This document shows, one piece after another, positions 1 to 64,000 of a stretch of 64,000 nt of DNA. Where the stretch lies: contig NZ_MIJB01000032.1 in the NCBI RefSeq assembly GCF_002174305.1, forward strand, positions 62,001-126,000, given 5' to 3'. The notes under the pieces were generated by a model. That model saw only the letters and a program-made list of their open reading frames with translations, did no database searches and had not been told where the DNA came from. Positions within the stretch are counted from its first letter, which is position 1. The number at the start of each line of letters is the position of its first letter. The position numbers were made by a program, and so were the translations under genes. Source of the DNA: Aeromicrobium sp. PE09-221. Lineage in GTDB: Bacteria > Actinomycetota > Actinomycetes > Propionibacteriales > Nocardioidaceae.

Positions 1-88
1 GGAAGGCGATGGTGTGCTCGGACTCGGTGACCACCTCGGCGGGGATCTCTCCATCGACGATCTTGCAGAACACGCAGTCAGCAGCCAT
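1..88 (-). CDS. HIT family protein, N-terminal part (cut by window edge)
   Basis: Only the first 29 codons are in the window; the rest lies beyond base 1. The visible N-terminus (MAADCVFCKIVDGEIP) is the characteristic opening of histidine-triad (HIT/HINT) nucleotide-binding hydrolases, with the early CxxC pair and the KI.DGEIPA stretch. The HIT histidines themselves would lie outside. The ATG at 88 is preceded at 6 nt by a TAGACT box, which suggests a leaderless mRNA. Family members hydrolyse nucleoside phosphoramidates or related nucleotides in the cytoplasm. The family call rests on the N-terminus alone. Confidence 0.8.
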   Translation of the reverse strand, partial: MAADCVFCKIVDGEIPAEVVTESEHTIAF

Positions 89-94
89 ACGGTC

Positions 95-100
95 AGTCTA
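95..100 (-). promoter_or_regulatory. -10 box of leaderless HIT gene
   Basis: TAGACT on the minus strand ends 6 nt before the ATG at 88, the spacing expected when transcription starts at the start codon. Confidence 0.5.
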
Positions 101-123
101 CGAACATGTCGCCCCGTCGGGAA

Positions 124-396
124 TCAGCTCTCGGGGTCGCGGGTGAACGGTCGGTTGACGTCGAGCTCTCCGGCACTGATCAGGACGGCTCCCTTCGGCC
201 CCCAGAAGCCCACCGTGGCATCGACCGCCAATGATGTCGGCCTGCCGGCCCGCAGCCGCGTGGTCCCCACGAGGAGACTGCGCTCGTCGACGACATCGCC
301 ATCAACGATGAGCCGGACTCGATACCAGAACAACGAGCCTCCGTCGAACTCGACGGTCAGCGTGCGACCGTCGTGACGTAGCGAATACTGTTTCAT
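124..396 (-). CDS. small hypothetical protein
   Basis: A 90-residue protein without a signal peptide or membrane segment. It is rich in beta-prone, alternating hydrophobic stretches (for example WYRVRLIVDGDVVDE and GFWGPKGAVLISAG), as in a small beta-sandwich. No family is recognised. It lies 18 bp downstream of dnaJ on the same strand and so probably belongs to the hrcA-dnaJ transcript. An AAGGG lies just before the ATG. Confidence 0.6.
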   Translation of the reverse strand: MKQYSLRHDGRTLTVEFDGGSLFWYRVRLIVDGDVVDERSLLVGTTRLRAGRPTSLAVDATVGFWGPKGAVLISAGELDVNRPFTRDPES

Positions 397-414
397 GCCC
401 TTGTCATACCCGCC

Positions 415-1572
415 TCACTTGAAGGCATCGCGGATACGGCCGAAGACGCCGTTCCGGTGCGAGTGGCCGACCACCGGCTCGGGTCGTTCCTCGCCGCGCA
501 GCGATGCAAGCTCGGCCAGCAGCTCGCGCTGACGGTCGTCGAGATCGCTCGGCGTCTCGACGACCACCTGCACCGTCAGATCACCGCGGCCGCTGCCACG
601 CAGCCGCTGGACCCCCTGACCGCGGACGGTGACCGTCTCACCCGACTGCGTGCCCGAAGGGATGTCGATCGACACGGTGGCCGGCACATCGCCGAGATCG
701 GGCCGTTCGGACTCCAGGGTGGGGATCTCGATGCGGGTGCCCAGCGCGGCGGCCGTCATGGGCACGGCGATCTGGCAGGCGAGCTGATCGCCCTGACGGG
801 TGAACACCTCGTGGCGTTGCACCCGGACCTCGACATAGAGATCACCCGCCGGTCCACCGCCGGTGCCGACCTCGCCCTCCCCCGCCAGCTGGATGCGGTT
901 GCCGTCGTCGACGCCCCCGGGGATGTTGACCGAGATGGTGCGACGCGCCCGGACGCGCCCGTCGCCACCGCACTCCGCGCACGGGTCGGGGATGACCGTG
1001 CCGAAGCCGCGGCAGGTGGGGCACGGCCGCGAGGTGCGGATATCGCCGAGCAGCGACCGCTGCACCGACTGCACCTCACCGTGTCCGTGACAGGTGCCGC
1101 AGGTCACCGGCTCAGATCCCTCGCTCGCCCCGGAGCCGTTGCACAGTAGACAGACGATCGCCGTGTCGACCTTGAGCTCGCGGGTCACGCCGAAGGCGGC
1201 CTCGGGAAGCGTGACCACCACGCGCAGCAGGGCGTCGGATCCTCGCTGGACCCGCGACTTGGGCCCGCGGCTCGCGCCACCCTGACCGAAGAAGGCATCC
1301 ATGATGTCATCGAAGTTGAAGCCGCCCTGGCCGAAGCCGCCGCCCATGCCGCCGCTCGAGAGCGGATCCCCGCCGCGGTCGTACACGGCTCGCTTGTCCG
1401 GGTCCGCGAGGACCTCATAGGCCAGCGAGACCTCCTTGAACTGCTCGGCGGCATCCGGAGCGTCGTTGACGTCCGGGTGCAGCCGCCGCGCGGCCTTGCG
1501 GTAAGCCTTCTTCAGCTCCTCGGCGCTCGCATCGCGCGAGACGCCCAGCAGTGCGTAGTAGTCCTGTGCCAT
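415..1572 (-). CDS. dnaJ: chaperone protein DnaJ
   Basis: DnaJ co-chaperone that delivers unfolded clients to DnaK and stimulates its ATPase. The 385-residue protein has a J-domain with the HPD motif at residues 32-34, a Gly/Phe-rich stretch (about 70-105), four CxxCxGxG-type zinc-binding repeats (about 140-215) and the C-terminal client-binding domains. The order hrcA then dnaJ, 25 bp apart on one strand, is the common actinobacterial dnaJ2 arrangement, so heat-shock control by HrcA is expected. A GAAGGA Shine-Dalgarno sequence precedes the ATG. Length is normal. Confidence 0.98.
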   Translation of the reverse strand: MAQDYYALLGVSRDASAEELKKAYRKAARRLHPDVNDAPDAAEQFKEVSLAYEVLADPDKRAVYDRGGDPLSSGGMGGGFGQGGFNFDDIMDAFFGQGGASRGPKSRVQRGSDALLRVVVTLPEAAFGVTRELKVDTAIVCLLCNGSGASEGSEPVTCGTCHGHGEVQSVQRSLLGDIRTSRPCPTCRGFGTVIPDPCAECGGDGRVRARRTISVNIPGGVDDGNRIQLAGEGEVGTGGGPAGDLYVEVRVQRHEVFTRQGDQLACQIAVPMTAAALGTRIEIPTLESERPDLGDVPATVSIDIPSGTQSGETVTVRGQGVQRLRGSGRGDLTVQVVVETPSDLDDRQRELLAELASLRGEERPEPVVGHSHRNGVFGRIRDAFK

Positions 1573-1597
1573 GTCCTTCTCTCACCCGATCGGGGGA

Positions 1598-2626
1598 TCA
1601 GCCGTCCGCGAGGATTCGTCCGACGTAGCGGGCCACGGCCGAGACGGCGGCCATCGTGCCCGGATAGTCCATGCGCGTGGGTCCGACGGTACCGAGACGC
1701 GCCAGGACCTCGGCATCGGACCCATAACCCGAGGAGACCACCGCCGTATTCGAGAGGCCGTCGTGTCCGGTCTCCATCCCGATGCGCACCTGCGCCGCAT
1801 CGCTCGGGCCGCGCGTCGCCTCCCCGAGCAGCTTGAGCAGGACGACCTGCTCTTCCAGCGCTTCGAGCACGGGACGGATGGCCGTGTCGAAGTCGGCCCC
1901 GAAACGCGCCAGATTCGCCGTGCCCCCGACCGCGACGCGCTCCTCCGAGCGCTCACCGGACAATGTGTGACTCAGGGTCGTGACGATGCTCGTGACGATC
2001 GGGCGGTCGCGCGGATCGACTCCGTCGATCAACTCGGCCAGCCGCAACGCCGCCTCGGGCAGGCGCTGGCCGACCGTGGCACGCACCAACCGCCCGCGAA
2101 GATCCGTCAGCAGCTCCTCGCTCGGCGTCTCCACCAACTCGACGATGCGCTGCTCGACGCGTCCGCTGCTCGTGATCACCACCAACAGCATCCGAGCGCC
2201 GTCCAGTGCGACGACCTCGACGTGACGCACCGTCGAACGAGTCAAGGAGGGGTACTGCACGATGGCGACCTGATTGGTCAGCTGCGCCAGCACCTTGACG
2301 CTCCGGCGCACCACGTCGTCGACGTCGAGGGCCTCGGCCAGGAAGGTCTCGATGGCGCGGCGCTCGGCCGGTGACATCGCCTTGACCGTGGCCAACCGGT
2401 CCACGAACATCCGGTATCCCTTGTCGGTGGGGATACGACCCGCGCTGGTGTGCGGCTGGGTGATGTACCCCTCGTCCTCCAAAGCAGCCATGTCGTTGCG
2501 GATGGTGGCTGGTGAGACGTCGAGATGGTGCCGGTCGACGAGCGCACGCGAGCCGACGGGTTCCTGGGTCGCGACATAGTCCTCGACGATGGCACGGAGC
2601 ACTTCCAGCCGGCGTTCCTCCGACAT
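1598..2626 (-). CDS. hrcA: heat-inducible transcription repressor HrcA
   Basis: Represses class I heat-shock genes by binding CIRCE. The N-terminal winged helix begins [17 protein letters not shown], followed by the dimerisation and GAF-like regions; about 342 residues is usual for the family. The ATG at 2626 was chosen over an in-frame ATG at 2659 because it has a perfect GGAGGTGA 8 nt upstream and because 2659 lies inside the CIRCE operator. The gene heads a transcript into dnaJ. The operator 27 bp upstream implies autoregulation. Confidence 0.97.
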
Positions 2627-2652
2627 GATCGCGGTCACCTCCCCGTGTCGCA

Positions 2653-2679
2653 CTGGCACTCTCGATGGTCAAGTGCCAG
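2653..2679 (-). promoter_or_regulatory. CIRCE operator of hrcA-dnaJ
   Basis: Arms CTGGCACTC and AAGTGCCAG are separated by exactly 9 nt, the CIRCE architecture (9-9-9); only the innermost pair is mismatched. A TAGACT box at 2678-2683 (minus strand) would place the hrcA transcription start inside the operator, consistent with HrcA autorepression. Confidence 0.9.
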
Positions 2680-2688
2680 TCTAGCCAA

Positions 2689-3117
2689 ATGGCCGAGCTC
2701 ACCATATGTCCTGACGGGGCGATCACGGTCACCTCGGGCGATGACGTGCTGACGTACACCCCCTACGCCGTCACGGCACCGGACGGGCAGCGGATCGCGC
2801 ACGAGTCCCGAGGCGGCTCGCTGGTCGGTGTGTGGTCCACACAGGTCGGCGACGCTTTCGTGGAGGTCTCCTATCTGGGCGACGGGCCGGTGGGCGGCGA
2901 GCTCGTCATGGTCGTGACGCTGCCCGGTGAACCGCCCCAGGTCGCCCTCGGTGCCCTCATCGCCCCCGAAGCCCCCTCCGCCGATGTCCCTGACAGCTGG
3001 CCGGCCGCGGTCGACCTCGCGCTGGGGCTGATCGCCGACGACACGCTCGACAGCGGTTCCAAGGACGAGATCGAGTCCTTCCATCAACGCCTGCTGGAGG
3101 TCGTCCATGGTCTTTGA
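2689..3117 (+). CDS. hypothetical protein upstream of DUF3097
   Basis: About 142 residues, acidic, with no membrane segment and no recognised domain. The ATG at 2689 is preferred over the in-frame ATG at 2665, which lies inside the CIRCE element. It is transcribed divergently from hrcA and overlaps the next gene by 11 bp, so the two are probably translationally coupled. Conserved synteny with a DUF3097 gene is the only functional hint. Confidence 0.75.
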   Translation: MAELTICPDGAITVTSGDDVLTYTPYAVTAPDGQRIAHESRGGSLVGVWSTQVGDAFVEVSYLGDGPVGGELVMVVTLPGEPPQVALGALIAPEAPSADVPDSWPAAVDLALGLIADDTLDSGSKDEIESFHQRLLEVVHGL

Positions 3118-3949
3118 CCGTTACGGCTCCGATGTGCTCGGCGGGGACTGGCGCAAGCCCCCGCGCGGCCGCTCTACCGAGCAGTCGGCCGATATCGGGC
3201 TCGTCGTCGAGGAGGCCACGAGCGGTTTCGTCGGCGAGATCATGAAGGTGGAGCGCGATCTGGGCACCGTCGTGCTCGAGAACCGCCACCTCAAGCGCCG
3301 GACCTTCCCGCTGGGTCCCGGCTTCCTCCTCGAGGGCAAGCCCGTCGTGCTCGTGGCACCGGCCCGTTCCGCCCCGCAGAAGGCCACCAGGACGGCCTCC
3401 GGGTCGCGGATCGCCGCCGACACCCGTGCCAAGGTCGCGCTTCCGAGCCGCATCTACGTCGAGGGACGCCATGATGCCGAGCTCGTCGAGAAGGTCTGGG
3501 GCGATGACCTGCGGGCCGAGGGTGTCGCAGTGGAGTTCCTGGGCGGCATCGACGACCTGCCGGCGATCGTGCGCGACTTCGCGCCCACGAGCCAGCGTCG
3601 TCTCGGCGTGCTCGTGGACCACCTCGTCCCGGGTTCCAAGGAGTCGCGCATCGCCGAGCAGCTCTCGGGACAGCCGCACGTCCTCGTCGTCGGACACCCT
3701 TATGTGGATGTCTGGCAGGCCGTCAAACCCGAACGCCTCGGGATCGAGTCCTGGCCGACCATCCCCCGTTCGGTGGAGTGGAAGAAGGGGATCTGCGCAT
3801 CCTTCGGCTGGCCCCATCGGGATCAGACGGACATCGCGCGGGCGTGGAAGCACATCCTGAGCCGGGTCGGCAGTTACACCGACCTCGAGCCGGCCTTCCT
3901 CGGCCGGGTCGAGGAACTCATCGACTTCGCCACGCTGCCCGCCGACTGA
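3107..3949 (+). CDS. DUF3097 family protein
   Basis: A 280-residue protein resembling the actinobacterial DUF3097 family, which is typically encoded beside hrcA-dnaJ; its biochemical function is unknown to me. Features include an N-terminal basic segment, a beta-rich region (about 40-85), and a C-terminal half containing YVEGRHDAELVEKVWGDDL, LGVLVDHLVPGSKE and VVGHPYVDVWQAVKP. The EGRHDAEL and LVDH...GSKE signatures suggest a Toprim-like acidic fold, but that is inference. Its GGAGG ribosome site lies in the preceding gene. The 3' end overlaps the convergent glycosyltransferase gene by 76 bp. Confidence 0.85.
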   Translation: MVFDRYGSDVLGGDWRKPPRGRSTEQSADIGLVVEEATSGFVGEIMKVERDLGTVVLENRHLKRRTFPLGPGFLLEGKPVVLVAPARSAPQKATRTASGSRIAADTRAKVALPSRIYVEGRHDAELVEKVWGDDLRAEGVAVEFLGGIDDLPAIVRDFAPTSQRRLGVLVDHLVPGSKESRIAEQLSGQPHVLVVGHPYVDVWQAVKPERLGIESWPTIPRSVEWKKGICASFGWPHRDQTDIARAWKHILSRVGSYTDLEPAFLGRVEELIDFATLPAD

Positions 3950-4782
3950 TCGACGGTTCGGCGGTAGGCGCCGTCGTCGGTGCGTTCCAGGAGGCCACGT
4001 TCGACGAAGGCATCGAGCCACCCGCGCATCGGCCACCATCCCCAGATGCGATGGAACTGGCGCGCATTGCGGAGGATGTCCTCAAGGTGCTGCACCGGCG
4101 GATCGCTCGTCGGATGATGCTGGTGGAAGGCCCGCGCCCCGCCGACCCACGCGATCGGCACACCCGCTGCCCTGGCCCGCTGTCCGAAGTCGGTGTCCTC
4201 GGCCCCATACCCCCGGTAGCGCTCGTCGAAACCGCCGATCCGCTGCCAGGTCTCGGCCGTCACGGCGAAGGACAGCGACCAGAACAGGGTATGCCCGTCG
4301 TCATCGCGCACCACGGTGCCGCGTGGCGGTGCGGGTCGGGCCGGATGAGGGTCGGCCATCGCGGCGAGCCGACCGAGGTCGTACCCTCCGGCCGGAGGCG
4401 GCGGAAGATAGGCGACCGGACCGCTGAGCACCGCATCGCGTCCGCGCGGTTCGCGTGCCGCACGGACATAGCTCTCGACGAGTCGGCCCTCCGGCAGACA
4501 GTCGACGTCGAGGAAGATCAACAGCTCAGCTCCCTCGCGAAGAGCCGACGCGGCACCACGGTTGCGAGCCGTCGCCAGTGGTAGAGCAGCGGCGTCGGCC
4601 TCGACCGTCTCCACCAGCGGGAACGGTGCGGCGGTGGGGCGCCACCGGCTCAGCGAGGGATCGTCCATCGCCACCACGCGGTAGGAGTCCACCGGCACCG
4701 TCCCGGCCCCGAGGGCCTCCTGCTGACGCCGCAGGTGATCGTGTCGGCCGTGGGCCACGGTGATCAGCGCTGTGCGTGTCAT
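3874..4782 (-). CDS. family 2 glycosyltransferase with galactosyltransferase-like C-terminal domain
   Basis: GT-A type glycosyltransferase of about 302 residues. An N-terminal nucleotide-sugar domain contains a metal-site-like FLDVDCLP. The segment GGFDERYRGYGAEDTDF matches the Glyco_transf_7C (galactosyltransferase-like) acceptor-side motif. The ATG at 4782 overlaps the upstream stop as ATGA; the longer in-frame start at 4851 would intrude 70 bp into the upstream gene. It is the last gene of a four-glycosyltransferase operon. The C-terminal 25 residues overlap DUF3097 on the other strand. Substrate unknown. Confidence 0.9.
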   Translation of the reverse strand: MTRTALITVAHGRHDHLRRQQEALGAGTVPVDSYRVVAMDDPSLSRWRPTAAPFPLVETVEADAAALPLATARNRGAASALREGAELLIFLDVDCLPEGRLVESYVRAAREPRGRDAVLSGPVAYLPPPPAGGYDLGRLAAMADPHPARPAPPRGTVVRDDDGHTLFWSLSFAVTAETWQRIGGFDERYRGYGAEDTDFGQRARAAGVPIAWVGGARAFHQHHPTSDPPVQHLEDILRNARQFHRIWGWWPMRGWLDAFVERGLLERTDDGAYRRTVDQSAGSVAKSMSSSTRPRKAGSRSV

Positions 4783-5756
4783 CGCCGCAGCACCTCGCAC
4801 ACGACCTGAGCGAAACGCCTCGCGCCTCCCCCGTCGTTCCAGTCCTTCCACCGCTCACCGTCGAGCCCCGACGCGAGATCGAGCAGGGCCGGCCATCCGT
4901 GGCTCGGGAACCCGTCGAGGGAGACGACAGGCCACCGTCCTCCTTCGCGCAGAGTCGCCGCCATCGTGCGCTGCTCGTCGTGGGGCCGGTCCTGCGGCAC
5001 CATGATCACCGGGCGACGCGCCGCCGCGACCTCGGCGAGGGCGTTCTGCCCCGCATGGGTCACGATCACATCGGCATCGACGAGCCGCGTCCACGGGTCC
5101 TCCACCCAGGACGCCGCCGAGGAACCGGCGAGGCTCCATTCCCAGTCAGGGGTGGACGCCCGCGCGCGATCGACGGCCTCCTCGGGCACATCGTGTCCGC
5201 CGCGCCCGAGCAGCAGGGCGACCCTGCGGGTCTCGGGTCCCGGGGGCGGGACGCGGTCGTCGAAGCGCGAGAAGGCCCCGACGTGGACGAGGCGATCACC
5301 GTGAGCGACACCCGGCAGCAAGTCGCCCGCGGACGCAGGCCAGGGAGCCACCACCCGGTCGGCGATCCGATAGGCCATCGAGTGGGGCACATCATCGCGG
5401 ATCCCCGGCTGCGCGACCGCGATAACCGGGATGCCGTGCAGCCGCGCCAGCAGACAGACCTCCACCGACACGTCGACGATCATCAGCTCGGGCCGTGCTC
5501 GCTCGATCCATGCCGAGATGGTCGCCATCCGGGCGCTGAGACCCCGGTCGTGCCGCGGCACCCAGTGCAGCAGCCCATGCGCGGTCGGATCCTCCGCCAC
5601 CCCTGTGTCGTCGCGCGCGAGCTCGACCCAGTCGCCATCCCACGAGTCCGGGGGCGCCGCCGACGAAAGAAGGGTGAACTCCGGCAGCCAGGGCGCCAGT
5701 GTCATGGCCCGGTTGACGTGACCGGCGCCGTGATGGTGTGCGTAGTAACCGATCAC
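4779..5756 (-). CDS. GT-B glycosyltransferase, MurG/GT28-like
   Basis: A 325-residue GT-B protein. The N-terminus MIGYYAHHHGAGHVNRA has the glycine/histidine loop of GT28/MurG-type enzymes, and the C-terminal half has VTHAGQNALAEVAAARRP, the UDP-sugar binding signature of that superfamily (HaGqna.Ea.a..P.i..P). Cytoplasmic, possibly membrane-associated. It overlaps both operon neighbours by 4 bp (ATGA). Donor and acceptor are unknown. MurG itself is unlikely because no mur or division genes are nearby. Confidence 0.9.
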   Translation of the reverse strand: MIGYYAHHHGAGHVNRAMTLAPWLPEFTLLSSAAPPDSWDGDWVELARDDTGVAEDPTAHGLLHWVPRHDRGLSARMATISAWIERARPELMIVDVSVEVCLLARLHGIPVIAVAQPGIRDDVPHSMAYRIADRVVAPWPASAGDLLPGVAHGDRLVHVGAFSRFDDRVPPPGPETRRVALLLGRGGHDVPEEAVDRARASTPDWEWSLAGSSAASWVEDPWTRLVDADVIVTHAGQNALAEVAAARRPVIMVPQDRPHDEQRTMAATLREGGRWPVVSLDGFPSHGWPALLDLASGLDGERWKDWNDGGGARRFAQVVCEVLRR

Positions 5757-6817
5757 GCCATCGCCTCGACGGGAGAGCCGCTGTAGAGCCGTTCGTAGTC
5801 GTCGACCATCCGGCGAAGGTCGCAGTGCTCGACCGCATGGGCCCGCACAGCCCCGCGGTCCAGGTCCCGCGCATCGACGGCCGCGCGAGCGAGCGCGTCC
5901 ACGTCATCGGGCTGCGCGAGCCGTCCGCCCCGCGGACCGATCACCTCGGGCAGCGCCCCTCGCGCGAAGGCCGCGACCGGCGTGCCACATGCCATCGCCT
6001 CGGCCGCGACCAGTCCATAGGGCTCGTCCCAGCGCGGGGACACCAGCGCGACGCGCGACGTACCGACGGCTGCCACGAGATCGGTGCTCCCCAGGTGACC
6101 GAGGTAGCGGATGCCGTCGCCCAGCCGCGGAGCGATGGCCTCGTCGAAATACGCCCGGTCGAGCACCGGCCCCGCTAGATCGAGCGGGAGACCGGCACGC
6201 CGGGCGGCTTCGATCGCCAGGTGCGGGGCTTTCTCGGGAACCAGCCGACCGGTCCAGATCGCACGCTCGCCCCCAGGGCCCGGCACCCAGCGCTGCGTGT
6301 CGACGCCATTGGGGATCACTACCGGACGCACCGCGTGCGCCCAGGCATCCGCGGTGTGCCGGCTGACGGCGACATAGGTCGACGGCGAGGGCGCCAGCGC
6401 GATCGCCGACTCCAGCCAGCCGACCGGTGGCGTGTGCAGGGTCGTCAGGAAGCGCAACCCCGTCGCGGCGGCCATCGCGATCGGGAGGTGATGCAGGCTG
6501 TTGTTGTGGACCACATCGAATCGGTCGCGCCCGTGTTCGATGAGATCGAGCATCAGGGCGAGATAGGCGTGGTGCTCGCGCAGCCACGTCTCGGGGTGTG
6601 CGCCGACATCCGCCCGAGCGGCCGGACTCGGCTCGAACCGCCGGACGGGCAGCTCGACGGCACCGAGGGCCGGATCGGAACCCGGGGCGGCAAAGATCGT
6701 GACCTCATGTCCTCGCTCGATCAGTGCTGAGCCGAGTGCCGCCGTATGCGCCTCGAGACCGCCTTGGAAGGGCTCGGCGATCGGGAATCTGCTGGAGGCG
6801 ATCAGGCAGACGCGCAT
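5753..6817 (-). CDS. family 4 glycosyltransferase
   Basis: A 354-residue GT-B enzyme. N-terminal domain: MRVCLIASSRFPIAEPFQGG with the glycine-rich acceptor loop, then GLEAHTAALGSALIERGHEV. C-terminal domain: IWTGRLVPEKAPHLAIEAA and EPYGLVAAEAMACGTPVAAF, the classic GT4 E-x7-E nucleotide-sugar motif. Second gene in the operon, with a 4-bp overlap downstream and a 16-bp overlap upstream. Substrate unknown; transfer of a hexose from a nucleotide sugar to a cell-envelope acceptor is the most likely role. Confidence 0.93.
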   Translation of the reverse strand: MRVCLIASSRFPIAEPFQGGLEAHTAALGSALIERGHEVTIFAAPGSDPALGAVELPVRRFEPSPAARADVGAHPETWLREHHAYLALMLDLIEHGRDRFDVVHNNSLHHLPIAMAAATGLRFLTTLHTPPVGWLESAIALAPSPSTYVAVSRHTADAWAHAVRPVVIPNGVDTQRWVPGPGGERAIWTGRLVPEKAPHLAIEAARRAGLPLDLAGPVLDRAYFDEAIAPRLGDGIRYLGHLGSTDLVAAVGTSRVALVSPRWDEPYGLVAAEAMACGTPVAAFARGALPEVIGPRGGRLAQPDDVDALARAAVDARDLDRGAVRAHAVEHCDLRRMVDDYERLYSGSPVEAMA

Positions 6818-7947
6818 CGGGCCCCCACGAGATCGGCATAGAGCTCGGCATGCGCGGCGGCGATCTGGTCGCGCTGGGCCCGCCTCCGAGCCACGATCTC
6901 CGCCGGCGGCGGGGTCTGCCGGTACGCGGCCAGAACCGCGTCGGCCAGCTCATCCTCGTCGAGACGGTCCTCGTCCATCGTGAACGAATGCACGGGTCCC
7001 TGGTCGGCGTAGTAGCCGCATGTGGGCGCCGCGACCGGTGTGCCCACGTCGCGACAGGCTTCCAGCCACCCCGAGTGCGTGCCGAATCGGTATGGCAGCA
7101 CCGACAGGTCCAGCGAGGCCAGGTACTCGACCAGCTCGGCATCGGAGAAGAAGTCGTGGATCCGCACATCGACACAGGACGGCGCGGCGCGCAGGGCCGA
7201 GGCCAGCTCGACATCGTACCGCGCCCCGGCCGGGTCCAGGACATCGGTGTGACCGTCGACCTGGAGCACACCGCCGGGGATCGAGCTGACCGCCCTCACG
7301 AGCGCAGGGAGCATCGCCAAGGGGTCCATGCACGAACGCAGGCTCTTGACGTGCAACCCCACGCGGAACTCGCCTCCGCGATCGGCGGGTGCTCTACGTG
7401 TCGCGGGCAGCGACTTCATCGTCTCGAAGTCCACGACATGCGGGTGCGGGAGGACGACGGCCTCGCGCGACCAGCGGCGCTCGATCTCCGCGGCTGCGCC
7501 TGACGTCAGGGTGATCACGGCATCGGCGGCCGGGATCAGCACATCGAGCTGAGCATCGTGGAGTTCCCGCGTGCGGTGGTGCGGGTTACGCAGGTCGTGC
7601 GCCGTGTGGACCAGGGGCTTGCCGTGCTCCCGGAGCGCCTCGACCGCGCGTCGCAGATCGGCCGGGGCGAAGGCGTCGAAGCCGAACTGCACATGGAATA
7701 GGTCGAAGCTGTCGTGTGCGCGCTCGATCCAGGCCGGGTCGAGCATGACCGGCGGCCACCAGCGGCTCTGCCCGGCCGGTGAGGCGTCCGGCGGCGCGGG
7801 GTCGTCCAGGCGGACGACCTCTCGCCATGCCCTTTCCACAGGGGCGAGGTGACGGATGTAGACGTGACCGGCCGGCACGGAGGCCACCCGGATGACGTCC
7901 GCCCCGGTCCGGTGAGGAACCGAGGCGGGCCGATGAGCCACACGCAT
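6802..7947 (-). CDS. GT-B fold glycosyltransferase (first gene of operon)
   Basis: About 381 residues. Features are FDLFHVQFGFDAF and LVHTAHDLRNPHHRTR in the N-terminal half, and RVGLHVKSLRSCMDPLAML then DLSVLPYRFGTHSGWLEACR in the C-terminal half, a GT4-like donor site with the second glutamate replaced by the HSGWLEA segment. The ATG at 7947 was chosen because AAAGG lies about 8 nt upstream; an in-frame start at 7998 would add 17 residues. It begins the four-gene operon of glycosyltransferases. The acceptor is unknown. Confidence 0.85.
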   Translation of the reverse strand: MRVAHRPASVPHRTGADVIRVASVPAGHVYIRHLAPVERAWREVVRLDDPAPPDASPAGQSRWWPPVMLDPAWIERAHDSFDLFHVQFGFDAFAPADLRRAVEALREHGKPLVHTAHDLRNPHHRTRELHDAQLDVLIPAADAVITLTSGAAAEIERRWSREAVVLPHPHVVDFETMKSLPATRRAPADRGGEFRVGLHVKSLRSCMDPLAMLPALVRAVSSIPGGVLQVDGHTDVLDPAGARYDVELASALRAAPSCVDVRIHDFFSDAELVEYLASLDLSVLPYRFGTHSGWLEACRDVGTPVAAPTCGYYADQGPVHSFTMDEDRLDEDELADAVLAAYRQTPPPAEIVARRRAQRDQIAAAHAELYADLVGARCASA

Positions 7948-8062
7948 GCGACACACCTTTCGATCAGCGTGGAGGACGGCGACTTGTCGCGTCGTCACCC
8001 GGTGCGTACCCGCGATGGCCCACGCCGAACCACGTCCCCCATGTGACCTGGACCCGGTGACG

Positions 8063-9208
8063 TCAGGTGAGGCGCCGGACGACGTGATCGGCCAGGAGCC
8101 GGCCCTCCCGGGTGAGCACGACGCGATCGCCCTCCTCGGTCAGCAGTCCTTCGCCGACCATCGGCGTCGGGTCCTCGGCGAGCGCCGAGCGCTCGATCCC
8201 CTCGCGCAGCCGAATGCGGAGCATGACGTCCTCGAGTGCGCGGGTGTCGTCATCGAGGGTCTCACCGTCGGCGCGCGGCGAACCGCCTGATGCGAGCCGC
8301 TGCGCGTAGGCGGCCGGATGCTTGATGTTCCACCAGCGCTCGCCATCGAGATGCGAATGAGCTCCCGGCCCCACTCCCCACCAATCCCCGGAATACCAGT
8401 AGCCGATGTTGTGGCGGCACCGGGCTTCACCGTCACGGGCCCAGTTCGACAGCTCGTACCAGCTGAGTCCCGCGCGTTCGAAGAGATCGTCGGCGAGCAG
8501 GTACTTGTCGGCGGTCTCGTCGTCATCGGGCATCGCCACCTCGCCACGCCGCACCTTGCGGGCGAAGGCGGTCCCGTCCTCGACGATCAGCGCATACGCG
8601 CTGATGTGATCGGGCTCCATCGACAGAGCCTCCTCCACGCTGCGCCGCCAGTCCTGGACGGACTCGGTGGGCGTGCCGTAGATGAGATCGAGGCTCACCT
8701 GTTCGAAACCGGCATCCCGCGCCCACCGCACCGCACGCGGCACATTGGCCGGGTCGTGCGTGCGGTCGAGCATCGCGAGGACATGCGGAGCGGCCGACTG
8801 CATGCCGAAGGAGATCCGGGTGAAGCCGCCCTCGCGCAGCTCCGCCAGGGATCCGGGCGTGACGCTGTCGGGATTGGCCTCGGTGGTCACCTCGGCATCC
8901 GGGGAGAGGCCCCAGGCATCGTCGATGCCACGCAGCATCCGCACCAGCTCTGACGAGGCCAGCTGCGTGGGTGTGCCGCCGCCGACGAAGACCGTGTCCA
9001 CCGGGCGGGGGCCGGTCCTTCGGGCGGCGAGGTCGACCTCGCGAAGCGCGGAGTCGGCATACTGCGCCCGGGTGGCGCCCTCCCCCAGCTCATCGGACGT
9101 GTAGGTGTTGAAATCACAGTAACCGCAGCGCACATCGCAGAACGGCACGTGCAGGTACAAGCCGAAGGAGCGACCCCACTCCCTGGCGGTCGCTCCTTCG
9201 GCGGTCAC
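8063..9208 (-). CDS. hemW: heme chaperone HemW / radical SAM coproporphyrinogen III oxidase-like protein
   Basis: Radical SAM protein of 381 residues. The 4Fe-4S ligating CxxxCxxC motif is in VPFCDVRCGYCDFNTY near residue 25, followed by VFVGGGTPTQL (SAM-binding GGG) and DLIYGTPTE. The extra cysteine after the motif and the HemW-type C-terminal domain favour the heme chaperone over true HemN. GTG start at 9208, preceded at 6 nt by TAGGCT, hence probably leaderless. It lies downstream of the acyl-CoA ligase with its own promoter. Confidence 0.93.
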   Translation of the reverse strand: MTAEGATAREWGRSFGLYLHVPFCDVRCGYCDFNTYTSDELGEGATRAQYADSALREVDLAARRTGPRPVDTVFVGGGTPTQLASSELVRMLRGIDDAWGLSPDAEVTTEANPDSVTPGSLAELREGGFTRISFGMQSAAPHVLAMLDRTHDPANVPRAVRWARDAGFEQVSLDLIYGTPTESVQDWRRSVEEALSMEPDHISAYALIVEDGTAFARKVRRGEVAMPDDDETADKYLLADDLFERAGLSWYELSNWARDGEARCRHNIGYWYSGDWWGVGPGAHSHLDGERWWNIKHPAAYAQRLASGGSPRADGETLDDDTRALEDVMLRIRLREGIERSALAEDPTPMVGEGLLTEEGDRVVLTREGRLLADHVVRRLT

Positions 9209-9214
9209 GGATCC

Positions 9215-9220
9215 AGCCTA
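9215..9220 (-). promoter_or_regulatory. -10 box of leaderless hemW
   Basis: TAGGCT on the minus strand, 6 nt before the GTG start. It is part of a small CCAGCC/GGCTGG hairpin (9213-9228) that could also end the upstream acyl-CoA ligase transcript. Confidence 0.5.
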
Positions 9221-9249
9221 CTGGCTGGCGCTCACCCGGCTGTCAGGCG

Positions 9250-11085
<1,836 letters not shown>

Positions 11086-11154
11086 CGTGCTCCTTCGCGG
11101 GGGACTTGTGGTGGAGATCACCTTAACTGATGAGTAGCTTGTCTCACACCGGCT

Positions 11155-11772
11155 TCACCGAGTTGTTGCCTTCTGACGCAGCGAAACGCTGATCCGGGGT
11201 TCCTCGGCGAACCGCGACAGCAGCGCCCGCTCGGTGGTGCAGGCCCGAAACACCAGGCCGACCGTGAGATCGTGGTCAGGGCGCTCCACGACGACGATCG
11301 GGGCTCCGGAGGTGACGTGGCCTTGTTCGAGCACCCGCAGGTAGGCCCCAGGGACACCGTGGGCGGTGAAACGCTTGACCCACCGCGGCTCGTCCACGAA
11401 TCCGGCGAACACTGAGCAGGGGATGCGCACCGAGGCGACCTCGAGCAGCGCCTCACCGACGCGCCACCGCTCTCCCATCCGCGCGTGCTGGATGTCGAGG
11501 CCGCTGGTGGTCAGGTTCTCGCCGAAGACACCGCTGTCCAGCGGCCTGCCCAGCTCGGCCTCCCAGTGCGCGTAGTCCTCCCGCGCGAAGGCGTAGACCG
11601 CCTTGTCCGGTCCGCCATGGTGGACCAGATCGGCGATCTCGTCGCCGTCGAGACCGAGCTCGCCGATCCACACCGGGCCGTCGACGGCTCGCTTGTCGAT
11701 CGCCGTCCGCTTGAGCTTCCCGTGCGGGGTCGGTCGCACCCGCCCCACATTCACCGACTCGACCCGCTTCAT
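11155..11772 (-). CDS. MOSC domain protein, YiiM-like
   Basis: A 205-residue single MOSC-domain protein. The domain carries the conserved cysteine in SVRIPCSVFAGF that in the family handles sulfur or molybdenum cofactor ligands, plus LVHHGGPDKAVYAF and GVFGENLTT, both typical of YiiM-type proteins. YiiM detoxifies N-hydroxylated bases using Moco; this specific role is only inferred. ATG preceded at 6 nt by TAGGCT (leaderless). A long palindrome separates it from the convergently placed end of lepA's upstream neighbourhood. Confidence 0.92.
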   Translation of the reverse strand: MKRVESVNVGRVRPTPHGKLKRTAIDKRAVDGPVWIGELGLDGDEIADLVHHGGPDKAVYAFAREDYAHWEAELGRPLDSGVFGENLTTSGLDIQHARMGERWRVGEALLEVASVRIPCSVFAGFVDEPRWVKRFTAHGVPGAYLRVLEQGHVTSGAPIVVVERPDHDLTVGLVFRACTTERALLSRFAEEPRISVSLRQKATTR

Positions 11773-11778
11773 GGAGGC

Positions 11779-11784
11779 AGCCTA
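11779..11784 (-). promoter_or_regulatory. -10 box of leaderless MOSC gene
   Basis: TAGGCT on the minus strand, 6 nt before the ATG at 11772. It is adjacent to the 75-bp palindrome that begins at 11791. Confidence 0.5.
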
Positions 11785-11790
11785 TGAGTA

Positions 11791-11865
11791 GGTCCCCGTT
11801 GAGTGTGACGTTTGGACGGTGAAATCGGGCATTTCACCGTCCAAACGTCACACTCAACGGGGACC
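11791..11865. repeat. 75-bp perfect palindrome (35-bp arms, 5-nt loop)
   Basis: The two 35-bp arms (11791-11825 and 11831-11865) are perfectly complementary around a CGGGC loop. It lies between the lepA stop and the MOSC promoter, both on the minus strand. It has no U-tract, so it is either a very strong factor-independent barrier, a transcript-stabilising hairpin, or a dispersed palindromic repeat unit. Confidence 0.95.
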
Positions 11866-11885
11866 GCGCACGACAGGAACAGGGG

Positions 11886-13742
11886 TCAGGACTGCTTGGG
11901 CTCGCTCGTGGAGAGGGCGGCGATGAAGGCTTCCTGAGGGACCTCGACACGGCCCACCATCTTCATGCGCTTCTTGCCCTCCTTCTGCTTCTCCAGCAGC
12001 TTGCGCTTACGGCTGATGTCACCGCCGTAGCACTTGGCGAGGACATCCTTGCGCATCGCGCGGATGGTCTCACGGGCGATGATGCGCGCTCCGATCGCGG
12101 CCTGGATCGGCACCTCGAACTGCTGCCGCGGAATCAGCTCCTTGAGCTTGCCCGCGAGCGCCACACCATACGCATAGGCCGAATCGCGATGGACGATCGC
12201 GCTGAACGCGTCGACGATCTCGCCCTGCAGCAGGATGTCGACCTTGACCAGGTCGGCGGGTTGCTCGCCCGAGGGCTCGTAGTTGAGTGAGGCGTAGCCC
12301 TTGGTGCGCGACTTGAGCTGATCGAAGAAGTCGAACATGATCTCGCCCATGGGCAGCGTGTAGCGGATCTCCACGCGGTCCTCGGACAGGTAGTCCATTC
12401 CCTCGAGCTTGCCACGACGCGACTGGCACAGATCCATGATCGCGCCGATGTAGTCCGCGGGCGCCAGCAGCGTGGCGTTGACGATCGGCTCGTAGACCTC
12501 GGCGATCTTGCCGCTGGTCGGGTACTCGCTCGGATTGGTGACCGTCACCTCACTGCCGTCCTCCATGACGACCCGGTAGACCACATTCGGCGCGGTGGAG
12601 ATGAGATCGAGGTTAAACTCCCGCTCCAGCCGCTCGCGCACGATCTCCAGGTGGAGCAGCCCCAGGAAGCCGATACGGAAGCCGAAGCCGAGCGCACCGG
12701 ACGACTCCGGCTCGAACTGGAGTGCGGCGTCGTTCAGCTGCAGCTTGTCCAGCGCATCGCGCAGCGTCGGGTAGTCGTCACCGTCGATCGGGTACAGGCC
12801 GGAGAAGACCATCGGATTGGGATGCCGGTAGCCGCCGAGCGGCTCACCGGCCGGTCGGCTGTTGGAGGTGACGGTGTCGCCGACACGGGACTGCCGAACC
12901 TCTTTCACCCCGGTGATCAGGTAGCCGACCTCCCCGACGCCGAGGCTGCTCTCCTTGATCGGCTCGGGACTGATGACGCCGACCTCGAGCATCTCGTGCA
13001 CGGCGCCGGTGGACATCATCTTGATGCGGTCGCGGTGGCTGAGCTGACCGTCGACCACGCGCACATAGGTGACGACCCCCCGGTAGGTGTCGTAGACGCT
13101 GTCGAAGATCAGCGCTCGCGGAGGGCCATCGGGATCGCCCACCGGAGCAGGCACCTGTTCGACGATGGCCTCGAGCAGGTCGGCGACGCCCTCACCGGTC
13201 TTGGCCGACACCCGCAGCACATCGGCGGGGTCGCCGCCGATGATGCCGGCGAGCTCCTCGGCGTACTTCTCCGGCTGCGCGCCGGGCAGGTCGATCTTGT
13301 TGAGCACGGGGATGATGTGGAGATCGGCCTCGAGCGCGAGGTAGAGATTGGCGAGGGTCTGCGCCTCGATGCCCTGTGCCGCGTCGACGAGCAAGATCGC
13401 GCCCTCGCAGGCCTCGAGGCTGCGGCTCACCTCATAGGTGAAGTCGACGTGGCCGGGTGTGTCGATCATATTGAGCACGTGGACGGTGCCGGCGCTCTCG
13501 CCTCGGGTGGGCGTGAACGGCATGCGCACGGCCTGGCTCTTGATCGTGATGCCGCGCTCACGCTCGATGTCCATGCGATCGAGGTACTGAGCGCGTGCGG
13601 CGCGCTCGTCGACCACCTCGGTGATCTGGAGCATGCGGTCGGCGAGCGTCGACTTGCCGTGGTCGATATGCGCGATGATGCAGAAATTGCGCAGCACCTC
13701 GGCCGGGGTCGAACCCGGGGCCGGGCTGTGGAGAGTGGACAC
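11886..13742 (-). CDS. lepA: elongation factor 4 (LepA), ribosomal back-translocase GTPase
   Basis: Translational GTPase of 618 residues acting on stalled or assembling ribosomes. G1 [15 protein letters not shown] (about residues 23-37), G3 DTPGHVDF, G4 NKIDLP, and the LepA-specific C-terminal end with [20 protein letters not shown], the typical EF4 tail. GTG start 7 bp after the small membrane-protein gene stop, so the two are probably translated together. It reads away from rpsT, the usual actinobacterial arrangement. Confidence 0.98.
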
Positions 13743-13749
13743 GAGGCGA

Positions 13750-14085
13750 CTACCAGGCGATCGCGATGGCGACGTTCAGGCCGATGAGAGCGGCCAGCAC
13801 GTACGCCATCGAGTTGGGGGCGGGCTTGCGCTGCTGGGTGTAGGCGACCACGACGGCAGCGAGCGCGACGACGAGCTTGACGCCGATCTTGGCGTGATTG
13901 GGCCCCTCGTCGTATACATCGGTCATCTCCCACAGCCCGACCAGGAGCAGGCCGGTCACCAGCGCCGCGGCCGTGGCGTGAGCCGTGCCGGGGGTGATCT
14001 GCGGCGGGATGAAGTTCATCGCCAGCAGAGCCACAGCCCAGAACAGGACGTGCAGGACGACGAGGATCGTGAAGAGGGTAGCCAC
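13750..14085 (-). CDS. small integral membrane protein upstream of lepA
   Basis: About 111 residues with four hydrophobic segments: an N-terminal one ([19 protein letters not shown]), one around 43-58, one around 70-85 and a C-terminal one ([17 protein letters not shown]). Probably an inner-membrane protein; no family function recognised. The GTG at 14085 is preferred because a TACGAT box ends 7 nt before it; an ATG 9 nt upstream would lie within that box. Cotranscribed with lepA. Confidence 0.75.
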
Positions 14086-14092
14086 GGCCCCC

Positions 14093-14098
14093 ATCGTA
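14093..14098 (-). promoter_or_regulatory. -10 box of leaderless membrane protein-lepA transcript
   Basis: TACGAT on the minus strand, 7 nt before the GTG at 14085. It supports the shorter start and a leaderless transcript into lepA. Confidence 0.45.
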
Positions 14099-14112
14099 GA
14101 GGTCGATGCGAT

Positions 14113-14142
14113 TTGAGTCGGCGGCGCGTGTGCTGCTATCGT
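14113..14142 (+). promoter_or_regulatory. sigma70-type promoter of rpsT
   Basis: TTGAGT at 14113-14118, an 18-nt spacer, and TATCGT at 14137-14142. Predicted transcription start near 14149, giving an leader of about 80 nt before the rpsT GTG. This contrasts with the leaderless genes around it. Confidence 0.6.
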
Positions 14143-14230
14143 TGAGGTTCGCGTGCCCGGTCACGTCCTTCGACGTCCGGCGCCATCACCATCTTCATCA
14201 GCAGTTTCACGAGAGAACAGGTTTTGCCCC

Positions 14231-14491
14231 GTGGCGAACATCAAGTCGCAGATCAAGCGCAACCGCCAGAACGAGGCTGCGCGCGAGCGCAACAAGGCCG
14301 TGCGTTCGGCCCTGAAGACCTCCGTCCGTCGCTTCAACGAGGCCGCCGAGGCCGGTGAGCAGGACAAGGCTCAGGAGATCGCGCGCGAGACCAAGCGCAA
14401 GCTCGACAAGGCCGTCTCCAAGGGCGTCATCCACAAGAACCAGGCCGCCAACCGCAAGTCGGCCATCGACAAGAAGGCCGCCGCTCTCTGA
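14231..14491 (+). CDS. rpsT: 30S ribosomal protein S20
   Basis: S20 binds the 5' domain of 16S rRNA. The 86-residue protein starts [20 protein letters not shown] and ends [19 protein letters not shown], the canonical S20 ends. The GTG at 14231 gives the family's standard N-terminus; the frame stays open to 14153 but the extra 26 residues are unlike S20. Divergent from lepA and convergent with holA. A strong hairpin terminator follows. Confidence 0.98.
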
Positions 14492-14506
14492 GCTGCTCCC
14501 GCCCTC

Positions 14507-14542
14507 GAAAGCCCCGTCCCCCGGACGGGGCTTTCGTCGTTT
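14507..14542 (+). terminator. rho-independent-like terminator of rpsT
   Basis: 13-bp perfect stem (GAAAGCCCCGTCC with GGACGGGGCTTTC) and a CCC loop, followed by GTCGTTT. It lies 15 bp after the rpsT stop. Confidence 0.9.
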
Positions 14543-14602
14543 CCCGGCACATCTCGAGCCGTGGCCGCCCCAGCGGCGGTAGATCATCAACCCTTCCCGT
14601 GG

Positions 14603-14662
14603 GGCGGTGGTAGGCCGTCAACCCCCATCCGCGCGAGATGAGGTTGATGGCCTGCCGCCACC
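14603..14662. repeat. imperfect 21-bp inverted repeat between rpsT and holA
   Basis: Arms at 14603-14623 and 14642-14662 pair over 21 bp with one mismatch and three G-T wobbles. The right arm begins GGTTGATGGCCTGCCGCCAC and resembles the right arm of the hairpin at 22682-22699 (GGTTGATGGCGCACCG), which suggests a dispersed hairpin family. A partial third copy of the left motif lies at 14576-14593. It could also terminate holA. Confidence 0.7.
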
Positions 14663-14677
14663 GGGCAAGGGCCGTGT

Positions 14678-15652
14678 TCAGTGGCGCTGGCGAGCGGCGG
14701 AGACACGCAGGATCATGCGTTCCACGGCGTAGCCGGGCTCGGCTCCTCCGCCCTTGACCGCGATATCAGCCTCGGCGACCGCCTGCAGTGCCCGCGCGAG
14801 GCCGGCGGGCTCCCACGAGCGCAGCTGCTGGCGCAGCGCGCGGATCTTGAAGGGCGGTGCCCCGACCTGGGATGCGAGCTCGTTGTCGCGCATCCCGCCG
14901 GGCGCGCTCGCCAACTGCGCCAGCTGTCGCAATCCGGTGGCGAAGGCCGAGGTGACGAGCACCGGAGCGACCCGGGCGGCCTCGGCCCACCGGGCCCGCT
15001 CCAGGGCATCGGCGAGCCGGCCCTCGAGCGCGGCATCGGCGATCTCATAGCCCCGTACCTCTGCCCGCCCGCCGAAATACCGACGGACGATCTCGAGGGT
15101 GATGGCCTCACCCGGGGGAGTGGTCACGGCCAGCTGATCGATCGCTCCGGCGAGCGCCCGCAGGTTCTGGCCCACGGCCGTGACCAGGAAGGCCGCGGCG
15201 GCCTCATCGATCGAGCGGCCGAGATCGCGAGCCTCCGACCGCACCCATCCGGCGAAGTCCCGCTCGTACTTGGGTGGCTGCACCTTGACCTCATGGACCG
15301 CAGCCGCCTTACGGAGCTTGTCCAGCGTGCCCTTGCCCTTGTTGCCCCCGCCGTGGACGGCGATCACCGCGACATCGTCCTGCGGAGAGGCGGCATAGGC
15401 GATCAACTCGGAGGCCGGCGCCTCGGCGAGGTTCTCCAGCTCCAGCACGACGACCGCGGTCGCGGTCGAGAAGAGGGACGGGCTGGTGAGCGCCGCGAGT
15501 TCCCCGGCCGCAAGCTGCCCGGCCACGGTCTCGGAGACCTCGACATCCGAGACTTCCTCGCGCACCGCTTCGAGTGCACGGCGGCGTGTTCGCTCAGCGA
15601 GGAACTCGGCATTGCCGGTGATGAGCAGGATCTTGCCGAATGCCGTGGCCAC
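14678..15652 (-). CDS. holA: DNA polymerase III subunit delta
   Basis: Clamp-loader delta subunit, 324 residues. N-terminal RILLITGN-type beta strand, the VEVSETVAGQLAAGELAALTSPSLF region, VVVLELENL, and HGGGNKGKGTLDKLRKAA, all typical of actinobacterial HolA, followed by domain II helices (VGQNLRALAGAIDQLAV) and the C-terminal collar. It lies downstream of comEA-comEC, the standard actinobacterial order. GTG start preceded at 6 nt by TATCCT (leaderless), so it can be expressed apart from comEC. Confidence 0.95.
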   Translation of the reverse strand: MATAFGKILLITGNAEFLAERTRRRALEAVREEVSDVEVSETVAGQLAAGELAALTSPSLFSTATAVVVLELENLAEAPASELIAYAASPQDDVAVIAVHGGGNKGKGTLDKLRKAAAVHEVKVQPPKYERDFAGWVRSEARDLGRSIDEAAAAFLVTAVGQNLRALAGAIDQLAVTTPPGEAITLEIVRRYFGGRAEVRGYEIADAALEGRLADALERARWAEAARVAPVLVTSAFATGLRQLAQLASAPGGMRDNELASQVGAPPFKIRALRQQLRSWEPAGLARALQAVAEADIAVKGGGAEPGYAVERMILRVSAARQRH

Positions 15653-15658
15653 GTGTCG

Positions 15659-15664
15659 AGGATA
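15659..15664 (-). promoter_or_regulatory. -10 box of leaderless holA
   Basis: TATCCT on the minus strand, 6 nt before the GTG at 15652. Confidence 0.5.
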
Positions 15665-15703
15665 TCTGCGCGAGCCGACAGCCGGCTCCCCCTCCTGGCG
15701 GGT

Positions 15704-17902
15704 TCAGGGTGAGACCGCGCGCAGCTCCCCGTCGCGATGGACGATCGCGACATCGCCGAGCTCGTCGGTGCGCCAGGCGCGGATGCCCGCATCGCGAAGG
15801 ATGTCCAGGGAACGGCGCGTCGGATGTCCGTAGTCGTTCTGTCCGACACTCACGGTCGCCGCCACCGCCCCCGTCTCCTCGTGGAACCGCGCCGACTGGT
15901 CGGCGCTGCCGTGATGCGGCACCTTGAGGATGTCGGCGGTGACATCCTCGCGCGCGGCCACCCGCGCCTGCGTCCGCTCACCGAGATCACCGGTGAACAG
16001 CACCCGCACTCCCTTGATCGTGAAGCGTTGCACGAGGCTCGCATCATTACGGTCGGCGGCACGATGATCCGTATCGGGCCAGAGCGTCTCGATCTCGACA
16101 TCACCGACCGTGACGGACTCCCCTGAGCCGGGTGTGGAGCGTGGGACATCGGGGAGCTCCGGCCCACCGGAAGGACCGACCATCACCTCCTCGACCTCGC
16201 GCCCGCGCACCGCTCCCCGCCAGCCCGCTACGTGATCGGCATCGGCATGGCTGAACACCAGCAACCGGATCCGATCGATACCGAGCCGGCGTAGGCATCG
16301 GTCGATCGGCCCCGGGTCCATGCCGGTGTCCACGACGATCGCGTCGCCCTCGCCCAGCGGTACGACACTCGCATCGCCCTGGCCCACATCGCACGCCACC
16401 ACGATGACCTCGTCAGGTGGCCAACCCGTCTGCGGAGGCCGGACGATCGCCACCAGCAGACCCAGCGACAATCCGACCGCCAGCACGGGACGGCTGAGCA
16501 CCGCCAGCATGATCATCGTGACGACGGGGACGACCAGTACGAGCGACCACCACGGATGCTCCCAGGTGATTGCCGCACCGTCCCAGGAGGCCGACCGCCG
16601 GCCGACCTCGGCGATCCACCAGGCAGCGCCGAAGGCACCCGCACCGATCAGCCGCGCGGCAGGTGCCCACACCAGGTCGGCGAGACCGCCGGTCAATCCC
16701 AGGACTGTCGCCGGGGCGACAGCCGGAGCGGCGGCGACATTCGACACCACGGCGACCAAGGAGACCTCCTCGGAGATCGCCGCGACCATCGGCACACAGG
16801 CCAGATGCGCTGCCAAGGGGACCGCGAGCGCCATCGCGCCCCAGGTCGGCAGCCACCGTTCCAGGCGCCGCGTGAACAAGGGCCCCAGCGTGACGATGCC
16901 CGTGGTGGCACACACCGACAGGACGAAGCCCGCGGCACGGCCCATCCACGGATCGATGACGAGGAGGGCGATCACCGCCCAGGCCACCGCCCGCAGGCCG
17001 TCGCGCGTCCCCCATCCCAGGCCGACCACCGCGACCGTGCCCATGACGGCCGCCCGTTGAACGCTCGGCTCGGGTCGCGCCACGAGAACGAACACGACGA
17101 CCGCCAGGAGCGCCGCCGGGATCATCAGGCGCTTGGCGCCGACACCTCGCACGATCAGCAGCACGGCACCGAGGACGATGGTGAGGTTGCTGCCCGATAC
17201 CGCCGTCAGATGTGTCAGACCCGAGCGCCGGAAGTCCTCGCGGAGATCATCGTCGACCGCCGTGACGTCACCCGTGACGAGGGCCGGGACGATCGCGGCC
17301 CCGGGGCCGGGATAAGGGGCGACCGCGGAGCGGACGCCTTCGCGGACGCGCTCGCTCGCCTCCCACCACCAAGCCGCATCCCCGGCCGGTCGCCATCGTT
17401 GGACCGCCAGGGTGCCGACGACATCGGAGTCCTCCGCGGCGGTGATGGTGCCTTCGAGCACCACATGACGTCCGACGACGAGTCCCTCCAGATCGCCCCG
17501 GACGAAGGCCGTCAACCGAGCACGTCCCTCGACCGATCCGCCGCTGCTCCGCGCCCGCTGTGTCGTCAGCTCGACGACCCCCTGATCCCGCTGGGGCCCG
17601 AAGGCGCGCACGTCCTGACGCACCGTGGCCTCGACCGTCACCCAGCGGCCGTCGTCGGCCCAGCCGCGCAGCGGATGCTGTTCCACCGCCGCCATCCGCA
17701 CTCCCGACGACATCGCGACCAGGCCGATCGCCAGAGCGATGACGCCGAGACCCGGTCGGCATCGAAGGAGGACCACCGCCACCAGCGCTGCCGCCACAGC
17801 CACGATCACGACGACCCGACCGGTGCTCGTGACGGCCCAGACCGCCACCGCCCAGACCGCGCAGGCACCGGGCACCATGCGCAGATCGTGGCCTCCCATC
17901 AC
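15704..17902 (-). CDS. comEC: ComEC/Rec2 DNA-uptake channel with C-terminal metallo-beta-lactamase domain
   Basis: Membrane channel for single-stranded DNA import during transformation, 732 residues. Multiple N-terminal membrane segments, an OB-like extracellular region (about 80-190), the competence domain with HLTAVSGSNLTIVLG, and a C-terminal metallo-beta-lactamase domain with VFSHADADHVAGWRG and VPHHGSADQ, so it has the full-length domain order. Overlaps comEA by 4 bp (ATGA). Natural competence of the organism is not proven by this gene, which is widespread in non-competent actinomycetes. Confidence 0.95.
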   Translation of the reverse strand: MMGGHDLRMVPGACAVWAVAVWAVTSTGRVVVIVAVAAALVAVVLLRCRPGLGVIALAIGLVAMSSGVRMAAVEQHPLRGWADDGRWVTVEATVRQDVRAFGPQRDQGVVELTTQRARSSGGSVEGRARLTAFVRGDLEGLVVGRHVVLEGTITAAEDSDVVGTLAVQRWRPAGDAAWWWEASERVREGVRSAVAPYPGPGAAIVPALVTGDVTAVDDDLREDFRRSGLTHLTAVSGSNLTIVLGAVLLIVRGVGAKRLMIPAALLAVVVFVLVARPEPSVQRAAVMGTVAVVGLGWGTRDGLRAVAWAVIALLVIDPWMGRAAGFVLSVCATTGIVTLGPLFTRRLERWLPTWGAMALAVPLAAHLACVPMVAAISEEVSLVAVVSNVAAAPAVAPATVLGLTGGLADLVWAPAARLIGAGAFGAAWWIAEVGRRSASWDGAAITWEHPWWSLVLVVPVVTMIMLAVLSRPVLAVGLSLGLLVAIVRPPQTGWPPDEVIVVACDVGQGDASVVPLGEGDAIVVDTGMDPGPIDRCLRRLGIDRIRLLVFSHADADHVAGWRGAVRGREVEEVMVGPSGGPELPDVPRSTPGSGESVTVGDVEIETLWPDTDHRAADRNDASLVQRFTIKGVRVLFTGDLGERTQARVAAREDVTADILKVPHHGSADQSARFHEETGAVAATVSVGQNDYGHPTRRSLDILRDAGIRAWRTDELGDVAIVHRDGELRAVSP

Positions 17903-18681
17903 ACGGTGACCCGGTCGCGGAGGTCAGCCAGCGTCGCCTCTCCGATGCCCTTGACATCGAGCAGGTCCTCCACCGCACGGAAGGGACCGTGATCCGCGCG
18001 ACGGTCGATGATCGCCTGGGCGGTCACAGGCCCGACCCCGGGGAGTTCCTCCAGCGTGGAGGAGTCGGCCGTGTTGATGTTGATCAGCCCGCCGGCACCG
18101 GCCCCCGAAGCGGCCGCTCCCCCCTCGGGCCCGGCGGGAGGACCGCCCACGACGATCTGCTCGCCGTCCTGGATCTCGCGGGCCAGGTTGAGGGTCGACA
18201 GATCCGGCGCCCCCGCCACGCCGCCGGCGGCATCGATCGCCTCGTGCACTCGGCTTCCCGCTGGCACGACGACGATGCCCGGGGTCTGCACCTCGCCGGT
18301 CACATGGATCACCAGCTCCCCGGAGGTCTCGGCCCCGGCCGCGTCCCCGGGGTCCGCCGAACTCTCCGAGGCCCCGACGGAGGCGAGGGGCGCCGGGTCG
18401 TCGACCTCCGCGGGTCGCCCGGCGATCACCCACCACGCGACGAGTACCGCCGCCGCAAGACCGAGAACGGCGACGACGGCGAGGTGGCGATCGCCCCAGC
18501 GCCGTCGCACCGGCCGAGCGTGCCGAGGCTCGGTGTCGTCATCGAGCGTCTCCTCGGACGGATCATCGTCCTCCGCCGGGCTCCAGGTGGCGTCGAAGGC
18601 CGTGGCGAGCTCCGCGAGTCGCCGACGCGCGATCTCGGCACGCGTCTCATCGGGTACTCCCGGAACGATTCTTCTGGCCAC
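17899..18681 (-). CDS. comEA: ComEA family DNA-binding competence protein
   Basis: Cell-surface DNA receptor feeding ComEC, 260 residues. A cytoplasmic acidic N-terminus, one membrane anchor (about 90-112), an SLBB-type domain (VIHVTGEVQTPGIVVVPAGS), a glycine/alanine linker, and a C-terminal helix-hairpin-helix pair (LEELPGVGPVTAQAIID and LLDVKGIGEATLADL). GTG start preceded at 6 nt by TACGGT. First gene of the comEA-comEC operon. Confidence 0.95.
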   Translation of the reverse strand: MARRIVPGVPDETRAEIARRRLAELATAFDATWSPAEDDDPSEETLDDDTEPRHARPVRRRWGDRHLAVVAVLGLAAAVLVAWWVIAGRPAEVDDPAPLASVGASESSADPGDAAGAETSGELVIHVTGEVQTPGIVVVPAGSRVHEAIDAAGGVAGAPDLSTLNLAREIQDGEQIVVGGPPAGPEGGAAASGAGAGGLININTADSSTLEELPGVGPVTAQAIIDRRADHGPFRAVEDLLDVKGIGEATLADLRDRVTV

Positions 18682-18687
18682 GTGAGC

Positions 18688-18693
18688 ACCGTA
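18688..18693 (-). promoter_or_regulatory. -10 box of leaderless comEA-comEC operon
   Basis: TACGGT on the minus strand, 6 nt before the GTG at 18681. Confidence 0.5.
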
Positions 18694-18775
18694 CGAAGCC
18701 GATCAGCGGATCGTCACCGCCTCGACCAGGATCTGTGGACAGCCCGGTGAGCCTCGGATCCTGGGGATAACCGGG

Positions 18776-19618
18776 TCAGCGGCCGGTGACCGTCACGGCG
18801 ATCATGCCCGGGCCGACATGGGCGCCGATATCGGCGCCGACCTCGTCGACGGGCACATCGTCGCGGCCCCAGGCGTCGGCGAGGCGCGCGGCAACGCCCG
18901 CAGCGCGTTCCTCTGCCGCGAGATGCTGCACGCCGGTATCGAAGCCACGGGGGAACCGCTCCGCTGCCTCGATCGCCAGCTCGACCACCCGCGCGAGTGC
19001 CTTGGAGGAGGTCCGCACCTTCTCCAAGGGCACGACTGCTCCATCGGCGACCGTGAGGATCGGTTTGACGGCCAGCGCCGAGCCGATCAGCGCCTGGGCC
19101 GCGCCGATGCGCCCACCGCGCTTGAGGTACTCCAGCGTGTCGACATAGAGCAGGACGGTGGACTGCTGCCCGGCGCGTCGTGCAGCAGCGACGATCTCCG
19201 CACTCGACCCACCCTCATCGCGGATGCGCGCAGCGGCACCCGCGGCGAAGCCCGTGGCGATGCCGACCTGCCCGGTATCGATGATGTGCACCGGCACCTC
19301 GCAGCGCGAGGCCGCGAGTCGAGCCGAATCGATCGTCCCGGAGACGCGCTTGCTCAGATGCACCGACACGATCTCGGTCGCTCCCTCGGCGACGAGACCG
19401 GCATACACCGCCGCGAAGGCCTCCGGGCTCGGGCGAGAGGTGCTGACCGTGGCCCTGTCGCGCAGAGCACCGGCGATCGTCTCGGCGTCGATGTCGACAC
19501 CCTCGGTGTAGACGCGCGATCCGATGACGACCGTCGTGGGCACGACGACGATCCGCTCGCGCTGCGCGTCGCCGGGGTCGAGCGATGCCGTCGAGTCGGT
19601 GACGATGGCGATGCTCAT
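18776..19618 (-). CDS. DegV family fatty-acid-binding protein
   Basis: DegV proteins bind a fatty acid; in Firmicutes, FakB members present it to the FakA kinase. The 280-residue protein has the N-terminal IAIVTDSTASLDP motif, the VSTSRPSPEAFAAVY segment that lines the acyl pocket, SVHLSKRVSGTIDSARLA and YLKRGGRIGAAQALIG. No FakA homologue is visible in the window. The start overlaps the stop of a 9-codon upstream reading frame. Confidence 0.93.
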   Translation of the reverse strand: MSIAIVTDSTASLDPGDAQRERIVVVPTTVVIGSRVYTEGVDIDAETIAGALRDRATVSTSRPSPEAFAAVYAGLVAEGATEIVSVHLSKRVSGTIDSARLAASRCEVPVHIIDTGQVGIATGFAAGAAARIRDEGGSSAEIVAAARRAGQQSTVLLYVDTLEYLKRGGRIGAAQALIGSALAVKPILTVADGAVVPLEKVRTSSKALARVVELAIEAAERFPRGFDTGVQHLAAEERAAGVAARLADAWGRDDVPVDEVGADIGAHVGPGMIAVTVTGR

Positions 19619-19644
19619 GCCGTCGCCCGCCCACGCTCGATCAT
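19615..19644 (-). CDS. putative 9-codon leaderless leader peptide of degV
   Basis: The frame ATG ATC GAG... encodes MIERGRATA and ends in TGA at 19615-19617, which overlaps the degV ATG (19616-19618) as ATGA. Its own ATG is preceded at 6 nt by TAAGGT, the window's usual leaderless signal, while degV itself has no convincing Shine-Dalgarno. Translation of degV may therefore depend on termination at the leader stop. Inference from spacing only. Confidence 0.4.
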   Translation of the reverse strand: MIERGRATA

Positions 19645-19650
19645 GTCGTC

Positions 19651-19656
19651 ACCTTA
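19651..19656 (-). promoter_or_regulatory. -10 box upstream of the degV leader peptide
   Basis: TAAGGT on the minus strand, 6 nt before the leader ATG at 19644. Confidence 0.4.
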
Positions 19657-19689
19657 TCCGTCGCCACCGCCCACCGGAGACGGTGAAGG

Positions 19690-22536
<2,847 letters not shown>

Positions 22537-22542
22537 CAGCCC

Positions 22543-22548
22543 ATGCTA
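22543..22548 (-). promoter_or_regulatory. -10 box of leaderless leuS
   Basis: TAGCAT on the minus strand, 6 nt before the GTG at 22536. Confidence 0.5.
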
Positions 22549-22649
22549 GCCAGCGGCCTCCCCGCCGATCCGTGGGCGGTGACCCATCCCGCGTTCGGAG
22601 GCCCGTCGCCTCGGTTGAGGACCCACCGCCGCCGGGCACTACGCCATGT

Positions 22650-22699
22650 CGGTGCACCATCATCCACTGCCTGCGCATGTCGTGGTTGATGGCGCACCG
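22650..22699. repeat. 18-bp imperfect inverted repeat upstream of leuS
   Basis: Arms at 22650-22667 and 22682-22699 pair with two mismatches around a 14-nt loop. The right arm shares GGTTGATGGC with the hairpin at 14642-14662. It sits between the symporter operon's last gene and the leuS promoter, where it may stop read-through. Confidence 0.65.
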
Positions 22700-22715
22700 C
22701 CCACGTGATGGACGG

Positions 22716-22976
22716 CTACTCCTCCTCGACGAGGATGGGACGCCACCGCGCCCAGGCGATGAAGATCGCCGAGGTGACGAGGAGTCCGATCCCGGTCCAC
22801 AGGTTGACGTGGAAGCCGTCACCCTTGGCCAGCTGTTCATCGGAGGTGAAGAACAGCCCGACGATCACCAGCACGACCCCGTAGAAGCCGAGCAGGCCGC
22901 CGATGATCGTGCGGATGTCGAAAGCCCCGGCGGTCTTGCTCTGTCCGGGGTGCTCGCGGTGTTCCTGATCGTTCAT
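22716..22976 (-). CDS. small membrane protein paired with the sodium:solute symporter
   Basis: About 86 residues with two hydrophobic segments (IIGGLLGFYGVVLVIVGLFF and NLWTGIGLLVTSAIFIAW) separated by a short hydrophilic loop; hydrophilic N-terminus. The ATG at 22976 is chosen because GAGGTGG overlaps the end of the symporter gene 5 nt upstream; an in-frame GTG at 22985 has none. It starts 11 bp after the symporter stop and is probably cotranslated, possibly an accessory subunit. No family function recognised. Confidence 0.8.
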   Translation of the reverse strand: MNDQEHREHPGQSKTAGAFDIRTIIGGLLGFYGVVLVIVGLFFTSDEQLAKGDGFHVNLWTGIGLLVTSAIFIAWARWRPILVEEE

Positions 22977-22986
22977 GTCGGCCACC

Positions 22987-24699
22987 TCAGAAGATCACGT
23001 TGAAGACGATGATGATGACGAGTGCGATACCGGCGAGCTTCACCGGCGACTGGTACCAGGGCAACTGCTTCTCCTCGGGATCGACCAGTGACTCCTTGGG
23101 CGTCAGCCCATACACCAGGCCCACCAGCTGCTTCTCGGGCTTGGGCGCCGTGACCGAGGTGACCGCGACGCTGACCGCGATATCGACGACGAACGCCGCA
23201 CCGGCCGCCACGAAGCTCGCGCCCTGGCCGCTCAGCGGGAGAACGCCGAAGCTGAGACCGCCGAGTGCGTCCTCACTGAGGAACGCCACGACGATCGCCG
23301 CGAGCGTACCGGAGACGAGCCCGGTCCAGCCGGCGGTGGCGGTCATGCGCTTCCAGAACATACCGAGGATGAATGTGGCGAACAGCGGTGCGTTGAAGAA
23401 GCCGAACAGTGTCTGCAGATAGTCCATCAGGTTCGAGTAATTCGAGGCGATCAACGCCGTGCCAATCGCGATCACGGTGGCGGCGACCGTCGCGAGCCTC
23501 CCGACGAGCGTGTAGTAGCTGTCCTCGCGGTCCTTGACCACGTACTGCTGCCATAGGTCATAGCTGAAGACGGTATTGAAGGCCGAGATATTGGCCGCCA
23601 TGCCGGCCATGAACGAGGCGAGCAGGCCGGCGATGGCGATGCCGAGCATGCCATTGGGCAGCAGATCGCGCATGAGCAGCAGGATCGCGTCGTTGTAGGT
23701 GACCCCCTCGACATTCTCGCCGCCCTTCAGCTGCGCCAGCTCGGGCACGACGATGGCGGCGATCATCCCCGGGAGGATGACGATGAAGGGGAAGAACATC
23801 TTCGGGAAGGCGCCGATGATCGGAGCCCGGCGGGCCGAGGCCATCGACTTCGAGGCCATCGCGCGCTGGACTTCGACGAAGTTGGTGGTCCAGTAGCCGA
23901 AGGAGAGGACGAAGCCGAGACCGAAGACGATGCCGATCACCGAGAGGACGGGATTGTCGATGCCGGTCAGATCGGTGCCGGGCCAGGACTCGAGCTGTTC
24001 GGGACCCGGCTGGATCTTCTCGGTGAGCCCTTGCCAGCCGCCGACCTTGTGCACGGCGATGACCGTGAGCGGCAGCAGCGCCGCGACGATCACGAAGAAC
24101 TGCAGCACCTCGTTGTAGATCGCCGCCGACAGTCCACCGAGGGCGGTGTACGACAATACGATGACCGCAGCTATCACCAGGGAGACCCATAGCGGCCAGC
24201 CGAGCAGACGGTTGACGATCGTGGCCAGCAGAAACAGATTGATGCCGGCGATCAGCAGCTGCGCGATGGCGAAGCTGAGAGCGTTGACGAGGTGGGCGCC
24301 CGTGCCGAAGCGCTTACGCATGAACTCGGGCACGCTGCGCACGCCCGAGCCGTAGTAGAACGGCATCATGACGATGCCGAGGAAGAGCATCGCCGGGACA
24401 GCGCCGATCCAGAAGTAGTGGGCCGTCGCCATGCCGTACTGTGCGCCGTTGGCCGACATCCCCATGATCTCCACCGCGCCGAGATTGGCGGCGATGAAGG
24501 CCAGGCCCGTGACCCACGCGGGGAGCGAACGCCCGGACAGGAAGAAGTCGATGCTGCTGGACACCTGGCGTCTGGCCAACAGGCCGATGCCCAGCACCAC
24601 GGCGAAGTAGGCCGCGACGATGAGGTAGTCCACGAAATTCGCGTCGAGACGGAATGTGGAGTCTGCTGTCGCTATCACGTCGTGTGACGTTACTCCCAT
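22987..24699 (-). CDS. sodium:solute symporter (SSS family)
   Basis: Secondary transporter of about 570 residues with roughly 13-14 membrane segments. The N-terminal region (VDYLIVAAYFAVVLGIGLL, then FFLSGRSLPAWVTGLAFIAA) is the SSS signature entry, and GYWTTNFVEVQRAMASKSM resembles the SGLT/vSGLT sugar-transporter subgroup, so a sugar substrate is plausible. The ATG at 24699 is tentative: an internal GTG at 24678, 8 nt after a TAACGT box, is an alternative. Upstream codons to 25110 are open but antisense to the VOC gene. Confidence 0.9.
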   Translation of the reverse strand: MGVTSHDVIATADSTFRLDANFVDYLIVAAYFAVVLGIGLLARRQVSSSIDFFLSGRSLPAWVTGLAFIAANLGAVEIMGMSANGAQYGMATAHYFWIGAVPAMLFLGIVMMPFYYGSGVRSVPEFMRKRFGTGAHLVNALSFAIAQLLIAGINLFLLATIVNRLLGWPLWVSLVIAAVIVLSYTALGGLSAAIYNEVLQFFVIVAALLPLTVIAVHKVGGWQGLTEKIQPGPEQLESWPGTDLTGIDNPVLSVIGIVFGLGFVLSFGYWTTNFVEVQRAMASKSMASARRAPIIGAFPKMFFPFIVILPGMIAAIVVPELAQLKGGENVEGVTYNDAILLLMRDLLPNGMLGIAIAGLLASFMAGMAANISAFNTVFSYDLWQQYVVKDREDSYYTLVGRLATVAATVIAIGTALIASNYSNLMDYLQTLFGFFNAPLFATFILGMFWKRMTATAGWTGLVSGTLAAIVVAFLSEDALGGLSFGVLPLSGQGASFVAAGAAFVVDIAVSVAVTSVTAPKPEKQLVGLVYGLTPKESLVDPEEKQLPWYQSPVKLAGIALVIIIVFNVIF

Positions 24700-24765
24700 C
24701 CTCGGGTGCTTGCCGGGTGTCGAATCGGGGGCCGCGATGGCCGCTCCCTGAGCGCTCTTCGGGAC

Positions 24766-24771
24766 TACGAT
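24766..24771 (+). promoter_or_regulatory. -10 box of leaderless VOC gene
   Basis: TACGAT 6 nt before the ATG at 24778. Confidence 0.5.
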
Positions 24772-24777
24772 CGCCTC

Positions 24778-25224
24778 ATGCCCACCAAGCTCGAGAATGT
24801 CGCCATCGCCGTCCGCGATCTGGAGGCCACGATCGCGTTCTTCACCGATCTCGGCCTGACCGTGCTCGGCCGCGACACCGTCAGCGGCGAGTGGACCGAC
24901 ACCGCGGTCGGCCTCGACGGCAACCACGCCAAGGTCGCGATGCTCCAGACCCCCGACGGGCACGGTCGACTCGAGCTCTTGGAGTACATCCACCCTGAGG
25001 CGATCGAGACCGAGCCCACGCTTCCGAACGAGATCGGCATGCACCGCGTCGCCTTCTCTGTCGACGACCTCGATGAAGCACTGGAGATCGCGGCGAGGCA
25101 CGGCTGCCATCCGCTGCGCGGCGTCGCCACCTATGAGGACATCTACAGGCTCACCTACGTCCGCGGTCCCTGCGGCATCATCGTGATGCTCGCCCAGGAG
25201 CTCACCCCGTCAGCGGCCGAGTAG
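24778..25224 (+). CDS. VOC superfamily protein (glyoxalase/dioxygenase fold)
   Basis: A 148-residue protein with two betaalphabetabetabeta modules: LENVAIAVRDLEATIAFFTD in the first and GMHRVAFSVDDLDEALEIAA in the second, the latter with the metal-ligand-like histidine of VOC enzymes. Closest in style to methylmalonyl-CoA epimerase or lactoylglutathione-lyase-like proteins; the reaction cannot be fixed. ATG at 24778 chosen from the adjacent -10 box. Divergent from the symporter gene. Confidence 0.88.
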   Translation: MPTKLENVAIAVRDLEATIAFFTDLGLTVLGRDTVSGEWTDTAVGLDGNHAKVAMLQTPDGHGRLELLEYIHPEAIETEPTLPNEIGMHRVAFSVDDLDEALEIAARHGCHPLRGVATYEDIYRLTYVRGPCGIIVMLAQELTPSAAE

Positions 25225-25268
25225 GTCTCGATACGCGTCGGCCGTGGACGGCCTTTGGCTACTCGACC
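25225..25268. repeat. GGTCTCGATACGC...TACTCGACC intergenic hairpin repeat
   Basis: Ends read GGTCTCGATACGC and GGCTACTCGACC, imperfectly complementary, with an inner GGCCGT-GG-ACGGCC stem. This end-sequence pair is the well-known dispersed intergenic palindrome of many actinomycete genomes. Placed between convergent genes, it may act as a bidirectional terminator. Confidence 0.65.
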
Positions 25269-25282
25269 GCCGAGGGCCCGGT

Positions 25283-25960
25283 TCAGCCCTGGAGGGCGCA
25301 GAAGATCTCGACCTTGCGGGTGGGGCCGGAGACGATGAGCTCGTCGGAGGCGGAGATGAGCGTCTCGGGCCGGGCGTAGGTGAAGTCCTCGCCGCGTCGC
25401 TTGACCCCCACGACCGTGATCGCGTACTTGCTGCGCAGGGCCGACTGTTCGAGGGTCTGGTCCACCGCGATCCTGGGGGCGCGGGTGCGGGCGATGGAGA
25501 AGCCGTCGTCGAACTCGATGTAGTCGATCATCGCGCCGGTGACCATGTGGGCGACCCGCTCGCCCATCGCCGACTCGGGACGGACGACGTGCGTGGCGCC
25601 GACCCTTTCGAGGATGCGCGCGTGTTTGGCATTGATGGCCTTGGCCCAGACCTCCTCCACCCCGAGCTCGACCAGGCTGAGCACGGTGAGCACGCTCGCC
25701 TCGATGTCCGTGCCGATGCCAACCACGGCGCGGGAGAACTGCTCGGCGCCGATCTGGCGGAGCGCCTCGGTATCGGTGGTGTCGGCGGCGACGACGTGCG
25801 TGAAGTCGCTCGCGAACTTCTGCACGAGGTCGGCACGTTCGTCGACCGCCAGCACCTCGTGGCCCAGCCGCTCCAGCGACCGCGCGACGGACGCGCCGAA
25901 GCGGCCGATGCCGACGACGAGGACGGGAGCGGTGAGGGGGTTGTCGCTCTTCTTACCCAA
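25283..25960 (-). CDS. potassium uptake regulatory subunit, TrkA/KtrA family
   Basis: Cytoplasmic gating subunit of a Ktr/Trk K+ transporter, about 225 residues. RCK-N domain: VLVVGIGRFGASVARSLERL (GxGxxG, NAD/ATP site) with the acidic ribose-binding AVDER; RCK-C domain from about residue 145. The TTG at 25960 is favoured: it overlaps the upstream stop by 8 bp, has GAGGAG 9-10 nt upstream, and gives the usual KtrA length. The gene is the second of the two-gene transporter operon. Confidence 0.93.
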   Translation of the reverse strand: MGKKSDNPLTAPVLVVGIGRFGASVARSLERLGHEVLAVDERADLVQKFASDFTHVVAADTTDTEALRQIGAEQFSRAVVGIGTDIEASVLTVLSLVELGVEEVWAKAINAKHARILERVGATHVVRPESAMGERVAHMVTGAMIDYIEFDDGFSIARTRAPRIAVDQTLEQSALRSKYAITVVGVKRRGEDFTYARPETLISASDELIVSGPTRKVEIFCALQG

Positions 25961-27308
25961 TGATCGGCTGCTCCTCGGGAAGGTGATACCGCGGTTGACG
26001 GCGACGTAGGACGAAGGCCGACGCTGCGGCAATCGTGCCCACTCGGCCCACGAACATCAAGCCGATGAGCAGGAGTTGAGACGGCGCGTCGAGTTGCGGG
26101 GTGAGGCCGGTGGACAATCCCACGGTTCCGAAGGCCGAGGTCACCTCGAAGAGGGCGTCGATATAGGAGGCCCCCGACAGCAGCATGAGCAGCAGCGTGC
26201 CGCCGACCACGAGCATCACCGCGATGAGCGCTATCGACAGCGCCGTGCGGACGGTCCGGCCGCTGATCGAGCGCCGGCCGATCCGTACTTCGGGGTCGCC
26301 GCGCAGCTCGGCGAGGATGACGAAGGCCAGCAGCAGGAAGGTCGTGATCTTGATGCCGCCGGCCGTGCTCGCGCTGCCGCCGCCGATGAACATCATCAGG
26401 ACCGCGATGCCCTGGGTCTCGGGCCGCACGAGGGCCCAGTCGAAGCTCTGCAACCCGCCGGAACGGGTCATGATCCCGCCCTCGACGCTGGTCGCGATCT
26501 TGTCCACGAAGGGCTGCGAGCCGAGGGTGTCGGGATTGCTCCATTCGATCGCCAGGAAGGCCAGTGTTCCGACCGCCAAGAGCAGAAACGACCCCCAGAC
26601 GGTGAGCCGGGTGTGGATAGTCCACCGGCTCGGCCGTCGCCAACCGCGATAGAGCTCCGCGAGCACCGGGAAACCGATGGCACCGATGAAGACCGCGATC
26701 GAGATGGGCACGATGACGCTCACGTCTCCCGCGTAGGAGGTGAGACTGTCGGAATTGAGCGAGAAACCCGCGTTGTTGAACGCCATGACGGCATCGAAGA
26801 CTCCGTGCCAGATCGCGTCCAGCCAGGAGTCGAAATAGGCGATCCGGTAGCGGATCGTGAGAATGACCGCGATCACCGTCTGGAAGCTCAACAGGGTCAC
26901 GGTCACGCGGCGGAAGAGGGGGCGGACATCGCCGAGGCTGACCACGTGCATGTCCACCTGGGCCAGCATCTGCGTGCGCAGTCCCAGCCTGCCACCGATG
27001 AAGAGTCCGAGGATCGTGGCGAGGGCGATGATGCCGATGCCGCCGATCTCGACGAGCAGCAGGATGATCGCGTGTCCGACCGGCGACCAATAGGTGCCGG
27101 TGTCGACGGTCGCCAGCCCGGTCACCGTGACGGCCGAGGTCGCGGTGAAGAAGGCATCGAGGAAGTCCGGCGATGCGTTCCCGCGTCGTGCGATCGGCAG
27201 GAGCAGCAGCAGGGTGCCGATCAGGATGAGGCCGAGGAAGGCAAGAGGCAGCAATCGCACGGGATGCGCGATGGCGGCAGGTATGTGCCAGCGACGCGAG
27301 GGCCTCAT
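25953..27308 (-). CDS. potassium transporter pore subunit, TrkH/KtrB family
   Basis: Integral membrane K+ channel-like transporter, about 451 residues with four membrane-pore-membrane repeats. First pore loop FTATSAVTVTGLATVDTG contains the conserved selectivity glycine; later loops include AFNNAGFSL, GGGSASTAGGIKITTFL and TSAFGTVGLSTGLT. The ATG at 27308 is preferred over an in-frame start at 27350. Overlaps the KtrA-type gene by 8 bp, so stoichiometric expression is likely. Confidence 0.95.
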   Translation of the reverse strand: MRPSRRWHIPAAIAHPVRLLPLAFLGLILIGTLLLLLPIARRGNASPDFLDAFFTATSAVTVTGLATVDTGTYWSPVGHAIILLLVEIGGIGIIALATILGLFIGGRLGLRTQMLAQVDMHVVSLGDVRPLFRRVTVTLLSFQTVIAVILTIRYRIAYFDSWLDAIWHGVFDAVMAFNNAGFSLNSDSLTSYAGDVSVIVPISIAVFIGAIGFPVLAELYRGWRRPSRWTIHTRLTVWGSFLLLAVGTLAFLAIEWSNPDTLGSQPFVDKIATSVEGGIMTRSGGLQSFDWALVRPETQGIAVLMMFIGGGSASTAGGIKITTFLLLAFVILAELRGDPEVRIGRRSISGRTVRTALSIALIAVMLVVGGTLLLMLLSGASYIDALFEVTSAFGTVGLSTGLTPQLDAPSQLLLIGLMFVGRVGTIAAASAFVLRRRQPRYHLPEEQPIIG

Positions 27309-27369
27309 CACCCGATGACGGTACCGCGCTCCCGGCGACGTGCAGCGCAACAGCGCGCAGGACGCCCGT

Positions 27370-27375
27370 TACGCT
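27370..27375 (+). promoter_or_regulatory. -10 box of leaderless GlfT-like gene
   Basis: TACGCT 6 nt before the GTG at 27382. Confidence 0.5.
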
Positions 27376-27381
27376 GTTGCG

Positions 27382-28329
27382 GTGACCTCGACGACCGACC
27401 GCCTGGCCATCGCCATCGTCACCTTCAACCGCTCGGCACTGCTGGGTGAGCTGCTGGAGAGCGCCGCCACGATGCACGGCTCGCCCTATCGGGTCGTGGT
27501 CGTCGACAATGCGAGCACCGATAACACGTCCGAGGTCGTCGAGTCGTTCCGTCAGAGGTTCGCCGACGGTGTCCTCGTCTATCACCGGCTCTCCACGAAC
27601 ACCGGTGGTTCCGGGGGCTTCAGCGAGGGCACGCGGGTAGCACTCGAGGAGGGCGCCGACTGGGTATGGCTCATGGACGACGATGTCGAGATCCTGCCCG
27701 AGGCACTCGAGCGCTTCGAGCCGTGGATGCGCCGTTTCCAGGTGTTGCACGGCCGACGTTACGACGTGGACGGCACGCCGTTCTTCTGGCAGGCGAAGTT
27801 CAACGAGTTCCTCGGGGTGCCGCTGCCGTATACGCGCAAGGCCTTCAATCCCGAGGGCTATGCCATCACGAACTCGGGCACCTTCGAAGGCATGCTGATC
27901 CATGCGGACATCGTGCGGCGCATCGGACTGCCCGACCCCCGGTTCTTCATCTCCTGGGATGATGCCGTCTACGCCTGGCTGGCCTCGCGCTACACGCAGG
28001 TGGCCTATGTCGATGCCTATGTGCTGCAGAAAAAGCGCGAGCAGAAGCAGATCAACCTGGGCCTGCGGCATCTGAACGACTCGAGTCCGCTGGCGAAGTA
28101 CCACGTGATGCGCAATCGGGCCTATGTCGGACGCTACTTCGACGTCCACGGTCAGCTGAATCGCGTCGGATTCGCGCTGGGGACGGCGTTGACCTTCGCG
28201 AAGGAGGTCTTCCGTCTCATCGCCGTCGAGCGGGGGCTGAAGGGGGTCGGCGTGCTCGTCAAGGGATGGCGCGACGGCCGCGCCATCTGGCGCGATCGCA
28301 GCTGGCGTCCGATGCCGCCTCTGGACTGA
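27382..28329 (+). CDS. family 2 glycosyltransferase, galactofuranosyltransferase-like (GlfT1 type)
   Basis: A 315-residue GT-A enzyme. VVVVDNASTDNTSEVV, the glycine-rich NTGGSGGFSEG loop characteristic of galactofuranosyltransferases, the WLMDDDVEI metal site, and FFISWDDAVYAW as catalytic base region. It lies 46 bp before glfT2 and probably works with it in galactan initiation or extension from UDP-Galf. The GTG at 27382 is supported by the -10 box. Opens the glycopolymer locus. Confidence 0.92.
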   Translation: MTSTTDRLAIAIVTFNRSALLGELLESAATMHGSPYRVVVVDNASTDNTSEVVESFRQRFADGVLVYHRLSTNTGGSGGFSEGTRVALEEGADWVWLMDDDVEILPEALERFEPWMRRFQVLHGRRYDVDGTPFFWQAKFNEFLGVPLPYTRKAFNPEGYAITNSGTFEGMLIHADIVRRIGLPDPRFFISWDDAVYAWLASRYTQVAYVDAYVLQKKREQKQINLGLRHLNDSSPLAKYHVMRNRAYVGRYFDVHGQLNRVGFALGTALTFAKEVFRLIAVERGLKGVGVLVKGWRDGRAIWRDRSWRPMPPLD

Positions 28330-28375
28330 CCCCGCCGTTCAACGACTTCTCATCTTCCTGGGAGACACTGCACCC

Positions 28376-30265
28376 ATGAGCCATGTTCTCGCCCATGTCG
28401 TCTTTCCTGCCGACGGCGACCCCGACGTGATGCCGCTGTACGCCGATCCGGAGACGTGGACCACAATCGACGGCGAGACCGTACGCGTCAGCAATGCCAC
28501 GCACCTGATGCGGGTGGAGTCGCGTCACAGCATCCGGGTGCGGCGCAGCGAGCGAGTGTCCTTCGCCTCGTACTTCAATGCCTTCCCCGCCGCGTACTGG
28601 CAGCGGTGGACCCGCGTGGAGTCGGTGACGCTGACCCTGCGCACCGAGGGAAGCGGGACGGTCACCGTCTACCGCTCCAATCCGCAGGGCGTCCAGCAGC
28701 GCATGGCCTTCGAGCACGTCGAGGGCGATCACGACCTGAGCTTCGAGCTCCCGGTGCGCAATTTCAGCGACGGCGGCTGGTACTGGTTCGACGTGACCGC
28801 CGCGGAGACGGATGTCGTCGTGAGCGACGGTGCATGGTCGACCGATACCGAGCTCGGCGACGGAACGCTCTCGATCGGCATCACCACGTTCAACAAAGCC
28901 GACTACTGCGTCCGCACGCTCGAGACGCTCGCCGATGCGCCCGAGGTCGTCGAACAGCTGGACCGTGTCTATGTCGTCGACCAGGGCACGCAGCTGGTGG
29001 CCGAGGCCGACGGGTACACCGAGGTCGCGGCGCGGCTTGGTTCGAGGCTGCAGATCGTCCGGCAGCCGAATCTCGGTGGGTCCGGTGGTTTCTCGCGGGC
29101 GATGAGCGAGACCGTCGAGGCAGGGCGGAGCAGCTGGGTGATGCTGCTCGATGATGATGTCGAGATCGAGCCCGAGAGCATCTGGCGCACGATCCAGTTC
29201 TCTCGTGCCTCCCGCCGGCCCACCATCGTGGGCGGGCATATGTTCGATCTGCTTGACAAACCGGTCCTCCACGCCTGGGCCGAGGGCATCGAGATGGACC
29301 ACTTCCTGTGGGCACCGACCTTCCCCGAACAGCACCGGCATGACTTCCGGGCCGCGAACCTGCGACAGACGCCGTGGATGCATACGCGCCAGGACGCGAC
29401 CTACAACGGCTGGTGGATGTGCACGATCCCGGTCGAGGTGATCGAGAAGGTGGGACTCGCCCTGCCGGTCTTCATCAAGTGGGACGACAGCGAGTACGCC
29501 CTGCGTGCCCGCGAGGCGGGTTACCCCACGGTGAGCCTGCCCGGCGCGGCGCTGTGGCATGTGTCGTGGCTCGACAAGGACGACGCCCAGGACTGGCAGG
29601 CGTACTACCACGCACGCAATCGACTGCTGGCCGCCATGCTGCACTCCCCCTTCCCCGGCGGCGGGAGGCTCGTCAAGGCGAGCCGGCGCATCGATCTGAA
29701 GCACTTGATCTCGATGCAGTACTACGCGATCGAGCTGCGACATCGGGCACTGCGCGACCTGCTCGCCGGGCCCTCGCATCTGGACCGCGACTGGCCGTCG
29801 GTGATGCCGGAGCTGCGCGCCTATGCCCAGGGATTCAGCGAGACACAGGTGATCACCGATGTCGACGCCCTGCCCACCACACGCGAGGGACAGAGGCACT
29901 ATCCGTACGAGAGGGCCCCGCAGGCTCCTCGCGGGATAGGACGTGTGGTCTTCACTGCCAAGGCAGCGCTGCGTCACTGGATCCGCCCCACCGACAGCGC
30001 CGCCGAGCCGCAGGTCGAGCTGTCAAAGCACGACGCCGCCTGGTGGCGAGTTCCCGGTTTCGATTCCGCGCTCATCAGCGCCGCGGACGGTCGAGGCAAG
30101 TCCGTCTACCGCCGTGATCGGGCCGAGTACCGTCGCCTCCTGCGCGAGAGCATCGCCTTGCACAAGGACCTGGCAGACCGCTGGGACGAGCTCGCGGCCC
30201 AGTACCGTGCCGCGCTGCCGGACCTGACCTCGCGTGAACGCTGGCACCGCACCTTCGAGGGTTGA
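28376..30265 (+). CDS. glfT2: galactofuranosyltransferase GlfT2
   Basis: Polymerising UDP-Galf transferase, 629 residues. N-terminal beta-sandwich domain (about 1-160), then the GT-A core with GITTFNKADYCVRTLETL, NLGGSGGFSRAM, the metal-binding DDD at 259-261, the WDD at 369-371 and H395 in LWHVSW. These positions closely match the mycobacterial enzyme, and all catalytic residues are present. The C-terminal helical domain (about 440-629) is retained. In mycobacteria GlfT2 makes alternating beta-1,5 and beta-1,6 galactan at the inner membrane. A bulged hairpin (30270-30292) follows the stop. Confidence 0.96.
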   Translation: MSHVLAHVVFPADGDPDVMPLYADPETWTTIDGETVRVSNATHLMRVESRHSIRVRRSERVSFASYFNAFPAAYWQRWTRVESVTLTLRTEGSGTVTVYRSNPQGVQQRMAFEHVEGDHDLSFELPVRNFSDGGWYWFDVTAAETDVVVSDGAWSTDTELGDGTLSIGITTFNKADYCVRTLETLADAPEVVEQLDRVYVVDQGTQLVAEADGYTEVAARLGSRLQIVRQPNLGGSGGFSRAMSETVEAGRSSWVMLLDDDVEIEPESIWRTIQFSRASRRPTIVGGHMFDLLDKPVLHAWAEGIEMDHFLWAPTFPEQHRHDFRAANLRQTPWMHTRQDATYNGWWMCTIPVEVIEKVGLALPVFIKWDDSEYALRAREAGYPTVSLPGAALWHVSWLDKDDAQDWQAYYHARNRLLAAMLHSPFPGGGRLVKASRRIDLKHLISMQYYAIELRHRALRDLLAGPSHLDRDWPSVMPELRAYAQGFSETQVITDVDALPTTREGQRHYPYERAPQAPRGIGRVVFTAKAALRHWIRPTDSAAEPQVELSKHDAAWWRVPGFDSALISAADGRGKSVYRRDRAEYRRLLRESIALHKDLADRWDELAAQYRAALPDLTSRERWHRTFEG

Positions 30266-30597
30266 GCGCGCACCGCTAGCCGTAGCCGGTGCTCAGCGCG
30301 GCATCGTCGCGTCACCGATCGTCTGGAGCGTTCGCCGGCGCATGCCCAATGGCGTCGCGGGCCGGGTCGGGCAGGACCGCGTCGACCTCGAGGTGCTCCC
30401 GGCTGTCATTGAGGTCGTACTCGTACCAGGGCGCATCACCGGTTTTTCTCACGGTCTAGTCGAGGCGGACACCGTGCTCAAGGGTTCCGGTCTCCCCTTC
30501 TCCCGGTTGGGCTCAGCGATGAAGTAGGGAACACGCGGGTACATGGCGCAGGTAAGGATCGCTTGTGTTCTGGCACTTCCAGCGCCAGAATGGCGCT
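30266..30597. other. 332-bp region without a clear gene; short orphan frame and hairpin
   Basis: Contains a bulged GCACCG...CGGTGC hairpin at 30270-30292 (possible glfT2 terminator), and on the minus strand a 46-codon frame at 30312-30452 (GTG start) with protein-like composition (WYEYDLNDSREHLEVDAV) that may be a gene remnant. The 3' part holds the vapB operator. Nothing else recognised. Confidence 0.4.
30568..30590 (+). promoter_or_regulatory. inverted-repeat operator of vapBC
   Basis: TTCTGGC and GCCAGAA arms separated by 9 nt. The right arm overlaps a CAGAAT box that ends 6-7 nt before the vapB ATG, so binding by the VapBC complex would block transcription. Autorepression is the usual regulation of such modules. 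Confidence 0.6.
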
Positions 30598-30828
30598 ATG
30601 ACGAGTGTGCAAGTCAAAGATGTTCCCGAGGAGGTCCATGCCGTGCTGCGCCGGCGTGCGGCGGCGGCGGGTCAGTCGCTCCAGGAGTATCTGAAGGCTC
30701 GACTCATCGCCGAAGCTTCGACACCCACGGTCGACGAGGTACTCGATCGGGCGGGCGGCCGGGCGGGAGGCCGGTTGTCGTTCAGCGAAGCGGTTGAAGC
30801 GCTGCAGGCCGATCGTGATCGTCGTTGA
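30598..30828 (+). CDS. vapB: antitoxin of VapBC/FitAB type
   Basis: A 76-residue antitoxin with an N-terminal ribbon-helix-helix: TSVQVKDVPEEVHAVLRRRA then AGQSLQEYLKARL, as in FitA-like arc-type antitoxins. The C-terminal tail (FSEAVEALQADRDRR) should wrap the toxin. The ATG at 30598 is chosen because it begins the RHH strand and follows the operator. Overlaps the toxin gene by 14 bp. Confidence 0.88.
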   Translation: MTSVQVKDVPEEVHAVLRRRAAAAGQSLQEYLKARLIAEASTPTVDEVLDRAGGRAGGRLSFSEAVEALQADRDRR

Positions 30829-31216
30829 CGCCAGCATTCTGCTCGTCGGTCTCGTAGACGATGACGCTGATGGCGATGCTGCACGCAGGAGACTCCGAGA
30901 GCAGGTGCTGCTCGCCCCGGATCTGGTCTACCTGGAGGTCAGCTCGGTCTTGCGTCGTCATGTGGCGGCCGAACGTCTCGATCGGCGGCGCGCCGAGTTG
31001 GCGCTGGAGGATCTGCTCGCGCTCCCTTTGCGCACCGTAGAGCACCTACCGCTCGTCAAGCGAATCTGGCAGCTACGTGACACCGTCACCGTCTATGACG
31101 CCGCCTACGTGGCGGTTGCGGAGCACTTCAACGCGCCTTTGATCACTGGCGATGCACGACTTGCGCGCGCCCCTGGGCCCACCTGCACTATTGAACTCTT
31201 CCCACCTGAGATCTAG
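30815..31216 (+). CDS. vapC: PIN-domain ribonuclease toxin VapC
   Basis: A 133-residue PIN nuclease with all four acidic catalytic residues: D5 (VVDAS), E41 (YLEVSS), D95 (TVYDAAY) and D113 (TGDARLA). VapC toxins cleave structured RNA, commonly initiator tRNA or the sarcin-ricin loop; the target cannot be told here. GTG at 30815 overlaps vapB and gives the canonical short N-terminus. The module stands between glfT2 and glf, interrupting the galactan genes. Confidence 0.92.
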   Translation: MIVVDASILLVGLVDDDADGDAARRRLREQVLLAPDLVYLEVSSVLRRHVAAERLDRRRAELALEDLLALPLRTVEHLPLVKRIWQLRDTVTVYDAAYVAVAEHFNAPLITGDARLARAPGPTCTIELFPPEI

Positions 31217-31253
31217 CTCAAACTGACAAGCGGCCGCGAGCGTCTCCAGAGCG

Positions 31254-32435
<1,182 letters not shown>

Positions 32436-32556
32436 CTAGGTGGCAACCTGAGCAGTCTAGCCGGACGTTGCTGGGCTGCTCGCACCCCGCGATGCCTCGT
32501 ACGTGGAGCGTTCCGTTGCCAGAACACTCCCCCGCCCATCAGCGGAGGCTCCCAAG

Positions 32557-32562
32557 TACTAT
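32557..32562 (+). promoter_or_regulatory. -10 box of leaderless membrane-anchored methyltransferase gene
   Basis: TACTAT 6 nt before the ATG at 32569; it decides this start over a GTG at 32503. Confidence 0.55.
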
Positions 32563-32568
32563 CAGCCC

Positions 32569-33603
32569 ATGTATCGAAGGCTTGTTCCCGGCACGCGGAT
32601 AGGACGACTGAGCGTTGCGGGTATCGGCGTCCTCGTCGTCACCATCGCAGCGGTTCTTCTTCAGCGAACCTTCGATGACGTGGCCTCGGCTGTGCTCGGC
32701 GGCATCGTCGTCGCCCTGCTCGCGATCGCGATTCTGCGCATAGAAATGCACTCACGGCGCATGGCGGGCCGTCTGCACGAGATCGAGGGCGTCCGGAACG
32801 CCGTCGCCGACGTACAGAAGGCTGCCGATGGCATCAGTGGGCTAGTGCGTACCCAGAGAGACAGCAGCCTTGCTGGCATCGCAGAGCTCTCCGGCCACGT
32901 GTCGAAGCTCGATTCCGCACTTGCCGATCAGCGCAAGCTGACCGACTCTATCAAGACCTACATGGCGACCCGAAGCGGCGTTGAGCAGAACTACCGTCAG
33001 ATCCAGGCGATGCTCAACCTCTTCTCCATGTTCGACATAGAGGGGGAGATCCCCCCCATGCGCGGCTGGGCGGCCTCGCCAGACATCACACTCTATCTCG
33101 TCGAGATCGTACGTCTTCAAAAGCCTCAGCTCATCGTCGAATGTGGCAGTGGCGTCTCGACCTTCTGGTTAGCCAAAGCGGCCGAGAAGTACTCCCCTGA
33201 TTCACGGATCATCTCACTCGATCACGAGGCAACGTTCGCGGCGAAGTCGCGAGCCCTCCTCGATCGTCATGGGCTCAGTCACTTCGCTGAGATACGAGAC
33301 GCGCCCTTAGAGAAGAACGGCGAGACCCAGGCATGGTACTCACCGGCGGCGTGGCACGACATCGAGAATATCGATCTCCTCTTCGTCGATGGCCCGCCCA
33401 AAGACTCCGGACCGCTAGCCCGCAGACCAGCTCTCTACGCGCTCGCAGACAAGGTCAGTCGCGACGGCACGATCGTTCTCGACGACGCGAAACGGGACGA
33501 GGAACTCGCGATCTTGAAGGAGTGGAGTGAGAGCTTCCCTGAGTTTTCACAGGAGATCCTGAGCGTTGAGAAACACGCTGGAGTCCTGCGTCGAACTCCA
33601 TGA
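32569..33603 (+). CDS. membrane-anchored coiled-coil SAM-dependent methyltransferase
   Basis: About 344 residues. Two closely spaced N-terminal hydrophobic segments (LSVAGIGVLVVTIAAVLL and VLGGIVVALLAIAILRI), then a helical, probably coiled-coil region (about 65-155), and a C-terminal class I methyltransferase fold: LIVECGSGVSTFWLAKAAE (motif I), SLDHEATFAAK, DLLFVDGPPKDSG. It probably modifies a lipid-linked glycan at the cytoplasmic face. A protein or lipid substrate is equally possible. Confidence 0.85.
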   Translation: MYRRLVPGTRIGRLSVAGIGVLVVTIAAVLLQRTFDDVASAVLGGIVVALLAIAILRIEMHSRRMAGRLHEIEGVRNAVADVQKAADGISGLVRTQRDSSLAGIAELSGHVSKLDSALADQRKLTDSIKTYMATRSGVEQNYRQIQAMLNLFSMFDIEGEIPPMRGWAASPDITLYLVEIVRLQKPQLIVECGSGVSTFWLAKAAEKYSPDSRIISLDHEATFAAKSRALLDRHGLSHFAEIRDAPLEKNGETQAWYSPAAWHDIENIDLLFVDGPPKDSGPLARRPALYALADKVSRDGTIVLDDAKRDEELAILKEWSESFPEFSQEILSVEKHAGVLRRTP

Positions 33604-33784
33604 GTCCATGAGGCGTTGCTCCCAAGCAGGGCGACCCGGGCGCCCTTCTCGTGGCCCTCTTCCCGCGTACAGCAAGCAGGGGATCAATGCCCAAAGGCCA
33701 TGTGCCCGACGCGCCATGAGTCCACCCATGGGGTCATCCCCAGTGGGAGGGAACAGCCCTGAGCTGCGGACTTGTGACGACCTT

Positions 33785-33790
33785 TAGGAT
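33785..33790 (+). promoter_or_regulatory. -10 box of leaderless GT4 gene
   Basis: TAGGAT 7 nt before the GTG at 33798. Confidence 0.5.
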
Positions 33791-33797
33791 CAGACTC

Positions 33798-34967
33798 GTG
33801 AAAACAGCAGCTCAGGTACTCGTCTTTCCCGCTTGGCGAGACAACCCTTTCCTCAATCTGCTGAGTCTGAGCGCTCGGTCTTCCGGCTACCGATTCCTCG
33901 ACGCTACGAACTTCAACAAGCTGCTCGAGCAAGCCGACCGGCTGCAGGGCGGCGATATCTTCCATCTGCATTGGACGTATCCGCTGCTGCAGAACGCCCC
34001 ATCAGAAGAGGAAGCCCACGCTCGACTATCTCAATTCTCTGAGATGTTGCGGTCCTTGAGGCAGCGCGGAGTCACGATCATCTGGACGATCCACAATCGC
34101 ATCCCCCACGAGTTGCACTACAGAGAACCTGAGATAGAGCTGCACCATCTTCTCGCCTCGGAGGCCGACGCCATTCACATCATGGCTCCCGATACTCCCG
34201 CGGTCATGTCCGACGTGGTGGAACTCGACCCAGCCAAGATCCATGTCATCCCGCACCCGAGTTACCAAGGCGTTTACGACGTGGGGGTTGATCGTGACGC
34301 CGCTCGGAGTTCTTTCGGCCTAGAGGCCGACGACAGGTCGGTGCTCTTCCTCGGGCAGATCCGTCCTTACAAAGGAGTTCAAGCCCTCATCGAAGCAACG
34401 AGCTTGGCAGCGAAGACCAGCGATAGCCGGCTCGTGCTCATGCTCGCAGGGGTGGTCAAGGATCTTCGCGTGGAGGACTTCATCGCTGCGATCCCAGATC
34501 ATCTGTCGACCCGGACCTTCTTCGACTTCGTCCCTGACGGGGATCTTTCACGATGGTTCAGAGCCGCCGATGTCGCGGTGTTCCCGTACCAGGCGATTCT
34601 CAACTCCGGCAGCGTCCATTTGGCGGCGACCTTCGGTGTTCCCACACTTCTACCGGGCGAAGACCACCTGCGTCGGCAGTTCGGAGACGAGCCCTGGGTG
34701 GCCTTCTTCGACAAGCAGCGCCCCTCGGAGTCCATCGCCGAGCTGCTCAATGACCCGGATCTGTTCAAGGACCTGAACGAGCACGATTTCACCCGCTTCA
34801 CCTCGCGGATCGGCCCCTGGGACATCTCACGTCAGTACCACCGACTGATCGACAGGTATGCCTCGGGGCCGCTGTCCGATCAGGCGTCGGGGCCTCTACC
34901 CACGCCACGGCGCAAGCGGTCGCGGAGGATGATGAGGGATCGTTTCACCGCACGGGGCGCCCAGTGA
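33798..34967 (+). CDS. glycosyltransferase, GT4-like GT-B fold
   Basis: About 389 residues. N-terminal AWRDNPFLNLLSLSARSSGY and IFHLHWTYPLLQNAP; the linker HVIPHPSYQGVYDVGV; C-terminal VLFLGQIRPYKGVQALIEA and YQAILNSGSVHLAATFGVP, where NSGS..LA replaces the second glutamate region of canonical GT4 enzymes. This pattern is common in capsule and teichuronic loci. The GTG start follows the -10 box. The last 88 bp overlap the convergent GT2 gene. Confidence 0.88.
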   Translation: MKTAAQVLVFPAWRDNPFLNLLSLSARSSGYRFLDATNFNKLLEQADRLQGGDIFHLHWTYPLLQNAPSEEEAHARLSQFSEMLRSLRQRGVTIIWTIHNRIPHELHYREPEIELHHLLASEADAIHIMAPDTPAVMSDVVELDPAKIHVIPHPSYQGVYDVGVDRDAARSSFGLEADDRSVLFLGQIRPYKGVQALIEATSLAAKTSDSRLVLMLAGVVKDLRVEDFIAAIPDHLSTRTFFDFVPDGDLSRWFRAADVAVFPYQAILNSGSVHLAATFGVPTLLPGEDHLRRQFGDEPWVAFFDKQRPSESIAELLNDPDLFKDLNEHDFTRFTSRIGPWDISRQYHRLIDRYASGPLSDQASGPLPTPRRKRSRRMMRDRFTARGAQ

Positions 34968-36574
34968 CGCCGTCGTCGCGTCAAGACCACCCGTCCGATG
35001 CGCCGATAGAGAAAACTGTCCTTCGCGGCATACTCCGGTAAGCGGGTCTCGCCTGCCGCGAGGACTGTCGTTCCGTCGGTGAACTGCAGCGCCGGCACCA
35101 GCGAGTGGTGCAACGGCACCGATCGAACCGAGAAAGTCGCACGCCAGTCACAACCGCCATCGTCGGACGGCCTTAGTTCTAGCTGAGCGGCGGTGACCAC
35201 CGTTCGAGGATCGGCGTCGACATTGATCAAGACCGGAACAGCCTCGTTCGCGTGGCCCGAGTGATGTCCTGCGAGTGCTAACGTCTTCACTCCCCCAGCC
35301 ATCGTCGTGACGGTCGCGTCAATCCGGTCGGCGCTGCGGAATGCTTGATCCTCCGTGCCCGGCAGTCGCGTCTCCGGAACGTACCGGAGGAACGAGTCGC
35401 TGAAGTGTCGGCGGACAACGTCCACGAGCAGGAGACGCTCGGCGGGGTCTTCTCGCAGGTCAGCCGATGCGAGAACCGCGGTGACACGATCGGTGACCGC
35501 CTCACGGTCCTCGTCGAGGATCAACCCGTGACGAGCTGCGCATCCCAGCGCATGCGACCAGCGACCAGCCCCCGAGGCGAACGTCTTGGCTGCAGACATC
35601 TCCCCGAGAGCCGCCAGCTGCACGGTCACCCTCTTCGACATGGCGATGAGCGGCGAGGGCGGCGGCGCGAACTTCAGGAGTTCAGCAATGGCGTTCGCTA
35701 TCACCTGATCGTCATCTGACGGTTCCGTCCAGTCGTTGAGGAAACGCGCGATGTGGACATAGGTGTCTCGATCATAGATAAGCCTCTTGTACACATCACC
35801 GAGGTCATCGCCTCCATGAGCGGACAGCATTCGGGCGCACTCGAGCTCTTGTCCGAGGTAGCTCAGCATGGAGGTCGTCGACGTGGCCTGAGCCGTCATG
35901 GAGCTGCCACCGGGGCGCTCTCGATAGAGATAAACGACGTCGTCGACGATATCGATCCTGCGAGCCGCCAGGTAAGCGGTCACCATGGGCACGATGTCAT
36001 TCGATCGCGGGACATCGGGAAAACGTATCTGGTTCTCCTCCCACCACTCGCGCACGAAAGCCTTGTTCCAGCATGGCCTGCTGTAGAGCAGTGTTGGTTC
36101 GTCAGTGAACCGGATGGCGGTCTGGGGACGAGAGAATGCCTCCATACTCCGCGTGGGACGCCAGGTGTGGGCTGGTCGGAACTTGAGGTAGTCGCCGAAC
36201 GCGATATCCGAACCGCTGGCCTCCAAGCTGGCGACCAGAGCCGCATACGCCCCGTCGGGGATGAGGTCATCACCATCGCAGAAGATGAGGTACTTACCCC
36301 GCGCGTTCTCGACACCGAGGTTGCGCGCCGTTCCGCCTCCTCGTCCGTCTGTCTGCAGGAGGGTTAGACGCGCATCCCTGGCGCTGTAGTCGCTGACGAT
36401 CTGCCGCGTCCTGTCGGTGGAATGATCGTCGACGACGATCACTTCCATGTCGTCGACATCTTGACCGAGCACGGAGTCGAGCGTCTCCTGCACCCACGGC
36501 TCAACGTTGTGCGTCGGAATTACCACGGTCAACGCGACGCCGGTACCACCCACCTGCGTCAATCGATCCGACAC
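34880..36574 (-). CDS. family 2 glycosyltransferase with long C-terminal extension
   Basis: A 564-residue protein. N-terminal GT-A domain with TVVIPTHNVEPWVQETLDSV, EVIVVDDHSTDRTRQIV, GGTARNLGVENARGKY and the FCDGDDL metal site; then a helical middle (about 220-400) and a beta-rich C-terminal domain ending in a basic tail. GT2 proteins with such extensions occur beside polyol-phosphate polymerases in teichoic-type loci. GTG start with GGAGG 5 nt upstream. The basic C-terminus is encoded in the overlap with the GT4 gene. Confidence 0.9.
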   Translation of the reverse strand: MSDRLTQVGGTGVALTVVIPTHNVEPWVQETLDSVLGQDVDDMEVIVVDDHSTDRTRQIVSDYSARDARLTLLQTDGRGGGTARNLGVENARGKYLIFCDGDDLIPDGAYAALVASLEASGSDIAFGDYLKFRPAHTWRPTRSMEAFSRPQTAIRFTDEPTLLYSRPCWNKAFVREWWEENQIRFPDVPRSNDIVPMVTAYLAARRIDIVDDVVYLYRERPGGSSMTAQATSTTSMLSYLGQELECARMLSAHGGDDLGDVYKRLIYDRDTYVHIARFLNDWTEPSDDDQVIANAIAELLKFAPPPSPLIAMSKRVTVQLAALGEMSAAKTFASGAGRWSHALGCAARHGLILDEDREAVTDRVTAVLASADLREDPAERLLLVDVVRRHFSDSFLRYVPETRLPGTEDQAFRSADRIDATVTTMAGGVKTLALAGHHSGHANEAVPVLINVDADPRTVVTAAQLELRPSDDGGCDWRATFSVRSVPLHHSLVPALQFTDGTTVLAAGETRLPEYAAKDSFLYRRIGRVVLTRRRRHWAPRAVKRSLIILRDRLRRGVGRGPDA

Positions 36575-36702
36575 TCATGCCTCCAGACATCGTCGACCAT
36601 CACGCTCACCCGGCGATCTTATACGCCGCTCATCGTCGACTCGCCTGCCTGTTACCGAACAGCATCGTGGATGCTCGGCGCTCCGGAGAACGTCCATCCA
36701 CC

Positions 36703-36708
36703 TAGACT
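36703..36708 (+). promoter_or_regulatory. -10 box of leaderless asparagine-synthase-like gene
   Basis: TAGACT 6 nt before the ATG at 36715. It supports the upstream start and therefore the frameshift interpretation of this gene. Confidence 0.5.
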
Positions 36709-36714
36709 CGCCGC

Positions 36715-38411
36715 ATGTCGAATTTCCTGGTGATCCGACACGCTCGTCGTCGACGCAGAGCCATCGACCGGTGGCTCGCTTCCCACGCCGCACGATCGGA
36801 AACCTGGAGCACTGAGTACGGCAGCGAACGACTCGTCATCGTCAGCAGGGAGGTCGACTCGAACGTTTCCAGTGGTGGCTTTCATCGCGGAATCGCCATC
36901 ACACGTGATGCTGTCGCCTTTGAACATTCTCGCCTCGTCGGGGAAGCTTCTGCTGCTTCGTTGCCATCGGCTGGCAACATCCCCCCGCCGCGATTACGGT
37001 CAGACGCGATCTCTTCGGTATGCAGAAGCTGCTGGCGACATCGGGAAGAGGGTTCAGCGCGGCCAGCGACTCCCTTGTCACCTTGGCGTCCCTGCGTTCA
37101 GCGCTCGGCGAAAAGGTGTCCACGAACGAGCAATCGCTCTGGGCACGCTCCATCCTGACCGCCGCTACGACCCAGCAGATGAACGATGAGACGCTCATCT
37201 CGGAGATCCGGTTCATTCCGCCTGGACTCGACATCGATCTTGGATCGCAGACCTACAACATGACCGAACCAGCGCCGCCCGTCCTGCGCGACAGCGGACG
37301 TCCATACCGGGATCTGATTCGAGAAGCCGCGTTGGATCTCGCCAGCGTCTTGCAGTCACTCACCACCGCACGCGCTCACGTGCAGCTGGGATTGACCGGT
37401 GGCTACGACTCTCGGGCGGTACTCGCCGCGGCCCTGCTGGCACAGGCAACCGTGACCAGTCATACACAGGTGCACAATGCTGAGCAAGCACGTGATCGCG
37501 AGATTGCCGTCGCTCTCACGACGACGTACGACCTGCCCTTCGAAGACGTTGTGGTACACGACGCTCGGGGACCGGGAGATGCCCTCACGCTCTGGGGATC
37601 CTCCCTAGCCGGGGTCTACGACGGATTCCTGCCCGCGGGACCCTCACTGCCTTTCGGACCTTTCCGGGTCTACCTCAACGGGGTCGGCGCCGAGATCGCT
37701 CGCCCCAGCACGTGGCCGTGGGCCCATTGGTCTACCTATGCGCAGTCGAAGACGCCACCAGGTGAACACGCCCCGCCCACAGCCATCGAGGAGTTCTTGA
37801 GGGCGGGCCACCGGGGACTGCGAGTCGCTGGGCTCGAGGCCGATGACCCCATCGGCGCGCGCCATATGTACGCCATCTACCGGTGCGGCCTTCACGCCGC
37901 CTCTCCCGTGGCAACCCTCACGCCGTTGACATTGAGCCCCCTCGCATCGAGATATCTCGCGGAGGCCGGTTATCTCGAGCGATCCAATCGCCTGATCACC
38001 GACCTCACCATGCTCCTCTCACCAGAACTTGCCGTTCAGCCGTACGGTGATCCCAGCCGAACGTTGACCAAGAGCGCGGTGGAACAGCGGCTCAGCGAAC
38101 TCGGCGGCCCGATCGGAGAATCTGAGATACCTGAACGCGGGGTCAAGGGCTCGCATGAGTCTGTCGTCCGTGGTCCCAGCCAGTTGGCGTTATCGGTGGC
38201 GAAGAGCATCGGTTTCACAGGCAACTATCATGAAGCGCCCGATTGGATCGACGATGACCTCGATCTGCTGCCAGCGCCACTGCAGCCGGTCTACAAGAAG
38301 CTTCACGCCAACGGTTTGTGGCGCGCCAACAAGTCCTTTGGCGGGAAGATCCAACCCTCTGGTGCCTCATTACCCAAGGTCGCCAGTCTTCGCCTACTAC
38401 GACTCGCCTAG
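36715..38411 (+). pseudogene. asparagine synthase-like protein, frameshifted
   Basis: From 37020 the frame encodes the second half of a class II amidotransferase/ATP-pyrophosphatase protein: TVRRDLFGMQKLL, then the PP-loop-like LGLTGGYDSRAVLAAALL, and LNGVGAEI as the later signature. The N-terminal part (36715 to about 36940) lies in another frame. Adding one G to the GGGG tract at 36940-36943 joins them as SRLVGGSFCCFVAIGWQ, matching the GxFxxFxxxW pattern of this domain. A deleted base, a sequencing error or recoding are possible. Related proteins amidate carboxylates, including uronic acids in some glycan loci (inference). Confidence 0.75.
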
Positions 38412-38467
38412 CAACCGGGTTCTCAGGCGCAGCGGAGTAAAGCACTGGCCTGTTCAGCAACAACTCG

Positions 38468-38473
38468 TAGGGT
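38468..38473 (+). promoter_or_regulatory. -10 box of leaderless methyltransferase gene
   Basis: TAGGGT 6 nt before the ATG at 38480. The intervening GAGGAG is too close to the ATG to act as an ordinary ribosome-binding site. Confidence 0.45.
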
Positions 38474-38479
38474 GAGGAG

Positions 38480-39271
38480 ATGAATGGCTTCGACGCGTAC
38501 CGGGCTGGCGGACACCACGCCGTCCACGGCTGGATGCAAGCCGGCCTGCTGGACTTCTTGACGGCAATCGATCAGCACCAAAAAGAGATGGGCGTCGACG
38601 GCGCCGTCGCCGAGATCGGCGTGCACCATGGTCGTCTGTTCATCGCCCTCCATCTGTTGCTGAGCGACGGTGAGCGATCAGCTGCCTTTGACATATTCGA
38701 CTCTCAGGAACTCAACATCGATCAGTCCGGTTTCGGAGACCGCGGCGTCTTCGAACAGAATTTGCGTTTGCATGCTCCGAGGACGGCGGACCGAGCACTC
38801 ATCGTCCCGGGCGATTCCATGGAACTCACAGGCGCTGGCGTCCTCGAACGCCTCGGCACCAGGGTGCGGCTCTTCAGCGTCGACGGCGGGCACTGGGCCG
38901 ACATCGTCTGCCACGATCTTCATACCGCAGCCGATTCGCTCAGCCCGGGCGGCGTCATCATCGCCGATGACGTGTTCAATCAATCCTGGCCGGACGTCTG
39001 CGTGGGCTTTCTGCGGTTCCTCTCCGAACGACCGGAGTTCGCGCCTTTCGCCGTCGGCTACAACAAGGTCCTCGTCGCGCGGGCCGAAGACGCCCCGGCA
39101 TTCCTTGAACTCATCGCGGCGCGCAGCGCCGAACTCGGGGACCGTTCGAAACGCCAGGAACTAGACGGCCATCCAGTTCACGTGATCGGCATGCCGAAGC
39201 CACGTCCTGTACTCGGCAATGCACCGAAGCCCGCACCTCGGCGGCGCTGGCTCGGGCTCAAGGCGAGGTGA
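38480..39271 (+). CDS. class I SAM-dependent methyltransferase
   Basis: A 263-residue soluble methyltransferase. Motif I region VAEIGVHHGRLFIALHLLL, AAFDIFDSQ, RLFSVDGGHWADIVCHDL and SPGGVIIADDVF match the Methyltransf_24/TylF-like group, which O-methylates sugars or small molecules. Its position among glycosyltransferases suggests O-methylation of the wall polysaccharide or its precursor. It ends 8 bp before the convergent acyltransferase gene. Confidence 0.88.
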   Translation: MNGFDAYRAGGHHAVHGWMQAGLLDFLTAIDQHQKEMGVDGAVAEIGVHHGRLFIALHLLLSDGERSAAFDIFDSQELNIDQSGFGDRGVFEQNLRLHAPRTADRALIVPGDSMELTGAGVLERLGTRVRLFSVDGGHWADIVCHDLHTAADSLSPGGVIIADDVFNQSWPDVCVGFLRFLSERPEFAPFAVGYNKVLVARAEDAPAFLELIAARSAELGDRSKRQELDGHPVHVIGMPKPRPVLGNAPKPAPRRRWLGLKAR

Positions 39272-39279
39272 TCCGACGG

Positions 39280-41325
39280 TCACGGCAACCGATCGGCCAA
39301 CCGTTCCGCCAGGATGGGACCGAGCGTTCGTGCGTAGGTGGCGGTGATGTGGTGGGCGTCTCGGTAGACGATCACATTGCCGATCACCGTGGGGCACTCA
39401 CCATCACGGCAGAAAAGGTCTCGAGTACGGACTACCGGCACATCGGATCGTTCCGCAGGTGCGACGAAGACATCCCCGGCGGCGAAGCCTTCGGATTCGG
39501 TAACGACGCAGGCATTGTCCACCAGCTCCTCGGCGGAACTTGCGACTACACAGTCCGCCACCGATTCAGGTAAACGCGGGTTGTCTTCGATCACCACGAC
39601 CTGCGTTCCCCGCTGCTCGAGCATCTCCCAGGCGTCTAACGTAGTAGCGATCGATTCCTCGGAGACGCGCCCGCTGGGGTTGCCACTTGTCGCGAGGAGG
39701 ACATCATAAGGCTCAGCTTCGAGCAGATACTCTTCCATCTGCGCCATCCGAGAGCCACAGGCTTCCTCACTGGCCGGCAGCCCCCACACACAGCCGTTAC
39801 CAGTGAAGGTGTCGATGTGCCAATTGCGTTCCTCCAGTTGCGGCTCCAAAGCCGGAATCATCATGGCCGCATGTGAATTACCCACAAGGGCGATGCGTAG
39901 CGCATCGGGCTGTTCCGAGCCGATCGCGCAGGTAGTGACGTCGACATCATCGGCTGCCGCGTAACAGGCATAAGCGCCACCTGTGTCGGAGAGCAATCCT
40001 GCGCTCGTCGGTACGAGAAGGTCGGCGTCGGGCTCGCACGCGGCCGCATCACGCAAAGCCGCCTCAGCGCCAAAGCAATCGGCGTCGTCCATCAGCCGAG
40101 ATTCCGCTTCCGCCTGACGTTGGTCAGCCCGTGCGGCCTCTGCTCGAGCCGAAACGAGACTCGCCGCGGCGACCACGAGAACTCCTAGGAGAAGAAGGGT
40201 TGTGCCGATGCGACGACCGCTTGTTGTCCCCCCGAAGCGGATCTGGAAGGGGTTCTCCACCAACCTCACCGTGAGCCAGGCGAGCACGACCGAGCTGCCG
40301 ATGATCAGAGCCCCCGGGACCGGCCCCACGTCGTGACTGCCCGACTCGTGGCGATACAGGATGAGCAGGGGCCAGTGCCACAGGTAGATGCCATAGGACA
40401 GGCCACCCAACCACACCATCGTCGGCCGAGACAGGAGCCACGTCGCATGACCCGGTGTGTCTCTCCCCCCGCCCGCGAACAGGATGAGCGTCGCTCCGGC
40501 CACTGGCCAGAGGGCCACGTAACCAGGAAATGAGGTAGCCACTGGCAGGAGCACACCACACAACAGCACGGCGGCCAGCCCGGTCCATCCGAGGAGCCAC
40601 GAGACAGCCGGAGCGAGGATCACCCGGGCCAGCACGAAGGCTGTCATCGCTCCAACGGCGAATTCCCATCCTCGCGAGAAAGCGCTGAAGTAGGAGAAGG
40701 GCTGGTTCACCGCAGTGAACCAGACCGAGTAAGCGAATGAGAGGAGCGCGATAATCACGAGAAGCACGGCGGCGATGCTTCTCGTCTTCCGCCGCAGTTT
40801 CAGCGCGACAGCCGAGGCAAGGAGGAAGATGACTGCCCAGGTCACATAGAACTGGCCTTGCACCGACATCGCCCAGAAGTGCTGCACTGGCGTGTGGGGG
40901 TCATTCTGGTCGAGGTAGTCGACTGCGCTGAAGGCTAACTGCCAGTTCTCGAAGTAGAGCGCGGAGGCGAAGATCTCTCGGAACGACCGATCTCTCAGGG
41001 CCTCCGGGACCAACACCCAGGTGGCCACCAAGACGACCACCAAGACCACCAGAGCCGGCGGAAGAAGCCGTCTCAGCAGCCGCCCAAGGAACATGAACGG
41101 TCTCACGCGGCCGAATCGGTCGATGTGCCCGAGAAGCGTGGTCGTGATCAGAAAGCCTGAAACCACGAAGAAGACGTCAACACCGCCGGAGACCCCACCG
41201 ACCCAGATATGCCAAATGGCGACCAGGAGTGCGGCCAGCGCACGCAAACCCTCGATCTCAGGGCGGTAGATGCGATCCGAGCTGGCTTTCGAACCCGGTC
41301 GTTCCAAGGTGTCCGTCGCAGACAT
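39280..41325 (-). CDS. OafA/YrhL-type O-acyltransferase with SGNH domain
   Basis: A 681-residue membrane protein. N-terminal acyltransferase-3 domain with about ten membrane segments: YRPEIEGLRALAALLVAIWH (catalytic H in the IWH region), GGVDVFFVVSGFLITTTLL and RRLLPPALVVL. The C-terminal extracytoplasmic SGNH domain has ALVGNSHAAMMIPAL and ends near DAHHITATYARTLGP with the DxxH pair. Such fusions O-acetylate surface polysaccharides. ATG with GAGGGGG upstream. Confidence 0.95.
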   Translation of the reverse strand: MSATDTLERPGSKASSDRIYRPEIEGLRALAALLVAIWHIWVGGVSGGVDVFFVVSGFLITTTLLGHIDRFGRVRPFMFLGRLLRRLLPPALVVLVVVLVATWVLVPEALRDRSFREIFASALYFENWQLAFSAVDYLDQNDPHTPVQHFWAMSVQGQFYVTWAVIFLLASAVALKLRRKTRSIAAVLLVIIALLSFAYSVWFTAVNQPFSYFSAFSRGWEFAVGAMTAFVLARVILAPAVSWLLGWTGLAAVLLCGVLLPVATSFPGYVALWPVAGATLILFAGGGRDTPGHATWLLSRPTMVWLGGLSYGIYLWHWPLLILYRHESGSHDVGPVPGALIIGSSVVLAWLTVRLVENPFQIRFGGTTSGRRIGTTLLLLGVLVVAAASLVSARAEAARADQRQAEAESRLMDDADCFGAEAALRDAAACEPDADLLVPTSAGLLSDTGGAYACYAAADDVDVTTCAIGSEQPDALRIALVGNSHAAMMIPALEPQLEERNWHIDTFTGNGCVWGLPASEEACGSRMAQMEEYLLEAEPYDVLLATSGNPSGRVSEESIATTLDAWEMLEQRGTQVVVIEDNPRLPESVADCVVASSAEELVDNACVVTESEGFAAGDVFVAPAERSDVPVVRTRDLFCRDGECPTVIGNVIVYRDAHHITATYARTLGPILAERLADRLP

Positions 41326-41388
41326 CCGCTCGAGTTCCCCCTCGACTCGAAAACGACACCGACGTTACCAATGCTATCGCCGCCTTCG

Positions 41389-41601
41389 TCAGACCCCTCC
41401 TTCCGAGGCCTCGCAGGGTCCGGCAAGCGGGCCCCACACCATGTCATCGAGTACGGCATGCTCCGGGGACACCAGCCGGGTTGCCCGGGCAACCCAGTCT
41501 CCCGCCCTGAAGAAGAGGAACCGTTGATCAGGTATCTTGAGTGCGGCATGCGGTTCGCGGAGTATCTCGACGTCAAATGTTTTGAAGGGCATCTTTAGCA
41601 C
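41389..41601 (-). CDS. short hypothetical frame or gene remnant
   Basis: A 70-codon frame with protein-like content (DVEILREPHAALKIPDQRFL, then WVARATRLVSPEHAVLDD). It shares no recognised family, has no clear ribosome site, and lies in the 276-bp gap between the acyltransferase and the dehydrogenase remnant, an area of gene decay. It may be a remnant rather than an expressed gene. Confidence 0.25.
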   Translation of the reverse strand: MLKMPFKTFDVEILREPHAALKIPDQRFLFFRAGDWVARATRLVSPEHAVLDDMVWGPLAGPCEASEGGV

Positions 41602-42072
41602 ATGAAGTCACGTGTGATCGGATGCGGCTACCTCGGAGCCGTTCACGGCCCATTGATCGCGTCGTTTAGCCGCAACGTCGTCGGCGGGGACATGGACGAT
41701 GCGAAAATCGGCGAACGTCTTGAAGGCGAAGGGGCGGACCTGTGCCGCGTCGACGCGACAGTCGAAGCTCTCACCCTCCACCTTCATCCGGACGACGAGG
41801 CCGCCCGGAAGTCCACCGTGCCCGCCGGTACGGCCCAACAACTCACAACCACCTCGCCCACCGGCGCCCGCATGGTAGGGAATCCAGCGTTTCCGCGAGA
41901 AGGATTCGCCGCTGAGGAGAAGCTCGCCACAGAATGGGTCGGGGTCCCTGCTCTCGATCCAACCGGAAGCGCCGCTTGCGTCGCACGCCAGGTGCTCATT
42001 GACGGACGCAACACCCTCAATCCCGCTAGCTGGCGCGAGGCCGGCTGGACCTATCACGGACTCGGACGGTGA
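41602..42072 (+). pseudogene. UDP-glucose 6-dehydrogenase remnant (in-frame internal deletions)
   Basis: 156 codons where the family has about 430-460. Three separate pieces of UDP-glucose/GDP-mannose dehydrogenase are fused in frame: the N-terminal Rossmann strand (VIGCGYLGAVHGPLIASFSR), a central piece with the substrate-site loop (NPAFPREGFAAEEKLATEWV, where NPEFLREG is usual), and the extreme C-terminus (IDGRNTLNPASWREAGWTY). The catalytic cysteine domain and most of the NAD domain are missing, so it should be inactive. The following GT2 gene starts within its stop codon. Confidence 0.85.
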
Positions 42073-43049
42073 CAGTGCAACCCGACGCCCAGACTCCCCA
42101 GGTCTCCATCGTCGTTCGGACTAAGGATCGCCCTGCACTACTGCGCCGGGCGTTGCGGAGCATCACTGCTCAGACGTTCGAGAGATGGGAGGCAGTCATC
42201 GTCAACGACGGCGGCGACCCTACAGCTGTCGATCTGGCGATCCGCGAACTGCCCGAGCATCATCGTCAACGCGTCAGCGCACTCCATTCGAAGACCTCGC
42301 GCGGGCGCTGGGTGAGCGCCAACGCCGGCGTACTCGCAACCAGCGCTCCCTTTCTTGTCCTTCACGATGACGACGACACCTGGGACCCGGAATTCCTGAA
42401 CCTCGCCGTCGACTATCTCGATACCCACCCCGAACGCGACGGGATTGTCTCGCGAATCGAAATTGTCTGGGAAGAGGAACAGGACGGTCAGCTGGTCGCC
42501 ACCGATCGCACCATGTTCCAAGGTCAGCTCTCGGAACCGATGCTCGGGGATGAGCTACTTCTCAACCGCTTCGTTCCGATCGGCTTCCTCTATCGGCGCA
42601 GCCTCCACGAGGAACTGGGCCTGTACGATGACCAACTTCCCGTGGTGGGAGATTGGGACTTCAATCTCAAGGTCTTGACACGGGGGCCGCTGGAGTACCT
42701 CGGAGATACTCCCTATGCGTACTGGCACCAACGTCGCGGACACAGCGGCGCCTCGGGGAATAGCGTCATCGCGGCAAGCGGCGATCACAAACGATTCGAT
42801 GCGCTTGTTCGTGACCAGGCGCTGCGTCGATACATCAATGAATACGGGCCAGGACTGCCTCTATACCTGAGCAAATTCATCGAAACCCAACTCAGAGAGA
42901 CCAAGGGTCGCCTACACAAGGAACTGCGAGCAGATCTACGCCGAGATCTGGTGGATCTACGACACGATATTCGCGAAGACCTGCGCAACTCCAGTGTGTT
43001 GATAAGGGCCTACGCCAAGATCCGGCGGATATTCGGTCTGTCTTCCTAG
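42069..43049 (+). CDS. family 2 glycosyltransferase
   Basis: A 326-residue GT-A enzyme. SIVVRTKDRPALLRRALRSI, AVIVNDGGDPTAVD, the FLVLHDDDDTWDP metal site and GDWDFNLKVL as the catalytic-base region. The C-terminus (about 270-326) is a charged helix with repeated LRRDL/LRHDI/LREDL steps, probably a coiled coil or membrane-surface contact. GTG start overlaps the remnant's stop by 4 bp. Function in the glycopolymer is inferred from context. Confidence 0.9.
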   Translation: MTVQPDAQTPQVSIVVRTKDRPALLRRALRSITAQTFERWEAVIVNDGGDPTAVDLAIRELPEHHRQRVSALHSKTSRGRWVSANAGVLATSAPFLVLHDDDDTWDPEFLNLAVDYLDTHPERDGIVSRIEIVWEEEQDGQLVATDRTMFQGQLSEPMLGDELLLNRFVPIGFLYRRSLHEELGLYDDQLPVVGDWDFNLKVLTRGPLEYLGDTPYAYWHQRRGHSGASGNSVIAASGDHKRFDALVRDQALRRYINEYGPGLPLYLSKFIETQLRETKGRLHKELRADLRRDLVDLRHDIREDLRNSSVLIRAYAKIRRIFGLSS

Positions 43050-43337
43050 GCCCCGTGTATAGACTCGTGGACCGCTGCATGCTTCTATTGGGAGAATCCG
43101 TTTATGGTGATGACGGGATGGCTCCGATGATCCCACGTTTCTCGGCGCCGATGCGTTGTTCACCTCACCTATTGACGGTTCGATCAGCGCTGCGAGGCAC
43201 AGAAGTGGCAGAGCACTCCCCATCATCTGCTCGGGTGACCCCGAGCAGCCCGCTCGCCCGATCCGGCCACCGGCTCCTCTGCGCCACCGTCGGGATGCTC
43301 CAGCCTACGCACGCGCCGGACGCCTGAGAGGAAACCC
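43050..43337. other. intergenic region before tagD
   Basis: 288 bp. A TAGACT box at 43062-43067 could start a tagD transcript. Short frames here show no recognisable protein. The tagD ribosome site GAGAGGAAA is at its 3' end. Confidence 0.35.
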
Positions 43338-43805
43338 ATGACGACGATCCTCACCTACGGGACCTTCGATCTCTTTCATATCGGTCATGTACGACTACTG
43401 AGTCGCCTAGCCGAGCTGGGCGATCGACTCATCGTGGGTGTTTCCACAGATGAGTTCAACGCCGCGAAAGGAAAGCGCTCTTTCATCCCTTATGAGCATC
43501 GAGCCGAGATCGTCGCCTCGATGCGAAGCGTTGACCGTGTGATCCCTGAAACCAGCTGGGAACAGAAGAGAGCAGACATCATCCTGCACGGTGTAGATAT
43601 CTTCGCTATCGGCTCAGACTGGAAGGGAAAGTTCGACACTTTATCCGACCTCTGCGAGGTGCGCTATCTGGAGCGGACGGATGGAATCTCCAGCACGGAG
43701 TTGAAGGCCCAGCTGGCGGCACCGGAACCGCAGGAGATAGAGCGCCTCGGTCACGCTTTGGATATCTTGCAGCAAGTGGTCGATAACTATCGCGGGCTGC
43801 CCTGA
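43338..43805 (+). CDS. tagD: glycerol-3-phosphate cytidylyltransferase
   Basis: Makes CDP-glycerol from CTP and glycerol-3-phosphate. The 155-residue protein has TYGTFDLFHIGHVRLLSRL (HxGH), GVSTDEFNAAKGKRSFIPY, R in YEHRAEIV and the ERTDGISSTELK ending motif (the RTxGISTT signature). It implies that a glycerol-phosphate unit is available for the wall polymer. No CDP-glycerol polymerase (TagF) is visible in the window. The 3' end overlaps the convergent cytidylyltransferase gene by 19 bp. Confidence 0.95.
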   Translation: MTTILTYGTFDLFHIGHVRLLSRLAELGDRLIVGVSTDEFNAAKGKRSFIPYEHRAEIVASMRSVDRVIPETSWEQKRADIILHGVDIFAIGSDWKGKFDTLSDLCEVRYLERTDGISSTELKAQLAAPEPQEIERLGHALDILQQVVDNYRGLP

Positions 43806-44515
43806 GCATCGACCTGCATCAATAGCTCAGCCACCTGGACATCCGTCGGCCCCGTCACTTTCATGTTCCGTTCGTCCCCGGAGACCACCGCGACAATGAC
43901 CTGCGGCATATAACGCACCACTACGCTGCAGTCGTCGGTGGCGGCGAACTCGGGATCCTTCCACGCCCGCTCGTAGGCAGCCGCAATCACAGAGCGTCGA
44001 AAGGCCTGCGGTGTCTGATTTCGCCGCAACGCCTGGCGGGGCACGATGTCCTCGACGGTCAGCGCCTGTCCCCGAGGGCGACTCGCTGCGATCGTGTCCG
44101 TCACCGGGACTGACGTCACCACCGCATCGAAACTCGAGAGAGCCTCGACGACATCACTGATGATCCGTTGGGACACCAACGGGCGCGCTGCGTCGTGAAG
44201 AAGCACATTGCATTCTCTGTCACCGATAGCATTTAGGGCTATGGTTGCACTTTCGCTGCGCGTCGAACCCCCTTCCAGCAGCTGTGTGACCTTGTCGTAG
44301 CGACCATCCAGAAGCACCTTACGGACCGAGCCGAGATGTCCTGGTGCCATCACGATCACGATCTCATCGACACCGCGCGCGGCCTGGAAGGCGGCCATCG
44401 TGTGCTCAATGACCGTACGGCCGGCAATCTCGATGAGCTGCTTGGGAACCGGGGAGCCAACTCGGAGGCCGGTACCGCCTGCAAGGATGACGGCGACATT
44501 GCGCAAGTCACTCAT
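43787..44515 (-). CDS. IspD/TarI family cytidylyltransferase
   Basis: A 242-residue cytidylyltransferase. VILAGGTGLRVGSPVPKQLI (CTP-binding loop), LLHDAARPLVS, VTDTIAASR and the QTPQAF motif are shared by IspD and TarI. Next to tagD and far from ispF-type genes, ribitol-5-phosphate cytidylyltransferase (TarI) is more likely than the isoprenoid enzyme, though no ribulose-5-phosphate reductase (TarJ) is seen. A TAGAGT box lies 7 nt before the ATG, so probably leaderless. Confidence 0.9.
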   Translation of the reverse strand: MSDLRNVAVILAGGTGLRVGSPVPKQLIEIAGRTVIEHTMAAFQAARGVDEIVIVMAPGHLGSVRKVLLDGRYDKVTQLLEGGSTRSESATIALNAIGDRECNVLLHDAARPLVSQRIISDVVEALSSFDAVVTSVPVTDTIAASRPRGQALTVEDIVPRQALRRNQTPQAFRRSVIAAAYERAWKDPEFAATDDCSVVVRYMPQVIVAVVSGDERNMKVTGPTDVQVAELLMQVDAQGSPR

Positions 44516-44522
44516 TCCTCGG

Positions 44523-44528
44523 ACTCTA
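44523..44528 (-). promoter_or_regulatory. -10 box of leaderless TarI-like gene
   Basis: TAGAGT on the minus strand, 7 nt before the ATG at 44515. Confidence 0.45.
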
Positions 44529-44575
44529 CCGTCGGCCCCAGCGGACCGGCGGTGCGAGATCCCTGCTGAGCGAAG

Positions 44576-44601
44576 CTATCGTGGCAGCGAGGTAACGATA
44601 G
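44576..44601 (+). promoter_or_regulatory. inverted repeat in the licD-fusion promoter region
   Basis: Perfect CTATCGT and ACGATAG arms separated by 12 nt. The right arm overlaps a TAGTCT box (44599-44604), so a bound regulator could block transcription of the LicD-fusion operon. Confidence 0.45.
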
Positions 44602-44655
44602 TCTTAACAAGGAACGAACGGAGGGAACCCTATCGCCACGTTAGAAGTTCTTGAG

Positions 44656-46209
44656 GTGACGAATAATCACCTCAAGATCGACCCCGCAGTGGCCGCGGAG
44701 CGCGCATCGATCGACATCCTCATCAACGGCCATCGCGTGTGGTCGGTGGACCTTCTTTCTGAACCACTGCCCAAGGATGGCGTCAAGGAATGGCCCGCCG
44801 CCCTAGCACCCTTCCTGGACGGTCACGCAGAGGTGATGGTGGTTGATTCTGCCACCGGAGAAGAACTGGCCGGCCAGAGCGTCCGGCTCGGTACCTCGCA
44901 GTCAGCGATCGCGGTCGTCGATCATCAGGGACGCTGGCTCGCCGTGAACAAGTGGGGACGGATGGGCAAGTCCTTCGCCGGAGCCGAGGAAGGGTTGCGC
45001 GACCGGCTGCTCGATCACCTCGATGACCTGGTCGTCTTCTGCGAGAGTCGGAACCTACGGCCCTTCGTGGTCGGGGGGACCCTCCTGGGAGCCGTCCGCG
45101 AGGGCAAGATCCTCGGCCATGATGACGACGCCGACCTGGCCTACCTCAGCCGTCACACCCATCCCAGTGACCTCGCGCTGGAGAACTTTCAGATCGAACG
45201 CGAACTCGAAGCACGCGGGATCGAGGTCGTCCGGCACTCGACCGCACACCTCCAGCTCACCTTCAGGACGTCGAGCGGCAAGGTCGACGGATATGTTGAC
45301 CTGTTCACCGCCTTCTTCCGCGACGACGGCACCATCAACCAGCCGTTCCATGTCCGCGGACCGATGCCCGAGGCCAGCATGGTGCCGTTCTCCACGGTCA
45401 CGCTTGAGGGCCGTCCCTATCCCGCTCCTGCCGTGCCCGAGGACTGGCTGGTCGTCAACTATGACGAGAACTGGCGCACCCCGCTACCGGGGTATAAGCT
45501 CCATACGCCTCAAGCGACCCAGCGCCGGTTCCGCAACTGGTTCGGCTCATACAACTTCCAGCGAGACTTCTGGGAGGAGCACTACGAATCCGGAGTCGCG
45601 ACGCTACCGTCTGATGCCCACGATGTCCGCGGAGCGGAGTACCTCGCCGCTCACGTGACCGGAGGTTCACGCGTTGTGGATCTGGGCTGCGGTGCGGGTT
45701 CCAACGCCGCCTGGCTGGCGACCCACGGCTTCGATGTGACCGCCGTCGACTACTCCCCCAATGCGCTCTCCTTGACATGCAACCGTCTCGGCGCGAACGA
45801 TGCCGATGTCTCCTTGCTTCGTCTCAACCTCAACGATTTCCGCCAGTACGCGGAGCTACTGCATCAGCTGGCCGACGAGCCGCGCCCGACACATGTGCTG
45901 GCCTCACACCTCCTCGAGCGCATGGGACATCTCGGTCGGTACAACGTGCTTCGCGCGTTCCGCCACGTGGCGAGACTCGGCGGGACAGTGGTCGCCGTCA
46001 TCGACACCGTGCCTGCACCCGACGTCAGCTTCCGTGATCCGAGTACCTGGCACCTGGAGGTCAGCCCGTTCAAGAACGAACTGGCATCTTTCGGTCTCTC
46101 GCTGATCCGCCCCCGCCTGCTCACCGCGACACCCCGCGACCATCAACGACGTACGCTGCTGTGCGAGATCGCACTGTCACCCGGCAGCGTGAAAGGAAGC
46201 GCCCAGTGA
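44656..46209 (+). CDS. LicD-family phosphotransferase fused to SAM-dependent methyltransferase
   Basis: A 517-residue two-domain protein. After a small N-terminal domain (about 1-90), the LicD nucleotidyltransferase-like core has FVVGGTLLGAVREGKILGHD with acidic DDDADLAY, followed by GYVDLFTAFF. LicD enzymes transfer phosphocholine or similar phospho-groups onto teichoic acids and glycans. The C-terminal half (about 325-517) is a class I methyltransferase: VVDLGCGAGSNAAWLATHGF and TAVDYSPNAL. GTG at 44656 is the first conventional start; a GGAGGG sits before an in-frame ATC at 44632, eight codons upstream. Confidence 0.88.
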   Translation: MTNNHLKIDPAVAAERASIDILINGHRVWSVDLLSEPLPKDGVKEWPAALAPFLDGHAEVMVVDSATGEELAGQSVRLGTSQSAIAVVDHQGRWLAVNKWGRMGKSFAGAEEGLRDRLLDHLDDLVVFCESRNLRPFVVGGTLLGAVREGKILGHDDDADLAYLSRHTHPSDLALENFQIERELEARGIEVVRHSTAHLQLTFRTSSGKVDGYVDLFTAFFRDDGTINQPFHVRGPMPEASMVPFSTVTLEGRPYPAPAVPEDWLVVNYDENWRTPLPGYKLHTPQATQRRFRNWFGSYNFQRDFWEEHYESGVATLPSDAHDVRGAEYLAAHVTGGSRVVDLGCGAGSNAAWLATHGFDVTAVDYSPNALSLTCNRLGANDADVSLLRLNLNDFRQYAELLHQLADEPRPTHVLASHLLERMGHLGRYNVLRAFRHVARLGGTVVAVIDTVPAPDVSFRDPSTWHLEVSPFKNELASFGLSLIRPRLLTATPRDHQRRTLLCEIALSPGSVKGSAQ

Positions 46210-46469
46210 AAGAGAAGATCCTCGCGGTACTCCGTTCCATCTCCCCGCGGCTCGCGGACCGCGCGATCCGCGCCAAACAGTTGGCGTCGCCGACAAGTGT
46301 GAAGTCGCGTATCCACCGGGTCGCGCTCCTAGAAGCCCGCGTCGAGACGCTGACCGAACAGGTCCGGGAACTCCGCGAGGAGATCGATGAGTCGCGCCGT
46401 GATGCCCTCCGTGTGGCCGAACTCACCGACATCGTCGAACATCGACTTTCCACTCCCAAGGAGTCTTGA
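46206..46469 (+). CDS. small coiled-coil protein
   Basis: 87 residues: a basic, amphipathic N-terminus (KEKILAVLRSISPRLADRAI) followed by a heptad-rich helix (VALLEARVETLTEQVRELRE, then EEIDE). The GTG at 46206 overlaps the fusion gene's stop by 4 bp, so it is translated with it. Probably a scaffold or membrane-surface adaptor for the neighbouring enzymes; no family recognised. Confidence 0.75.
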   Translation: MKEKILAVLRSISPRLADRAIRAKQLASPTSVKSRIHRVALLEARVETLTEQVRELREEIDESRRDALRVAELTDIVEHRLSTPKES

Positions 46470-46473
46470 CCAC

Positions 46474-47412
46474 GTGAACCAGCACGTCTCAGCCCGCGTC
46501 GCCCCAGATCACGGCACGGTTGCCGCAGTCGTCGTCACCTACAACCGGATAGAGAAGCTCCAGCGCACCATCGCCTCGCTGCGGGGATGTGATCGCCGGC
46601 CGGACAACATCATCCTGGTCAACAACGCTTCGACCGACGGCACTGACGCCCTCCTCGACTCGATGGCGGACGATGACGACATCACCGTGCTGCATCTGCC
46701 GGAGAACGTCGGTGGCGCAGGGGGGTTCGCCGCTGGCCTGCGGCATGCCTGGGAACTCGGTCATGACTGGTTCTGGGTCATGGATGACGACTGCTACCCC
46801 GAGCCGGCCTCCCTCTCGCGACTCCTCGAGGAGCACACCGATCTCGAGGCCTACCTCAAGCGACCGCTGAGCTTCTCCTGTTCAGTGGTCAAGGCTCCGG
46901 ACGGAAGCCTGTGCGAGATGAACGAGGCCGTGACCATGTGGGATTGGCCCCGCTACCTGGTGCACGGCTTCAACTCCGTCAAAGTGAGCGAATGCACCTT
47001 CGTCTCGGTGCTCCTTCCTCGCTGGACAGTCGAAGAGCACGGACTTCCGCTCGCCGAGTACTTCATCTGGTTCGACGACAAGGAGTTCACCAAGCGCCTC
47101 ACGCGGGCGGCCCGTCCCGGTGTTCAGGTGCTGGACAGCCAGGTCGTTCACGACATGGGCGTGAACCGTGGTGTCAACTACGGCCGCATCACAGAAGGTG
47201 ATCTCTGGAAGTTTCGTTACGGCGCCCGCAATCAGGCCTCGTACCGCTGGCATTACGAGGGAAAGTGGTCATACCTGACCTACGTCCGCCGGGTCGTGCT
47301 GCAGATGCGTGAGGCGAAGCTGCCCCGCCACATCCAACGTCAGATGTGGAAGGCGCTGGTGACCGGCATCCGATTCAACCCCCAACCGGGTCGCGTCCAG
47401 GATCGCGCGTAG
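46474..47412 (+). CDS. family 2 glycosyltransferase, galactofuranosyltransferase-like
   Basis: About 312 residues. AVVVTYNRIEKLQRTIASLR, ILVNNASTDGTDALLD, the NVGGAGGFAAGLRHA loop typical of Galf transferases, WFWVMDDDCYPE metal site, and EYFIWFDDKEFTKRL as base region with VVHDMG later. Similar to GlfT1-type enzymes. GTG at 46474 with AAGGAG 10 nt upstream. Last gene of the LicD-fusion operon and of the glycopolymer locus. Confidence 0.92.
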   Translation: MNQHVSARVAPDHGTVAAVVVTYNRIEKLQRTIASLRGCDRRPDNIILVNNASTDGTDALLDSMADDDDITVLHLPENVGGAGGFAAGLRHAWELGHDWFWVMDDDCYPEPASLSRLLEEHTDLEAYLKRPLSFSCSVVKAPDGSLCEMNEAVTMWDWPRYLVHGFNSVKVSECTFVSVLLPRWTVEEHGLPLAEYFIWFDDKEFTKRLTRAARPGVQVLDSQVVHDMGVNRGVNYGRITEGDLWKFRYGARNQASYRWHYEGKWSYLTYVRRVVLQMREAKLPRHIQRQMWKALVTGIRFNPQPGRVQDRA

Positions 47413-47497
47413 CGCACCGGACTCTGGCGTCAGGACGTGAACCGCGGCGGACGCCAGGCCGATGATCCCCGCGCCCCACCACGATCGCCTTCTGCAT
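47413..47497 (-). pseudogene. possible N-terminal remnant of an FAD-dependent oxidoreductase
   Basis: The ATG at 47497 begins MQKAIVVG; moving one frame gives GAGIIGLASA, so joined they read as the dinucleotide-binding start of a DadA/DAO-type oxidoreductase (GxGxxG). The rest of such a gene is absent. Short and frameshifted, so this is tentative. Confidence 0.3.
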
Positions 47498-47684
47498 CGA
47501 GTCATCTCTTCCTCACCGGCCGCCCGACGATACCGGCAAGATGGCCGCGGAGCAGGCACCGGGCTCTCAGACACTCGCCCACCTCGCAGCGGTCGAGCGC
47601 TGACGCCACACGACATGATCTCGATACGGTTGCCCTGAGAGGGCTTCCTCCTCGATCACCGATCCCACGGTGCCGAGCGAGAAC

Positions 47685-48509
47685 TCAGACGCTGGGCCGC
47701 ATGACGGCTTCGGCCTGGGTGGACTTCCACTCGCGGAAGCCCTCCTCGGTCACGCCGTGACGCCAGTAGGCCGACACCGACAGGTCGGCACGGTCGACGC
47801 GACCGTCCAGCAGATAGGGGCGCACGGTCTTCAGCAGCGCCGATTCACCGTGCACGAAGGCCTGGACGCGACCCTGGGGCCAGGTCCATCCGCGCACCGC
47901 GCTGTCGAGCAGATCGGTCGTGCCCGGATGCGACGGCGCGCGATGCAGCCACCGCACGTCGAGATCGGCGGCCGTCGAGAAGCCCAGCTGGTCGGTCGGA
48001 CCGTCGACCTCGAGGAAGGCCGTCGCCGATACGCCGGAGGGCAACCGCTCCAGCGCCGCCGCGATCGCGGGCAGGGCGGACTCATCACCGACGAAGAGAT
48101 GGTGATCGGCCTCGGGTTTGGGCGCGTACGCGCCGCCGGGGCCACGCGCATGGATCCTGTCCCCCGGCCTGGCCTGGGCCGCCCAGGGACCGGCAAGCCC
48201 CTCATCACCGTGGACCACGAAGTCGATCGCGAGCTCACGCGCCTCGAGGTCGACCCACCGGATGGTGTAGGTGCGCAGGATCGGCTGTGCCTCGGCCGGC
48301 ATCGTCTCGCGGACCAGGGCGAGGTCGAGCGGGGCGGGATAGTCGAATCCCTCACGCAGGAAGGCGAGCTTGACGTATTTGTCCGTGGCCTCGATATCGC
48401 GCTCCGCGAAGTCCTCGAAACCGGGACCCCCGAGGATCACCCTTCGCAGGCGAGGAGCGATCTCCTCGGTGCGCTGTACGACGAGCTCGACCGCGATATT
48501 CTTCGACAC
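47685..48509 (-). CDS. siderophore-interacting protein (FAD-dependent ferric-siderophore reductase)
   Basis: About 274 residues. N-terminal FAD-binding-9 domain with the RTYTIRW flavin motif and VVHGDEGLAGPWAAQARPGD, and C-terminal SIP domain with HHLFVGDESALPAIAAAL and HGESALLKTVRPYL. These proteins reduce Fe(III)-siderophores in the cytoplasm to release iron. The GTG at 48509 is chosen because TAGGCT ends 7 nt upstream and the family N-terminus starts there; the open frame to 48662 has no family match. An iron-box-like operator overlaps the promoter. Confidence 0.93.
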   Translation of the reverse strand: MSKNIAVELVVQRTEEIAPRLRRVILGGPGFEDFAERDIEATDKYVKLAFLREGFDYPAPLDLALVRETMPAEAQPILRTYTIRWVDLEARELAIDFVVHGDEGLAGPWAAQARPGDRIHARGPGGAYAPKPEADHHLFVGDESALPAIAAALERLPSGVSATAFLEVDGPTDQLGFSTAADLDVRWLHRAPSHPGTTDLLDSAVRGWTWPQGRVQAFVHGESALLKTVRPYLLDGRVDRADLSVSAYWRHGVTEEGFREWKSTQAEAVMRPSV

Positions 48510-48528
48510 GTCGGTAAGCCTACCCTTG
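48510..48528 (-). promoter_or_regulatory. IdeR/DmdR-type iron box overlapping the siderophore-interacting protein promoter
   Basis: The 19-nt site matches the actinobacterial iron-box consensus TTAGGTTAGGCTAACCTAA at 13 of 19 positions by my count, with the central TAGGCT intact, and it includes the -10 box (48517-48522). Iron-loaded repressor would block the start site directly. Confidence 0.6.
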
Positions 48529-48581
48529 CTTCCCTGACGGACGGAGACCGTCCGAACGGTTCGATCCGTGTCCACCGCTGT

Positions 48582-48587
48582 TAGCCT
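48582..48587 (+). promoter_or_regulatory. -10 box of leaderless M13 peptidase gene
   Basis: TAGCCT 6 nt before the GTG at 48594. Confidence 0.5.
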
Positions 48588-48593
48588 GACGAC

Positions 48594-50543
48594 GTGACGC
48601 ATGGACTCGACCCGGCCTCCTTCGACCCGCAGATCCGCCCACAGGACGATCTCTTCCGCCACGTCAACGGCCCCTGGCTGCGTGATGCGCCGATCGCTCC
48701 GGACCGCGCCACCGCCGGCGCCTTCGTCACCCTCGTCGACGACGCCGAGCAGATCGTCCGCGCCATCATCGAACGGTGCGCCACGTCTGCGGAGTCCGAC
48801 GAGGAGCGCATGATCGGCGCCTTCTATGCCAGCTTCATGGACACCGAGCGCGTCGAGGCGCTCGGTGCCTCACCGCTCGCGGCCGATCTCGAACGGATCG
48901 ACGGCATCGCCTCGGTGGACGATCTGGTCATCGCCATGGGAGCGCTCGAGCGCTCAGGCATCGCGAGCATCATCGGCATGTACATCGCTCCGGATCGCGG
49001 CAATCCCGACCGCTACATCACCCATATCGTGCAGAGTGGCCTCGGCCTGCCCGACGAGTCCTACTACCGCGAGGAGCAGTTCGCGCCGGTGCGCGAGGCC
49101 TACGCGGCACATATCGAGCGCATGCTGGGCCTGACCGGTCTCGACGACGCATCGTCCCGCGCGGCTCGCATCATGGACCTCGAGACGCGTATCGCCGCAC
49201 TGCACTGGGATCGCGTCGCGGTCCGCGATGCCCAGAAGACCTACAACCCGCGCAGCATGGATCAGCTGCTCGCTTCACTGCCCGGTTTCGACTGGGCGGC
49301 CTGGCTCGATGCCGCCCAGATCGACCCGGCTGTCCTCGCAGAGGTCATCGTCTCGCAGCCGTCCTATCTCGAGGGTCTCGCCGACCTGCTCATCGAGGAC
49401 CTCCTGCCGTCCTGGGGCGACTGGCTGCGCTGGCAAGTCGTCCATGCAGCCGCTCCCTATCTCTCCGGCGACTTCGTCGACGAGAACTTCACCTTCTACG
49501 GCAAGACCCTGCAGGGCACCGATGAGCTGCGCCCCCGCTGGAAGCGCGGTGTGAGCTTCGTCGAGGGCGCGATGGGCGAGGCCATCGGCAAGATCTACGT
49601 CCGCAGCGAGTTCCCGCCCTCCTCCAAGGAGCGCATGACCGAGCTGATCGGAAACCTCATCGAGGCCTACCGCCGGTCCATCAGTGAGCTGACCTGGATG
49701 AGCGACGAGACGAAGAAGCGTGCCCACGAGAAGCTCGACGCCTTCACGCCGAAGATCGGCCACCCGGAGACCTTCCGCGACTACTCCTCGCTCACGGCCG
49801 ACCCGGGCGACCTGCTGGGCAATGCCCGCCGCGCGCTCTCCTTCGCGATGGATCGCGAGCTGGAGAAGATCGGGCAGCCCATCGACCGCGACGAGTGGTA
49901 CATGACCCCGCAGACGGTCAACGCCTACTACAACCCGACCATGAACGAGATCGTCTTCCCCGCCGCGATCCTGCAGTGGCCGTTCTTCTCCCCCGATGCC
50001 GATGATGCCGTCAACTACGGTGCCATCGGCGCGGTGATCGGCCACGAGATCGGCCACGGCTTCGACGACCAGGGCTCGCAGTACGATGGCACGGGCGCGT
50101 TGCGCAACTGGTGGACCGATGAGGACCGGGCCGCCTTCGAGCAGCTCACCGGCTCATTGATCGCCCAGTACGATGAACTCTCACCCGAGAATGCGGACGG
50201 CCGAACCGTGAACGGGGCGCTGACGATCGGTGAGAACATCGGCGATCTCGGTGGACTGGGTATCGCCTACCGGGCGTACCTGATCGCGCGCGGAGACACC
50301 GTGCCGGAGCCGATCGACGGCCTCACCGATGTGCAGCGGTTCTTCCTGTCCTGGGCACAGGCTTGGCAGAGCAAGGTGCGCCCGGCCGAGACCGTCCGAC
50401 GCCTCACCGTCGACCCGCACTCTCCGCCGGAGTTCCGCTGCAATCAAGTCGTGCGCAATATCGACGCCTTCTACGAGGCGTTCGGAGTCACCGAGGACGA
50501 CGCACTCTGGCTCGACCCCGCCGACCGCGTCACCATCTGGTGA
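48594..50543 (+). CDS. M13 family zinc metallopeptidase (PepO/neprilysin-like)
   Basis: A 649-residue oligopeptidase. Zinc site HEIGH in VIGHEIGHGFDDQG near residue 483 and the third-ligand motif ENIGDLGG about 65 residues later; NAYYNP is the substrate-binding motif of the family. No signal peptide is visible, so it is probably cytoplasmic, unlike most mammalian relatives. GTG start supported by the -10 box. Divergent from the iron-regulated reductase gene, 84 bp apart. Confidence 0.96.
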   Translation: MTHGLDPASFDPQIRPQDDLFRHVNGPWLRDAPIAPDRATAGAFVTLVDDAEQIVRAIIERCATSAESDEERMIGAFYASFMDTERVEALGASPLAADLERIDGIASVDDLVIAMGALERSGIASIIGMYIAPDRGNPDRYITHIVQSGLGLPDESYYREEQFAPVREAYAAHIERMLGLTGLDDASSRAARIMDLETRIAALHWDRVAVRDAQKTYNPRSMDQLLASLPGFDWAAWLDAAQIDPAVLAEVIVSQPSYLEGLADLLIEDLLPSWGDWLRWQVVHAAAPYLSGDFVDENFTFYGKTLQGTDELRPRWKRGVSFVEGAMGEAIGKIYVRSEFPPSSKERMTELIGNLIEAYRRSISELTWMSDETKKRAHEKLDAFTPKIGHPETFRDYSSLTADPGDLLGNARRALSFAMDRELEKIGQPIDRDEWYMTPQTVNAYYNPTMNEIVFPAAILQWPFFSPDADDAVNYGAIGAVIGHEIGHGFDDQGSQYDGTGALRNWWTDEDRAAFEQLTGSLIAQYDELSPENADGRTVNGALTIGENIGDLGGLGIAYRAYLIARGDTVPEPIDGLTDVQRFFLSWAQAWQSKVRPAETVRRLTVDPHSPPEFRCNQVVRNIDAFYEAFGVTEDDALWLDPADRVTIW

Positions 50544-50556
50544 ATCCCCTCGAGAT

Positions 50557-51000
50557 TCAGCCGATCAGGTAGATGATGCCGTTGCCCGCGCGAGCGGCAT
50601 CGACGGCGAAGTGCTGGACCCGGATGAGGAACTCTGCCACGCTGGCGACCTCCTCGCTGCGGAACATCGACCGCACGTCCCGCTCCCCCAGCAACACCAG
50701 ATCGGCGGCGATCCTCGACACCTCGTCCGGCTCCAGCACCCGGATACAGGGCACCCGCGACGCATCGTCACCGCAATGCCGTACGTCCCCCTCGAACAGC
50801 CGAGAGGAAGGACGCGGCTCGGCACCGTCCGTGGTCAATCGGTGCAGTTGGCGCCGGCGCTTGTCCAGGTCGACGATCGCACCACCGGACCGGCCGTCAC
50901 CGCCGGCCGGCGATTCGGCCGACACAAAGAAGCTCGGGTCGTGCCGCGCGAGACCGATGAAGTGTGGCTCTACTTGGTAGGCGTAGTAACGGAGTCCCAT
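50557..51000 (-). CDS. hypothetical protein, possibly DUF1877-like
   Basis: 147 residues, soluble. Opens MGLRYYAYQVEPHFIGLA, then IVDLDKRRRQLHRLTTD, SSRLFEGDVRHC and RVLEPDEVSRIAADLVLLG. The RYYAY start, LDLDK-like region and RxLxPDEVxRIAxDL segment resemble actinobacterial YfbM/DUF1877-type proteins. Function unknown. Convergent with the M13 gene, 13 bp apart. Confidence 0.7.
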   Translation of the reverse strand: MGLRYYAYQVEPHFIGLARHDPSFFVSAESPAGGDGRSGGAIVDLDKRRRQLHRLTTDGAEPRPSSRLFEGDVRHCGDDASRVPCIRVLEPDEVSRIAADLVLLGERDVRSMFRSEEVASVAEFLIRVQHFAVDAARAGNGIIYLIG

Positions 51001-51105
51001 GACGGAAGGTGACCGTCACGGCAGCATCGCAACGGCGGTGGCACCGATCTGTGGACAGCGAACCGGGTGCGCTCCGCCTGTGGACCCGACCGTGGTCTAG
51101 CTGCC

Positions 51106-51588
51106 TCAGGCGCAGGCGGAGTTGGTCCACCAGTCGCCCAGCAGGGCGACCGCCTCGTCCCCGAGCGGATTCACTCCCGGGCCCTTGGCGAGCGAATGCC
51201 CCACCAGCACGTGCAGGCATTTGACCCGGTTCGGCATGCCGCCAGCGGTGATCCCGTCGATCTCCTCGACGTGACCCAGCGCCTCGCGCTCGGCCAGGTA
51301 TGACTCATGGGCCGACCGATAGGCCGCGGCGAGGTCGGCGTCCTCGGTGAGGCGCTGCGACATCTCCGCCATCAGACCGGATGCTTCCAATGTGCCGATC
51401 GCTCCGGCCAGTCGCGGGCAGGTCAGATAGTAGAGCGTGGGGAACGGCGTGCCATCGGGAAGGCGCGGCTCGGTTTTGACCACATTGGGATGCCCGGAGG
51501 GGCAGCGCGAGGACACCTCGACGATGGCCCGCGGCGGCCGCCCCAGCTGCTCGGCGATCGTCGTCAGGTCGTCATCGCTCAGGGTCAC
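51106..51588 (-). CDS. DUF501 domain protein
   Basis: 160 residues matching the actinobacterial DUF501 family: LGRPPRAIVEVSSRCPSGHP, LYYLTCPRLAGAIGTLEASG, and GMPNRVKCLHVLVGHSLAKG with conserved cysteines and histidine. It is constantly found in the eno-ftsB-DUF501 order. Function unknown. The start overlaps the ftsB-like stop by 4 bp. Confidence 0.95.
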   Translation of the reverse strand: MTLSDDDLTTIAEQLGRPPRAIVEVSSRCPSGHPNVVKTEPRLPDGTPFPTLYYLTCPRLAGAIGTLEASGLMAEMSQRLTEDADLAAAYRSAHESYLAEREALGHVEEIDGITAGGMPNRVKCLHVLVGHSLAKGPGVNPLGDEAVALLGDWWTNSACA

Positions 51589-52154
51589 GGATTCTCCAGT
51601 ACGTCGTCGGAACGCGCCTCTTCCTCCGGGTCCGGCGGATTACCGGCCTGTTCGACGCTCCCCCATAGTTTGCCGTACCAGGGCTCGGCAGCCGCCGTGG
51701 GAGGCTCCCCCAGACGACCCACCTCGCCCTGCAGTTGGCCGTCGATGCCGACGACCCGGTAACCGACCTCACCCGGCATCACCCACCCGAAGCGGTCCCG
51801 TGCCTGCTGCTTGATGAACGCCGGATCGTCCCAGCGGTCGATCTCGTCGTGGAGGTCGTCGATATCCTGCTCGGCCTGCCGGTTGGCGGCCTTCAACGCC
51901 TCGATATCGCTGCGTTGCTGCCACCAGGCGTGCACCGTCGTGGTGTACGAGGCGACCAGCAGCACCACCACCGCGAGCAGGATCACCGCGCGGGCGGTGA
52001 AACGCGTCCCAGACGCCTGCTGCGGGGTAGGACGCGCGGCCTCCCCGGGACGACGCGGAGCACTCGTGGTGCTCCGCGTCGCACCCGCGGAGGGCGTCCT
52101 CCGGCGCGAACCGGAAGCCGGTCCGCGGGCTGGGGGTCGTCGGGACGCGGCCAT
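51585..52154 (-). CDS. FtsB/DivIC septum formation initiator family protein
   Basis: 189 residues: a basic, Pro/Ser-rich cytoplasmic N-terminus, one membrane segment (about 52-73, AVILLAVVVLLVASYTTTVH), a periplasmic-side coiled coil (IEALKAANRQAEQDIDDLHD) and then FGWVMPGEVGYRVVG. This is the actinobacterial FtsB/DivIC layout, a divisome component binding FtsL and FtsQ. It follows eno by 5 bp. Confidence 0.93.
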   Translation of the reverse strand: MAASRRPPARGPASGSRRRTPSAGATRSTTSAPRRPGEAARPTPQQASGTRFTARAVILLAVVVLLVASYTTTVHAWWQQRSDIEALKAANRQAEQDIDDLHDEIDRWDDPAFIKQQARDRFGWVMPGEVGYRVVGIDGQLQGEVGRLGEPPTAAAEPWYGKLWGSVEQAGNPPDPEEEARSDDVLENP

Positions 52155-52159
52155 CGGCC

Positions 52160-53476
<1,317 letters not shown>

Positions 53477-53515
53477 TCAGCCTAGCGCGTCGGTCACCCC
53501 GCGAGCGCCCGCCTC

Positions 53516-54091
53516 TCAGGCGCGTTCGGCGTACCGCCGGGCCGCCTGTTTCAGCGCCAGATCCGCGTCGATCCCCTCGGCCCGCGCCTCGGCCACCAGC
53601 GCGAGCAGCCGGTCGCCCAGCTCATCGCTCGCATCGAGGTCGATCCCGGTGCGAGCGAGCACCTTTTCGGCGTAGAGCAGCGCGGGCAGGGCCTCGGGGA
53701 TGCCCTCGGTCGGGCTGCTGCGCTGCTGACGCTCGGCCTTCAACCGCTGCCAATTGGCGTCCACCTCCGCCGCGGATGTCACCGTCGCCTCACCGAAGAC
53801 GTGCGGATTGCGATAGATCAGCTTGTCGCGGATCCCCTCGGCGACCTCGTCGATACCCCAGCCCTCGCCATCGGAGTCGGCGATCTCGGCGTGGAAGACC
53901 ACCTGCATCAGCAGGTCGCCCAGTTCCTCGCGCAGGTGCTCGCTGTCGCCGGCGTCGAGGGCTTCGAGGGTCTCATAGGCCTCCTCGATCAGGTAGCCGC
54001 GCAGGGAGGAATGGGTCTGTTCCTGTGTCCACGGGCATTCGGCACGCAGCCGCGCCATGACCTCGATGAGGTCACGCAGCGGATCGGTCAT
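53516..54091 (-). CDS. mazG: MazG family nucleoside triphosphate pyrophosphohydrolase
   Basis: 191 residues with a single MazG all-alpha NTP-PPase domain: CPWTQEQTHSSLRGYLIEEA, EEAYE metal ligands, and HLREELGDLLMQVVFHAEIA (ExxD). It hydrolyses noncanonical or stress-related NTPs. The ATG overlaps the lipoprotein stop (ATGA), so it is translated with the lipoprotein. Confidence 0.95.
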   Translation of the reverse strand: MTDPLRDLIEVMARLRAECPWTQEQTHSSLRGYLIEEAYETLEALDAGDSEHLREELGDLLMQVVFHAEIADSDGEGWGIDEVAEGIRDKLIYRNPHVFGEATVTSAAEVDANWQRLKAERQQRSSPTEGIPEALPALLYAEKVLARTGIDLDASDELGDRLLALVAEARAEGIDADLALKQAARRYAERA

Positions 54092-54720
54092 GCCGAGCAG
54101 TTCAAGGCATCGGGAAGCTCCTGGCCGTCCAGCACCGGACCGGCTACCGACAACGAGCCTGACGGCGCCACGACCTCGCCGATACCGGCCATGCCGAATC
54201 TCGGATCGATCGACAGCGCCATGGAGTCGGCCTCCGCCCGCAAGATCTCCTGCCCGATCTGTCCGAGCTCCTGCTCGCTCAGGTCATCGGCTTCGTCACC
54301 GAGCTGCCTGCGGGCCAGCTCCGTGGCCACGGCCAGCGCGCGCTCATTGCGCTTGATCGTCGAGACGACGAGATCGGTCTGGTCGCCGAAGACCTGCCGC
54401 GCCTGCGCCAGATCGGAGCGATCGAGTCCCGCGACGGTGATCGAGATATCCTCACGCTCGGCCACCTGCTCGGCGACGGACTCGAGGATCAGCAACGAGA
54501 GCGCCTGGCGTCGCACCTCCGCCCCCGGGATCGAGCTCGCGCCCTGCGCGGCGGCATTCTGCGCTGCAAGGGTGCAGTAGCCCTCGGTGACCTCGTCGGC
54601 CTCGCTCATCGAGATCCGCCCATCACCGACCACCGCGGCGCTTCCGCTGTGCACCGAGCCGCATCCGGTCAGGACGAGACCTGCGACGACCAACAGAGCC
54701 AGACGACACCGGACGGTCAT
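54088..54720 (-). CDS. lipoprotein, SurA-N-like
   Basis: 210 residues with a lipoprotein signal (LALLVVAGLVLTGCGS, lipobox LTGC). The mature part is helical (ISMSEADEVTEGYCTLAAQN, then ALSLLILESVAEQVAERE), resembling the N-terminal chaperone domain of SurA/PrsA proteins without a PPIase domain. Upstream are GAGGAGG 4 nt before the ATG and a TAGGCT box about 30 nt away, so this gene has a real leader. Operon with mazG. Confidence 0.88.
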   Translation of the reverse strand: MTVRCRLALLVVAGLVLTGCGSVHSGSAAVVGDGRISMSEADEVTEGYCTLAAQNAAAQGASSIPGAEVRRQALSLLILESVAEQVAEREDISITVAGLDRSDLAQARQVFGDQTDLVVSTIKRNERALAVATELARRQLGDEADDLSEQELGQIGQEILRAEADSMALSIDPRFGMAGIGEVVAPSGSLSVAGPVLDGQELPDALNCSA

Positions 54721-54857
54721 GGAACCTCCTCATACCCACAGGACGAACCCAGCCTACCCATGACCTGGATCACGTCGTGCGCGCCTGCGGCCGCCGGCGG
54801 TGAGTTGTCACGCACCTCGGTCGTCGGCGGTGCGCTACCGCCCACCTGCACCCGGAC

Positions 54858-54863
54858 TACTGT
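54858..54863 (+). promoter_or_regulatory. -10 box of the former leaderless GNAT gene
   Basis: TACTGT 6 nt before the GTG at 54870. The signal survives although the gene is broken. Confidence 0.4.
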
Positions 54864-54869
54864 TGCCTT

Positions 54870-55302
54870 GTGTTGCACTCGCAGACTCCCACGCTGGCGA
54901 ACGATTTCGTCGTGCTGGAGCCCTTGGCCACCGCGCACCATGACGACCGACATCCCCTCGCCTCAGGACATGGCGAACGAGATCGAGCGCCGACGCGAAC
55001 GCCAAGCCGAGGGTGAGATCGCCGCCTGGGCCGTCATCGACCCGGGGAACGGCAGAGCCGTCGGCATGACGACCTACCTCAAACTCGACCCCGCGAACCG
55101 CCGCCTGGAGATCGGATCGACCTGGCTCGGCCGCAGTGCACAAGGCACCGCGATCAACCCCACTGCGAAGCTCCTGCTGCTGGAGCGGGCATTCACCGGT
55201 CTGGACTGCATCGCCGTGGAGTTCCGCACCCACTGGCACAACCGCCAGTCTCGAGCATCGATCGCGAAGCTGGGAGCGAAACACGACGGGGCCACCGGGT
55301 AG
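54870..55302 (+). pseudogene. GNAT acetyltransferase remnant
   Basis: The GTG at 54870 opens an N-terminus of the familiar GNAT type (LANDFVVLEPLATAHHDD). The body is in the next frame: IPSPQDMANEIERRRERQAE, AVIDPGNGRAVGMTTYLKLD, RLEIGSTWLGRSAQGTAINP and AVEFRTHWHNRQSRASIAKL. Between the two parts about 15-20 codons (usually ..LW.L.YT..) are missing, and a TAG ends the frame at 55300 where family members continue; FHQTR follows in the same frame. At least two lesions, so inactive. Confidence 0.85.
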
Positions 55303-55338
55303 ATCCGGTTCCACCAGACCCGCCTACTCTCACCGTCA

Positions 55339-55467
55339 CGTCCCTGCGGGACGCAGGATGTGACTCCCTGGCTGTCATAGCAACCCTGAAGACACATCTT
55401 TCGTCTCCGCGGGACAGAGGATGTGCCTTCAGGGTCGTCATAGCGACCACGGAGTCACATCCTGCGT
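55339..55467. repeat. composite repeat: nested inverted repeats plus tandem 47-bp units
   Basis: Outer arms at 55351-55367 and 55451-55467 are perfectly complementary over 17 bp (ACGCAGGATGTGACTCC). Inner arms at 55384-55398 and 55420-55434 pair over 15 bp with one mismatch. In addition, 55339-55385 and 55402-55448 are direct repeats with 36 of 47 positions identical by my count, ending GTCATAGC.ACC. It lies between the GNAT remnant and the mfd stop. Confidence 0.85.
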
Positions 55468-55512
55468 GGACCGGCCAGACCCAACGCGACCACCGGTGGC
55501 GACCCGGCACGG

Positions 55513-58500
55513 CTAGCCGGTGATGGTGTCGAGAGCGGTCTCGACCCAGGCGATCAGCTCGCGGTCGCGCAGAGGCTTGCCACCGACCGGAGCAGTCTTC
55601 GGATGCGGCAGGAGCGCCACACCCGCAGCCTGCTTGTAAACGCTCTTGGGATACACCCGCGCAAGCCGCAGCTGCGCCGACTCCGGCAGCTTGACCGGGG
55701 TGAAGCGGATATTCGACCCCGCCGAGGTGATCTCGTTGAGCCCAGCCTCACGGACCTTGACCCGCAACCGGGCGACGTCCAGCAGCACCTCGACCGGATC
55801 GGGCGGGGTGCCGTAGCGATCCACCAGCTCCGCGCGCAACTCCTCGACATCCTCATCGGATCGGACTCCGGCGAGACGCTTGTACATCTCCAGTCGCAGC
55901 CGCTCGCTCGGGACATACCCGTGCGGCAGATGGGCCTCGATCGGCAGCTCGATCTTGACCTCGCGCTCGGGCTCCTCCTCGCCTCGGAACTCCGCCACCG
56001 CCTCACCGACGAGCCGGATGTACAGATCGAAGCCGACATCGGCGATATGACCCGATTGCTCCCCCCCCAGCAGATTGCCCGCGCCGCGGATCTCCAGATC
56101 CTTCATCGCCACCGCCATGCCACCGCCGAGCTCGGAATGCTGGGCGATGGTCGAGAGCCGGTCGTGTGCGGTCTCCGTGAGTGGCTTCTCAGGCGGGTAC
56201 AGGAAGTAGGCGTAGGCCCGCTCACGGCCACGACCTACGCGACCGCGCAATTGGTGGAGCTGCGACAGACCGAACATATCCGCGCGTTCGATGATCATCG
56301 TGTTCGCATTGGACACGTCCAGACCCGACTCCACGATCGTCGTGCAGACCAGGACATCGAACTTCTTCTCCCAGAAGTCGACCATCACGCCCTCGAGCTG
56401 CTGCTCGCTCATCTGCCCGTGAGCCGTCGCCACGCGAGCCTCCGGCACCAGATCGCGTAGATGCTGCGCCACCTTGTCGATGCTCTTGACCCGGTTATGG
56501 ATGTAGAAGACCTGCCCCTCACGCAGCAGCTCACGCCGGATAGCGGCGACCACCTGGCGATCCTCATAGGCACCGACGAAGCTCAGCACCGGGTGACGCT
56601 CCTCCGGCGGGGTCGCGATCGTGCTCATCTCCCGGATACCCGTGATCGCCATCTCCAGAGTCCGCGGGATCGGCGTCGCGGACATGCTGAGCACGTCCAC
56701 CGAAGCACGCAGGTGCTTCAGCGCCTCCTTGTGCTCGACCCCGAAGCGTTGCTCCTCGTCGACGATGATCAGGCCGAGGTCCTTGATCCGGATGCCCGGC
56801 TGCAACAGCCGATGGGTGCCGATGACCAGATCCACCGTCCCATCGGCAAGACCCTCCAACGCCGCTTGCGACTCCTTCTCGGTCTGGAAACGCGACAGCG
56901 GCTTGATCGTCACCGGGAACTGACCGAATCGCTCGGCGAAGGTCGCGTAGTGCTGCTGCACGAGCAAGGTCGTCGGCACCAGCAGCACGACCTGCTTGCC
57001 GTCCTGGATCGCCTTGAACGCCGCTCGCACCGCAATCTCGGTCTTGCCGTAGCCGACATCACCGCACACCAGCCGGTCCATCGGCACCACGCGCTGCATG
57101 TCGCGCTTGACATCGTCGATCGTCGAGAGCTGATCGGGCGTCTCCATATACGGGAACGCGTCCTCGAGCTCTCGCTGCCACGGCGTGTCCGGACCGAAGG
57201 CGTGCCCCTGCGTGGACTGCCGCGCCGCATACAGCTTGATGAGCTCCCCGGCGATCTGACGGACCGCCTTGCGCGCCTTGTTCTTGCGCTGTGTCCAGTC
57301 GCTGCCGCCAAGCCGGTCGAGGGTCGGGGCCTCACCGCCCACATAGCGGCTGACCAGGTCCAGCTGATCCATCGGCACGAAGAGCCGGTCCGCCGGTTGG
57401 CCCCTTTTGCCCGGCGCGTACTCGATCACCAGATACTCCCGCGCCGCGCCCTGCACGACCCGATGGATCAGCTCGACGTACCGGCCGACACCGTGCTGCT
57501 CGTGGACCACCGGGTCGCCGGGCGTCAGCTCCAGCGGGTCGATCTGCTTGCGGCGACGCACCGGCATCTTGCGCTCGGCGCGATCGGCGACCTTCTGCCC
57601 GACGAGATCGTCATAGGTAAGCAGCACCAGACCGAGCTTCTCCGCCACGAAGCCCTCGCTGAGCTCCGCGACGGCGACCTGTACCGTCCGGGGTCCGTCC
57701 TCCGATGGCTCGAGCTGCTCGACGGCCCGGGCCGCGATGTCGTGTTCGGCGAGCCACTCGAGCGACCGCGTCACCTGCCCCGGTCCCGGGACGGTGACGA
57801 GGACCTCGTGCCCCTCGACGAGCCACCGGCGGATGTCGCCCACCGCCGCGTCCATATCGCCTCGATACAGGGGCGCCGGGTCGACGGCGGCCGATGCGTC
57901 GTCTCCGATACCGAAGGGACCGATCGCTCCCCAGGCATGTCCGGCGCGGACCGCGTGGTCGCGCACATCGTCGAGCTCCTTGAACGCGGCCGACCCGAGA
58001 TCGATCGGCGTATCGGCGCCGGTCGCCGCCGCGGCCCATGACGCCGCGAGGAACTCCTCACTGGTCGCCACCAGATCATGCGCACGAGCCCGTACTCGTT
58101 CGGGATCGCACACGAGAACGGTCGACGACGCGGGCAGCAGGTCGACGACGAGCTCCATCTCGCCGACCAGTACCGGGGCGAGCGACTCCATGCCCTCGAC
58201 GGCGTGGCCCTCGGCGAGCTTGGTGAACAGCTCGGCCAGACCGGGCTGCTCGACCGCCAGTCGTGCCGCGCGCTCACGCACCTCATCGGTCAGCAGCAGC
58301 TCACGACACGGCGGCGCCCAAAGCCGATCCACCGCTTCGACCGTGCGCTGGTCCGCGACCGCGAAGTGGCGGATCTCATCGACAGTGTCACCCCAGAACT
58401 CCACGCGCAGCGGATGCTCCTCCGTCGGCGGGAAGACATCGACGATACCGCCGCGGACGGCGAACTCTCCGCGCCGCTCGACGAGGTCGACGCGCGTGTA

Positions 58501-59004
58501 CGCGGCCGCGGCCAGGCGTGCCACCACGACATCGAGCTCGATCTCCTGACCCGCGCGTAGCTCGACAGGCTCGAGATCGGCGAGACCCTTGACCTGGGGT
58601 TGGAGCACCGATCGCACCGGCGCCACGACCACACGCGGACGATCCACATCACCGTGCACCAGGTGACGCAGGACCGCCAGACGCCGCCCGACGGTGTCCG
58701 ATCGTGGAGAGAGCCGTTCGTGCGGCAGCGTCTCCCAGGCGGGGAAGTAGGCGACGTGATCGGGATCGTCGACCAGGCAACGCAGATGATCGACGAGATC
58801 CTCGGCGGTCCGGGCGGTCGCGGTGACGACGAGGACGGTGGCGGCATCGCGCACGAGAGCCGTGCTCACGAAGGGATAGAGAGCTTCGGTACCGGTGATC
58901 TGGAAGTCCGGCGAGCCGGCATCGCGTTCGGCGACGGCCGCGGCGATCGCCGGTTCGCGGGCCATCGCAGCGGCCAGGGGAGCCTGGGAGGAGGGGGAGG
59001 TCAT
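55513..59004 (-). CDS. mfd: transcription-repair coupling factor Mfd
   Basis: DNA translocase that removes stalled RNA polymerase and recruits UvrA, about 1163 residues. UvrB-homology region at the N-terminus, the RNAP-interacting CarD-like domain with [18 protein letters not shown], helicase motif I [20 protein letters not shown] (about residue 648), motif [12 protein letters not shown] (about 750), motif VI [16 protein letters not shown], and the C-terminal TRCF domain. The second of two adjacent ATGs (59004) is 7 nt from a TAATCT box and is preferred to 59007. Confidence 0.98.
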   Translation of the reverse strand: [1163 protein letters not shown]

Positions 59005-59011
59005 CATGTCC

Positions 59012-59017
59012 AGATTA
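59012..59017 (-). promoter_or_regulatory. -10 box of leaderless mfd
   Basis: TAATCT on the minus strand, 7 nt before the ATG at 59004. Confidence 0.5.
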
Positions 59018-59085
59018 CTCAGCCCGCCTCGCGACGCTCGGGCGACCGCCCCGGCCGGGGTCTGTCCTTCAAACGGTGCGTGGGG

Positions 59086-59652
59086 TCAGCGGTTGAAGTC
59101 ACTCTGGGTCGCGACCAGGCCGCGAGTGATGAGCGACTCGATGGCATCGGCCGCCTCCTCGACGTTGACGCCGACATCCTTGCGCTCGGTCGCCGAGAAC
59201 GGCTTGAGCACGAAGTCGTGCACGGGCTGGCGTCCCGGCGGCCGGCCGATGCCCACGCGCACACGGTAGTAGTCGCCGGTGCCGATGGACTGACGGATCG
59301 ACTTGAGCCCGTTGTGGCCGTTGTCGCCGCCGCCGAACTTCACGCGCAGCGCTCCGAAGCCGATGTCGAGCTCATCGTGAATGACCACGAGATGATCGGG
59401 CTCGATGTCGTAATACGTCATGAGCGACGCCACCGGTCCGCCGCTCTCGTTCATATATGAGCGAGCCCGGCCCAGCACCACCCGCTCACCCTGCAAGCGT
59501 CCTTCGAGCACATCGGCTCGACGGCCCTTGTGGGCGGAGAAACGACCGCCGACGCGCTCGGCGAGCGCGTCGGCGACGAAGTACCCGATGTTGTGCCGGG
59601 TGGTGGCGTACGTGGGCCCCGGGTTGCCGAGGCCCACGATCAGCCAGGTCAT
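59086..59652 (-). CDS. pth: peptidyl-tRNA hydrolase
   Basis: Releases peptides from prematurely dropped peptidyl-tRNA, 188 residues. LIVGLGNPGPTYATTRHNIG carries the catalytic histidine and asparagine, followed by RSYMNESGGPVASLM, VIHDELDIGFG and GGGDNGHNGLKSI, all family signatures. The start overlaps the rplY stop by 4 bp (rplY-pth order, typical of actinomycetes). Confidence 0.98.
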   Translation of the reverse strand: MTWLIVGLGNPGPTYATTRHNIGYFVADALAERVGGRFSAHKGRRADVLEGRLQGERVVLGRARSYMNESGGPVASLMTYYDIEPDHLVVIHDELDIGFGALRVKFGGGDNGHNGLKSIRQSIGTGDYYRVRVGIGRPPGRQPVHDFVLKPFSATERKDVGVNVEEAADAIESLITRGLVATQSDFNR

Positions 59653-60314
59653 TCCTCGTCTGCGGCGGGAGCCTGGGCCTCCTCGTCGGTGATCGCACCG
59701 ACCTCGGGCTCGGGCTCATCGTGCTCGATACCGGCTTCGGCCTCGGCCTCTTCCAGCTCGGCCTCGACCTCCGCCGCGGTCGGTGCATGCGTCACGTTGA
59801 CGATGAGCAGCTCCGGATCGCTCGACAGCTCGACACCCGCGGGCAGGGTCAGGTCGGCAGCCGTGATCTGCGAACCGGCCTCCAGTCCCTCGATCGATGC
59901 CTCGAGCTCGGACGGCAGGTGGGTGGCCTCGGCCTCGACCGACACCGACGCGTTCTCGGTGACGACCATGGCATCGGGGCCCGGCTCGCCGACGACATTG
60001 ACGGGTACCTCGACGACGACCTTCTCACCACGCTTGACGATCAGCAGGTCGGCGTGCTCGATGAAGCCCTTCAGCGGGTCGCGCTGCACCTGCTTGGGGA
60101 TCACGAGATGGGACTCGGAGCCCAGCTCGATCGAGAGCAGCGGGTTCGGCTTCTTCAGGGCCAGCATGAGGTCATGTCCCGGCAGGGTCACGTGCACCGG
60201 ATCGGTGCCGTGACCGTAGAGGACTGCGGGCACCTTGTCGCTACGGCGGATGCGGCGGGCGGCGCCCTTGCCGAACTCGGTGCGGGTTTCGGCGGCGATC
60301 TTGATCTCGGCCAC
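59649..60314 (-). CDS. rplY: 50S ribosomal protein L25/general stress protein Ctc
   Basis: 221 residues: N-terminal L25 5S-rRNA-binding domain (TRTEFGKGAARRIRRSDKVP, AVLYGHG) and the longer TL5/Ctc beta domain, with an acidic C-terminal tail (about 185-221) rich in Glu and Ala. GTG start with GAGGAG about 11 nt upstream. Cotranscribed with pth. Confidence 0.97.
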   Translation of the reverse strand: MAEIKIAAETRTEFGKGAARRIRRSDKVPAVLYGHGTDPVHVTLPGHDLMLALKKPNPLLSIELGSESHLVIPKQVQRDPLKGFIEHADLLIVKRGEKVVVEVPVNVVGEPGPDAMVVTENASVSVEAEATHLPSELEASIEGLEAGSQITAADLTLPAGVELSSDPELLIVNVTHAPTAAEVEAELEEAEAEAGIEHDEPEPEVGAITDEEAQAPAADEE

Positions 60315-60546
60315 GGGGGTGATGCTCCTCAGCAGACGTCGTTCACTTCAGGTCTCGGCGGCCGCCCGGCGCATGGTCGGCACAGCGCTCAGGGAGCGCC
60401 ACGTCGATCACGGCTACGAGGTAGCCCTCGCCGAGGCAACCCCGCGAGTCTACCGCACGGACGGAGGCCGGTGAAATCGGTCCACGCCGCGACGCCGATG
60501 ACCTCCCCGCCGAGCTGCTCGCTCTGCCACAATCAGAGCCGAGGAA

Positions 60547-60565
60547 CCGCGTTTTCGAAACGCGG
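60547..60565. promoter_or_regulatory. perfect inverted repeat before the histidine kinase operon
   Basis: CCGCGTTT and AAACGCGG arms around TCG, 12 nt before the ATG at 60578. It may be an operator or a leader hairpin; the GGGAG ribosome site directly follows it. Confidence 0.5.
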
Positions 60566-60577
60566 CGGGAGACAACG

Positions 60578-62239
60578 ATGGCCACTGTGAACACCGCACC
60601 GTCCTGGCGCACCCCCCACGCGGGGTTCATCCGCGTGCTCGTGGGCGTGTTCACGATCGCCGCCGTCGTCGTCATCGCCATGACGCTGGCATACCCCGGG
60701 CCCAGACCGCACACGGTCGTGCTGACCTCCGCCGGGGCCGCCCTCGTCGTCTTGAACATCGCCGCCTTCGCGCTCCCCTGGGAACGGCTGCCGCGACGTC
60801 ACAGCTTCTGGGTGGCTCTCGCGCAGCTGGCCATCACGATCCTGCTCGCCGGCACGCTCTATCAGACCAACAATGCCATCCCGCTGCTCGCACTGATCCC
60901 CGTGCTGTGGATCGCCTTCCAGCTCGACTGGCCCCACACGATCGCGATCATCGTCGCGCTCGGCATCGGTTGTGTCGCCTTCTGGCTGATCGCGGAGCCG
61001 ATGCCGAACCGTCCACGCGTGATCGTGGCGATCAGCGTCTTCTACTTCGTGGTCACCTCACTCGCCCTCCTCACCCAGGCCAATGCCCATGCGCTGCGCC
61101 GATCACGGGCCATCGCCGAGGAGGCCTGGCGCTCGCAACAGGACGCGCTCGCGAGCGCCGAACGCAATGCCGCGGTGATGCGGGCGATCGCCCATGGCGT
61201 CGACGCAGCCGTCTTCTTCGCGGCGCAAGACCGGTCGTCGACCTTCGCCAATCAGCGGGCGCAGGAACTCGGACGCCGGATGGGCGTCTCCCCACAGGAC
61301 CCCACCTGGGCGGGCCACGAGGTCTACGGACCCGACCGTGTCACGCCCATCCCCCCGGAGGAGCAGCTGCTGCCCCGGGCGCTCCACGGCGACTACACGA
61401 CAGGGGCCTTGCAATGGGTGGGCGAACCGGGGGCGCAGCACGCGATCTCGGTGTCCTCGCTCCCGGCCGTCACCGAGACGGGCGAGCAGGTCGGAGCCGT
61501 GATCGTCGCCCACGACATCACCAATCTGGTGGAGGCGCTGCGCGCTGCGGAGTCCTTCAGCGCCACCGTCGCCCACGAGCTGCGCACACCGCTGACATCG
61601 ATCGTCGGCTATCTGGATCTGCTGGAGGCCGATGACCTGGACGAGACCGGTCGGGAGTTCTTGCAGCGCGCCCAGCAGGGGGTCACGAGCCTATCGGCCA
61701 AGCTGAGCGAGCTGCTCGAACCCTTCGAGGTGGCCGGAGCCTCGCCCTCCTTCGCCTTCATCGATCTCGTCGAGCTCGTGCGCCGGCGATTGAACCACTG
61801 GCGCGAGAGCGCCGCCACGCGCGACATCGCCCTCGAGGGTCCAGACGGCCCGCGTCACCTGCAGGTTCCCCTCGACCGCGAACTCGCCGAGCGCATGATC
61901 GATGCCGTCCTGTCCAATGCCGTCAAGTTCAGCGCCTCGGGGGGCCGCGTCGACGTATCGGTCGACACCCATGAGCATTGCGCACGGGTCACGATCGTCG
62001 ACCACGGCCTCGGCATGACCCGCGAGGAGACACGGCACGCGTTCGAGCGGTTCTATCGCGCACCGACCGCGATCCGCCGCGCACTGCCCGGCTTCGGACT
62101 CGGGCTCGCCACCGCGCTGTCCATCGCCCGGGCCCACGGGGGCACGATCCGGCTCGAGAGCACCGCCGGTGCGGGGACCACCGCAACCGTCGAGATCCCC
62201 TTGACACAGGTCGGCGCCGCGGCGCGGGGCTCCTCATGA
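60578..62239 (+). CDS. membrane sensor histidine kinase
   Basis: A 553-residue sensor kinase. About six membrane segments in residues 15-170, a linker helix, a PAS-like region (about 195-315), HisKA domain with the phospho-accepting H333 in VAHELRTPLTSIVGYLDLL, and an HATPase_c domain with N box DAVLSNAVKFSAS, G1 VDHGLGM, F box FERFYRA and G2 GFGLGLATA. No response regulator is adjacent in the window. It overlaps the next kinase gene by 4 bp. Confidence 0.95.
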   Translation: MATVNTAPSWRTPHAGFIRVLVGVFTIAAVVVIAMTLAYPGPRPHTVVLTSAGAALVVLNIAAFALPWERLPRRHSFWVALAQLAITILLAGTLYQTNNAIPLLALIPVLWIAFQLDWPHTIAIIVALGIGCVAFWLIAEPMPNRPRVIVAISVFYFVVTSLALLTQANAHALRRSRAIAEEAWRSQQDALASAERNAAVMRAIAHGVDAAVFFAAQDRSSTFANQRAQELGRRMGVSPQDPTWAGHEVYGPDRVTPIPPEEQLLPRALHGDYTTGALQWVGEPGAQHAISVSSLPAVTETGEQVGAVIVAHDITNLVEALRAAESFSATVAHELRTPLTSIVGYLDLLEADDLDETGREFLQRAQQGVTSLSAKLSELLEPFEVAGASPSFAFIDLVELVRRRLNHWRESAATRDIALEGPDGPRHLQVPLDRELAERMIDAVLSNAVKFSASGGRVDVSVDTHEHCARVTIVDHGLGMTREETRHAFERFYRAPTAIRRALPGFGLGLATALSIARAHGGTIRLESTAGAGTTATVEIPLTQVGAAARGSS

Positions 62240-63906
62240 TCCCCGATCAGTTGCGAGCCCGTCTCGACCGGGACTTCCGCCGGGTCGTCATCTCCCCGCG
62301 GGCCATCGTGCACTGGCAGTTCCTCTTCGTCCTCACTGTCGCATTGCCGTTCTTCGCCACGATCGCGGTCCGACCGGATTTCACCCAATCCACGACATTG
62401 CTGATTGGCGTGCTGATCATCATCGGCGCGACGACGGTGGCGGGACTCTTCCCCTGGCAGGAGACCAACAGCCCGTGGGCCCTGCTGATCGCGATCATTG
62501 ACGTGCCGGGCGTGCTGCTGCTCTACATCCCGACCCCCGGTGCGGGCTTCTCCATGCTGGTGGTCCTCCCCGTGGTGTGGGTCGCCATCGCCTTCGGCGG
62601 CCTGGTGGCGACCCTCATGGTCGCCGCGTCCATCGTCGCCCTCTGGACTGCCTGGTGGGCACAGGCGCAGGTGGCCGAGACTCAGCTGATCGGTGGCATC
62701 CCGGCCACCGCAGCGGTGACCTCGCTGATCGTGCTCAGCGCTGTGGCGGCCTACCAGACCAATCGCGTCGCCTCCGCCCGCCGTGGGCTGTTGCACCGCC
62801 AGTCCGATGCCTTCTCCCGCGCACTCGAACGCGCAAGCCTGCAGGAGCGCTTCACCTCATCGGTGCTCGACACCCTGGACCTCGCGGTGTTCTCCTTCGA
62901 CGCCGACGGAGGACTTCGCACAGCCAATCGCAGCGCCTGGCTGCTGCTCCGTCACTTAGGAGGGACACGCTTCGAGGCTGCTCTCTCGGACTACGAGATC
63001 GACTACGGCTCCCCGATCTTCGCACCGGACAGTCCCATCGGTCGCGCCTTGCAGGGCGAGCAGGTCGACGGCGAGACCAGCTGGGTCGGCGGTGCGCAGC
63101 CGATGGCGATCGAGTGGACAAGCCAGTTCCTCCGCGGTGACGACGGCTCGACCGAGAACGTCATCGTGCTCGCCCGCGATGTCACCAGCCAGCTGCGCGC
63201 CCAAGCCGACCGCGACGAGCTCATCACCTCGGTCAGCCACGAGTTCCGCACACCGCTGACCTCCATCCTGGGATACCTCGAGCTCGCCCTCGACGAGCCC
63301 GATGTTCCCGCCGTCCCACGCGAGATGGTCGAGGTCGCCCTCAAGAACACCGAGCGCCTCCTGACCCTCTCGAATGACTTCCTCGCCGCCCGCTCCCCCT
63401 CGGGCAAGTCCGGGATGGCGCTGACGATGGAGCCATGCCGTCCCTCGGCCATCGTTGAGGACGCGGTCACCGCCGTCCGTCCCCAGGCCATCGCGCGAGC
63501 CATCGCCATCGTCGTTGGCCCGCTACCCGATATCGTCCTGGACGCCGACCCGCTGCGCATCCGTCAGGTCATCGACAATGTGCTGACCAATGCCGTCAAG
63601 TACAACGTGGAAGGCGGGCGGATCTTCGTCGACGCGGACGTCACCGAGACCGGTCACTACGCACTGACGATCCGCGACACCGGACGCGGTATGAGCACCC
63701 ACGACGCCGAACGGGTCTTCGACCGCGGCTACCGGTCCGCGGCGGCACGCGATTCCGCCGTGGGCGGGTCGGGACTCGGGCTGGACATCAGCCGCCAGAT
63801 CATCGAGTCCCATACCGGCATGATGACCTTGAGCAGCATGCCCGGCGAGGGGACGACCGTATCGATCGTCCTCCCCGCGGGCGCCCCCGATGGGAGACAC
63901 ACATGA
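62236..63906 (+). CDS. second membrane sensor histidine kinase
   Basis: A 556-residue paralogue of the preceding kinase with the same order: about six membrane segments (25-190), a PAS-like domain (about 210-310), H335 in VSHEFRTPLTSILGYLELAL, N box DNVLTNAVKYNVE, and RDTGRGMS and GLGLDISRQI in the ATPase domain. The ATG overlaps the first kinase stop (ATGA). The tandem suggests a hetero-oligomeric or two-input sensor; the partner regulator must lie elsewhere. Confidence 0.95.
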   Translation: MIPDQLRARLDRDFRRVVISPRAIVHWQFLFVLTVALPFFATIAVRPDFTQSTTLLIGVLIIIGATTVAGLFPWQETNSPWALLIAIIDVPGVLLLYIPTPGAGFSMLVVLPVVWVAIAFGGLVATLMVAASIVALWTAWWAQAQVAETQLIGGIPATAAVTSLIVLSAVAAYQTNRVASARRGLLHRQSDAFSRALERASLQERFTSSVLDTLDLAVFSFDADGGLRTANRSAWLLLRHLGGTRFEAALSDYEIDYGSPIFAPDSPIGRALQGEQVDGETSWVGGAQPMAIEWTSQFLRGDDGSTENVIVLARDVTSQLRAQADRDELITSVSHEFRTPLTSILGYLELALDEPDVPAVPREMVEVALKNTERLLTLSNDFLAARSPSGKSGMALTMEPCRPSAIVEDAVTAVRPQAIARAIAIVVGPLPDIVLDADPLRIRQVIDNVLTNAVKYNVEGGRIFVDADVTETGHYALTIRDTGRGMSTHDAERVFDRGYRSAAARDSAVGGSGLGLDISRQIIESHTGMMTLSSMPGEGTTVSIVLPAGAPDGRHT

Positions 63907-64000
63907 CCCAGTACCATGCCGTCGCCGTGGGAGCACTCATCGTGGGTGCCACCGTCACCGTCGTCTTCATCCTCTCGGTGGTCCTCCTGCACGCCACGCG
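63903..64000 (+). CDS. membrane protein, N-terminal part (cut by window edge)
   Basis: The ATG overlaps the second kinase stop (ATGA), so it belongs to the same operon. The visible 32 residues are almost entirely one membrane segment (VAVGALIVGATVTVVFILSV). The product cannot be named; an additional sensor or a transporter is possible. Confidence 0.7.
   Translation, partial: MTQYHAVAVGALIVGATVTVVFILSVVLLHAT

Follow-up and report, generated by a model that had tools for sequence, protein, structure and literature searches.

A nine-codon upstream frame ending on the degV start in Aeromicrobium, and its probable origin at a former leaderless degV start

Anatomy of the degV locus

How does a ribosome reach degV when its start codon shares bases with the stop codon of a nine-codon frame, and when that small frame is itself predicted to begin at the 5' end of the message? 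The locus lies in a window of 64,000 nucleotides from Aeromicrobium sp. PE09-221 (the whole stretch of DNA that was analysed), where the minus strand carries, in order, leuS, a 71-nt spacer and degV (19618-18776), which encodes a member of the DegV family of fatty-acid binding proteins. The features discussed here, with A. piscarium (L002) as the sister species and A. camelliae/A. phragmitis (L003/L004) as the two nearest relatives of this lineage, are as follows:

18776..19618, minus strand: degV, 280 aa, DegV family (Pfam PF02645, E 7.4e-76)
19615..19618, minus strand: ATGA overlap of the upstream frame's stop and the degV start, retained in L002
19615..19644, minus strand: nine-codon upstream open reading frame (uORF), MIERGRATA then TGA; L002 has MIERGRVNA, of equal length and with an equal overlap
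19619..19644, minus strand: 26 nt unique to the window and L002, missing in L003/L004 and in relatives whose degV is directly leaderless; ATGA stands at both ends, so the limits may shift by a few bases
19649..19654, minus strand: AGGTGA, Shine-Dalgarno (SD)-like sequence ahead of the uORF ATG, sharing bases with the -10 box; pairs at six bases in a row, -8.3 kcal/mol; would serve a transcript starting further upstream
19651..19656, minus strand: TAAGGT, predicted -10 box (TANNNT) of a leaderless promoter; the same box lies 6 nt before degV's own ATG in L003/L004, and 14/82 conserved gene starts form a peak at spacing 6
19690..22536, minus strand: leuS, the upstream neighbour on the same strand; its stop TAG (19692-19690) lies 71 nt before degV

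An original prediction had described a TAAGGT box, a gap of 6 nt, an ATG opening MIERGRATA and a TGA overlapping the degV ATG, and both coordinates and reading were confirmed on the minus strand: the six nucleotides between the box (19656-19651) and the uORF ATG (19644-19642) are GACGAC, and the uORF TGA (19617-19615) shares bases with the degV ATG (19618-19616) as ATGA. That prediction had missed the overlap of the TAAGGT box with AGGTGA, a six-base SD-like match for the uORF ATG. Pfam model PF02645 spans DegV residues 2-277 at 255.6 bits against a cut-off of 27, placing the protein in its family, and given normal start codons the degV start at 19618 is certain, because the degV frame holds no other ATG, GTG or TTG between the upstream stop and the VTDST motif. 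We found no second degV start and no TANNNT closer to degV, TAAGGT being the sole TANNNT in the 72 nt before the gene. A search found neither an E. coli-type sigma-70 promoter nor a terminator, a result that says little for this phylum.

A leaderless start displaced by 26 nucleotides

In Mycobacterium tuberculosis, TANNNT -10 boxes are described 7-12 bp upstream of transcription start sites (PMC3898074), and leaderless genes are put near 20% in Actinobacteria (PMC3160421). We compared two 170-kb contigs, our own and that of A. piscarium, with genes taken by simple ORF selection without annotation and 82 orthologous pairs defined by at least 60% identity. TANNNT was conserved in both contigs 6 nt before a conserved ATG or GTG at 14 of the 82 pairs and 7 nt before it at three, with every other spacing from 0 to 59 reaching at most 3 of 82. 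As far as sequence can tell, this spacing-6 peak is the actinobacterial leaderless signature, and TAAGGT, six nucleotides from the A of the uORF ATG, belongs to the same spacing class in contig and genus, the placement of a -10 box for transcription from an RTG (ATG or GTG) codon.

A genome search recovered degV in 47 of 49 Aeromicrobium genomes, and all 47 upstream regions were examined. In 36 of them an ATG in the degV frame has a TANNNT box 6-7 nt ahead of it. Measured from the 5'-most ATG (n=47, spacings 0 to 69), 24 genes have the box at spacing 6, 11 at 7 and two at 32; spacings 62, 65 and 68 occur once each, and no other spacing occurs at all. This alignment gives 35 rather than 36 close boxes since L104 has an additional ATG further upstream. 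The spacing of 32 is exactly 6+26, and its two cases are the window and A. piscarium. The box is absent from nine of the 47 genes (L114, L115, L024, L026, L028, L103, L020, L109 and L111). With TANNNT at 6-7 nt in 36/47, degV in Aeromicrobium is, on predicted promoter placement, normally of the leaderless type, and the displaced start is limited to one small clade. Beyond Aeromicrobium, the box stands at 5-8 nt in 32 of 48 scored degV loci (from 69 loci, 15 Aeromicrobium entries were dropped as copies of the genus set, and six of the other 54 lacked the start motif). Our literature search returned no paper on leaderless degV in actinobacteria or on a leaderless Rv2417c, which we take to be an M. 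tuberculosis degV, and the combination of leaderless and Aeromicrobium gave only an unrelated review.

Other degV starts in the genus vary in their own ways. The degV ATG overlaps the leuS stop in L114 and L115 (TGATG) and in L024 (ATGA), where degV looks to be coupled to leuS, so the start mode of degV appears to shift repeatedly inside one genus. In L029, L100, L102, L105, L108 and L116 a degV start of the leaderless type precedes VTDST by 19-21 codons, which lengthens the N terminus by about 14-16 residues: the in-frame counterpart of the displaced start. The degV of L116 (genome G018), included in the count of 47, falls into two frames near residue 146 and is a pseudogene or an assembly error.

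The relatives make the origin of the uORF arrangement unusually clear. A degV protein tree (46 sequences, L116 left out) unites the window and L002 with support 96/88 and places them as sister to L003 and L004, the fork of all four having 100/99. In L003 and L004, TAAGGTGACGCC-ATG stands at degV's own start (GTTAAGGTGACGCCATGA in L003 and GATAAGGTGACGCCATGA in L004), and the uORF start in the window and L002 reads GATAAGGTGACGACATGA. The promoter-start 18-mer of the window uORF is identical to L004 at 17 of 18 positions and to L003 at 16, as against 8-13 of 18 for 15 other leaderless-type starts of the same contig and 11-12 of 18 when the same pairs are aligned at the degV start instead. Given these controls, the uORF start is most simply read as the former degV start, now separated from the degV code by a gain of 26 nt. 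The extra 26 nt occur only in the window and A. piscarium, the insertion is by this comparison the derived state, and the arrangement probably arose from a plain leaderless degV when 26 bases were gained immediately after the promoter.

That the uORF start is leaderless, on a predicted promoter, is as the original prediction had it and is well supported by comparison: the sister clade uses an equal promoter-start module for degV itself, the genus at large has TANNNT 6-7 nt ahead of degV, and the 6-nt spacing peaks among conserved gene starts of the contig. The ATGA overlap by itself is ordinary, because an RTG frame ending at it arises in 61% of shuffled spacers (20000 dinucleotide shuffles). 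Such an overlapping frame with TANNNT 6-7 nt before its start arises in 0.35% of 20000 dinucleotide shuffles.

Two other accounts of the 26 nt were considered and set aside. A sequencing frameshift, by which a 27-nt in-frame extension would be misread as 26, was rejected since L002, a separate assembly and species, has the identical 26-nt spacing. Tandem duplication is suggestive at best, with one comparison (L003) pointing there among many tries: the window insert against the pre-degV sequence of L003 gave shuffle P values of 0.016 (24 nt), 0.105 (22) and 0.032 (26), and against L004 0.23-0.41, the L002 insert gave 0.03-0.27 against L003 and 0.23-0.44 against L004, and the 20-mers upstream of the uORF and degV starts are alike at 10/20 positions (P 0.53 and 0.13).

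Conservation of the insert and its peptide

The stop/ATG overlap, whose conservation bears on the original prediction, is retained in L002, but the 26 nt have no counterpart in L003/L004. Between the window and L002 the uORF region is identical at 22 of 26 positions without indels, the promoter-uORF block contains an identical run of 29 nt, and four-fold degenerate sites of degV are 67% identical (122/182). Among 45 non-coding upstream regions, with starts picked by script, the identity of the 26 nt lies mid-range, and the degV upstream ranks 14th by 45-nt identity and 7th by length of run. Conservation was therefore discarded as proof of uORF function, other non-coding upstreams being equally conserved. 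Since the 26 nt are no better conserved than those, the comparison gives no sign of selection on the uORF itself, the second half of which varies. The ATGA linkage is retained with a drifting peptide in both of the two clade species, and the comparison hints weakly that the frame of the uORF may matter.

The original prediction had also left room for control by peptide or codon content, and this found no support. A regulatory leader peptide or attenuator, in which the nine codons would sense a metabolite or translation stress, has an uncommon placement in its favour, along with the leaderless candidate regulatory uORFs, Cys-rich, that are described in mycobacteria (PMC4633059). Against it, two of nine residues differ between MIERGRATA and MIERGRVNA, both near the end, and of the four base changes three are non-synonymous; the uORFs of the window and L002 have no stretch of one residue or of sensor codons, such as an attenuator would carry; and positions 19400-19900 have no Rfam match at gathering score, the one sub-threshold match (E 0.4) lying inside the degV coding sequence. 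The two-species comparison yields no evidence that the peptide is important, and we regard such a role as highly improbable.

Routes to degV translation and known coupled systems

We propose that ancestral degV had a TANNNT promoter placed so that its mRNA would begin at the start codon, and that the common ancestor of A. piscarium and the window species gained a 26-nt segment directly behind this promoter-start module. The old 5'-terminal AUG would then open a nine-codon frame. As 26 is not divisible by three, this frame would run out of phase with degV, and as degV's start reads ATGA, it would end on the degV AUG. By 70S leaderless initiation, ribosomes would load at the 5'-terminal AUG, translate nine codons, stop at UGA and restart at the overlapping degV AUG, while a variable share would initiate directly at degV, whose SD is weak in the window and fair in the sister. 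The peptide would probably be a mere ribosome-delivery device. The anatomy, the genus-wide promoter placement and the derived insertion are read from sequence, and we infer the transcription start, uORF translation and reinitiation. We give leaderless uORF translation with handover to degV at the ATGA overlap a probability of about two in three; the arrangement, carried by only two species, is real and probably functional.

The original prediction held that degV has no good ribosome site of its own. SD strength was scored as the best pairing with the 16S tail GGATCACCTCCTTTCTAAGG, located in the species' own genome (for degV over -17..-4), against 3000 random positions. In the window degV pairs at best with -6.2 kcal/mol, and 13.7% of random positions do as well or better, so the claim holds there; in L002 an SD-like GGGUGA four nucleotides before the degV ATG reaches -8.4 kcal/mol, as do 3.8% of random positions. 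The degV SD is thus poor in the window and fair in the sister, and because the sister's degV has this SD-like site of its own, coupling to the uORF need not be strict, although the original prediction would make degV expression depend on termination-reinitiation.

These values bear on a simpler possibility, that degV is a plain leadered gene with a 26-nt 5' UTR whose G-rich upstream binds 30S subunits directly, the uORF being an incidental leftover without effect. The sister's GGGUGA agrees with this, as do the 61% of shuffles that yield an RTG frame ending at ATGA, the lack of excess conservation in the 26 nt, and a study in E. coli in which many of the reported knock-outs of a 5'-terminal upstream AUG (5'-uAUG) barely changed the downstream gene (PMC4965119). 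The window's weak SD does not, and a 5'-terminal AUG 26 nt ahead would be expected to attract 70S ribosomes that cover the degV start region. Most tested ATGA overlaps were moreover strictly coupled, 13 of 14 overlapping pairs being so in Huber et al. 2019 (PMC6728339). We consider the plain leader unlikely, though the strongest competitor to the handover.

The AGGUGA upstream of the uORF pairs at -8.3 kcal/mol in the window and L002 alike, within the strongest 4% of sites (3.9% of random positions reach it). With this SD-like match the uORF could also be a leadered ORF on a leuS read-through transcript, and a longer transcript would likewise allow its translation. Hence degV might be expressed mainly from leuS read-through or from a promoter inside or before leuS, with TAAGGTGA acting as the uORF Shine-Dalgarno in a leadered, coupled small ORF. 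The leuS stop lies just 71 nt upstream, and we found no terminator-like site. However, the homologous sites of most relatives (TAGGGTTTCGGCC, TAGGCTTCGG and others) retain TANNNT at 6-7 nt and not the SD match, and the leuS-degV spacer of L002 is about 250 nt long with G/C tracts, so that we think this origin of the message quite improbable. Within the L002 spacer, at about 105-210 nt from degV on its upstream side, are a TTTTTT run and long tracts of G and C that the window lacks; they are either a terminator-like insertion or an assembly error.

Handover at the overlap has close parallels, and by analogy with them coupling through ATGA is plausible. With nine codons and ATGA, the uORF falls in the RTGA class of small ORFs (5-50 codons, TGA overlapping the next RTG), for which Shell et al. 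2015 report coupling in 23 of 220 leaderless small ORFs of mycobacteria, as against 32 of 1000 random ones (PMC4633059). As described there, these share with degV a predicted 5'-terminal RTG, a short ORF and a TGA sharing bases with the next gene's RTG, and the linkage is kept while the small-protein sequence need not be; they differ in that transcription starts and ribosome profiling were measured there and are inferred here, and in that the degV case shows an origin from a leaderless main gene, readable from relatives. Some E. coli ORFs opened by a 5'-terminal uAUG, such as the 8-codon uORF of rhaB, likewise have an AUG within a nucleotide of the 5' end, a very short frame and an ATGA overlap, but their main genes are SD-led and the effect of uAUG loss varied by gene: in Beck et al. 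2016 it lowers, raises or scarcely changes the main gene, ptrB falling below 8% (PMC4965119). The out-of-frame uORF of M. tuberculosis PPE2 also overlaps through AUGA a main gene without SD, whose expression in Kipkorir et al. 2024 depends on uORF translation, mostly by termination-reinitiation; that uORF is preceded by an SD and by a structured leader carrying a B12 riboswitch, and nothing alike is present at degV (PMC11260477). Leaderless actinobacterial degV genes share the promoter-start module with TANNNT at spacing 6/7, which in the window is set 26 nt further upstream and starts a different frame.

Whether the arrangement is uncommon, as originally claimed, depends on where one looks: it is rare here, degV being its only case found in both contigs (2 and 1 candidates among 142 and 134 called genes), but M. 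tuberculosis is described as having an enriched class (PMC4633059). Gene 65 of our own contig (16 codons) was rejected as a second coupled case, since its end falls on a TTG candidate start, an internal ATG preceded by GGAGG resembles the true gene start, and no counterpart was found in the other contig. Gene 25, of six codons, stands 32 nt ahead of a gene; it is uncoupled, and the other contig has no orthologue of it.

RTGA-coupled leaderless small ORFs are thus already known from mycobacteria, and the value of this locus is an origin visible in four species, not a new mechanism. We tentatively suggest, as an idea that might well hold but has slightly less than an even chance of doing so, that coupled leaderless small ORFs can arise without peptide selection, by frame-shifting insertion behind a leaderless promoter-start module: the old AUG would keep loading ribosomes, and main-gene starts that read ATGA would provide a stop at no cost in one frame out of three. 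The two-species degV would then be a case caught in the act, and a route of origin for the enriched mycobacterial RTGA class. If so, one short insertion can turn a leaderless gene into a coupled two-ORF unit with expression kept, which would explain common actinobacterial leaderless small ORFs that end on the next start, with no need for peptide function. The four close species, two with the insertion and two without, form a ready natural comparison.

Downstream of degV on the same strand (window 15704-18681) lie a comEA-like gene (SLBB and helix-hairpin-helix) and a gene identified by eye as comEC-like, so that the degV transcript may continue into DNA-uptake genes.
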